From NCBI GenBank assembly GCA_013450215.1, contig JACDSH010000030.1:1-36485 (forward strand): DNA of 36,485 nt, read 5' to 3'. Shown piece after piece: positions 1-36,485 of the stretch; position 1 is the stretch's first letter, and the number at the start of each line of letters is the position of its first letter. The stretch comes from Nitrosospira sp. (lineage in GTDB: Bacteria; Pseudomonadota; Gammaproteobacteria; Burkholderiales; Nitrosomonadaceae). A program made the position numbers and the translations under genes. The notes beneath the pieces were generated by a model. The model was not told the origin of the DNA and did not search any database. It saw nothing but the letters and a program-made list of their open reading frames with translations.

Positions 1-1
1 G

Positions 2-475
2 GCCTCACTCGCCGTGCTAGATGATGAGAATCTGACCGAACGAGCTCTGGTACTTGGTGCACGATTCCGCAAGGGTATTGAGGAGATGGTCCCTCGATAT
101 GAGTTTCTGAAGGGTGTTCGTCAGCGCGGGATGATGATCGGGATCGAGTTTGGTAAGCCCGAGTCGCTGGCGCTGAAGGCAGCTTGGACGATGGTCAACA
201 AGATGGACGAGAATCTGTTTTCCCAGGCAATCGTCATTCCACTGCTGGATGATCATCACATCCTGACCCAAGTGGCTGGTCATGCTATACCGATTATTAA
301 GATCCTGCCGCCACTCAATATCAGTGAAGAGGATGTTGATTACTTCCTATCCTCACTAGAGGCTGTGATGATTGGTCTACACAAGTTCCCAGGGCCGGCT
401 TGGGATGTATTGATGAAAATTGGCAAGCATGCCATCACCGCCAAGAAACGGGAGGGGAGAGTCTCCGGAAATTAA
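2..475 (+). CDS. Class III PLP-dependent aminotransferase, C-terminal part (5' truncated by window edge)
   Basis: The reading frame is open to the window edge, in frame with ASLAVLDDEN, so this is the C-terminal part of a longer protein; GTG at 14 is probably not the real start. The sequence fits the small C-terminal domain of class III (acetylornithine/4-aminobutyrate-type) aminotransferases: a helix ending in LDDENL, the VRQRGMMIGIEF strand, the IKILPPLNISEEDVD segment and a closing helix. The PLP lysine lies outside the window. The tail after the last family strand (FPGPAWDVLMKIGKHA) is longer than in ArgD-type enzymes. Similar tails occur in broad 'aspartate aminotransferase family' proteins, possibly including hopanoid-associated ones, but substrate cannot be assigned. 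A tRNA-Asn follows on the other strand. Confidence 0.82.
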   Translation, partial: ASLAVLDDENLTERALVLGARFRKGIEEMVPRYEFLKGVRQRGMMIGIEFGKPESLALKAAWTMVNKMDENLFSQAIVIPLLDDHHILTQVAGHAIPIIKILPPLNISEEDVDYFLSSLEAVMIGLHKFPGPAWDVLMKIGKHAITAKKREGRVSGN

Positions 476-555
476 TCTTTCTGTAGCGGTGTAGAGGTAA
501 ATGCTGCTTCTGGGGTGTTCAGCTAAGGTGATAACGGCAGTATGTAGAGAAAACG

Positions 556-575
556 TGGTTACATACTGGTTACAT
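556..575. repeat. Tandem 9-bp direct repeat TGGTTACAT, period 11
   Basis: TGGTTACAT occurs at 556-564 and again at 567-575, separated by AC. The pair lies about 55 bp beyond the 3' end of tRNA-Asn. Such short spaced repeats next to a tRNA 3' end can be arm-type sites left by an integrative element, but no integrase or second att copy is visible, so no function is assigned. Confidence 0.4.
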
Positions 576-606
576 TTACAGAGTGTTAAAAAGGTGGCTG
601 CGAGAT

Positions 607-626
607 AATCATGCAACCCCATGATT
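607..626 (-). terminator. Hairpin just downstream of tRNA-Asn
   Basis: A perfect 7-bp inverted repeat, AATCATG and CATGATT with a 6-nt loop, starts 3 bp beyond the CCA end of the tRNA on the minus strand. There is no T-run directly after it; a TTTTT lies about 15 bp further on. It could be a weak terminator or a 3'-processing structure. Confidence 0.35.
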
Positions 627-629
627 TAG

Positions 630-705
630 TGGCTCCCCGACCAGGGCTCGAACCTGGGACCTGCGGATTAACAGTCCGTCGCTCTACCGGCTGAGCTATC
701 GGGGA
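630..705 (-). tRNA. tRNA-Asn (anticodon GTT)
   Basis: The minus strand reads as a complete 76-nt tRNA. The acceptor stem TCCCCGA pairs with TCGGGGA, the D-arm contains GCTCAGCCGGTAGAGC, the T-arm contains GGTTCGAGCC, and the CCA end is encoded (630-632). The anticodon GTT (complement AAC at 670-672) sits in the loop CTGTTAA, which closely matches E. coli tRNA-Asn. It delivers asparagine to AAC/AAU codons. It stands alone between the aminotransferase fragment and aspC. Confidence 0.97.
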
Positions 706-816
706 ATTGAAGAGGTGCATATACTAATGGCTAGGGCCAAGCCGGTCAATCGAATCCTTAAGAAACGCCCCAAATCATAAGCTTAATCTAACTAGTTGAC
801 TCTTATTCTAGGTACT

Positions 817-2010
817 TTAGACCAGCACCTTGCGGATTCTCTCCAGTGCATTCTCTAGATTACTCATTGAGGTAGCAAATGAGAGCCTGATATAGCCCTC
901 GCTTCCGAATGCGGATCCGGGTACCACAGCTACCTCTCCATACTCCAAGAGATATTCACTGAAGGCGATATCAGTACCACTGGATATTATCTTTTTGTCA
1001 TGCAGCGTACTGATCGCCTTCCTGGTATCAGCGAAGGCATAGAAAGCCCCTCCAGCGGACAGACATCTCACTCCTGGCATGGAGTTGAGTTTGTCTGTCA
1101 CGTAACGATTACGATCCTTGAACGCGGTCACCATCGGGATGATGCAAGACTGATCACCCGTCAATGCGGTCTCTGCAGCGACTTGAGAGATGGAGGTCGG
1201 GTTCGAGGTGCTTTGTGATTGAATATTTTCCATGGCGGTGATGATCGATTCAGGGCCACCACAGTAACCAATCCGCCACCCGGTCATTGCATAGGCCTTC
1301 GAGACACCGTTCAGGACCATGGTCCGCGGATACAGATCCGGACATGCATTTAAAATATTTACGAATTTCTCATTATTAAGGAGGATGTGTTCATACATAT
1401 CATCAGTCGCAATTAGTATCCGAGGATGTTTACGCAAGACCTCACCGATCGCCTTCAATTCATCGACGGTATAGACCGCGCCGGATGGATTGCTCGGGCT
1501 ATTGATTACAAACATCCGAGTCTTAAGAGTGATGGCAGCTTCGAGTTGTGAAGCGGTGATCTTGAATCCCTGCTCGATACCAGCCTCGATGATGACCGGC
1601 TTGCCTTCTGCAATCAGAACAATATCCGGGTAGGAAACCCAGTAGGGTGCCAGGATGATGACCTCATCACCAGGGTTAATGACTGCCAGTGCTAAGTTGA
1701 AGAAGCTCTGCTTACCACCGCATGAGACTAGAATTTGTTTTGCGGTGTAGTCGAAATTATTCTCACGTTTAAACTTACTGATGATGGCATTCTTGAGACT
1801 GGGTGTGCCACCGACCGGGGTGTACTTAGTGAACCCTCGGTTGATCGCAGCAATAGCCGAGTCCTTGATATGTTGTGGGGTATCGAAGTCAGGCTCCCCC
1901 GCACCAAGACCGATGATGTCCTTCCCCTCTGACTTTAGCTTTGCCGCTCGAGCGGTCACAGCGAGGGTGGGGGAGGGCTTGATGGATTTAACGCGATGAG
2001 ACAATTCCAC
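817..2010 (-). CDS. aspC: Aspartate (aromatic/prephenate) aminotransferase, class I PLP enzyme
   Basis: The 397-aa product is a fold-type I aminotransferase of the class Ib aspartate aminotransferase group, which moves an amino group between aspartate (often also prephenate or other acids) and 2-oxoglutarate. Visible landmarks are the GLGAGEPDFDTP substrate loop (res 35-45), SPSNPSG with N174, the cofactor-contacting D203/D204 and Y206, the PLP Schiff-base lysine K238 in SKAYAMTGWRIGY, and the C-terminal RLSFA arginine that binds the alpha-carboxylate. The start is GTG at 2010, preceded by an AAGGAC ribosome-binding site at 2018-2023 with about 7 nt spacing; no internal ATG is better placed. 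It diverges from uvrB across 81 bp, an arrangement I recall from betaproteobacteria. The exact amino-acid preference is inferred. Confidence 0.93.
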   Translation of the reverse strand: MELSHRVKSIKPSPTLAVTARAAKLKSEGKDIIGLGAGEPDFDTPQHIKDSAIAAINRGFTKYTPVGGTPSLKNAIISKFKRENNFDYTAKQILVSCGGKQSFFNLALAVINPGDEVIILAPYWVSYPDIVLIAEGKPVIIEAGIEQGFKITASQLEAAITLKTRMFVINSPSNPSGAVYTVDELKAIGEVLRKHPRILIATDDMYEHILLNNEKFVNILNACPDLYPRTMVLNGVSKAYAMTGWRIGYCGGPESIITAMENIQSQSTSNPTSISQVAAETALTGDQSCIIPMVTAFKDRNRYVTDKLNSMPGVRCLSAGGAFYAFADTRKAISTLHDKKIISSGTDIAFSEYLLEYGEVAVVPGSAFGSEGYIRLSFATSMSNLENALERIRKVLV

Positions 2011-2091
2011 GGTAGTGTCCTTACACTGATGCAGGTTAGACCCGCATGATAAAATTGCTCTAGTAATAAATAGAATGCTGGAATTATACCT

Positions 2092-4188
2092 GTGATCATA
2101 ACCTTCCCCAACAGTCCCTTCAAGTTACATCAGCCTTTTGAGCCTGCCGGTGATCAGCCACAGGCGATCGCAAAACTCTTGGAAGGCATATCAGATGGAC
2201 TCGCATTCCAAACGCTCTTGGGTGTGACCGGGTCGGGTAAGACATTCACCATGGCGAACGTGATTGCGCAACTCGGACGGCCAGCAATCATCATGGCACC
2301 AAACAAGACTCTTGCCGCACAGCTCTATGCAGAGATGCGTGAATTCTTTCCGGAGAATGCGATCGAGTACTTTGTTTCCTACTACGATTACTATCAGCCA
2401 GAGGCCTATGTCCCTTCTCGTGATCTCTTCATCGAGAAGGATTCAAGCATCAATGCCCATATCGAGCAGATGAGATTATCCGCGACCAAGTCACTACTCG
2501 AAAGAGATGACACCATTATAGTTGCCACCGTGTCATGTATCTACGGAATCGGTGATCCTGTTGATTATCACGGAATGATTCTGCATCTGCGTGAGCATGA
2601 AAAGATTACACAACGTGAAGCCATCAAGCGTCTGACAGAGATGCAGTATGACCGTAACGAGACTGACTTTAACCGTGGGACCTTCCGTGTGAGGGGTGAT
2701 GTTCTGGACATCTTCCCGGCAGAAAGCTCGGAGGAGGCACTACGGGTCTCTCTCTTTGATGATGAGGTCGAGTCTCTCGCTCTCTTTGATCCGCTCACTG
2801 GGAGGATCCTTCAGAAGCTATCCCGTTACACGGTCTACCCATCGAGTCATTACGTCACTCCCAGGAGCACGACCTTACGCGCGATCGAGACCATTAAGGC
2901 GGAGCTGCGAGACCGTATCGAATTTTTTCATGCGAATAACAAGTTGGTCGAGGTTCAGAGGATCGAGCAACGAACCCGTTTCGATCTGGAGATGCTGAAC
3001 GAGCTGGGATTTTGCAAGGGGATCGAAAACTACTCGAGACATCTGTCCGGTAGAAATCCCGGTGAGCCACCCCCGACCTTGATTGATTATCTCCCGCCTA
3101 ATTCATTGATGGTGATCGATGAGAGCCATGTCACCATCCCACAGGTGGGGGGTATGTATAAGGGTGACCGATCTCGTAAAGAGAATCTGGTGGACTTCGG
3201 TTTCAGGATGCCTTCTGCACTAGATAACCGACCACTGCGTTTTGATGAGTTCGAGAGGATGATGCCGCAGACGGTATTCGTATCCGCCACCCCAGCCGAG
3301 TATGAGCGGGTTCATGCCAGTCAAGTGGTCGAGCAGGTGGTCAGGCCGACAGGACTCGTTGATCCGATCATCGAGGTACGACCTGCTACAACACAGGTCG
3401 ATGATCTGATGTCCGAGGTCAGCCTACGGACAGCTAAGAGCGAGCGGGTGTTGGTCACAACACTGACCAAGCGTATGGCCGAAGACCTGACCGATTACTT
3501 TTCAGATCACGGGATCAAGGTCCGTTACCTCCACTCGGATATCGACACGGTCGAGCGTGTGGAGATCATCCGTGACCTGAGGCTGGGCAAGTTTGATGTT
3601 CTGGTCGGTATCAATCTGCTGAGAGAGGGTCTGGATATTCCGGAGGTGTCTCTGGTTGCGATACTGGATGCCGATAAGGAGGGCTTCCTACGGTCAGAGA
3701 GATCTCTCATACAGACCATGGGACGCGCTGCCCGCCATATTAATGGTCGTGCCATCCTCTATGCTGATCGTGTGACCGAGTCGATGAAAAGAGCGATCGG
3801 TGAAACTGATCGAAGGCGCAACAAGCAGATCCTCTTCAATCAAGAGAATGGGATCACCCCGCGGAGCGTTCACAAGCGGATCAAGGACCTGATCGATGGT
3901 GTCTACAATATCGAGACCGCTCATCAACACCTCAAGGATGCTAAGGCGCAGGCCCGTTATGACTCGATGAGCGAGTTGCAGCTGGCGAAGGAGATCAAAC
4001 GGGTCGAGAAGCAGATGCTGGATGCTGCGAAGAACCTGGAGTTCGAGAAGGCCTCTGGATATCGCGACGAGATGAAGAAACTGAAGAGTAAGTTATTCGT
4101 TGGATTCATCGATCCCGATCAGGATCTACCGGAAGAGGTAGCGGAGAATAAGACTAAACTTAAACCACAGAGGAGGAGGGGGAGGTAA
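2092..4188 (+). CDS. uvrB: Excinuclease ABC subunit B (UvrB)
   Basis: UvrB is the damage-verifying helicase-like subunit of nucleotide excision repair; it is loaded by UvrA and recruits UvrC. The sequence follows E. coli UvrB almost end to end: Walker A GVTGSGKT (res 44-51), the beta-hairpin [10 protein letters not shown] that clamps DNA, the GTFRVRGD and [10 protein letters not shown] regions, DESHVTIPQ (motif II), SATPAEYE, and the motif V/VI block with LREGLD and QTMGRAARH. The UvrC-interacting UVR domain follows near the C-terminus ([18 protein letters not shown]). The length of 698 aa exceeds the usual 670-680: the N-terminus has a few extra residues after a GTG start, and a charged tail ends in RRRGR. 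No good Shine-Dalgarno precedes the GTG. It converges on the NrfJ-like gene with a shared hairpin. Confidence 0.97.
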
Positions 4189-4232
4189 CTCCGGTCCCGA
4201 TACAGATCATTTGTACCGGGACGGGGGGTTAC
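4185..4232. terminator. Bidirectional hairpin between uvrB and the NrfJ-like gene
   Basis: GTAAC at 4185-4189 pairs with GTTAC at 4228-4232, and GTCCCGATAC pairs with GTACCGGGAC with one mismatch, giving a long GC-rich stem around a CAGATCATTT-like loop. It starts on the uvrB stop codon and ends just before the convergent gene at 4234, so it can serve both transcripts. The T-run on the plus side is poor (TTACATTATTTC). Confidence 0.65.
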
Positions 4233-4233
4233 A

Positions 4234-4566
4234 TTATTTCTGTACAGTCGCCTCTGTGACAAAGATGATTCGGTCGAAGGTCTTGTTCAGTGTCTTGCTG
4301 TTAAAGTTATTCATCACCATACTCTGAACGAATTGGACACGGTCACCCACCTTTACACGGGTGGTCGGAGCTGCGATCCAGAAACGCTTGCCGTTATTTT
4401 CTAGTTCTATATAGGTGTAACCAGGAGCATCTAGGGTGGCGAGTATCTTGCCCTCACCTCCGGCAGCAGTCTTTGCAGCACCGGCAAGGGGGTTCGCGGC
4501 CGCTGTGAGCGGATTCATCAACGCAAATCCAATCGAAGCAATCACCGCCAAGTAAGATATCCTCAC
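4234..4566 (-). CDS. Exported NrfJ-like small protein
   Basis: The product (110 aa) starts with a clear Sec signal peptide: MRIS, a hydrophobic stretch, and an Ala-rich cleavage region ending TAAANP near residue 25. The mature part has the pattern of the small periplasmic domain annotated as NrfJ or NrfJ-related: GKILATLDAPGYTYIELE, then FWIAAP, VKVGDRVQF and NFNSKTLNKTFDRIIFV. NrfJ genes accompany some cytochrome c nitrite reductase operons, but homologues occur alone and the role is not well defined. No nrf genes are in this window. The start is GTG at 4566 with a GGAGG ribosome-binding site 4-5 nt upstream. Its promoter, ribosome-binding site and signal peptide are near-duplicates of those of the next gene upstream. 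Confidence 0.75.
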   Translation of the reverse strand: MRISYLAVIASIGFALMNPLTAAANPLAGAAKTAAGGEGKILATLDAPGYTYIELENNGKRFWIAAPTTRVKVGDRVQFVQSMVMNNFNSKTLNKTFDRIIFVTEATVQK

Positions 4567-4642
4567 AACGCCTCCAGTATATTCATTGATTATAAAGATC
4601 GTTTATGGGGTGCATGATACACCTCAATATTATTTGTTCCAA
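4490..4642 (-). repeat. Duplicated promoter/RBS/signal-peptide block, copy A
   Basis: This block is copy A of a repeat whose copy B lies at 5092-5244 on the same strand. By my hand count the first 26 codons match at 64 of 78 bases, and the 5' untranslated region keeps TCAATGAATATAC plus the -35/-10 arrangement. Homology ends where the mature proteins begin, which are unrelated. Confidence 0.8.
4614..4642 (-). promoter_or_regulatory. Predicted sigma70 promoter of the NrfJ-like gene
   Basis: On the minus strand TTGGAA (4637-4642) and TATCAT (4614-4619) are separated by exactly 17 bp. The same arrangement is kept in the duplicate copy at 5216-5244, which supports function by conservation. The transcript leader would be about 40 nt. 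Confidence 0.6.
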
Positions 4643-4708
4643 CCCGTCACCCCGCGAGTATCCCACCGATGGGACTGATGTCATGAGATGAGTAGGGGGC
4701 TGTATATT

Positions 4709-4729
4709 GACTCCCTCTATGCGAGGGTC
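4709..4729 (-). terminator. Possible weak terminator after the CcmI-like gene
   Basis: On the minus strand GACCCTC-GCATA-GAGGGAGTC forms a short GC-rich hairpin 13 bp beyond the stop codon at 4743. No T-run follows, so rho-independent termination is uncertain. Confidence 0.35.
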
Positions 4730-4742
4730 GGTCGAATCAGAA

Positions 4743-5168
4743 CTAGGGGATCTGCTGATCGATAACGATACTAATATCCTTATCACCCGGCTTTACTTTC
4801 TGACTCAACCCTTGCAAATCGCCGCTCTCTGGCATGGCCTTACCCGACTTTGAGATTCTGGCAGTGATGATGAGTTGTGGAACGTTAGAGATTTTTAAAT
4901 CTGGGCGAGCTCCCATTCCATCAGTCAGCAAGAACGAGACAGGCAAGTCTTTAACCTTCTTCACCGTTATGGCTCGAGGCATGGGGGGGCCTTCTGTCGA
5001 GCGAGCGAAGATGAAGAGTGTATCCTCGGGTGATGCTTTCCCGGCGATTGAAGCGCTTAAGGTAACAGTTCCAGAGAGGGTTCCTGAGGTTGGGTTTGCA
5101 GCCGCAGTAAATGGGTTCATTAGGGAAAATCCAATCGAAGTAATCACCGCTAAGTAAGATATCCTCAC
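4743..5168 (-). CDS. Exported protein resembling the CcmI/CycH C-terminal domain
   Basis: A 141-aa exported protein. The signal peptide is almost the same as that of the NrfJ-like neighbour and ends TAAANP. The mature part matches the periplasmic C-terminal domain of c-type cytochrome biogenesis protein CcmI/CycH: GTVTLSASIAGK, SPEDTLFIFAR, GPPMPRAI, KDLPVSFLLTDGMG, VPQLIITARISKSGKAMP, GDLQG, and a final VIDQQIP. In CcmI this domain binds the apocytochrome C-terminus for haem attachment; here it stands alone without the membrane and TPR parts or other ccm genes. I chose GTG at 5168 because it aligns with the neighbour's start and follows GGGAGA at 4-nt spacing; an in-frame start at 5237 would place the signal peptide internally. 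Confidence 0.77.
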   Translation of the reverse strand: MRISYLAVITSIGFSLMNPFTAAANPTSGTLSGTVTLSASIAGKASPEDTLFIFARSTEGPPMPRAITVKKVKDLPVSFLLTDGMGARPDLKISNVPQLIITARISKSGKAMPESGDLQGLSQKVKPGDKDISIVIDQQIP

Positions 5169-5244
5169 AATGTCTCCCGTATATTCATTGAATAAAAATA
5201 GTCTTTCAGAGTGAGATGATACGCCCTCAAGACCCATTGTTCAA
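5092..5244 (-). repeat. Duplicated promoter/RBS/signal-peptide block, copy B
   Basis: Copy B of the block at 4490-4642, in the same orientation. Conserved elements include the -35/-10 pair, a TTGAGG-type stretch in the spacer, TCAATGAATATAC before the ribosome-binding site, and the codons for the signal peptide. After codon 26 no similarity to copy A is visible. Confidence 0.8.
5216..5244 (-). promoter_or_regulatory. Predicted sigma70 promoter of the CcmI-like gene
   Basis: On the minus strand TTGAAC (5239-5244) and TATCAT (5216-5221) are separated by 17 bp, the same spacing and -10 as the NrfJ-like promoter. The leader to GTG at 5168 would be about 40 nt. Confidence 0.6.
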
Positions 5245-5270
5245 AACTTCACCGTGAATTGATGCCATCT

Positions 5271-5882
5271 TCAGGATTGAGTAAAGCAGTTATTGATGAC
5301 CACCTCGTCCAGCGTCAACTGACCCGGGCGCGGCAAAGCGTCTTGGGTCTTCTTGCCGATCGCAACAAACATCGATACCACGTGATCCTCCGGGAGGTGA
5401 ATGATCTTACCCACCTCGACAGAATCAAATCCGTCCATCGGGCATGAATCGTATCCCATCGATTGAGCGGCCAGCATCAGTGTCTGTGATGCAATACCAC
5501 AGCTACGCATCACCTCATCCCTTTGAGTCTGATCCTTACCACGGTAATACTGATCGATTGCGGGGAGCATGAATGACTGTATCTCGCTCGGCGCATTTCG
5601 CCAGTAACGATCCGGACGCCTCTCCCATGCCTTGAGATCGGCACAGATGATGATCAAGAGAGATGCATCAGTGACCTGAGATTGATTCCACGATACCTGT
5701 CTGATCTGTTTACGCAATGATGGGTCATCCACCACCACAAAACGCCAATGCTGAATATTGAATGCGGTCGGAGAGAGCAGACCCAGCGACAACAGATCTT
5801 TAATCTCGGAATCCGTCATCCGGTGAGTGGGGTCATAACTTTTGACAGCCCGTCGTGAGCGGATGGCATCGATCGTATTCAT
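5271..5882 (-). CDS. Nitroreductase family FMN oxidoreductase
   Basis: The 203-aa product has the usual length and layout of single-domain NAD(P)H nitroreductases that bind FMN as dimers. The N-terminal IRSRRAVKSYDP motif (res 7-18) contacts the FMN phosphate, SPTAFNIQHWRFVVV (res 37-51) is the next FMN segment, and the C-terminal VSMFVAIGKK strand closes the fold. A middle segment, GIASQTLMLAAQSMGYDSCPMDGFD, matches the YodC/YdgI-type family. Such enzymes reduce quinones, nitroaromatics or related electrophiles; the natural substrate is unknown. The ATG at 5882 is preceded by GAGGAG with good spacing. It is probably transcribed alone from the 5883-6262 region. Confidence 0.9.
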   Translation of the reverse strand: MNTIDAIRSRRAVKSYDPTHRMTDSEIKDLLSLGLLSPTAFNIQHWRFVVVDDPSLRKQIRQVSWNQSQVTDASLLIIICADLKAWERRPDRYWRNAPSEIQSFMLPAIDQYYRGKDQTQRDEVMRSCGIASQTLMLAAQSMGYDSCPMDGFDSVEVGKIIHLPEDHVVSMFVAIGKKTQDALPRPGQLTLDEVVINNCFTQS

Positions 5883-6262
5883 AATAACTCCTCTAATGAT
5901 AGGGTGTGTGTAATGGATGCCATGACAGATATGAGTCTGAGATTGGGGGTTGCTTAATTATCGTTGAATTCAGTGCTCAGTGCATCCGGCCACCGATAGG
6001 CAATCACTCGGCAGGTCGACGATCTTAAGCAGAAAGATGCTGGAGAGTGGGGATCGACCAGACGAATGGGATCAGCTATTGCTCGAAGCGCAGACTGAGG
6101 ATGATCGTCTGAACCAGATCAGAATAGGGCAGGTTTATCCGTGAATTGAGGGTTCTTAGCTTCTTTAGTGGGTGATAGTCAATTATAAGTTTTAGTGGTA
6201 TTGTGATATTGGGTGTGAATTGACAGATTAATCGTTTCTCTGACCATCATGGGGGGATTTAT
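5883..6262. other. 380-bp intergenic region between nitroreductase and His-rich gene
   Basis: This divergent region should hold promoters for both flanking genes. A TTGACA at 6220-6225 and a strong GGGGGGA ribosome-binding site at 6251-6257 precede the His-rich gene, but no good -10 accompanies the TTGACA. A 35-codon frame at 6037-6144 (ATG to TGA) reads MLESGDRPDEWDQLLLEA and continues in a protein-like way; upstream it stays open from about 5971. It may be a gene remnant. Nothing else was recognised. Confidence 0.4.
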
Positions 6263-6616
6263 ATGAGTAGCTGCAAGGAACATCAGAATCACGAGCACCA
6301 GCATGGCCCCGGATGTGGGCACTTGGCCATTAACCATTCCGGACACACTGATTACCTCCACGATGGACATCTGCATCATGTCCATGGGAATCACGTGGAC
6401 GAGCATGTTCTTGAGGTAAGTTCGGCGAATCCCGCTCACTGCACTCCACAGCATGTCTGCGGAGGCCATGACCGCGGGCACGTTCATGGTGATAATTGTG
6501 GACATCCACAGATCCCTCATGGGGATCATATTGACTACTTAGTCGATGGTCATCTGCATCACCCGCATTTAGACCACTGCGATTTTCATGGGTCGTTGAA
6601 CCTGCAATCAGCGTGA
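6263..6616 (+). CDS. Histidine-rich protein with two tandem metal-binding-like repeats
   Basis: A 117-aa soluble protein with 28 His by my count and six Cys. It consists of two copies of a unit of about 35 residues: CGH, a short link, H-GDH/SGH, then DYL-DGHLHH and H..H.D.H. Copy 1 covers residues 17-48 and copy 2 residues 78-108, joined by a linker with two more Cys (AHC, HVC). There is no signal peptide or membrane segment, so it is probably cytosolic. Proteins with this DYLVDGHLHHPH pattern occur in proteobacteria as hypotheticals, sometimes near metal transporters. The composition suggests zinc, nickel or copper buffering, but that is inference. The start ATG follows GGGGGGA at 5-nt spacing. 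Confidence 0.82.
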   Translation: MSSCKEHQNHEHQHGPGCGHLAINHSGHTDYLHDGHLHHVHGNHVDEHVLEVSSANPAHCTPQHVCGGHDRGHVHGDNCGHPQIPHGDHIDYLVDGHLHHPHLDHCDFHGSLNLQSA

Positions 6617-6699
6617 TTTTTGAGAGTGGTGGGAGGGGGCTTGTCTGGGCAACGCACCTCCTGCCGCCTCGAGTCCGATAACTTAAGACGAGCGATGCA

Positions 6700-6915
6700 T
6701 CAATTTCCAGCCAACAGGTGAGCGGTATAGTTCATCGCAAATGGAATGACCAAAATCGCAAGTAGCAGCAGTACCAGCGCGGCATTAAAACTGACCCCGG
6801 ATCTGCGGCGGGTCATCTTCCTGAACATTCCTATTGTCAGGAATGCAATCCCCGATCCCGTCATCGCTAGGAATCGGGCCAGTCGGTTTATTAGTGCATT
6901 GAGTAACTCGTTCAT
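6700..6915 (-). CDS. Small two-helix membrane protein
   Basis: I do not recognise this 71-aa product. Two hydrophobic segments are visible, about residues 15-30 (FLAMTGSGIAFLTIGMF) and 44-66 (ALVLLLLAILVIPFAMNYTAHLL), joined by the basic loop RKMTRRRSG, so both ends are predicted on the periplasmic side. The ATG is preceded by AAGGAAG at suitable spacing, which supports a real gene despite the size. It lies alone between the His-rich gene and a VOC gene. Confidence 0.55.
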   Translation of the reverse strand: MNELLNALINRLARFLAMTGSGIAFLTIGMFRKMTRRRSGVSFNAALVLLLLAILVIPFAMNYTAHLLAGN

Positions 6916-7023
6916 ACTTCCTTAACGCCTGTCACAGACAGATCTCGAATCTACCTAAGATTACCCTTCCATACAGTTCTGACGACAGGGTGGGGCCCAG
7001 AGTCATTTATATTCCACATTTAA

Positions 7024-7039
7024 CATAATATACATTATG
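7024..7039. repeat. AT-rich inverted repeat CATAAT-ATAC-ATTATG
   Basis: A perfect 6-bp palindrome with a 4-bp centre lies in the 242-bp AT-rich gap upstream of the small membrane protein at 6700-6915 (minus). A possible promoter on the minus strand, TTTACC-16-TTATAC with its -10 at 7075-7080, would place the palindrome in the leader. Its role is unknown. Confidence 0.3.
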
Positions 7040-7157
7040 AGCAAACTAAAAGGGACTCTTGGGGAAGGTTATTCGTATAACATACTGATTAAAATAGGTA
7101 AAAAATCGTTATAGTCGTATTGACCTCAGATGTCGGCGGATGTGATGTGCTGATCCG

Positions 7158-7556
7158 TTAGGCCTGGAAGAACTTGGGGTTATACACGACCTCCCACAAG
7201 AATCCATCGGGGTCGGTGAAGTATCCTGCATAGCCACCCCAGTTAGTCGTATGGGCTGATCGTGTAACCGTGCCCCCCCCTGCGGCAACACGTGATAACA
7301 AGGAGTCTACCTCCTCGTGAGAGCGGACATTGTGAGATAAGCAGAAGCCTTGGAAGCCCGTCCCCATAGATGTCAGGTCGGCATTCGTTGCCAAGCTCTC
7401 ACGTGACCAGATCGCGAGTCGGGTGTGCCCGAGTGAGAAGAAATGAACCCCAGGTGGAGATTTGAGTTTGGGTAGCTCCAAGCAGTTCTGGTAGAAGCCA
7501 CAGGAACGACTCATGTCCGATGATCCGAGAGTTATATAGCTAACATACTGTTCCAT
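7158..7556 (-). CDS. VOC (glyoxalase/bleomycin-resistance fold) protein
   Basis: The 132-aa product has the two beta-alpha-beta-beta-beta modules of the vicinal oxygen chelate superfamily: YVSYITLGSSDMSRSCGFYQNCLELP at the N-terminus and GYAGYFTDPDGFLWEVVYNP at the C-terminus. The final DPDGFLWE with its Glu is the typical metal-ligand strand, though the matching N-terminal ligand is not obvious, so catalysis is uncertain. Family members include glyoxalases, dioxygenases and drug-binding proteins; the tryptophan-containing WEVVYNP ending resembles small uncharacterised VOC proteins. No clear ribosome-binding site was seen. It lies 16 bp downstream of the coiled-coil membrane protein gene and may be co-transcribed. 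Confidence 0.85.
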   Translation of the reverse strand: MEQYVSYITLGSSDMSRSCGFYQNCLELPKLKSPPGVHFFSLGHTRLAIWSRESLATNADLTSMGTGFQGFCLSHNVRSHEEVDSLLSRVAAGGGTVTRSAHTTNWGGYAGYFTDPDGFLWEVVYNPKFFQA

Positions 7557-7572
7557 ATAGATTATAAATATA

Positions 7573-7899
7573 TTATTGGTTTAAGAGTAAAAAGAGGACT
7601 AGACAGAATGAGATCACGGTCGCGGTGACGCACAGGATCATCATCGTCTTGAGCTTAGATTCAGCGACAGAAGCCACCTGCTCGACCGCTGCAGCGGTGC
7701 TCTTTAATTGCTCCGCAAGATCCTTAATCTGGTTCGCACTCAATGATGCGGCTGACTGAAGTTCATCGATCTGTTGCTGGAGGGTGGGATCTGACGATGT
7801 ATCGGCCTTCTTCTTGGTGAATACGGGGGTTGCGACCGAGAGGATCGTGCCTATATGAGGAAGGACCATCTTTAAAGCGGGAATCAACCAAGCTGCCAT
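7573..7899 (-). CDS. Coiled-coil protein with C-terminal membrane anchor
   Basis: A 108-aa protein of unknown function. It begins with a short hydrophobic stretch (AAWLIPALKMVLPHIGTILSVATPVF), continues with the charged FTKKKADTSS, then a predicted coiled coil of about 45 residues (LQQQIDELQSAASLSANQIKDLAEQLK) and ends in a membrane segment (MMILCVTATVISFCLVLFLLL). Similar short proteins beginning MA-WLIPALK-VLPH-GTI with KKKAD occur in beta- and gammaproteobacteria as conserved hypotheticals. The layout suggests a membrane-anchored oligomer. It lies 16 bp upstream of the VOC gene, so the two may form a transcription unit. Confidence 0.72.
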   Translation of the reverse strand: MAAWLIPALKMVLPHIGTILSVATPVFTKKKADTSSDPTLQQQIDELQSAASLSANQIKDLAEQLKSTAAAVEQVASVAESKLKTMMILCVTATVISFCLVLFLLLNQ

Positions 7900-8028
7900 C
7901 GTCCTAATCTCCTTAGATAAGTACTCAACATTCTAGTATAGACAAATGATATTAAAAAGATATACAGCTTTAGTACTGAATAAATCATAGCCAATCTTTG
8001 GGGTGACTGATCCCCTATTCGAGGACGG

Positions 8029-8769
8029 TTAAGCGACCCCACCGCTGGCACTTATATTCTGACCGGTCACCCATCCTGCCTCATTACTCACCAGAAAGAG
8101 CACTAACTCGGCGATCTCACCCGTCTCCCCTACCCGGTTCCGAGCGGACATGGCTGATATCCGTTCAATATCCTGTTCAGTCTTGCCAGTGGTAAAGAGC
8201 TCTGTATTCACAGGGCCGGGTGAAACAATATTCGCTGTAATCCCCCTTTCCCCCATCTCCTTAGCAAAGACTCGAGTCAGCTGCTCGATCGCGCCCTTAC
8301 TTGCCGCATAGGCCCCGTATTTTGGGAGTAACATCCGTGTGACCGTGCTTGATATCGTGACCACACGACCCCCATCTGAGAGACGGGTTGATGCCTCTCG
8401 TAGCGCATAGAAGACCCCCTTTACATTGCTGTCCATCACACGATCGAACTCTTCATCACTGATTTCACTAAACTTTTTGAAGATCAGCACACCAGCATTA
8501 TTGATGAGGATGTCTACCCGACCAAAATGCTCGATGGTCGCATCAAATAACCGATGGACCTCGGTCGAGATCCGCATATCGGCTTGAACGACTAAGGACT
8601 CTCCTCCTAAAGCCTTAATTGATTCATGGACCGAGCAAGCTGCCTCCTCTCGTGATACATAATTGATGACCACCCGAGCCCCTGCCGCTGCGAGTCTACG
8701 AGCAATCTCAGCACCAATCCCACGTGAGGAGCCGGTGATGATGGCCACTTTATTCTGGAGGTCTTTCAT
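8029..8769 (-). CDS. Short-chain dehydrogenase/reductase (FabG/glucose-dehydrogenase-like)
   Basis: The 246-aa product has the full classical SDR set. The Rossmann motif TGSSRGIG (res 12-19) binds NAD(P)H, NNAG (res 90-93) stabilises the fold, and the catalytic S141, Y154 and K158 are in ISS and YAASK. SPGPVNTELF is the usual segment after the active site, and GWVTGQNISASGGVA is the C-terminal dimer strand. It resembles 3-oxoacyl-ACP-reductase-like enzymes of unknown substrate. Since fab genes are absent here, a role as a general carbonyl or sugar/alcohol oxidoreductase is more likely than fatty acid synthesis. It follows the VOC gene at 8846 by 76 bp. Confidence 0.93.
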   Translation of the reverse strand: MKDLQNKVAIITGSSRGIGAEIARRLAAAGARVVINYVSREEAACSVHESIKALGGESLVVQADMRISTEVHRLFDATIEHFGRVDILINNAGVLIFKKFSEISDEEFDRVMDSNVKGVFYALREASTRLSDGGRVVTISSTVTRMLLPKYGAYAASKGAIEQLTRVFAKEMGERGITANIVSPGPVNTELFTTGKTEQDIERISAMSARNRVGETGEIAELVLFLVSNEAGWVTGQNISASGGVA

Positions 8770-8845
8770 GATGAATGGGCTTCTGTTGTCTAAAGAGCGA
8801 TAAATAATAACTCTAACTGATTGTTTATAAGCAGCTTACTTTTCT

Positions 8846-9229
8846 CTATTTTTCGGTAAAGTTGAGTTCTACCCCATTACCGGCTGGATCCTTGAAGAAA
8901 ATCTGAAACCTACTAGCCGTTGGGGTATGGAAGCTCTCGAACGGGATGCCATGTCTTTTCAGGCGTGATTCGATTTCGGGTCGTTCGGTACAGGTGAAAG
9001 CGATATGATCAATCGTGGTCACGACATGGGTAAGACGTACCTCATCAGGATCTGCCAGGCTCAGATGTAGGACATCCTGACCCCCTGCATAGAGCCAGTA
9101 ACCCGAACCTGAGAGCGGTGATCTCTGACCCAACTCGAGACCGACCACCTCACAGTAGAACTCTTTCAGTTGTGTCAGGAGTTCAGTTGGGGCCCGCAGG
9201 TTGTAATGATTTAATCCGATTATGGGCAT
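8846..9229 (-). CDS. VOC family protein (glyoxalase-like)
   Basis: The 127-aa VOC protein has paired modules: LNHYNLRAPTELLTQLKEFYCEVVGLELG with H8 as likely first metal ligand, then IDHIAFTC with a second His, and FQIFFKDPAGNGVELNFTE with the C-terminal Glu ligand. This H...H...E pattern is what metal-dependent glyoxalase or fosfomycin-resistance-type proteins use, but no substrate can be assigned. It differs from the VOC protein at 7158-7556 beyond the common fold. A promoter with an overlapping palindrome lies 35-65 bp upstream (9263-9294), so it is probably regulated separately from the tmk operon behind it. Confidence 0.87.
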   Translation of the reverse strand: MPIIGLNHYNLRAPTELLTQLKEFYCEVVGLELGQRSPLSGSGYWLYAGGQDVLHLSLADPDEVRLTHVVTTIDHIAFTCTERPEIESRLKRHGIPFESFHTPTASRFQIFFKDPAGNGVELNFTEK

Positions 9230-9262
9230 AGCTCGTCAGGGTCTTTGATGAGAATTTTAGGT

Positions 9263-9294
9263 TGAGTATACTCAATATACTCATTAAAAATCAA
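9263..9294 (-). promoter_or_regulatory. Predicted promoter with palindromic operator upstream of VOC gene
   Basis: On the minus strand TTGATT (9289-9294) and TATACT (9265-9270) are separated by 18 bp. A perfect palindrome TGAGTATA-N5-TATACTCA (9263-9283) covers the -10. A second overlapping inverted repeat, CTCATT/AATGAG (9280-9298), covers the spacer and -35. The -35 overlaps the stop codon of the ankyrin gene. The overlap suggests repression by a dimeric regulator not encoded nearby. Confidence 0.5.
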
Positions 9295-9947
9295 TGAGTA
9301 GCTCCGCCATTGCGCAGTATCTCGGCAACTTCCAAATGATTTCGACTGAGGGCCAAGCTTAAGGCTGTACCACCGGAAACATTTCGAATATTAGGATTGG
9401 CACCCCTCGTCAGGAGTAACTTGACTGCGCCAAGGTGGTCCCCTCTCGCGGCCATCATGAGTGGTGTTGCACCGCTGTCTGAGGTCGAGTCGATCTTCGC
9501 ACCAACCTCTAACAACATCTCGATGATCTCGGTATGACCCCGGGTTGCTGCATAGAGAAGGGGATTCCATCCTTTGTGATTAATCTCAGCACCCTTGATA
9601 TAAAACTGCTTCGCCATCCCCGCCTCTCCGTGATAGCTCGCGAGCATGATGGCCGTCTCTCCATAATGATTGCGTAGGTTAGGATTGGCCCCAGCCTCGA
9701 GTAACAGGTGAACGAGGGTACTGCTCTTATTTTGGACTGCGATCATGAGGAGGGTATTCCCCCGTGTGTCATAGATATTCGGATCAGCCCCCCTCTTGAG
9801 CATCTTTGCAAGGTCGGTTGCATTACTATCCTCAACCGCCCAGATTAAGTCTTTATGAAGATCAGTCGTGGCATGAGCGGGCAGACAGAGACAGAGCGCT
9901 AGGGCCAGGATAGGGGTGAATTGGCGTAGTGTGCGTTTATGGAGCAT
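9291..9947 (-). CDS. Exported ankyrin-repeat protein
   Basis: A 218-aa protein with a Sec signal peptide (LRQFTPILALALCLCLPAHA, cleavage near residue 26) followed by about five ankyrin repeats that fill the rest. Repeat hallmarks are GNTLLMIAVQNKS..LVHLLLEAGANPN, GETAIMLASYHGE, NPLLYAATRGHTEIIEMLLEVGA, GATPLMMAARGDHLGAVKLLLTRGANPN and GGTALSLALSRNHLEVAEIL. Ankyrin repeats bind other proteins; the partner is unknown. Its ATG immediately follows the tatD stop codon, so it is the last gene of the tmk-holB-tatD operon and probably translationally coupled. I recall an ankyrin gene after tatD in betaproteobacteria, which suggests conserved co-expression. Confidence 0.9.
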   Translation of the reverse strand: MLHKRTLRQFTPILALALCLCLPAHATTDLHKDLIWAVEDSNATDLAKMLKRGADPNIYDTRGNTLLMIAVQNKSSTLVHLLLEAGANPNLRNHYGETAIMLASYHGEAGMAKQFYIKGAEINHKGWNPLLYAATRGHTEIIEMLLEVGAKIDSTSDSGATPLMMAARGDHLGAVKLLLTRGANPNIRNVSGGTALSLALSRNHLEVAEILRNGGATH

Positions 9948-10712
9948 TCAGGACACCTTGAATAATTTGAAGAAGTTACGTGTGGTCGCCTCTGCCACCT
10001 GATCTAGGCTGATACCTCGAAGTGCAGCAATCTCCTCCGCGATATGCTTCACGAAGGCGGGCTGGTTAGTCTTACCTCGGTGGGGGACCGGTGCAAGGTA
10101 GGGTGAATCGGTCTCGATCAGCATTCTCTCTAAGGGAACTCGGGTAGCAATATCCTTTAGACCAACAGCCTTCTTAAAAGTGACAATCCCTGAAAAAGAG
10201 ATATAGAAGTTAAGCGCCATCGCCCGTTGTGCCACCTCCCAGCTCTCTGTAAAGCAGTGCATCACTCCTCCAACGGTATCAGCGCCCTCCTCCTCCATGA
10301 TCCGTAATGTATCCTCAGCGGCCTCGCGGGTATGGATGATCAATGGTTTGTTGCATAAACGGGCGGCCCGGATATGCTGCCTAAAACGCTCCCTCTGCCA
10401 CTCAAGATCCCCCTTCAGCCGGAAATAATCCAGACCGGTCTCGCCGATGGCAACAACCCGTGGATGACAGGCTAAGGTCGCGAGCTGTATCGATTGTGGT
10501 TCTTCCAGATTTTCATAGTCGGGATGGACGCCGACCGATGCAAAGAGATTAGGATGATTCTCAGACAGGGCCAATACCCGAGGAAGGTCTTGCAGATTAA
10601 CGCTCACGCAGAGCGCGTGACCGACATCATTTTCGCGCATATTGGCGAGTAATTCGTCAATATTGACGGCCAAGTCCGGAAAGTCGAGGTGGCAGTGAGA
10701 GTCAACCAACAT
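9948..10712 (-). CDS. tatD: TatD family metal-dependent hydrolase / 3'-5' DNase
   Basis: The 254-aa TIM-barrel hydrolase has TatD metal ligands: the DSHCHLDF start (H6, H8), GETGLDY (Glu), PLIIHTREA (His), GVMHCFTES (His), and ETDSPYLAP (Asp) near residue 203. TatD enzymes are 3'-5' exonucleases acting on single-stranded DNA or RNA and have been linked to repair of oxidised DNA; despite the name they are not needed for Tat export. The closest named relative at this locus is YcfH, also next to holB in E. coli. The start ATG follows AAGGAA. It lies 45 bp after holB and abuts the ankyrin gene. Confidence 0.94.
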   Translation of the reverse strand: MLVDSHCHLDFPDLAVNIDELLANMRENDVGHALCVSVNLQDLPRVLALSENHPNLFASVGVHPDYENLEEPQSIQLATLACHPRVVAIGETGLDYFRLKGDLEWQRERFRQHIRAARLCNKPLIIHTREAAEDTLRIMEEEGADTVGGVMHCFTESWEVAQRAMALNFYISFSGIVTFKKAVGLKDIATRVPLERMLIETDSPYLAPVPHRGKTNQPAFVKHIAEEIAALRGISLDQVAEATTRNFFKLFKVS

Positions 10713-10757
10713 GGATATGTTCCTTAGTGATCAAATACTTGTGTCTGATGCCGGGAA

Positions 10758-11834
10758 TCAATCAGTTTGCTTACTACGGGATGGTGAGACCATCATCGCG
10801 TAGGAGATCAGCATCTCCTCGAGGAATAGTCGTGGATTCAGCGGGTGATTCGATAACCGTTGGGTTGAGATCAATTCTCGCGAGTACTTGGCGATTCTGC
10901 GCGGATCGATCTCTGAAACCAGAAGCTTAATAGGTTCGAGCATGTTTAAATGATAGCGAACCTTGCCAGTGGTTCGGAAGCTCATGAGGTCGTAGCACCA
11001 TCTTTGCATCCAACCGACCGCGGTGGGAAGGTCTGAACGTTGCATCTCCTCTGCCAGAGAGATAGGATTTAGGCCGCCCGGGGTCCCAACTTTCCAGATA
11101 AAGGATTGATATTGAATAAGATAATCTTCATCATTTTGCTCCAATGCAAATAATGGTGCGTACCCCGCCGCGGCAAGGCTATTCTCAGGATCCTTGATGC
11201 CCTGGCCCTTGAGCCAGGCAATTGAGGTGGCACGATCTGGGCTTGGCATTGGGATCTGACGGCACCGGCTACGCAGGGTGGGAAGAAGGTCTTGAGGTCG
11301 GTGCGTCACCAGTATGAAGAGGGTCTGAGGGGGAGGCTCTTCCAGATTCTTTAAAAGGGCATTAGCCGCAGAGGGATTCATCGACTCTGCTGGGTGGATC
11401 AGTATGATCTTATATCCATTACGGTGGCTGGTCATATTCACGAGATCAGCGAGAGCTCGTATCTGATCGACCCCAATCTGCTTACTGGGCTTCTTCTTAG
11501 CTTTGGTACTGATGGGGGCGCTCTCGGCAGCATTCTGCCCATCTCCACCCTGCTCAGAGGTGGATTCATCAGCCAGAGCCGTGAGCGATTCAGGCTCAAT
11601 CAGACGAAAGTCTGGATGCCCCCCTTGGTCGAACCACCCACAGCTGGGGCAGGTGCCACAGTATTCTGCAGCTGAACTGGGCCTCTCACACAGCAAGGAC
11701 TTGGCTAGATTACGGGCGAATGCAATCTTGCCGATGCCTCTCCCCCCCTTCAAGAGCAGGGCATGGCCACGGGCAGAGTCGCTCCGTGTCAGAGACCGCC
11801 ATGTGTCAGTCTGCCAAGAGTAAATATTACTCAT
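10758..11834 (-). CDS. holB: DNA polymerase III delta' subunit
   Basis: Delta' is part of the clamp loader that places the beta sliding clamp on primed DNA. The 358-aa protein has the HolB layout: P-loop-like GGRGIGK (res 30-36), a four-Cys zinc module (C49, C59, C62, C65), IHPAESMNPSAANALLKNLEEPPPQTLFIL, and the SRC sensor motif in LRSRCRQIPMP. The C-terminal part (to about res 355) is the collar domain. A low-complexity Ser/Gly/Lys-rich insertion at about res 85-118 (ending AKKKPSK) is longer than in E. coli. I chose ATG at 11834, which overlaps the tmk stop by one base (TAATG); a TTG at 11840 is less likely. No pilZ gene follows, unlike many relatives. Confidence 0.92.
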   Translation of the reverse strand: MSNIYSWQTDTWRSLTRSDSARGHALLLKGGRGIGKIAFARNLAKSLLCERPSSAAEYCGTCPSCGWFDQGGHPDFRLIEPESLTALADESTSEQGGDGQNAAESAPISTKAKKKPSKQIGVDQIRALADLVNMTSHRNGYKIILIHPAESMNPSAANALLKNLEEPPPQTLFILVTHRPQDLLPTLRSRCRQIPMPSPDRATSIAWLKGQGIKDPENSLAAAGYAPLFALEQNDEDYLIQYQSFIWKVGTPGGLNPISLAEEMQRSDLPTAVGWMQRWCYDLMSFRTTGKVRYHLNMLEPIKLLVSEIDPRRIAKYSRELISTQRLSNHPLNPRLFLEEMLISYAMMVSPSRSKQTD

Positions 11835-12451
11835 TAACAAAATGTTGAGATGATATCATGAAGTGATTCTTTAACTTTTTCTAGGGGTTGATTAGAGTCA
11901 ATCAGCCGTATCCTTTGGGGGAAGCGGCGAACCTGATCCAGGTAGGCAGACCGAACGCGGCTGAAGAATTCATCCTTCTCCCGTTCAAAACGGTCTGCAG
12001 TCTTGATGGTGTTAACACGCTGCCGGCCTGTCTCGACACTGACATCGAAATAGACCGTGAGATCGGGTTGGAAGTTTTGAAGGGTCCATCTCTCCAGATC
12101 ATTTATACGCTCGAAGGATAATCCACGTCCACCCCCTTGGTAGGCATAGCTTGCATCGGTGAACCGGTCCGAGATGACCCATTGACCCCTCTCTAGAGCT
12201 GGGAGAATGACTCGCTCGACATGCTCACGACGTGATGCAAACATCAGGAGTGCCTCAGTCTCGGGATGCATCGACTCACGACCATCCAGTAGCAGCGCTC
12301 GTATATTCTCACCGAGCGGAGTACCGCCCGGCTCACGGGTCACGACCACCTCAATCCCCTTGCCACGCAAAAAACTCTCCAACCAGGCGAGGTGGGTACT
12401 CTTACCGGCCCCGTCGATACCCTCGAACGTGATGAACTTGCCTGTCTTCAT
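11834..12451 (-). CDS. tmk: Thymidylate kinase
   Basis: Tmk phosphorylates dTMP to dTDP with ATP, an essential step to dTTP. The 205-aa product has the P-loop FEGIDGAGKST (res 9-19), TREPGGTPLGE with the DR/TREP substrate motif (res 39-49), ISDRFTDASYAYQGGGRGL with the DR(F) motif and glycine-rich Lid-like segment, and a C-terminal helix. The Gly-rich YQGGGRG marks the type II (E. coli-like) class, where the catalytic Arg is in the Lid. It heads the leftward operon tmk-holB-tatD-ankyrin; the mltG (yceG) gene that often precedes tmk is absent. Confidence 0.95.
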   Translation of the reverse strand: MKTGKFITFEGIDGAGKSTHLAWLESFLRGKGIEVVVTREPGGTPLGENIRALLLDGRESMHPETEALLMFASRREHVERVILPALERGQWVISDRFTDASYAYQGGGRGLSFERINDLERWTLQNFQPDLTVYFDVSVETGRQRVNTIKTADRFEREKDEFFSRVRSAYLDQVRRFPQRIRLIDSNQPLEKVKESLHDIISTFC

Positions 12452-12503
12452 TGAAGTGATTACGAATGGTCAGGAAAATCTTCCTCTAACAATGAGTTTA
12501 ACA

Positions 12504-12532
12504 CTTATACTCGCACCCGTTAACAGCCTTAA
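12504..12532 (-). promoter_or_regulatory. Possible promoter of the tmk operon with TTAAC repeats
   Basis: On the minus strand TTAAGG (12527-12532) and TATAAG (12504-12509) lie 17 bp apart. The -35 sits in a run of GGTTAA/GGTTAA/TGTTAA direct repeats (about 12520-12541), which may bind a regulator. The motif match is moderate. Confidence 0.35.
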
Positions 12533-12545
12533 CCCTTAACCGATT

Positions 12546-12568
12546 GGGGAGGATTGAATTCCCTCCCC
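12546..12568. other. 7-bp GC-rich inverted repeat in the tmk/flavoprotein divergent region
   Basis: GGGGAGG (12546-12552) and CCTCCCC (12562-12568) are perfect complements with a 9-nt loop. The element is in the leader of the flavoprotein gene beginning at 12607 and could act as a leader hairpin; a role is not shown. Confidence 0.35.
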
Positions 12569-12606
12569 CTCTGATGAGTTGCGATATAAACCCTTTCGAA
12601 TAGACG

Positions 12607-14217
12607 ATGCTACGAATCACTGAAATTAAGCTCCCACTCGACCACACTCAGGACGAACTCTCGGAGGCGATCCTACAAAGGTTGGGGGTCACCTCGAGTG
12701 ATCTGTTGGGTTTCTCGATTGCGAGGCGTGGATACGACGCACGTAAAAAGGGATCAGTCTTCTTTGTCTACACCCTCGATGTTGAATTAAAGAATCCATC
12801 GGATGAGATCTCGATCCTTCATCGCCTGCAAGGGGGTGGAGGGATTTTGATCTGCCCCGATACGGAGTATCGCTTTGTAGCCCAAGCAGATCAGAATGTC
12901 ATCGCGAAGTCTCGCCCGGTCGTGATCGGTACCGGTCCCTGCGGCCTCTTTGCAGGTCTGATCCTGTCACAGATGGGTTTCAAACCGATCATTCTGGAAC
13001 GTGGCAAGTCGGTACGAGAACGGACTAAGGACACCTTCTTGCTATGGCGAGGGGGGGCCCTCGATCCCGAATCGAATGTCCAGTTCGGAGAAGGGGGAGC
13101 AGGCACCTTCTCAGATGGAAAGCTTTACAGCCAGATCAAGGATCCTAAGCATTACGGTCGTAAGGTATTGATGGAATTCGTTAAGGCAGGAGCACCGCCC
13201 GAGATCCTCTACGTGAGTAAGCCCCATATTGGCACATTCCGCTTGGTTGGGGTGTTGGAGAAGATGCGTGCGACGATCATCTCGCTGGGGGGCGAGATTC
13301 GTTTTCAGAGTCGAGTCGATGATATCGAGATCAATGATGGGCGAGTCAGAGGGGTAGCCCTATCTGGGGGAGAGCAGATCGCTACCGATCAGGTTATTCT
13401 GGCGGTGGGGCATAGTGCACGTGATACCTTCCAGATGCTTCATGACCGGGGTGTCACCCTCGAGGCCAAGCCCTTTTCAGTAGGACTTCGGATCGAGCAC
13501 CCACAGTCATTGATAGACTCTTGCCGGTTTGGAGATCGCAACGGCAATCCATTACTCGGCGCGGCCGACTACAATCTGGTCCATCACTGCAGTAATGGCC
13601 GATCGGTTTACAGCTTCTGCATGTGCCCCGGTGGGACTGTGGTCGCGGCCGCATCCGAGTTGGGGGGTGTTGTCACCAATGGGATGAGCCAATATTCACG
13701 AAACGAACGTAATGCCAATAGCGGGATCGTGGTCGGAGTAACACCGGAAGATTATCCGGGCCACCCCTTGGCAGGGATTGCTTTTCAGCGGAGTTGGGAG
13801 GCCCGTGCCTTTGAGTTGGGTGGGCGTAACTACCAGGCACCTGCTCAGAGGGTCGGTGATTTCCTCGAGGGGAGAGAGTCCAGAGAGCCCGGTGAGGTGG
13901 TCCCATCCTACACACCGGGTGTGAATTGGTGTGATCTGAGTAGCTCACTGCCGGAATACGCCATCTCCGCGATACGAGAGGCTTTGCCGATTTTTGACCG
14001 TAAGATCAATGGCTTTACGATGCAGGATGCGGTACTGACAGGGGTCGAGACGCGTACCTCCTCACCTATCCGGATTAATCGTAATGAGCATTATCAGAGC
14101 CTAAATACGATCGGGCTCTACCCCGCGGGCGAGGGTGCGGGCTACGCGGGGGGAATACTCTCAGCTGCGGTGGATGGTATTAAGGTGGCTGAGGCGCTGG
14201 CGTTAGCGTCCTGTTAG
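12607..14217 (+). CDS. FAD-dependent oxidoreductase of the COG2509 family
   Basis: The 536-aa protein belongs to the uncharacterised FAD-dependent dehydrogenase family COG2509. An N-terminal ferredoxin-like domain (LRITEIKLPLDHTQDELSEAI, to about res 95, with SIARRGYDARKKG) precedes a dinucleotide-binding fold GTGPCGLFAGL (about res 107-117) with ILERGKSVRERTKDTF. The segment LDPESNVQFGEGGAGTFSDGKLYSQIKD is the family signature, and the C-terminal GLYPAGEGAGYAGGILSAAVDGIK contacts FAD. The substrate is unknown; no electron-transfer partner lies nearby. It diverges from tmk and is convergent with greB, 7 bp away. Confidence 0.9.
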   Translation: MLRITEIKLPLDHTQDELSEAILQRLGVTSSDLLGFSIARRGYDARKKGSVFFVYTLDVELKNPSDEISILHRLQGGGGILICPDTEYRFVAQADQNVIAKSRPVVIGTGPCGLFAGLILSQMGFKPIILERGKSVRERTKDTFLLWRGGALDPESNVQFGEGGAGTFSDGKLYSQIKDPKHYGRKVLMEFVKAGAPPEILYVSKPHIGTFRLVGVLEKMRATIISLGGEIRFQSRVDDIEINDGRVRGVALSGGEQIATDQVILAVGHSARDTFQMLHDRGVTLEAKPFSVGLRIEHPQSLIDSCRFGDRNGNPLLGAADYNLVHHCSNGRSVYSFCMCPGGTVVAAASELGGVVTNGMSQYSRNERNANSGIVVGVTPEDYPGHPLAGIAFQRSWEARAFELGGRNYQAPAQRVGDFLEGRESREPGEVVPSYTPGVNWCDLSSSLPEYAISAIREALPIFDRKINGFTMQDAVLTGVETRTSSPIRINRNEHYQSLNTIGLYPAGEGAGYAGGILSAAVDGIKVAEALALASC

Positions 14218-14224
14218 GTAGTCC

Positions 14225-14821
14225 TTAGCCCGCATTGATCGAGATGAATGGATCCATCTCGATTGCTTGGTACATGACCGACAGAATTTCTAGCTCTTCA
14301 ACTCCGCCCGGGGTATGCAGTGTCACGGTATCATCCTGACGTGCCTTGATCAGAGCACGTGCCATCGGGGAGATCCAGCTGATATATCCCAACGAGGTAT
14401 TGACCTCATCGACCCCAACGATGGAGATGGTCTTCTCCTCCCCTGCCAGATTTACATACGTGACTGTAGCCCCAAAGAAAATCTGAGTCTCATCATCCCG
14501 TGGTTTCGCGGGGTCCACGATCTCGGCCATGTCCAGGCGCTTGGTAAGGAACCTGATCCGACGATCGATCTCGCGAAGACGTTTTTTGCCGTAAATATAG
14601 TCTCCATTCTCGGATCGATCACCATTGCCTGCCGCCCACGACACGGTGGCGGTCATTTGAGGGCGCTCCTGATTCATTAGCCACAGAAATTCATCCATCA
14701 GCCTCTTATAACCCAGTGGCGTGATGTAGTTCTTACCCGTGATGGGCAGGAGATCAATCCCAGTATCCTCTTCAGGATCCTCGGCATCATCGCTATCTTT
14801 TATGAATGCTTTACTCATCAT
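14225..14821 (-). CDS. greB: Transcription elongation factor GreB
   Basis: GreB rescues backtracked RNA polymerase by stimulating cleavage of the nascent RNA through the secondary channel. The 198-aa protein has an N-terminal acidic extension (DSDDAEDPEEDTG) not in E. coli GreB, then the coiled-coil domain beginning ITPLGYKRLMDEFLWL. The acidic tip GDRSENGDY carries the residues that coordinate catalytic Mg2+, and RLREIDRRIRFL and the FKBP-like C-terminal domain (VTYVNLAGEEKTISIVGVDE, ISPMARALIKARQDD) follow. Either of two adjacent ATG codons (14821 or 14818) could be the start; AGGA precedes them with short spacing. It is convergent with the COG2509 gene, ending 7 bp from it. Confidence 0.94.
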   Translation of the reverse strand: MMSKAFIKDSDDAEDPEEDTGIDLLPITGKNYITPLGYKRLMDEFLWLMNQERPQMTATVSWAAGNGDRSENGDYIYGKKRLREIDRRIRFLTKRLDMAEIVDPAKPRDDETQIFFGATVTYVNLAGEEKTISIVGVDEVNTSLGYISWISPMARALIKARQDDTVTLHTPGGVEELEILSVMYQAIEMDPFISINAG

Positions 14822-15086
14822 CCTGAAATTATTGAATAAAATTGAATTGAATCCCTTTCACTCGAATTAGAATCGGCAGTCAGGGTGGTTATACTGCATT
14901 GCGCTCCGAGACGGCCTGGACTAAGCTTAGGACCATGCCACGCACCTATTTGAGCGTAGACCATCTTGGTAAGGATACACCCAATTATTACTCGGTCTGA
15001 ATTTAAACTCGATACTATCCTCATAATGATGACTTACTTTCTGATTACAAAGCCTATTCTGGCTATACGGCAGCTAGAAATCAGGA
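14822..15086. other. Intergenic region between greB and ampD
   Basis: This 265-bp divergent gap should carry the greB and ampD promoters, but I found no -35/-10 pair I would defend. A 22-codon frame at 14935-15000 is too short to call a gene. Confidence 0.3.
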
Positions 15087-15089
15087 TTG

Positions 15090-15665
15090 ATGGAAAGACT
15101 CATGAGAATTGACGTAAATGGTTGTGTAGAGGAGTTTCAATGCATCCCCTCCCCCAATTGTGATGATCGTCCACCCGGTACCTTGATTGAGATGCTGGTC
15201 ATCCACAATATCAGCCTGCCGCCAGATGAATTCAGCGGGGATGGGGTGATCGAGCTCTTTACCAACCGGCTCGACCCATCAGAGCACCCCTACTATCAGA
15301 CGGTACACAGCCTCAAGGTCTCTTCTCATTTTTTTATCCGTCGGGGGGGTGAGATTATCCAGTTCGTCCCCTGTGACAAGCGGGCCTGGCATGCAGGTCT
15401 TTCCTCCTGGGGAGGGAGGAATCAATGCAACGACTTCTCAATCGGGGTAGAACTTGAGGGGAGTGACAGAACAGCCTTCACCGATGATCAGTATCGGGCC
15501 CTTATCAGGCTTAGCTTGTTGTTACAAGAGTCCTACCCCATTAAGGATATTGTCGGACATTCTGATATTGCGGTCGGACGTAAGACCGATCCCGGACCTC
15601 ACTTTGACTGGGAGCGTTACCGATCTGCTTTGGTGGTAGAGAAACATTCACAATCAATCAGTTAA
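15090..15665 (+). CDS. ampD: 1,6-anhydro-N-acetylmuramyl-L-alanine amidase AmpD
   Basis: AmpD is the cytosolic zinc amidase that removes the peptide from anhydro-muropeptides during cell-wall recycling, and loss of it derepresses AmpR-controlled beta-lactamases where present. Aligning by eye to E. coli AmpD, the zinc ligands are H in VIHNISLPP (about res 39), H in VGHSDIA and D in RKTDPGP; the conserved ELEGSD glutamate and [17 protein letters not shown] are present. No signal peptide is seen, as expected. The start is uncertain: ATG at 15090 (used here, AGGA just upstream), TTG at 15087, or ATG at 15102. Its 3' end overlaps the convergent ABC-F gene by 8 bp. Confidence 0.93.
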
Positions 15666-17262
15666 CGCCCTGACTTCGGAGATAGTCCTCGTACTCACCC
15701 TTAAAGTCGATAATTCCATCCGGGGTCATTTCAACGATGCGGGTCGCCAGTGATGACACAAACTCCCGGTCGTGTGAGACAAAGATCAGTGTCCCGGTAT
15801 ACTTCTCCAGAGCGCTGTTGAGTGACTCGATCGATTCCATATCAAGGTGATTGGTCGGCTCATCCATCATGAGTACATTTGGTTTTTGCAGGATGATTTT
15901 ACCGAATAGCATCCTACCCTGCTCTCCCCCTGAAATGACCTTCACCGATTTTTTAACGTCATCTCCCGAAAATAAGAGCCTCCCTAGAATGCTACGGATG
16001 GCCTGGTCATCATCCCCCGCCTGACGCCATTGGGTCATCCAATCGGTAAGAGACATATCCTCCTCAAAATCGGTGGCATGGTCTTGAGCGAAGTATCCCG
16101 TTCTCGCCTTCTCTGCCCACTTTACTTCCCCCGCATCAGGGGTCAGGTCACCGGTAAGGCATCGCAGCAGTGTGGTCTTGCCGATACCATTTGGGCCCAG
16201 GATAGCGATCTTCTCACCGGCCTCGACATTCAGGCTGAAGCGATTTAGTAGAGGTCTCTCCATCCCTAGAAAGCTCTTGCTAATACTCTGTACTGATACT
16301 GCAAGACGGTGCAGCTTATCGCGCTCGTCCACATCGAACCGGATGTAGGGGTACTGTCGACTGGAGGGCTTTACATCCTCTAGCTTGATCTTCTCGATCT
16401 GACGTGCACGACTGGTCGCCTGACGAGCCTTGGAGGCATTCGCAGAGAAGCGACTGACAAAGGACTGCAGCTCAGCGATCTGGGTCTTCTTCTTGGCATT
16501 ATCAGACAGCATACGTTCCCTCACCTGGGTCGATGCGGTCATGTATTCATCGTAATTACCTGGGTAGATGCGGATCTCACCATAGTCTAGATCGGCCATA
16601 TGGCTGCAGACGCTGTTTAGGAAGTGTCGGTCATGAGAGATGATGATGATGGTGCTCTTACTCGTGTTGATTACGTCTTCTAACCAACGGATGGTATTGA
16701 TGTCCAGATTATTAGTCGGCTCATCGAGTAGGAGAATCTCCGGATTAGAAAACAGGGCCTGGGCAAGTAGCACACGAAGCTTGAATCCGGGCGCGACGGC
16801 GCTCATCGGTCCACGGTGCTGCACCAGCGGGATCCCTACCCCTAGTAGTAACTCTCCTGCACGCGCTTCTGCCGAATAACCATCTAGCTCTGCAAAGTGG
16901 GCCTCAAGATCGGCCGCGTGCATGTAATCATCCTCTGTGGCGTCTGGGTTGGCGTAGATGGCGTCCCTCTCCTCCTTCACTCTCCAAAGCTCGTCATGAC
17001 CCATCATGACGGTATCGATGACTAGGCAATTCTCAAAAGCGAACTGATCCTGCCGAAGCTTACCCACACGTTCATTGGTGTCGATACTGACATTGCCCGA
17101 GGTGGGCTCAAGATCGCCCCCTAGGATCTTCATGAAGGTGGACTTACCAGAACCGTTGGCCCCGATCAGTCCGTAACGATTGCCATCTCCGAACTTGACG
17201 GAAACATTTTCGAAGAGGGGTTTAGCTCCGAACTGTATGGTGACATTAGCGGTGGTGATCAA
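15658..17262 (-). CDS. ybiT: ABC-F family ATPase, YbiT-like
   Basis: The 534-aa soluble protein has two ABC ATPase domains and no membrane segment, as in ABC-F translation factors that act at the ribosomal E site. Domain 1 has Walker A GANGSGKS (res 34-41) and [11 protein letters not shown]; domain 2 has GPNGIGKTT, a signature close to [10 protein letters not shown] and [10 protein letters not shown]. Between them a charged linker ([38 protein letters not shown]) is the P-site tRNA interaction motif. It aligns with E. coli YbiT along its full length, including the final [14 protein letters not shown] at 17262 is the likely start, preceded by AGGA. It is unlikely to be a resistance-type ABC-F. 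Regulation is unknown. Confidence 0.93.
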
Positions 17263-17509
17263 GTCTTGTTTCCTGAGAAAAGGTGCTGCAAAAAGGCCGC
17301 TATTTTATATGTTTTTACAGCAAATTCCGAAAAACCTTTGTGGTGCGGTGGATTCTTAAAACAAATAGAATATCAATACCATCCGCCTCTGATGCCGCTT
17401 CTGGAAGTTGTTTGAGGGTAAGCTCTTAGGCCGACTGATCACCGATACGAGGGCCTGCCGAGCACGGCTCGTATGCTATCAATAGATATTAAAATAGATC
17501 TCTATCCAT
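17263..17509. other. Divergent intergenic region between ABC-F gene and ggt, with a hairpin
   Basis: ATACGAG (17445-17451) and CTCGTAT (17468-17474) are perfect 7-bp complements, and an inner CCG/CGG can extend the stem with a bulge. The element precedes ggt by about 35 bp and could lie in its leader. No convincing promoter or strong Shine-Dalgarno for ggt was found. Confidence 0.35.
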
Positions 17510-19213
17510 ATGAATTTTATTGATAATTTTAAAAAAGATACAGTCCGGACAGTTCTCTTTCTTCTGTCATTGTGTCTTCTTACGCCGGCCTGGGGTTCTT
17601 CCAATTCAGTCAGATCGGCAGCGATTGCTTCAGCACACCCGCTCGCCACCGCGGCCGGTGAAAGCATCCTCAATCAGGGGGGCAATGCGTTTGATGCGGC
17701 GGTCGCGGTCAGCGCAGTATTGGCGGTGGTTGAGCCCTATTCATCTGGTCTGGGTGGAGGCGGTCTGTGGCTGCTGCACCTGGCTGACGAGAACAGAGAG
17801 GTCTTGTTAGATGGTCGTGAAACCGCACCCGGTAGGGCCTCATCAGGGATGTACTTGGGTTCGAATGGCTCTCTCTTGAGATCTGCCTCTCTCGACGGGG
17901 CCTTATCCGCTGCAATTCCAGGAACCCCTGCAGCACTTGTTCATCTCTCTCAGAATTATGGCAAGTTAACCCTCGCACAGAACTTAGCACCTGCCATCAC
18001 GTTGGCCCGTGATGGCTTTAAGGTGGATCAGAGGTTCGCCGGTATGTTAGCGAAGTATCAGGTGAAATTACGTGCCGATCAGAGATCCGCCAGGATCTTC
18101 CTACCCGATGGCATTCCCCCATCAGCGGGATCTACCCTGCTCCAGTCAGAATTGGCTTCGATACTGACAGAGATTGCAGCGCTCGGAGCGGACGGCTTTT
18201 ACCGGGGGTGGGTGGCTGAACAGATGGTGGAATCGGTTAAACAGGCGGGCGGTATCTGGGAGATAGAAGACTTAGAAAATTACCGTGCCATTGAACGAGA
18301 GCCCACCCGGTTGCTCTACAGAGGGGTGGTGATTACGACCTCCCCACTGCCCTCATCCGGTGGGGCGACACTGTCTCAAGCGCTTAATATCCTAGAGAAT
18401 TTTTCGCTGTCATCATTAAACGAGGTTGATCGTACTCACCTCATCATAGAGGCATTGAGGAGGGCCTATCAGGATCGATCGGATCATCTGGGAGATAGTG
18501 ACTTTGTCTATGTTCCTTTAACGCGACTGATTGATAAGGGTTATGCCCGAAGACGTTCCTTCACCATTGATTTGCAACGAGCGACAACCGTCCTCCAGAC
18601 TCACGAGGCCTCGTCAAACCCTCTAGGAGGGAGCGAGACCACCCACTTCTCAATCATGGACCGGTCTGGTAACCGAGTGGCTGCAACCATGAGCATCAAT
18701 ACGAACTTCGGCTCTGGATTTATTGCTGGCAGTACGGGAGTTCTTCTGAATAACGAGATGGACGACTTTTCCGCCTCTCCCAACGTACCCAATATCTACG
18801 GCCTACAAGGCGGGCTAGCCAATTCCATTATGCCCGGAAAGCGGCCACTCTCGAGTATGTCCCCAACCTTTGTCGAGGATGAACAAGGGATACTCATCCT
18901 TGGCACGCCGGGTGGCTCGCGCATCATCAGCATGGTCCTTCTGGCAATCGTGAACTATGTCGATCACCGTCAAACAAATCTAGGAGTCATTGCCGCGAGC
19001 CCGCGATTTCATCATCAACACCTGCCAGATCGAGTCGAGATTGAGCCGGACTCATTCAGAGAGGGCTGGATCGAAGGCCTCAGGATAAAGGGTCATCGAG
19101 TGCATATTGCCCCACAGAGGTGGGGTAATATGCAGTTAATCCATTTTGATAAGATCACTGGCCGCACGACCACCGCTAATGATCCAAGGGGTGAATCCGC
19201 CAACCGTCATTAG
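17510..19213 (+). CDS. ggt: Gamma-glutamyltranspeptidase (glutathione hydrolase)
   Basis: The 567-aa precursor is a periplasmic Ntn-hydrolase that cleaves glutathione and gamma-glutamyl amides. An N-terminal signal peptide (TVRTVLFLLSLCLLTPAWG) leads to the large chain: ASAHPLATAAGESILNQGGNAFDAA, GLGGGGLWLLH, and DGRETAP with R103 as the likely glutamate-binding Arg. Self-cleavage before T377 in ETTHFSIMD releases the small chain with that Thr as nucleophile; RPLSSMSPT and GTPGGSRI bind substrate and form the oxyanion pocket. The length suits the family. The start ATG has no strong ribosome-binding site. The stop codon forms part of the hairpin shared with the convergent hrpA. Confidence 0.95.
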   Translation: MNFIDNFKKDTVRTVLFLLSLCLLTPAWGSSNSVRSAAIASAHPLATAAGESILNQGGNAFDAAVAVSAVLAVVEPYSSGLGGGGLWLLHLADENREVLLDGRETAPGRASSGMYLGSNGSLLRSASLDGALSAAIPGTPAALVHLSQNYGKLTLAQNLAPAITLARDGFKVDQRFAGMLAKYQVKLRADQRSARIFLPDGIPPSAGSTLLQSELASILTEIAALGADGFYRGWVAEQMVESVKQAGGIWEIEDLENYRAIEREPTRLLYRGVVITTSPLPSSGGATLSQALNILENFSLSSLNEVDRTHLIIEALRRAYQDRSDHLGDSDFVYVPLTRLIDKGYARRRSFTIDLQRATTVLQTHEASSNPLGGSETTHFSIMDRSGNRVAATMSINTNFGSGFIAGSTGVLLNNEMDDFSASPNVPNIYGLQGGLANSIMPGKRPLSSMSPTFVEDEQGILILGTPGGSRIISMVLLAIVNYVDHRQTNLGVIAASPRFHHQHLPDRVEIEPDSFREGWIEGLRIKGHRVHIAPQRWGNMQLIHFDKITGRTTTANDPRGESANRH

Positions 19214-19233
19214 TTTAGATGCGATCTAAACTA
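19211..19233. terminator. Perfect 10-bp hairpin between ggt and hrpA
   Basis: TAGTTTAGAT, loop GCG, ATCTAAACTA is a perfect 10-bp stem. The first three bases are the ggt stop codon TAG. The element lies between convergent ggt and hrpA (which ends at 19242), so it may separate both transcripts. No T-run follows on either strand. Confidence 0.6.
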
Positions 19234-19241
19234 ACACCGCA

Positions 19242-22200
19242 CTAACCCAATACCTTCTCCCATAACTTCTGTAGTCGTTTGATCGATACCGGGTAAGGCG
19301 TCTTCAATTCCTGGGCGAATAAAGATATCCGAAGCTCCTCGATCTGCCAGCGAAACTCAGCAAGATTTGGGTCACTAATCCCCTCCTTATGGTGCTTCTC
19401 CAGTCTCTGCTGGTACTGGTTCCACAGACCGACGATCGCGGGCCCGTGACGACCATCCCTCTCAGGGTTACCCGGATATTTACTCAGACGCATCGACATT
19501 CCCTGGAGGTATCGTGGTAAATGTTGAAGACGATCCCAGGGTGTGTCGCTTAAGAAGCCTGGATAGATTAGGCCCGCAAGCTGTTGATTAATATCTCTGT
19601 TCAATCTATCAGTAGCGGCATTTGAAGAGGAGAGATGGGACATCAATGGCTGCCATTCATGAGCGATCCTCTGAGTGATCCGTGAGACCGCTTCGGTCAC
19701 AGCAGGGAGCCTCGTTCGAGCGCGCTGCTTCTGAATCATGAAATCCTGCTCACTTCGTGGCATCTCATCATCACCGATAAATGCTCGGTCGGTGATGGCC
19801 TTTAGCATATCCTCCTTAAGCGAATCCGGGTTGATGAGGCTACGCAGATGTAATGCTGCCTGGCTTAACCCCGGAAAGTTCTTTTCCAGTTGCTTCATCT
19901 GATCTCTGAGTTCGAACCGCAGTAACCGACAGACCCCCTCCCGCATGTGGGCAGCAGCTGCATCGTGAGTATCGAATAGCTTGATCGATACACTCTCCCC
20001 CTCATCCACGAGTGCTGGGTAGCCGGTCAATGCGCGGCCGGCACGATTAAAGGATATGCTCTCTGGCAGATGACCAAAGTCCCAGCTCTTTACCTGCTCA
20101 CGCTCTATGCCACTACCAGCATCGGCACCCGATTGGGAGAATGTCATCTGAGCGGCTTGGCCCAACTGCTTTTTAAGTTGCAAGAGATCGCGGCTCATCG
20201 ATAACTCCTGCCCGGCATCATCAACCACCTTGTAATTCATCTGAAGGTGTGTGGGAGGGGACTCCTGCTCCCAGATGACGGCTGATACCGAGGATCCGAT
20301 CCTGCCCTGAATGTACTCCGCAAGACAATCCTCCAAGCCCCGGTCTTGTTTATTTGAATGACTCTCTAGAAATTGGGTCACAGAGTCAGGAAGCGGGATC
20401 AATTGTCGGCGTATCTGCTTCGGTAAGGCTTTCAGGTACCAGGTTATTTTTTCACGAATAAGTCCTGGGACCAGACGGCTGAACTGATTGGCATCCAGTC
20501 TATTCAGAAGGGGTAACGGCACGGTCAGGGTCACCCCATCCAGAACATGGCCCGGCTCGAAACGGTAGGTCAACTCAAAGTCCTGCTCAGACGCGCTTAT
20601 GATCACTGGAAACTGATCCTCGGTCACGGTTCCTGCTCCGTGTCTCATCAGTTTCTCCCGATCTAGATAGAGCAGCTTTGGATTGTCCTGTTCAGCCCGA
20701 CGTCGCCAATTCTCGAATGCAGCTCCGTTACAGATCTCCTCCGGAATCAGTCCATCATAGAATGCGAAGATCTCGCGCTCATCGACCAGCACATCCTGAC
20801 GACGGGCTTTATGTTCCAGCTCCTCTATCGATGAGATGAGTTCTCGGTTATGTGAGTAGAATGGTGTTTGAGTCTCGTACTCCCCGGCAACCAGTGCTGC
20901 CCGTATAAAAATTTCTCGAGCTTCTTTTGGGTTGATGGTTCCGTAGTGGACGCGTCTCTTTGGAACCACGGTCAACCCGTATAGCGTCAAACGTTCGAAT
21001 GCAGTGACCTGTGCGGGCTGCTTTTCCCAGTGTGGATCGAAGTAATGCCTCTTGCACAAGTTACCGGCTACTTTCTCTAGCCACTGAGGGTCAATCTTAG
21101 CTGCACACCGTCCAAAGAGCTTGGTGGTCTCAGTCAACTCCGCCGTCACGACCCATTTCGGCTTGGCCTTCTTTAGAACGGATCCGGGAAAGATCGAGAA
21201 CTTGATCCCCCGTGCGCCCAGATACTGATCCCCCTCCTCACTCTTAAAACCAATATTTCCCATGAGACCCGCTAATAGAGCTCGATGAATCTCGTCATAA
21301 CCGGCTGGAACTTGGTTCGGCCGCAATCCCATCTCCGATAACAGTCCATGCAACTGACTGTAAATCTCTCTCCAGTCTCGCATCCGACGGTGGGAGAGAA
21401 AGTTCTCCTGACAAGACTCCAATAGCTTGCGGTTAGACTTCTTGTGTTGCAACAATTCCTCAAAAAAGTCCCATAATTTCAAATATCCCATGAAATCAGA
21501 CCGATCATCCTGAAATCGTAAGTGAGCACGATCGGCTGCATCCTGACGCTCGAATGGCCGCTCACGTGGATCTTGTAGACTCAGCGCTGAGGCGATGATC
21601 AGAACCTCGCTCAGACAATTCTCCTCCTTCGCAGCAAGGATCATGCGAGCGATCTTGGGGTCGATCGGGAACCTCGCCAGCTGCCAACCGATACTGGTCA
21701 AGTCGTTACTCTCATCGACCGCGCCCAACTCATTGAGCAATTGATAACCATCTGCAATCATCTTCGGTGCGGGCGGTTCAATGAATGGGAAGTTCTCTAG
21801 ATCTCCGATCTTGAGTGATTTCATCTTTAGAATCACTGATGCTAATGATGATCGCAGAATCTCCGGAACGGAGAACTCAGGTCTCGCAAGGTAATCCTCC
21901 TCCGCATAGAGACGGATGCAGACCCCACTAATCACCCGTCCGCAGCGACCTGCACGTTGATTAGCCGAGGCCTGAGAGATCTTCTCCACCTGCAACTGGT
22001 CAACCTTATTTCGGTAGCTATAGCGATTAATCCTTGCAACTCCCGTATCGACCACGTACCGAATCCCCGGAACGGTGAGGGAGGTCTCTGCCACATTGGT
22101 GGTCAGAATGATCCTTCTTGAGCCCCCGGTCTTGAAAACACGCTCCTGCTCAGCGAATGAAAGCCTCGCGAATAGAGGTAGGATTTCCGTGCCGGCTGGG

Positions 22201-22982
22201 TGGTGTTTACGTAGCGATTCGGCAGTCTCACGGATCTCACGCTCACCCGGGAGGAATACCAATACATCCCCAAGGCCTGAACGAGTGGTCTCGTCCACGG
22301 CATCGAGTATGGCCTGATCGATATCAAGATCCTCCTCACCCTCAGACGATATTGGTCGATACCGCATCTCGACCGGGTACATCCGGCCAGACACCTCTAT
22401 CACAGGAGCCTGATTGAAATGTTCAGAGAATCGATCGGCATCGATTGTGGCAGAGGTGACGATGATCTTGAGGTCGGGTCTCCTTGGGAGGAGTTGCTTC
22501 AAATAACCCAGTAAAAAATCAATATTGAGGCTCCGTTCATGAGCCTCATCGATAATGATTGTGTCGTAGGATGAGAGGGTATGATCTCCCTGAATCTCGG
22601 CCAATAAAATGCCATCGGTCATGATCTTGATATAGGTACCCTGACTCACCTTGTCTGAGAATCGGACCTTATAACCGACCGCCTGTCCTAATGGGGTATT
22701 GAGTTCTGATGCGATACGAGCCGCGACCGTACGTGCAGCGATCCGTCTTGGTTGTGTATGCCCGATCATTCCATTCACACCACGCTTCAAATCGAGACAG
22801 ATCTTCGGGAGTTGGGTCGTCTTGCCAGACCCCGTCTCTCCGCACACGATCACCACTTGATTGGCTTCAATCGCGCGTGCGATCTCCGCCCGGCGTGCGA
22901 CCACCGGTAGATCCTCTGCATAACTTGGTTTGGGTAGGTTCGCGAGACGACAAGCAATGTCGGTGGGTGAGTACTTTTTCAT
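19242..22982 (-). CDS. hrpA: ATP-dependent RNA helicase HrpA (DEAH box)
   Basis: The 1246-aa DEAH/RHA helicase resembles E. coli HrpA throughout. Visible are Walker A GETGSGKT (res 48-55), HTQPRRIAARTVA (Ia), DEAH (res 145-148), SAT, FLPGEREIR, TNVAETSLTVPGIRYVVDTG and QRAGRCGR (motif VI). After these come the winged-helix/HA2 segment (IGWQLARFPIDPKIARMIL) and the long HrpA-specific C-terminal region. HrpA acts on RNA and is implicated in mRNA processing and, in E. coli, in resolving stalled ribosomes. The start ATG at 22982 is followed by basic residues. It diverges from accA; argA, a neighbour I recall in some relatives, is absent. Confidence 0.95.
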   Translation of the reverse strand: MKKYSPTDIACRLANLPKPSYAEDLPVVARRAEIARAIEANQVVIVCGETGSGKTTQLPKICLDLKRGVNGMIGHTQPRRIAARTVAARIASELNTPLGQAVGYKVRFSDKVSQGTYIKIMTDGILLAEIQGDHTLSSYDTIIIDEAHERSLNIDFLLGYLKQLLPRRPDLKIIVTSATIDADRFSEHFNQAPVIEVSGRMYPVEMRYRPISSEGEEDLDIDQAILDAVDETTRSGLGDVLVFLPGEREIRETAESLRKHHPAGTEILPLFARLSFAEQERVFKTGGSRRIILTTNVAETSLTVPGIRYVVDTGVARINRYSYRNKVDQLQVEKISQASANQRAGRCGRVISGVCIRLYAEEDYLARPEFSVPEILRSSLASVILKMKSLKIGDLENFPFIEPPAPKMIADGYQLLNELGAVDESNDLTSIGWQLARFPIDPKIARMILAAKEENCLSEVLIIASALSLQDPRERPFERQDAADRAHLRFQDDRSDFMGYLKLWDFFEELLQHKKSNRKLLESCQENFLSHRRMRDWREIYSQLHGLLSEMGLRPNQVPAGYDEIHRALLAGLMGNIGFKSEEGDQYLGARGIKFSIFPGSVLKKAKPKWVVTAELTETTKLFGRCAAKIDPQWLEKVAGNLCKRHYFDPHWEKQPAQVTAFERLTLYGLTVVPKRRVHYGTINPKEAREIFIRAALVAGEYETQTPFYSHNRELISSIEELEHKARRQDVLVDEREIFAFYDGLIPEEICNGAAFENWRRRAEQDNPKLLYLDREKLMRHGAGTVTEDQFPVIISASEQDFELTYRFEPGHVLDGVTLTVPLPLLNRLDANQFSRLVPGLIREKITWYLKALPKQIRRQLIPLPDSVTQFLESHSNKQDRGLEDCLAEYIQGRIGSSVSAVIWEQESPPTHLQMNYKVVDDAGQELSMSRDLLQLKKQLGQAAQMTFSQSGADAGSGIEREQVKSWDFGHLPESISFNRAGRALTGYPALVDEGESVSIKLFDTHDAAAAHMREGVCRLLRFELRDQMKQLEKNFPGLSQAALHLRSLINPDSLKEDMLKAITDRAFIGDDEMPRSEQDFMIQKQRARTRLPAVTEAVSRITQRIAHEWQPLMSHLSSSNAATDRLNRDINQQLAGLIYPGFLSDTPWDRLQHLPRYLQGMSMRLSKYPGNPERDGRHGPAIVGLWNQYQQRLEKHHKEGISDPNLAEFRWQIEELRISLFAQELKTPYPVSIKRLQKLWEKVLG

Positions 22983-23147
22983 TGGTACATCGATTTGAGC
23001 GAGGGCCTCATTTTACCGTGATAGAACTTCTGTCGGCTTGACTATCGCGTTCATGAAAGGTAATCAGCATGACGGAGTCACTCTTCATGGACGCTATTAG
23101 GCTCAAATCCTGTATCATGAGCGCTTCAAAATTATGTCCTATCCTCC

Positions 23148-24116
23148 ATGAAAATTACCTTCCTGGATTTCGAACAGCCCATCTCCGAGATCGAGACCAA
23201 GATCGAGGAGTTGCGATTCGCCCAGGATGACTCTGCTCTGGATATTTCGGCAGAGATCACACGCCTTCAAAAGAAGAGCCTATCCTTAACCAATGGGATA
23301 TATGCGAAGCTCACCCCATGGCAGATTTCACAGGTCGCACGTCACCCCCAACGGCCCTACACACTCGACTACGCTCAGCATCTATTTACCGATTTTGAGG
23401 AGCTCCACGGGGACCGAAATTTTGCCGATGATCCTGCCATCGTGGGGGGTCTCGCTCGTTTCGATGGTCAGACGGTGATGATCATCGGTCACCAGAAGGG
23501 TCGCGATACCAAGGATAAGATCTACCGTAATTTCGGCATGCCAAAGCCTGAGGGCTATCGCAAGGCATTGCGGTTGATGCGTCTTGCAGAAAAGTTTGAG
23601 ATTCCTCTCCTCACCTTCATAGATACCCCGGGTGCTTACCCCGGGATTGATGCCGAGGAGAGAGGTCAGTCCGAGGCCATCGGTCGCAACCTCTATGTAC
23701 TAGCAGAACTTAAGGTGCCCGTTATCTGCACCATCATCGGGGAAGGTGGTTCTGGTGGTGCTCTGGCGGTTGCGGTGGGTGATACGGTTCAGATGCTGCA
23801 ATATGCAACATACTCAGTCATCTCACCCGAGGGTTGTGCATCGATTCTATGGAAGAGCGCGGACAAGGCCCCTGATGCTGCTGAGATCATGGGGATTACA
23901 GCTCACCGACTGAAGACCATGGGATTAATTGACAAGATCATCAACGAGCCATCCGGCGGCTCTCACCGCAATTACCCGCTCATTATGCAGTCCGTAAAGA
24001 AGTCCCTCCAGGAGTCTCTCAAGCAGTTGCAGGGATACTCAACGGAGATACTGTTGCAAAAACGCTTCGAGCGGTTAATGGGATATGGCAAGTTCAAGGA
24101 AGTCAAAGTTAAGTAG
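23148..24116 (+). CDS. accA: Acetyl-CoA carboxylase carboxyltransferase subunit alpha
   Basis: AccA with AccD forms the carboxyltransferase that moves CO2 from biotin to acetyl-CoA, giving malonyl-CoA for fatty acid synthesis. The 322-aa protein matches E. coli AccA: the N-terminal [94 protein letters not shown], the oxyanion-hole [15 protein letters not shown], and [15 protein letters not shown]. The ATG has no purine-rich ribosome-binding site (CCTATCCTCC). It overlaps tilS by 32 bp, implying translational coupling of the two. Confidence 0.97.
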
Positions 24117-25461
24117 CCTCCCCATTCGCGTAGAAGAAATACTGCGCGGACAAATCGAGCTGGGGAATCACCTGATAGTGGCACTGAGCGGCGGGATGGA
24201 CTCGGTCGTGCTGATCGATCTGTTGTCTAAGCTCTCTGCCAAGATGCAATTCACTCTCTCGGCTGTGCATATTGATCACGGCATCAGCGTCAATTCAAAT
24301 GGTTGGGCCCAATTCAATCGTAAGCTCTGCCGATCCCTCAGCATCCCATTAAAAACCACCAAACTCAAACTTAAAAGAGAGCCAGGGGTTAACTTGGAGG
24401 CGGTTGCGCGGAATGCCCGTTATCAAGTATTCAGCAGTCTCAGGGCCGATTACGTGGTCCTTGCTCAACATCTGGACGATCAAGCCGAGACTCTTCTGCT
24501 GCAACTGTTACGTGGATCGGGGGCACGGGGACTGAGTGCGATGCCGATGGTGAGGAGTCAACCCACGGGTATCGGGGATCATGCATCGATCCCCTCCCCA
24601 CGGATACTTCGGCCGCTACTGGAAATCCCTCAAAGCGAGATTGAGTCCTATGCAGAGGAGCATCAATTAAGCTGGATCACCGATGAGAGCAATGCCGATA
24701 CCTCTTTCGATCGGAATTTTTTGCGGCATGAAATTCTCCCAATACTGGGCGAACGCTTCCCTTCCTACCGTACGACATTTCTGCGCACCAGTCGCCACCT
24801 GTCAGAGGCTTCATCACTGATGGATGAGTTGGCTGAATCAGATAGCGAGAGATGTGTGCTCTCAGGAAAGATCCAAGTCGAGAGGTTGCGCACGTTAAGT
24901 CTCCCGCGAGCGAAGAACCTATTACGTTATACCTTGGGAGAGATGGGTGCGATCTTGCCCAGCACATTGAAACTGGATGAAATACTACGGCAATTATGCT
25001 CCTCCCATCCCAATACTAAACTCCATCTTACTTTTGGAACGACTGAGATTCGCTGTTTCAAGGGGGCAATCCATATTAGGCCACTGTCTGCGGTAGCTGA
25101 CACTGAGTGGCAACTCTCATGGAATGGTGAAAAGAAATTGATCATCCCAGAACGGGGAGGCACCATTAGTTTTTCGCGGCGAAAGAGCGCAGGGATCAGC
25201 CTATCTAAGCTAATGACTAAAGAGTCCGTCACGATCCGCCCGCGTCGAGGGGGGGAGCGACTTTGTCCAGACCGCAACCGACCAAGCCGTAGTCTCAAGA
25301 ATCTATTGCAGGAGGCTTCACTCCCGCCATGGGAACGGTCAATCTTGCCACTTCTATTCTGTGGAGAGAGTCTGGTATGGGCACCCGGGATTGGTATCGA
25401 CTGCGATTTTCAGGCGACTGCGGGTGAGATGGGATTGGTGGTACAGTGGGACCGAGAGTAA
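24085..25461 (+). CDS. tilS: tRNA(Ile)-lysidine synthase TilS
   Basis: TilS attaches lysine to C34 of tRNA-Ile(CAU) using ATP, allowing AUA decoding, and is essential in most bacteria. The 458-aa protein has the PP-loop SGGMDS (res 35-40), then [22 protein letters not shown], and [27 protein letters not shown], all N-ATPase/TilS signatures. The TilS C-terminal substrate-binding domain (about res 360-455, with [34 protein letters not shown]) is present. The ATG at 24085 lies inside accA (32-bp overlap). The order accA-tilS is common in betaproteobacteria as I recall. Confidence 0.95.
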
Positions 25462-25503
25462 CGTCCACTATCCCTATACTTAATCAATTTCTGTATTCAC
25501 CCC

Positions 25504-26853
25504 ATGGCCAAATCAAAATCCACTTACTCCTGCAATGAATGCGGCGGACAGACCCTGAAGTGGCAGGGACAGTGCCCCCACTGCCAGGCATGGAATACTT
25601 TGATCGAGACCGTCTCCGAAAAATCCACATCACGCTTCACACCAGTCTCTGAGACTAGCCATGTTCAGAGCTTAAGCATGGTCGATGATGGGGAGGAGGA
25701 ACGGTACTCGACCGGCGTGACCGAGTTCGATCGGGTTCTGGGTGGTGGATTGGTCCATGGAGGGGTGGTTCTACTCGGTGGTGACCCCGGTATCGGTAAG
25801 TCGACTCTGCTCCTACAGACACTGTGCCATATGTCCTCTACCCATAATGTGCTCTACGTCAGTGGAGAGGAGTCAGCCCGTCAGGTTGCACTTCGTGCGA
25901 AACGATTGGCCCTAGATGCAAGTGCAGTTCATATGCTAGCTGAGATTCAGTTGGAGAAAATCCAGTCTGTGCTGAGTGAGCGTAAGCCCGATATCGCGGT
26001 CATTGATTCGATCCAGACCGTTTACTCTGAAGCATTACAGTCAGCACCGGGTTCGGTTGCTCAGGTGAGAGAGTGCGCTGCACAATTGACTCGGCTGGCT
26101 AAAGCAAGTGGCACCTGCATCATCCTTGTGGGACATGTAACCAAGGAGGGTGCTCTGGCAGGCCCTAGAGTGCTTGAGCATATGGTTGACACGGTGCTTT
26201 ATTTTGAAGGGGATACGCACTCTAGCTTTCGCTTAATACGCGCCTTCAAGAATCGTTTCGGAGCAGTGAACGAGATTGGTGTATTCGCAATGAGCGAGAG
26301 AGGTTTACGAGAGGTGACCAATCCATCGGCACTTTTTCTGTCTCACCATGACTCACAGGTTGCAGGATCCTGCGTGATGGTGACACAGGAGGGAACACGA
26401 CCCCTTCTGGTTGAAATCCAAGCCTTGGTGGATGAGGCTCACGCACCCAATCCACGGCGACTCAGCGTGGGACTTGAACAGAATAGACTGGCGATGCTAC
26501 TAGCGGTACTGCACCGACATGCCGGTATCCCCTGCTTCGATCAGGATGTATTTGTTAATGCCGTTGGGGGAGTAAAGATTACCGAGCCGGGGGCCGATCT
26601 TGCGGTCCTGCTTGCAATCGTTTCTTCCTTTAAGAACAAGCCATTAACAGAAAATATGGTTGTATTTGGTGAGGTCGGTCTGGCGGGTGAAGTAAGACCC
26701 GTTCAGCGCGGACAAGAACGTTTAAAGGAGGCCGCTAAGCTAGGATTTACCTCTGCCATCATACCCAAGGCTAACAAGCCCAAGCAGTCGATCCCGGGGA
26801 TTGAAATTATCGCGGTGGAGAGGGTAGAAGAAGCGGTCTCAAGGATGCGCTGA
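25504..26853 (+). CDS. radA: DNA repair protein RadA
   Basis: RadA is a RecA-related ATPase/helicase that promotes branch migration of recombination intermediates. The 449-aa protein has the N-terminal zinc finger (C10, C13, C24, C27 in CNECGG...CPHC), Walker A GDPGIGKST (res 93-101), YVSGEES, IDSIQTVYS (Walker B region), and the RadA-specific KNRFG motif in AFKNRFGAVNEIG. A Lon-protease-like domain without catalytic function follows (from about res 285, with NAVGGVKITEPGADLAVLLAI and GEVGLAGEVRPV). The gap from tilS is 42 bp, so it may be co-transcribed with accA-tilS. No good Shine-Dalgarno precedes ATG. Confidence 0.96.
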   Translation: MAKSKSTYSCNECGGQTLKWQGQCPHCQAWNTLIETVSEKSTSRFTPVSETSHVQSLSMVDDGEEERYSTGVTEFDRVLGGGLVHGGVVLLGGDPGIGKSTLLLQTLCHMSSTHNVLYVSGEESARQVALRAKRLALDASAVHMLAEIQLEKIQSVLSERKPDIAVIDSIQTVYSEALQSAPGSVAQVRECAAQLTRLAKASGTCIILVGHVTKEGALAGPRVLEHMVDTVLYFEGDTHSSFRLIRAFKNRFGAVNEIGVFAMSERGLREVTNPSALFLSHHDSQVAGSCVMVTQEGTRPLLVEIQALVDEAHAPNPRRLSVGLEQNRLAMLLAVLHRHAGIPCFDQDVFVNAVGGVKITEPGADLAVLLAIVSSFKNKPLTENMVVFGEVGLAGEVRPVQRGQERLKEAAKLGFTSAIIPKANKPKQSIPGIEIIAVERVEEAVSRMR

Positions 26854-26892
26854 CACACACTCAAAACTAGAGTGGTTGCCTCTTGACGCTTA

Positions 26893-26932
26893 GAAAAATT
26901 AATCAGGGGTCACTAAATTGATGGCCCCTGAT
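26893..26932 (-). terminator. Rho-independent terminator of rhlE
   Basis: On the minus strand ATCAGGGG and CCCCTGAT form a perfect 8-bp stem (26902-26909 with 26925-26932), directly followed by TTAATTTTT, the expected U-run. The element lies 6 bp after the rhlE stop. It also stands between the convergent radA and rhlE, but only the minus direction has a U-run. Confidence 0.8.
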
Positions 26933-26938
26933 CAGACC

Positions 26939-28291
26939 TCACTTAGTTCTGGCGTAGGGACTCTGGGTGCTGCTAACCCTGAATGAATTTCCCCGATTAT
27001 CATTGACAAAAGAACGTCCACGGCTATTATCCCGATTCCCATTCGCACTATTGGCACTACGGCCGCCAGCATCATTTGACCAGGTACGGCTCCGCTTATG
27101 GGCAACGTTGGGGGTTCCTCTAGGAGCACCACCGCCACCAGGACGAGGCTTGAAACGTGGCTCCAGACCCGGAACTACGTGGGATGCGATCTGCTGGCCG
27201 GTGAAACGTTCGATCTTCTTCAGGTTGACTCCATCCTTACCAGAAGCAAATGAAACTGCGATACCTGCAGCGCCGGCACGTCCGGTACGGCCGATACGAT
27301 GTACATAATCTTCAGCAAACTTAGGCAGATCAAAGTTAATGACGTGGGTAATCCCGACCACATCGATACCCCTCGCCGCAACGTCGGTTGCGACCAGTAC
27401 CCGTAACCCACCATGACGAAGCTTGGTCAGTGTGCGGGTGCGATCACGCTGGCTCATATCTCCATGCAGAGCAGCGGCCTCATGACCCTGAGACGCGAGG
27501 TTGTCAGCCAAGGTATCAGCATCACGCTTAGTTGCAGTGAAAACGATCGCCTGTTTTAAGGCCATATCGCGAAGCAGATGATCTAATAGACGGTTCTTGT
27601 GGGAGAGATCATCCACATAATGGAGACGCTGTTCGATATTGTCGAGCCTCGCCTGTTGGGCAGCAATCTGGATCCGTTTAGGTATCTTTAGTAGACGTAA
27701 TGCCACCTTGTCGATTGCACCATCCAGTGTGGCTGAGAATAGCAACGTCTGGCGGTTGGCCGGTGTGGCTGAGGCGATCCTCTCCACATCGTCGATGAAT
27801 CCCATGTCGAGCATACGATCAGCCTCATCTAAGACCATCATCTCTAGACGCGAGAAGTCGATACGCCCTCGCTGGATATGATCAATCAGACGTCCTGGTG
27901 TTGCTACAAGAATATCAACAGGCTGAGATAATAACTTGTTCTGTAGTGGGTAAGGCATTCCACCCAGAATGCTCACAACCTTAACACGGGGTAGGTGCTT
28001 GCCATACTTGGCAGCAGCCTCTGAGACCTGTAAGGCGAGCTCTCTCGTCGGTGTCAGGACCAGTACTCGGGGTCCTCTGCTATGAACCTTGGGAGGTGTC
28101 GCGAGCTTGTGAAGTGCCGGCAGCATGAATGCGGCAGTCTTGCCGGTCCCGGTCTGTGCCGAGGCCATGATATCGTGTCCCGCGAGTAACTCAGGGATGG
28201 CTTGTTCTTGGATTGGAGTCGGATTGGTGTAACCAGAGTCGACGATGGCTTTGAGGATGAGGGGATGCAGATTTAGATTTTCAAATGACAC
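26939..28291 (-). CDS. rhlE: DEAD-box ATP-dependent RNA helicase RhlE
   Basis: The 450-aa DEAD-box helicase has the Q motif (PTPIQEQAIP), AQTGTGKT (res 45-52), PTRELALQ, TPGRLIDH, DEAD (res 155-158), SAT, TDVAARGIDV and HRIGRTGRAG. A basic, low-complexity tail from about res 370 (FKPRPGGGGAPRGTP, RSRTWSNDAGGRSANSANGNRDNSRGRSF) fits RhlE-type proteins that bind RNA loosely. Such helicases act in ribosome assembly and cold adaptation and with the RNA degradosome. The start is GTG, preceded by AGGA at about 8 nt. A 230-bp non-coding leader region lies upstream, and a good terminator follows. Confidence 0.93.
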   Translation of the reverse strand: MSFENLNLHPLILKAIVDSGYTNPTPIQEQAIPELLAGHDIMASAQTGTGKTAAFMLPALHKLATPPKVHSRGPRVLVLTPTRELALQVSEAAAKYGKHLPRVKVVSILGGMPYPLQNKLLSQPVDILVATPGRLIDHIQRGRIDFSRLEMMVLDEADRMLDMGFIDDVERIASATPANRQTLLFSATLDGAIDKVALRLLKIPKRIQIAAQQARLDNIEQRLHYVDDLSHKNRLLDHLLRDMALKQAIVFTATKRDADTLADNLASQGHEAAALHGDMSQRDRTRTLTKLRHGGLRVLVATDVAARGIDVVGITHVINFDLPKFAEDYVHRIGRTGRAGAAGIAVSFASGKDGVNLKKIERFTGQQIASHVVPGLEPRFKPRPGGGGAPRGTPNVAHKRSRTWSNDAGGRSANSANGNRDNSRGRSFVNDNRGNSFRVSSTQSPYARTK

Positions 28292-28523
28292 GTTATTTTC
28301 CTAAAAAGTAAAAAATAAACGCGCAAGCAGGGAATGACTGCCGGAGATTACGGGCAAAGTACCGCTAGCGCAAACGCAAAACATCGCCGCTAACCAGGGT
28401 ACTGCGCAATTTCCGGAGGAATCTTGAAAATCGAAGAGAGGTCAGGAACGATGGACTCGAGAAAAAGGCATGAGCCCTTTCATCGATGCGCGGAGTATAC
28501 AGCAGTCGTGTTGATTGTCGAGG
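28292..28523 (-). promoter_or_regulatory. Region upstream of rhlE, with a possible structured leader
   Basis: The 232-bp gap between the ftsH-type gene end and rhlE is non-coding. It contains AGTACC (28359-28364) and GGTACT (28398-28403), complementary and 33 bp apart. Next to them GCTAGCG and CGCTAA can add further pairs. A/T-rich sequence with TTTTTTA lies close to the start. Genes of this helicase family can have long, autoregulatory leaders; whether this is one is not shown. Confidence 0.4.
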
Positions 28524-30401
28524 TTATTTTTGTAGCAACCGTAAACTATTAAGGTCAATCGATTCAATCGGAGGGGTGGATTCATTTAGAATTGCTCGCT
28601 TTAGGATCGCGATCTGAGGTTGATTTAGAGTCTCAGTCTTAAGTAATTCGTCTGCAGTTCGGTCGAGTAGTTCACGATTCATCTGGAGGATGGCGATAGC
28701 ATGTTCGAATGCTTGGTCGATGAGTTTACGCACGGAGACATCCACCTCTCGAGCAGTCTGTTCACTATAGTCACGGCTCTGAGAGATCGGCATACCAGGT
28801 TCTAGGAAGGTGGCCCGTTCTCGGTCATAGGTGACATTACCCAGAGACTCGCTCATTCCATACCGAAGTACCATCGCACGTGCAATGTCGGTAGCACGGG
28901 CAAGATCATCCGCTGCACCGGTCGAGATTTCATCGAAGACCACCCTCTCAGCTGCACGACCGCCCATCAGAATGGCCATCTTGTGCTCCAGTTCAGTCCT
29001 CGTCATAAGGAATCGGTCCTCGGTCGGACGTTGGATCGTATACCCCAGTGCGCTGACCCCTCGTGGGATGATCGATATCTTGTGAACCTCATCTGTACCG
29101 GGTAGGGAGAGCGCAACCATCGCATGACCCAGCTCGTGAAAAGCAACCACCCGTCGCTCCTTCGGGTTAAGAAGGCGGTTTCGCTTCTCAAGACCTGCGA
29201 TGATGCGTTCGATGGCATTGTTAAAGTCATCCATCGTGACCGATGTAGCGCGACGACGGGTAGCAAGGAGTGTTGCCTCATTAATCAAGTTAGCCAAGTC
29301 TGCGCCTGTGAATCCCGGTGTCAGTGCAGCCACTTGCTCTGGATTAACATCCAGATCGAGTTTGACCTTCTTGAGATGCACCGCGAGGATTTGTTCGCGA
29401 CCAATCTTGTCTGGCCTATCCACCAAGACTTGGCGGTCAAACCGCCCTGCACGAAGCAGTGCCGGGTCAAGGATCTCTGGGCGGTTTGTGGCAGCCAGTA
29501 GAACCACCCCACTCTTTGGATCAAACCCATCCAGTTCTGCGAGTAGCTGATTCAGTGTTTGCTCCTTCTCGTCGTGTCCGCCGATTCCATATGCACCGCG
29601 GGCTCGTCCGAGTGAGTCCAACTCGTCGATGAAGATGATCGCGGGAGCGACCTGACGAACCTGCTCGAATAGATCACGCACCCGAGCGGCACCAACACCG
29701 ACAAACATCTCAACAAATTCAGAACCAGAGATCGAAAAGAAGGGCACCCCCGCCTCACCGGCCACCGCTCGTGCTAATAGTGTTTTTCCAGTTCCGGGTG
29801 GGCCGATCAATAGGATGCCCTTAGGTGATCGCCCACCGAGACGGCTATACCCTTCAGTATCTTTAAGGAAATTTACAATCTCGATTAGCTCATCCTTGGC
29901 CTCATCGACACCGGCCACATCCGCGAAGGTGACCTTGATCTCCTTCTCAACAAATACCTTTGCTCGGCTCTTGCCGATCGACATCAGCCCGCCACTCATT
30001 CCACCACCCATCCGTCGAATTGCATACATCCAGATCGCGATGAAGATCGCAGTCGGCAGTATCCAGGATAGAAGGTCGTGGAACCAGGTGCTTGGTATCA
30101 CCCCTGTATAGGTGACGTTATGCCGATCAAGCTTGTCGGCAAGTTCAGGCTCCACTCTTGTTGTGACAAAGTCCTTCCCCTCATCAGATCCAGCCCCCCT
30201 GAACTTGCCATAGATGTAGTCGTGTGTGACCGCGATCTCGACGATCGCGCCTTGCTCAAGAAGGGCTTGAAAACGGCTGTATGGGATCGGCTCGACCTTG
30301 CTGTATTTCTCGTACTGGCTCTGAACGAATAAAATTCCGACCAATGCAATGATCACGTACCAGAAATTGATCTGAGTCTTCTTATCTATTGAATTCTCCA
30401 T
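28524..30401 (-). CDS. ATP-dependent zinc metalloprotease, FtsH family
   Basis: A membrane-anchored AAA+ protease that degrades membrane and regulatory proteins. Two membrane helices (res 13-28, [15 protein letters not shown]; 108-127, [21 protein letters not shown]) flank a periplasmic FtsH-ext domain of about 80 residues. The AAA module has Walker A GPPGTGKT (200-207), [15 protein letters not shown] with a Leu where canonical FtsH often has Ile, and [10 protein letters not shown]. The protease has HELGH (422-426) instead of the canonical HEAGH and a downstream Asp in [13 protein letters not shown] chose ATG at 30401 since the in-frame GTG at 30407 lies in its ribosome-binding site GAGGTG. 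The gene may be a second paralogue, as it is not next to rlmE/folP here. Confidence 0.9.
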
Positions 30402-30558
30402 TGGCACCTCTATATTGGTGACAGTTCAGTGATAATTCAGCATAGCACACGGCCCAGACGGTTCCGATCAGCGGGTATAGGGGTCGTCGTCGAAATACAG
30501 TTCCGATACAGGCCATGACGAGTGCTTTAAAATTATTCCAGAACAACCGGATATAAGG

Positions 30559-30588
30559 TTAGCAGTGTCACTGACTGACTGGTATAAT
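30559..30588 (+). promoter_or_regulatory. Predicted promoter of typA
   Basis: A perfect TATAAT at 30583-30588 is preceded by TGG, giving an extended -10 (TGG-TATAAT), with TTAGCA at 30559-30564 as a weak -35 (18-bp spacer). The leader to ATG at 30625 would be about 30 nt. Confidence 0.65.
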
Positions 30589-30624
30589 GCCGCCCTTTTG
30601 TCGTTCCCAGAACAAGGATTCACA

Positions 30625-32439
30625 ATGTCCCGTTCCATTCGTAATATCGCTATCATCGCCCACGTTGATCACGGCAAGACCACACTGGTGGACAAGCTGT
30701 TGCATCAAGCAGGATCCTTCGCAGCTCACCAACACATCGCAGAGCGAGTGATGGATTCAAATGATATCGAGCGTGAACGGGGTATCACCATTCTTGCCAA
30801 GAATTGTGCGGTTGATTACGATGGGGTACACATTAATATTGTGGACACACCGGGACATGCTGACTTCGGTGGTGAGGTCGAGCGAGTCCTGTCGATGGTC
30901 GATGGGGTCCTTCTGCTGGTGGATGCGGTTGAGGGGCCGATGCCTCAGACACGGTTTGTCACCAAGAAGGCGCTGGCGCTGGGATTACGGCCCATCGTTG
31001 TGATCAACAAGGTTGATCGGGATGGGGCTCGCCCTGATTGGGTGGTGAACCGTACCTTTGAATTATTCGATAAGCTCGGTGCGACTGAAGAACAGTTAGA
31101 CTTTCCGGTAGTCTATGCATCTGCACTGAATGGCTATGCCATGCTCGACCTAAAGCAAACCAGCACTGACATGCGCCCTCTATTTGATGCTGTTCTGAAG
31201 TATGTCCATGCACCGGTCGGTGATCCTGATGAGGCGCTACAACTACAAATCAGCGCATTAGATTACTCCAGCTTTGTAGGACGTATCGGTATCGGACGAA
31301 TCTCTCGTGGACGCCTCAAACCGGGTCAGGAGGTGATGGTGCTGGCAGGGAATAATGTCATCAAAAAGGCCAAGGTCAATCAAATACTCGGCTTTCGCGG
31401 GATCGAACGGATACAGCTGGACGAAGCACTTGCGGGTGATATCGTACTTGTCAATGGTATTGAGGAGCTTTGTATCGGTGCCACACTGGCAGATGTCAAT
31501 CAGCCAGAAGGTCTGCCGATGCCGGCCGTGGATGAGCCTACCCTGACAATGAACTTTCAGGTGAATACCTCACCCTTCGCAGGAAAGGAAGGAAAGTTCG
31601 TCACCAGCCGACAGCTGAAGGAACGTCTGGAGAGAGAGCTACTGACCAATGTCGCAATGAAACTTGAAGATACCGGTGATACGGACTCATTTCTGGTCTC
31701 TGGTCGAGGTGAGTTGCATCTGACTATTCTGCTAGAGAGTATGAGACGTGAGGGGTATGAGCTTGCTGTATCGCGCCCACATGTTGTTATTCGTGAGATT
31801 GATGGAGCCAAGTGTGAGCCATTTGAAATGCTTACCGTCGATGTCGAAGAGGCCAATCAGGGTGCTGTGATGGAGGCACTGGGTGCGCGTCGTGGTGATC
31901 TGCAGGATATGGTCTCTGATGAGCGCGGACGTGTCCGCTTGGATTACCGTATTCCAGCACGTGGACTGATCGGCTTTCAATCTGATTTCATGACCATGAC
32001 TCGCGGTACCGGCATCATGAGTCACGTCTTCGATGAGTATGGCCCGGTCCGACCCGAGATCGCATCGCGTCGGAATGGAGTTCTGATCTCCGCCGAGCAG
32101 GGTGAGGCGGTTGCATACGCGTTGTGGAAGTTGCAAGAGCGTGGCCGCATGTTCGTGAGTCCAGGAGACCGTCTCTACGAGGGGATGGTGATCGGTATAC
32201 ATAGCCGTGATAATGACCTAGTCGTGAACCCAATCAAGGGCAAACAACTGACCAATGTACGCGCATCTGGAACTGATGAGGCCGTTACCTTGACGCCACC
32301 AATTTTACTAACGTTAGAGTCTGCGATCGAGTTCATTTCTGATGATGAACTGGTAGAGATTACTCCCAAAACAATCCGGGTCAGGAAGCGTTATCTGCAA
32401 GAGCACGACCGCAAGAAGGCATCACGGGTCGCAGCCTAG
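30625..32439 (+). CDS. typA: Ribosome-associated GTPase TypA/BipA
   Basis: TypA is an EF-G-like GTPase that helps 50S subunit assembly, notably at low temperature and under stress. The 604-aa protein has the G motifs AHVDHGKTT (G1), RGITI (G2), [14 protein letters not shown] (G3), NKVDR (G4) and the G5 region, followed by domain II ([17 protein letters not shown]), EF-G-like domains III and V ([27 protein letters not shown]), and the BipA-specific C-terminus. The ORF extends 20 codons further upstream to GTG 30565, but this would include the -10 region; ATG at 30625 with AAGGA at 30614-30618 and the homologous N-terminus [14 protein letters not shown] is preferred. A typical 604 aa results. 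Confidence 0.97.
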
Positions 32440-32445
32440 TCAATT

Positions 32446-32465
32446 CCTCATACCGATACATGAGG
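32446..32465 (+). terminator. Weak hairpin after typA
   Basis: CCTCAT and ATGAGG form a 6-bp stem with an 8-nt loop 7 bp after the stop codon. No T-run follows, so termination is uncertain. Confidence 0.3.
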
Positions 32466-32544
32466 CAATACCGGCTTAACCGGCGCTGCCTCCCCCCCGC
32501 TCTCTTCCCATCGGCTGAATCTGGCCGGATGAAGGTGATCCATC

Positions 32545-33171
32545 ATGACCGGAAAGACTCTCTGGTATCTCGCCGATCCCATGTGCTCCTGGTGTTGGGG
32601 CTTCGCACCAGTGATCGATATGATCCGCGATGATTACTCAGACCAGCTCAGTACGGAGCTATTACTCGGCGGATTAAGACCCGGAACCAAGTTGCCGATG
32701 GAGCCCTCCCAGCGGGAAGAGATACTGAACCATTGGCATGCTGTTCACCGTAAGACCGGGCAGTTATTCCTCTTTGAGGGTGCAATGCCCCCCGGTTTCA
32801 TCTACGATACTGAGCCTGCGAGTCGGGCGATTGTGTCCACGTCAATGATTAACCCGAGTGTAACCTTCTCACTATTAAAGGCCATTCAGTCGGCCTTCTA
32901 TCTTGATCAGTCAGATGTCACCAAGACCGAAGTCCTGTCATCACTCGCATCTACCGTGGGGATTAATTCACATCAGTTTATCCCTCTATTTGAATCGGAT
33001 GAGATGCGCTCTCAGACCCTCGCCCAATTTAATAAATCACGCGAGTTTGGTGTTCATGGATTCCCAAGCTTAATCCTTCAGGATGAGGGGGGTTATAGTC
33101 CACTCAGCAGCGGTTACGCCACAATGGATCAACTCCGCCCCAAGATCGACGCTTTGCTTGCGAGATCATGA
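32545..33171 (+). CDS. DsbA-family thioredoxin-fold protein
   Basis: The 208-aa thioredoxin-fold protein has an N-terminal C14-S-W-C17 active site in ADPMCSWCWGF and a downstream cis-proline loop (VHGFPSL). An inserted helical domain (SLLKAIQSAFYLDQSDVTKTEVLSSLA) fits the FrnE/2-hydroxychromene-carboxylate-isomerase-like branch of the DsbA family. No signal peptide is visible, so a cytosolic role, such as in disulfide reduction or isomerisation or an isomerase, is more likely than periplasmic oxidation; the exact function is unknown. It begins at ATG 32545 with a GAAGGTGAT-like ribosome-binding site and overlaps the next gene by ATGA, indicating translational coupling. Confidence 0.85.
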   Translation: MTGKTLWYLADPMCSWCWGFAPVIDMIRDDYSDQLSTELLLGGLRPGTKLPMEPSQREEILNHWHAVHRKTGQLFLFEGAMPPGFIYDTEPASRAIVSTSMINPSVTFSLLKAIQSAFYLDQSDVTKTEVLSSLASTVGINSHQFIPLFESDEMRSQTLAQFNKSREFGVHGFPSLILQDEGGYSPLSSGYATMDQLRPKIDALLARS

Positions 33172-33917
33172 ACCCGATATTGGATGCCTTATCACGTGGC
33201 CTTCGAGATCTGTTTCAGTTGAGAGTGTTGTGGATCGTGATCTGGCCGATTGTATTGGCAACCATGGCATGGTTAGTCTTGGGGGTAATCTTCTGGGATA
33301 CCTTCTCCGGATGGATCGCTACCGGCCTCACCGGTATCGGCATTCAGAACTGGCTCGAAGGTGTGGAACCGCGCTGGGTTGCGTATTCAATCCAGGCAAC
33401 GGCTCATCTTATCTTGTTCGTTCCACTGGTATTCATCACCGCTCTGGTGATCACCTCACTATTCGCAATGCCTGCCCTGATCCGTCTGGTGGAGATAGAT
33501 TATCCGGTACGTGATCGCCACATTGGTAGCAATGGCGGCAGCCTAGGTGGGAGCCTTAAAAACTCTCTCATTGCGATTGGTGTCTTTACCGGCATCTGGT
33601 TCTTGACCTCCCCGCTCTGGTTAGTCGGGGTGGGAGCGCTTGTTCCATTCATGGCGGCGACCTATCTGAACCAGCGTTTATTTCGATATGATGCCCTGTC
33701 AGAGCATACTAACCCAGAGGAGATGAAGACTCTGATCAAGACATACCGATCATCATGGTGGGCATTAGGGTTTCTGACCGGTCTGATTCAGTTCGTCCCA
33801 ATACTGAATCTGTTCGCACCGGTACTGACGGGACTGACATTCATTCACTTCGGATTAGCACGATTGTCTGAACTACGTAATTTGACAGCGGTCAAAAATA
33901 ATTTAAATGCGTCCTAA
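33168..33917 (+). CDS. EI24/CysZ-like integral membrane protein
   Basis: The 249-aa polytopic membrane protein belongs to the EI24 domain family (CysZ-like). Hydrophobic segments include VLWIVIWPIVLATMAWLVLG, IFV-like VPLVFITALVITSLFAMPALI, LIAIGVFTGIWFLTSPLWLVGVGALVPFM and the C-terminal FLTGLIQFVPILNLFAPVL, about four to six helices in all. CysZ transports sulfate in E. coli, but many EI24 proteins in proteobacteria have no assigned substrate, and no cysteine genes are nearby. The start ATG overlaps the stop codon of the DsbA-like gene (ATGA). A basic-rich segment between helices (LKTLIKTYRSSWW) agrees with a membrane protein. Confidence 0.85.
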   Translation: MNPILDALSRGLRDLFQLRVLWIVIWPIVLATMAWLVLGVIFWDTFSGWIATGLTGIGIQNWLEGVEPRWVAYSIQATAHLILFVPLVFITALVITSLFAMPALIRLVEIDYPVRDRHIGSNGGSLGGSLKNSLIAIGVFTGIWFLTSPLWLVGVGALVPFMAATYLNQRLFRYDALSEHTNPEEMKTLIKTYRSSWWALGFLTGLIQFVPILNLFAPVLTGLTFIHFGLARLSELRNLTAVKNNLNAS

Positions 33918-33922
33918 CCTAA

Positions 33923-34201
33923 GTGATGAATTCTCTGGATAAATGGAGTGTTTATATGGTCCGATGCTTGGACGGGAGTCTTTATACCGGGATTGCTAAG
34001 GATGTATCACGACGTGTGTCAGAACATAATTCGGATGATGCCCTAGCCGCTAACTATACCCGTAGCAGACGTCCTGTCATCCTCGTCTATCAGGAGAGAC
34101 GGAGAACACGATCCTCTGCCAGTAAACGCGAGTACGCAATCAAGCAGATGAGTAGACAAGAGAAGTTAGCACTGATCGATGCTTCAATCTTAGCCCCGTA
34201 A
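33923..34201 (+). CDS. GIY-YIG nuclease-family protein (YhbQ-like)
   Basis: The 92-aa single-domain protein has the GIY-YIG core: WSVYMVRCLDGSLYTGIAKDVSRRVSEHNS, in which VYM...YTG replaces the canonical GIY...YIG pair, followed by the conserved Arg and His, and KREYAIKQMSRQEKLALI at the end. Similar short proteins (YhbQ, UPF0213) are common and act on DNA, although their role is poorly defined. Start may be GTG at 33923 or ATG at 33926; no strong ribosome-binding site. It lies 5 bp after the EI24 gene and is probably in the same transcription unit. Confidence 0.9.
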   Translation: MMNSLDKWSVYMVRCLDGSLYTGIAKDVSRRVSEHNSDDALAANYTRSRRPVILVYQERRRTRSSASKREYAIKQMSRQEKLALIDASILAP

Positions 34202-34241
34202 CAACTTACACCTTCAAATCAACCGCAGTATACTTACCTAC

Positions 34242-35375
34242 ATGAGCCCCGAGATCCTTCTGATCGCTATTGCCGCCGCAGTCATGATCGCCATGACATT
34301 CCTCGTGATCAGGATGGGTATTCTCTCGGCTGTGATCCGTAACATGTTCTCCCAACAGGCAAAGCTGATCGAGGATAAGCACCGAGAGATGATCAAGGAC
34401 TCGAATGAGGGTCTAACTAAGCAGGGTGATCGATTATCCGAGATGCTGGCTAAGACCTCCGATCAGTTGCGGGTCGTGGTCGAGGGGAGACTCGATCAAA
34501 TTAGCGGTAGAGTGACAGAGCGTCTTGATGAGGGATTCAAAAAGACCAATGACACTTTCATCAATGTGATGACACGTCTTGCGACCATTGATGAGGCACA
34601 GAAGAAGATCGACGGTCTCACCACCAATATGATGAGCCTCCAAGAACTGCTCGGTGATAAGCGCTCTCGTGGGGCATTCGGTGAAGTTCAGTTAGATGCG
34701 CTGGTAAGGAATATCTTACCGGCCGGCGCTTATGCGATGCAGCACACCCTCTCAAACAATAACAGAGTCGATTGCGTGCTCCATCTTCCCCCCCCTACCG
34801 GTATGGTGGCGGTTGATTCTAAATTTCCGCTGGAGAATTATCATCGGATGTTTGATCGTGATACCAATGAGACTGAACGTGGGTTAGCACAAAAACAGTT
34901 CAGGTCAGACCTTAAAAAACACATCGATGACATCTCTGGCAAGTACATTCTCCCTCCCGAGACCTGTGATGGAGCTGTCATGTTCATACCTGCAGAGGCC
35001 GTATTTGCAGAGATCCATGCTTATATGCCCGATGTGGTTGACTATGCGATGCAGAGGCGGGTATGGATTGTTTCACCAACCACGCTGATGGCAGTACTGA
35101 ACACCGCTCGTGCGGTCTTGAAGGATGTTGAAACTCGTGAACAGGTCCATATCATCAAGCATGAACTGTCTAAGCTGGGGCAGGATTTTGGACGTTTTGA
35201 TGATCGAATGAAGAAGCTCGCGGAGCACATACGACTCGCCAATCAGGATGTTGAGGAGGTCCATATCTCTAGCCGCAAGATCAGCCAACGATTCGCCAAG
35301 ATCGAGTCGGTCGATCTGGATCTAACTCCCGTAGAAAATAAGCCGATTACTCAGTCAGATAAGGACCCTGTCTAG
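34242..35375 (+). CDS. rmuC: DNA recombination protein RmuC
   Basis: RmuC limits recombination at inverted repeats in E. coli and has a nuclease-like fold. The 377-aa protein starts with an N-terminal membrane segment (LLIAIAAAVMIAMTFLVI, res 6-23), then a long coiled coil (about res 35-130, with EDKHREMIKDSNEGLTKQGDRLSEML) and the RmuC core: GDKRSRGAFGEVQLDALV, VDSKFPLENYHRM (the conserved catalytic-like segment), DISGKYILPPETCDGAVMFIPAEAVFAEIHAY and SPTTLMAVLNTARAV. A C-terminal coiled coil follows. It lies 40 bp after the GIY-YIG gene and 11 bp before glk, probably co-transcribed. Confidence 0.95.
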   Translation: MSPEILLIAIAAAVMIAMTFLVIRMGILSAVIRNMFSQQAKLIEDKHREMIKDSNEGLTKQGDRLSEMLAKTSDQLRVVVEGRLDQISGRVTERLDEGFKKTNDTFINVMTRLATIDEAQKKIDGLTTNMMSLQELLGDKRSRGAFGEVQLDALVRNILPAGAYAMQHTLSNNNRVDCVLHLPPPTGMVAVDSKFPLENYHRMFDRDTNETERGLAQKQFRSDLKKHIDDISGKYILPPETCDGAVMFIPAEAVFAEIHAYMPDVVDYAMQRRVWIVSPTTLMAVLNTARAVLKDVETREQVHIIKHELSKLGQDFGRFDDRMKKLAEHIRLANQDVEEVHISSRKISQRFAKIESVDLDLTPVENKPITQSDKDPV

Positions 35376-35386
35376 GGTGCGATGTC

Positions 35387-36400
35387 ATGCATGAATCCTT
35401 TATCGGTGGTGATATCGGCGGCACCAAGACCCTATTAAGACTAGTGCAAATGACGGGGGGTCTGGCCCAGGTGCGGCATGAAGAACAATACAACAGCCGT
35501 TCCTATACCAGTCTCTCAGATATCCTCAAGGATTTTCTAGGCAGTGTCTGGATGCGTGATGGGCATTGCGAGTTAGGGGCCGCCTGCTTTGCAGCCGCAG
35601 GTCCGGTGTCGAATCAGAGAGTCAGTCTGACCAATCTGACCTGGTCGATGGATGCAGCCGCTATAGGAACCGAGTTCTCTATTCCGCATGTGAAGATTAT
35701 CAATGATTTTGAGGGTGTTGCAATCGGGATCGAGTCTCTTCACAAGAGTGATCTGATCACACTACAGGCAGGAAGACCTGAAGTACGAGGGGCTCGTGTA
35801 GCACTCGGCGCAGGGACCGGCATGGGGGTATCGTGGATGACCTGGCATGATGGGCATTACCGGATACTGCCGACTGAGGCGGGTCATATGGACTTTGCGC
35901 CCTTAAATGAATTACAGAATAGACTGATCGAGCATCTCTGGAAAGAGTTTGGCCATGTTTCGTATGAAAGGGTGCTATCCGGCCCTGGACTCACAAACAT
36001 ATTTAATTTTTTACAGTCGAGCATTGGTCTTAGCTCAGGGCTTGTAAAGGCAGAGATGGATAACGATGGTGCATCCCAGGTGACCGATCTCGCGCTGAAC
36101 CGTAAGCACCCCATCGCGGTCAAGGCACTCGATCTATTTGTTGAGATTTATGGCGCCTATGCCGGAAATCTGGCGCTGGCAGGACTCACTCGGGGTGGGG
36201 TGTATGTGGCAGGCGGGATTGCTCCGAAGATTCTGAACAAGCTTGGGGAGGGAAGTTTCATGCAGTCCTTCCGGAACAAGGGCCGTTACTCGGCGATGAT
36301 GTCTGAGATTCCAGTCTGCGTAGTGATGAATCAGAAGGTCGGTTTGATCGGTGCGGTGGAGGAGTCTCACCGGATGATGGACTCTGCGAGTGAGATATAA
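35387..36400 (+). CDS. glk: Glucokinase
   Basis: Glk phosphorylates glucose to glucose-6-phosphate with ATP. The 337-aa protein is of the E. coli Glk (non-ROK) family: DIGGTKT at res 9-15 (phosphate 1 loop), GAACFAAAGPVSNQRVSLTNLTWSMD, INDFEGVAIGI (catalytic Asp), GAGTGMGVSW, LPTEAGHMDFAP and GGVYVAGGIAPK (adenosine/phosphate 2). The C-terminal helix with NQKVGLIGAVEE closes the fold. Other sugar kinases of the same fold are possible but the pattern fits glucokinase well. It is the last gene of the rightward run from the DsbA-like gene, 11 bp after rmuC. The gene downstream is on the other strand. Confidence 0.94.
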   Translation: MHESFIGGDIGGTKTLLRLVQMTGGLAQVRHEEQYNSRSYTSLSDILKDFLGSVWMRDGHCELGAACFAAAGPVSNQRVSLTNLTWSMDAAAIGTEFSIPHVKIINDFEGVAIGIESLHKSDLITLQAGRPEVRGARVALGAGTGMGVSWMTWHDGHYRILPTEAGHMDFAPLNELQNRLIEHLWKEFGHVSYERVLSGPGLTNIFNFLQSSIGLSSGLVKAEMDNDGASQVTDLALNRKHPIAVKALDLFVEIYGAYAGNLALAGLTRGGVYVAGGIAPKILNKLGEGSFMQSFRNKGRYSAMMSEIPVCVVMNQKVGLIGAVEESHRMMDSASEI

Positions 36401-36405
36401 CCGGG

Positions 36406-36485
36406 CTAGATACCAAGCGCTTGCTGGGGGTCCTGGTATTTAAGTCTGAGAGCCATGGCAACAGCACGGTGGGTCACTTGACCTG
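36406..36485 (-). CDS. 3' end of an unidentified leftward gene (truncated by window edge)
   Basis: On the minus strand one frame is open from the window edge to TAG (36406-36408) and reads GQVTHRAVAMALRLKYQDP followed by QQALGI. The residue pattern is protein-like (alternating hydrophobic and charged residues with an amphipathic helix), while other frames hit stops or look random. It would be convergent with glk, ending 5 bp from it. Only about 26 codons are visible, so I cannot identify the family. Confidence 0.4.
   Translation of the reverse strand, partial: GQVTHRAVAMALRLKYQDPQQALGI

Follow-up and report, generated by a model that had tools for sequence, protein, structure and literature searches.

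A Young Chimeric Gene in a Nitrosospira Lineage, Apparently Assembled from the 5′ Block of an nrfJ-like Gene and the 3′ End of ccmI

Results

A Signal Peptide Fused to the C-Terminal Domain of CcmI

In this work, we describe a chimeric gene (4743–5168, minus strand; 141 aa) in which the signal peptide of an adjacent nrfJ-like gene is fused in frame to an Ig_CycH domain. The sequence comparisons indicate that this is a young gene that arose once, in the lineage of the genome under study (G000) and its sister G004, and it can hardly be doubted that its parts would derive from the 5′ block of the organism's own nrfJ-like gene and the 3′ end of its own ccmI. The window, i.e., the whole stretch of 36,485 nucleotides that was analyzed, is contig C16 of G000, a 1.6 Mb genome (99.8% complete) of a small-genome relative of ammonia-oxidizing bacteria. 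The sister genome is CAJBQQ01 (isolate Loc090116-7m_bin-1114), and the other same-genus relatives matched are MAGs that carry the labels Nitrosomonadaceae, Nitrosovibrio or Nitrosospira.

The mature part of the chimera matches Ig_CycH (PF23892) with E = 8.5e-31 and 106 bits (Pfam cut-off 27), while neither the CcmI N-terminal region (TIGR03142) nor the TPR (PF23914) was matched in Pfam (E up to 1) and NCBIfam searches. The full-length ccmI of G000, which comes after ccmF-G-H-like genes on contig 23, encodes all three parts, and its final 338 nt (G000:C23:22066-22403) are the parent of the chimera segment 4744–5081 (minus strand; Ig_CycH domain and stop codon), with 82% DNA identity and a match that runs to the stop codon. 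At the protein level, the Ig part is 86% identical to the domain of the organism's own CcmI. The match to nrfJ runs as far as 5092 and that to ccmI sets in at 5081, which leaves a junction of 5082–5091 (minus strand) and places the fusion point within about three codons, where the signal peptide ends and the folded domain begins. The AlphaFold model of the isolated domain is confident (pLDDT about 90 over residues 31–141). Unlike CcmI/CycH, the chimera lacks the N-terminal membrane helices and the TPR, and it has a promoter of its own and a signal peptide of the cleavable type. It starts with GTG at 5168, where the sister genome has ATG. We preferred this start over the upstream alternative at 5237 because the short run of codons that the latter would add overlaps with the promoter and shows a dN/dS of 0.46.

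The Duplicated 5′ Block

According to the original prediction, two unrelated exported proteins share a duplicated promoter, leader, ribosome-binding site and signal-peptide block, as if a 5′ expression and export cassette had been recombined onto a second coding sequence. The duplication is real: an unprompted repeat search returned a 134-nt direct repeat (4490–4623 vs. 5092–5225) with 78% identity, and a BLAST search of the block against its whole own genome retrieved the second copy with E = 2e-26. The same search gave no third copy above chance, which rules out a dispersed mobile 5′ cassette. In a gapped alignment the block reaches slightly beyond the −35 box, with limits near 4651 and 5253, so that the original copy, which comprises the nrfJ-like gene's promoter, leader, RBS and signal peptide, occupies 4490–4651 and the derived copy, with the leader TCAATGAATATAC, occupies 5092–5253, both on the minus strand. 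Further upstream no significant similarity is left (p = 0.14 for the sister genome and 0.69 for the window genome), and an extension of the block into the 3′ end of the nitroreductase gene, suggested by one gapped alignment, was rejected for the same reason. The limits initially proposed for the feature (4490–5244) proved too narrow, as it covers about 4237–5253 with both genes on the minus strand.

Within the first 26 codons the two genes differ at 14 of 78 bases (11 synonymous and 3 non-synonymous differences), in exact agreement with an earlier hand count of 64 identical bases. The predicted −35/−10 spacing of 17 was found at both genes, in the sigma-70-like promoters TTGGAA-17-TATCAT of the nrfJ-like gene (4614–4642, minus strand) and TTGAAC-17-TATCAT of the chimera (5216–5244, minus strand); the sister genome has TTGGAA-18-TATCAT in front of the chimera. 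The TTGGAA, TATCAT and RBS of the nrfJ-like gene are kept in all seven genus members examined, bar one base of the −35 region in G006.

The nrfJ-like gene (4237–4566, minus strand; GTG start, stop codon at 4234–4236) encodes 110 aa comprising a signal peptide and a small beta-barrel domain, and is evidently the ancestral donor of the block. Its homologues were found in 20 of 41 relatives; within the genus, 7 of 9 members have the gene, and it occurs across the wider family. Little is found in the literature on NrfJ function. The mature domain has no Pfam match; AlphaFold models it as a beta barrel at residues 36–109 (pLDDT >90) whose structural neighbours are OB-folds. As predicted, the two mature domains are unrelated: the mutual match of the proteins is confined to about residues 1–35, and the conserved mature NrfJ-like domain (YTYMEL...FWIAAPTT...NFxSKTLNRTF) is absent from the chimera, which shares with this family only the 5′ block and signal peptide. 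Sequence searches of the PDB gave no useful match for either protein.

Genomic Surroundings

Upstream of the chimera lies a nitroreductase-family gene (5882–5271); the chimera (5168–4743) and the nrfJ-like gene (4566–4234) come next, all three on the minus strand, and then uvrB, which is encoded on the plus strand and ends at 4188. In five sister species the nitroreductase gene lies on another contig, so the junction between it and the chimera is new as well. No recognized cytochrome or ccm gene lies near the chimera within the window, and ccmI and the chimera of G000 are on different contigs.

Two further features of the surroundings were observed. An intact PrlF-YhaV toxin-antitoxin pair of G004 (L042:503-1338, minus strand) is not among the window ORFs, where by eye only a piece at 6020–6145 (plus strand) resembles the YhaV C-terminus. 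The gene at 6263–6616 (plus strand) encodes a 117-aa protein, rich in histidine, in which HGDHxDYLxDGHLHH-type motifs recur and which probably binds metal; it is also found near the nrfJ-like gene in G001.

Origin, Timing and Selection

The chimera was found in 2 of 125 Nitrosomonadaceae genomes, G000 and its sister G004, and nearly all the other Ig_CycH matches in these genomes lie in long ORFs typical of ccmI. Relatives have the nrfJ-like block and no second gene, as in G001, where uvrB and the nrfJ-like gene occur without the chimera, and this comparison failed to refute the recombination of the block onto a second coding sequence. A close relative, G005, gave no nrfJ-like match in an assembly that is only 51% complete. 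Maximum likelihood trees place the Ig DNA of the chimera with the ccmI genes of G000, G004 and G005 (100/100), where it branches as the sister of these three sequences, while the 5′ block of the chimera joins the nrfJ of G000 and G004 (100/100); these placements date both halves to the same recent lineage. The agreement of two genomes from separate assemblies makes an assembly artefact very unlikely. A tandem duplication across ccmI and nrfJ, of the kind proposed below for Nitrospira, was considered and rejected, the spacer behind the chimera being unlike the sequence behind ccmI (scores 7–9, null mean 9).

Between G000 and G004, the chimera shows a dS of 0.24, a dN of 0.03 and a dN/dS of 0.125 over the whole gene, and 0.11 over the Ig part, where 16.5 synonymous differences stand against 6.5 non-synonymous ones. 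The corresponding dN/dS values of the parents are close to these, with 0.06 for the Ig part of ccmI, 0.10 for full-length ccmI and 0.12 for nrfJ. As estimated from this one pairwise comparison of two carrier genomes with about 31 substitutions, the values show the chimera to be kept as a protein under purifying selection. Its frame, promoter, RBS and domain are intact in both genomes at a dS of about 0.24.

Parallel Genes in Nitrospira

Stand-alone genes in which a signal peptide precedes Ig_CycH were also found in hao-bearing Nitrospira (L077, L078, L080, L081, L130, L131, L134–L145), the hao cluster being the sole basis for calling these genomes ‘comammox-like’. In one Nitrospira genus, a close, separately encoded copy occurs in 14 of 32 genomes (E of 3e-64 or better), while in a fifteenth genome, G513, the copy is broken near its end. 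In nearly all the loci read, the gene adjoins ccmI and haoA within ccmF-ccmG-ccmH-ccmI/haoA-haoB-cycA(-cycB) clusters, whose gene families were checked for L130. When its first 69 coding bases were ranked against the 274–781 ATG/GTG positions of each locus, haoA was the best match in 12 of the 12 loci tested (54–74% identity, z 7.4–16). In addition, the ccmI-to-gene and gene-to-haoA spacers are homologous in seven loci, six beyond all 300 shuffles and one with p = 0.01. L130:4367-4849 (minus strand), L144, L141, L138 and L135 exemplify the loci with the haoA-like signal-peptide block and homologous spacers. This layout would be the product expected from one tandem duplication with its ends inside ccmI and haoA.

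The architecture is the same as in the window and the construction similar, with a neighbour's exported-protein front end joined to a ccmI 3′ end; the Nitrospira genes differ in having the front end of haoA instead of that of the nrfJ-like gene, in lying beside ccmI and haoA, and in their homologous spacers. In the tree, the stand-alone domains of Nitrospira cluster with the ccmI of Nitrospira (100/98), as the window domain does with its own genus, and because each domain groups with the ccmI of its own lineage, the two fusions are independent.

Other forms of the domain were observed. In other Proteobacteria, L114 carries a stand-alone Ig_CycH with a signal peptide and L113:4801-5271 (minus strand; G059) a lipoprotein-like one, its N-terminus ending in a lipobox-like LVGC. 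Other Nitrospira encode a divergent 150-aa relative with an N-terminal hydrophobic segment, which looks membrane-anchored (L126:4477-4929 and L127:4304-4756, plus strand; L129:4037-4486 and L133:4762-5214, minus strand), and which in all four loci lies between siroheme-synthase-like and HNH-endonuclease-like genes (named by eye). CcmI proteins with tandem Ig_CycH domains were found in Nitrospira and in one genome each of the Nitrosomonadaceae and Methylococcaceae, with three domains in L131 and two in L130, L135–L138, L142, L077, L032 (G017) and L106. The domain seems prone to duplication.

Discussion

The results support the view that an expression and export cassette was recombined onto a second coding sequence, its halves tracing to the nrfJ-like gene and to ccmI. 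To the original prediction they add the direction (from the nrfJ-like gene to the chimera), the organism's own ccmI as the donor, the timing, the selection and the Nitrospira parallel. Like other chimeric genes formed by partial duplication, this one consists of two partial duplicates with a new frame and an inherited promoter, and the individual fusion event is of a known kind. The cases found in the literature searched are mainly eukaryotic or concern engineered secretion, whereas here the promoter and export signal moved as one unit in a bacterium, where both parental genes are identifiable and still present in the genome.

What may the product do? CcmI has been reviewed as an apocytochrome chaperone of the CcmFHI complex that also binds apoCcmE, and in which the TPR is distinct from an alpha-beta region at the C-terminus (PMC3884852). 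The published evidence consulted on apocytochrome binding concerns the TPR part or the whole periplasmic region of CcmI, not the Ig_CycH domain. A precedent for an additional factor is SirG of Shewanella, a second chaperone, partly redundant with CcmI, for one special cytochrome (PMC6976685). We propose that, with the promoter, leader, RBS and signal peptide copied from the adjacent nrfJ-like gene as its front end and the copied last 338 nt of ccmI as its mature part, the chimera would be expressed much like the nrfJ-like gene, and its product exported by the Sec pathway and cleaved after the Ala-rich site. The two genes would then be co-regulated and their products sent to the same destination, as was originally suggested. 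The resulting soluble periplasmic protein, a free additional copy of the C-terminal domain of CcmI, might occupy or supplement CcmI partners (apocytochrome, CcmF/CcmH, CcmE), whereby the maturation of c-type cytochromes might be assisted or tuned. The fact that an equivalent gene adjoins ccmI and haoA in hao-bearing Nitrospira lends support to such an accessory function. We put forward this specific role tentatively, rating its chances at slightly below even, while the explanation as a whole (origin, retention and CcmI accessory role), weighted to its demonstrated part, appears likely.

With the same origin, the free Ig_CycH domain could instead act as an inhibitor or decoy which competes with CcmI and lowers maturation when the nrfJ-like promoter is on. 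Having neither TPR nor membrane anchor, the protein could fill a docking site without delivering a substrate; however, the position of the Nitrospira parallel among ccm and hao genes suggests assistance, and we regard inhibition as unlikely. We would give an equally low rating to a departure of the domain from cytochrome maturation, with the product now being a small beta-sandwich protein of a general periplasmic or pilotin-like kind. The best structural neighbours of the domain, a small beta-sandwich of similar size, are the secretin pilotins AspS/ExsB (5wec, Z 9.1; 2yjl, Z 8.1; rmsd 3.5), and the lipoprotein-like and the other exported stand-alone version in other Proteobacteria would fit this view. 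This likeness is a hint only, with a Foldseek E of only 2e-3 and 13–15% identity; the window protein lacks a lipobox, and YscW (PF09619) was neither matched by the chimera in Pfam (E up to 1) nor found in the genome of G000. Moreover, the 86% identity to the organism's own CcmI, together with the low dN, points to retained surfaces.

Far less probable is a chimera without function, left behind by recombination with a frame that is open by chance. Its restriction to one lineage and the rearranged surroundings (the nitroreductase gene elsewhere in sister species, the toxin-antitoxin pair of G004 missing among the window ORFs) would be in keeping with such an origin, but this explanation is strongly disfavoured by the dN/dS of 0.11–0.125, similar to that of ccmI, by the excess of synonymous differences in the Ig part, and by the intactness of the gene in two diverged genomes. 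Finally, although signal peptides are compositionally similar, convergence towards a generic signal peptide can be dismissed, since the similarity spans about 75 non-coding upstream bases and third codon positions, the genome-wide match has E = 2e-26, and the chimera block nests inside nrfJ together with the G000/G004 blocks, which reflects descent.

The chimera represents a clean, datable case in which a bacterial gene was built by joining the front end of one gene, for regulation and export, to the functional domain of another, with both parents still present and the selection on its product measurable. It is conceivable, if somewhat doubtful, that nitrifiers repeatedly build exported CcmI Ig_CycH proteins by capturing the front ends of neighbouring genes, and that these form a previously undescribed class of soluble maturation factors; we found no description of such repeated, independent making of these proteins in the open-access papers searched. 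The chimera offers a direct test of this little-studied CcmI domain acting alone, and the second independent case, beside haoA, points to a benefit of having the CcmI C-terminal domain free in the periplasm of cells with a heavy cytochrome c demand.
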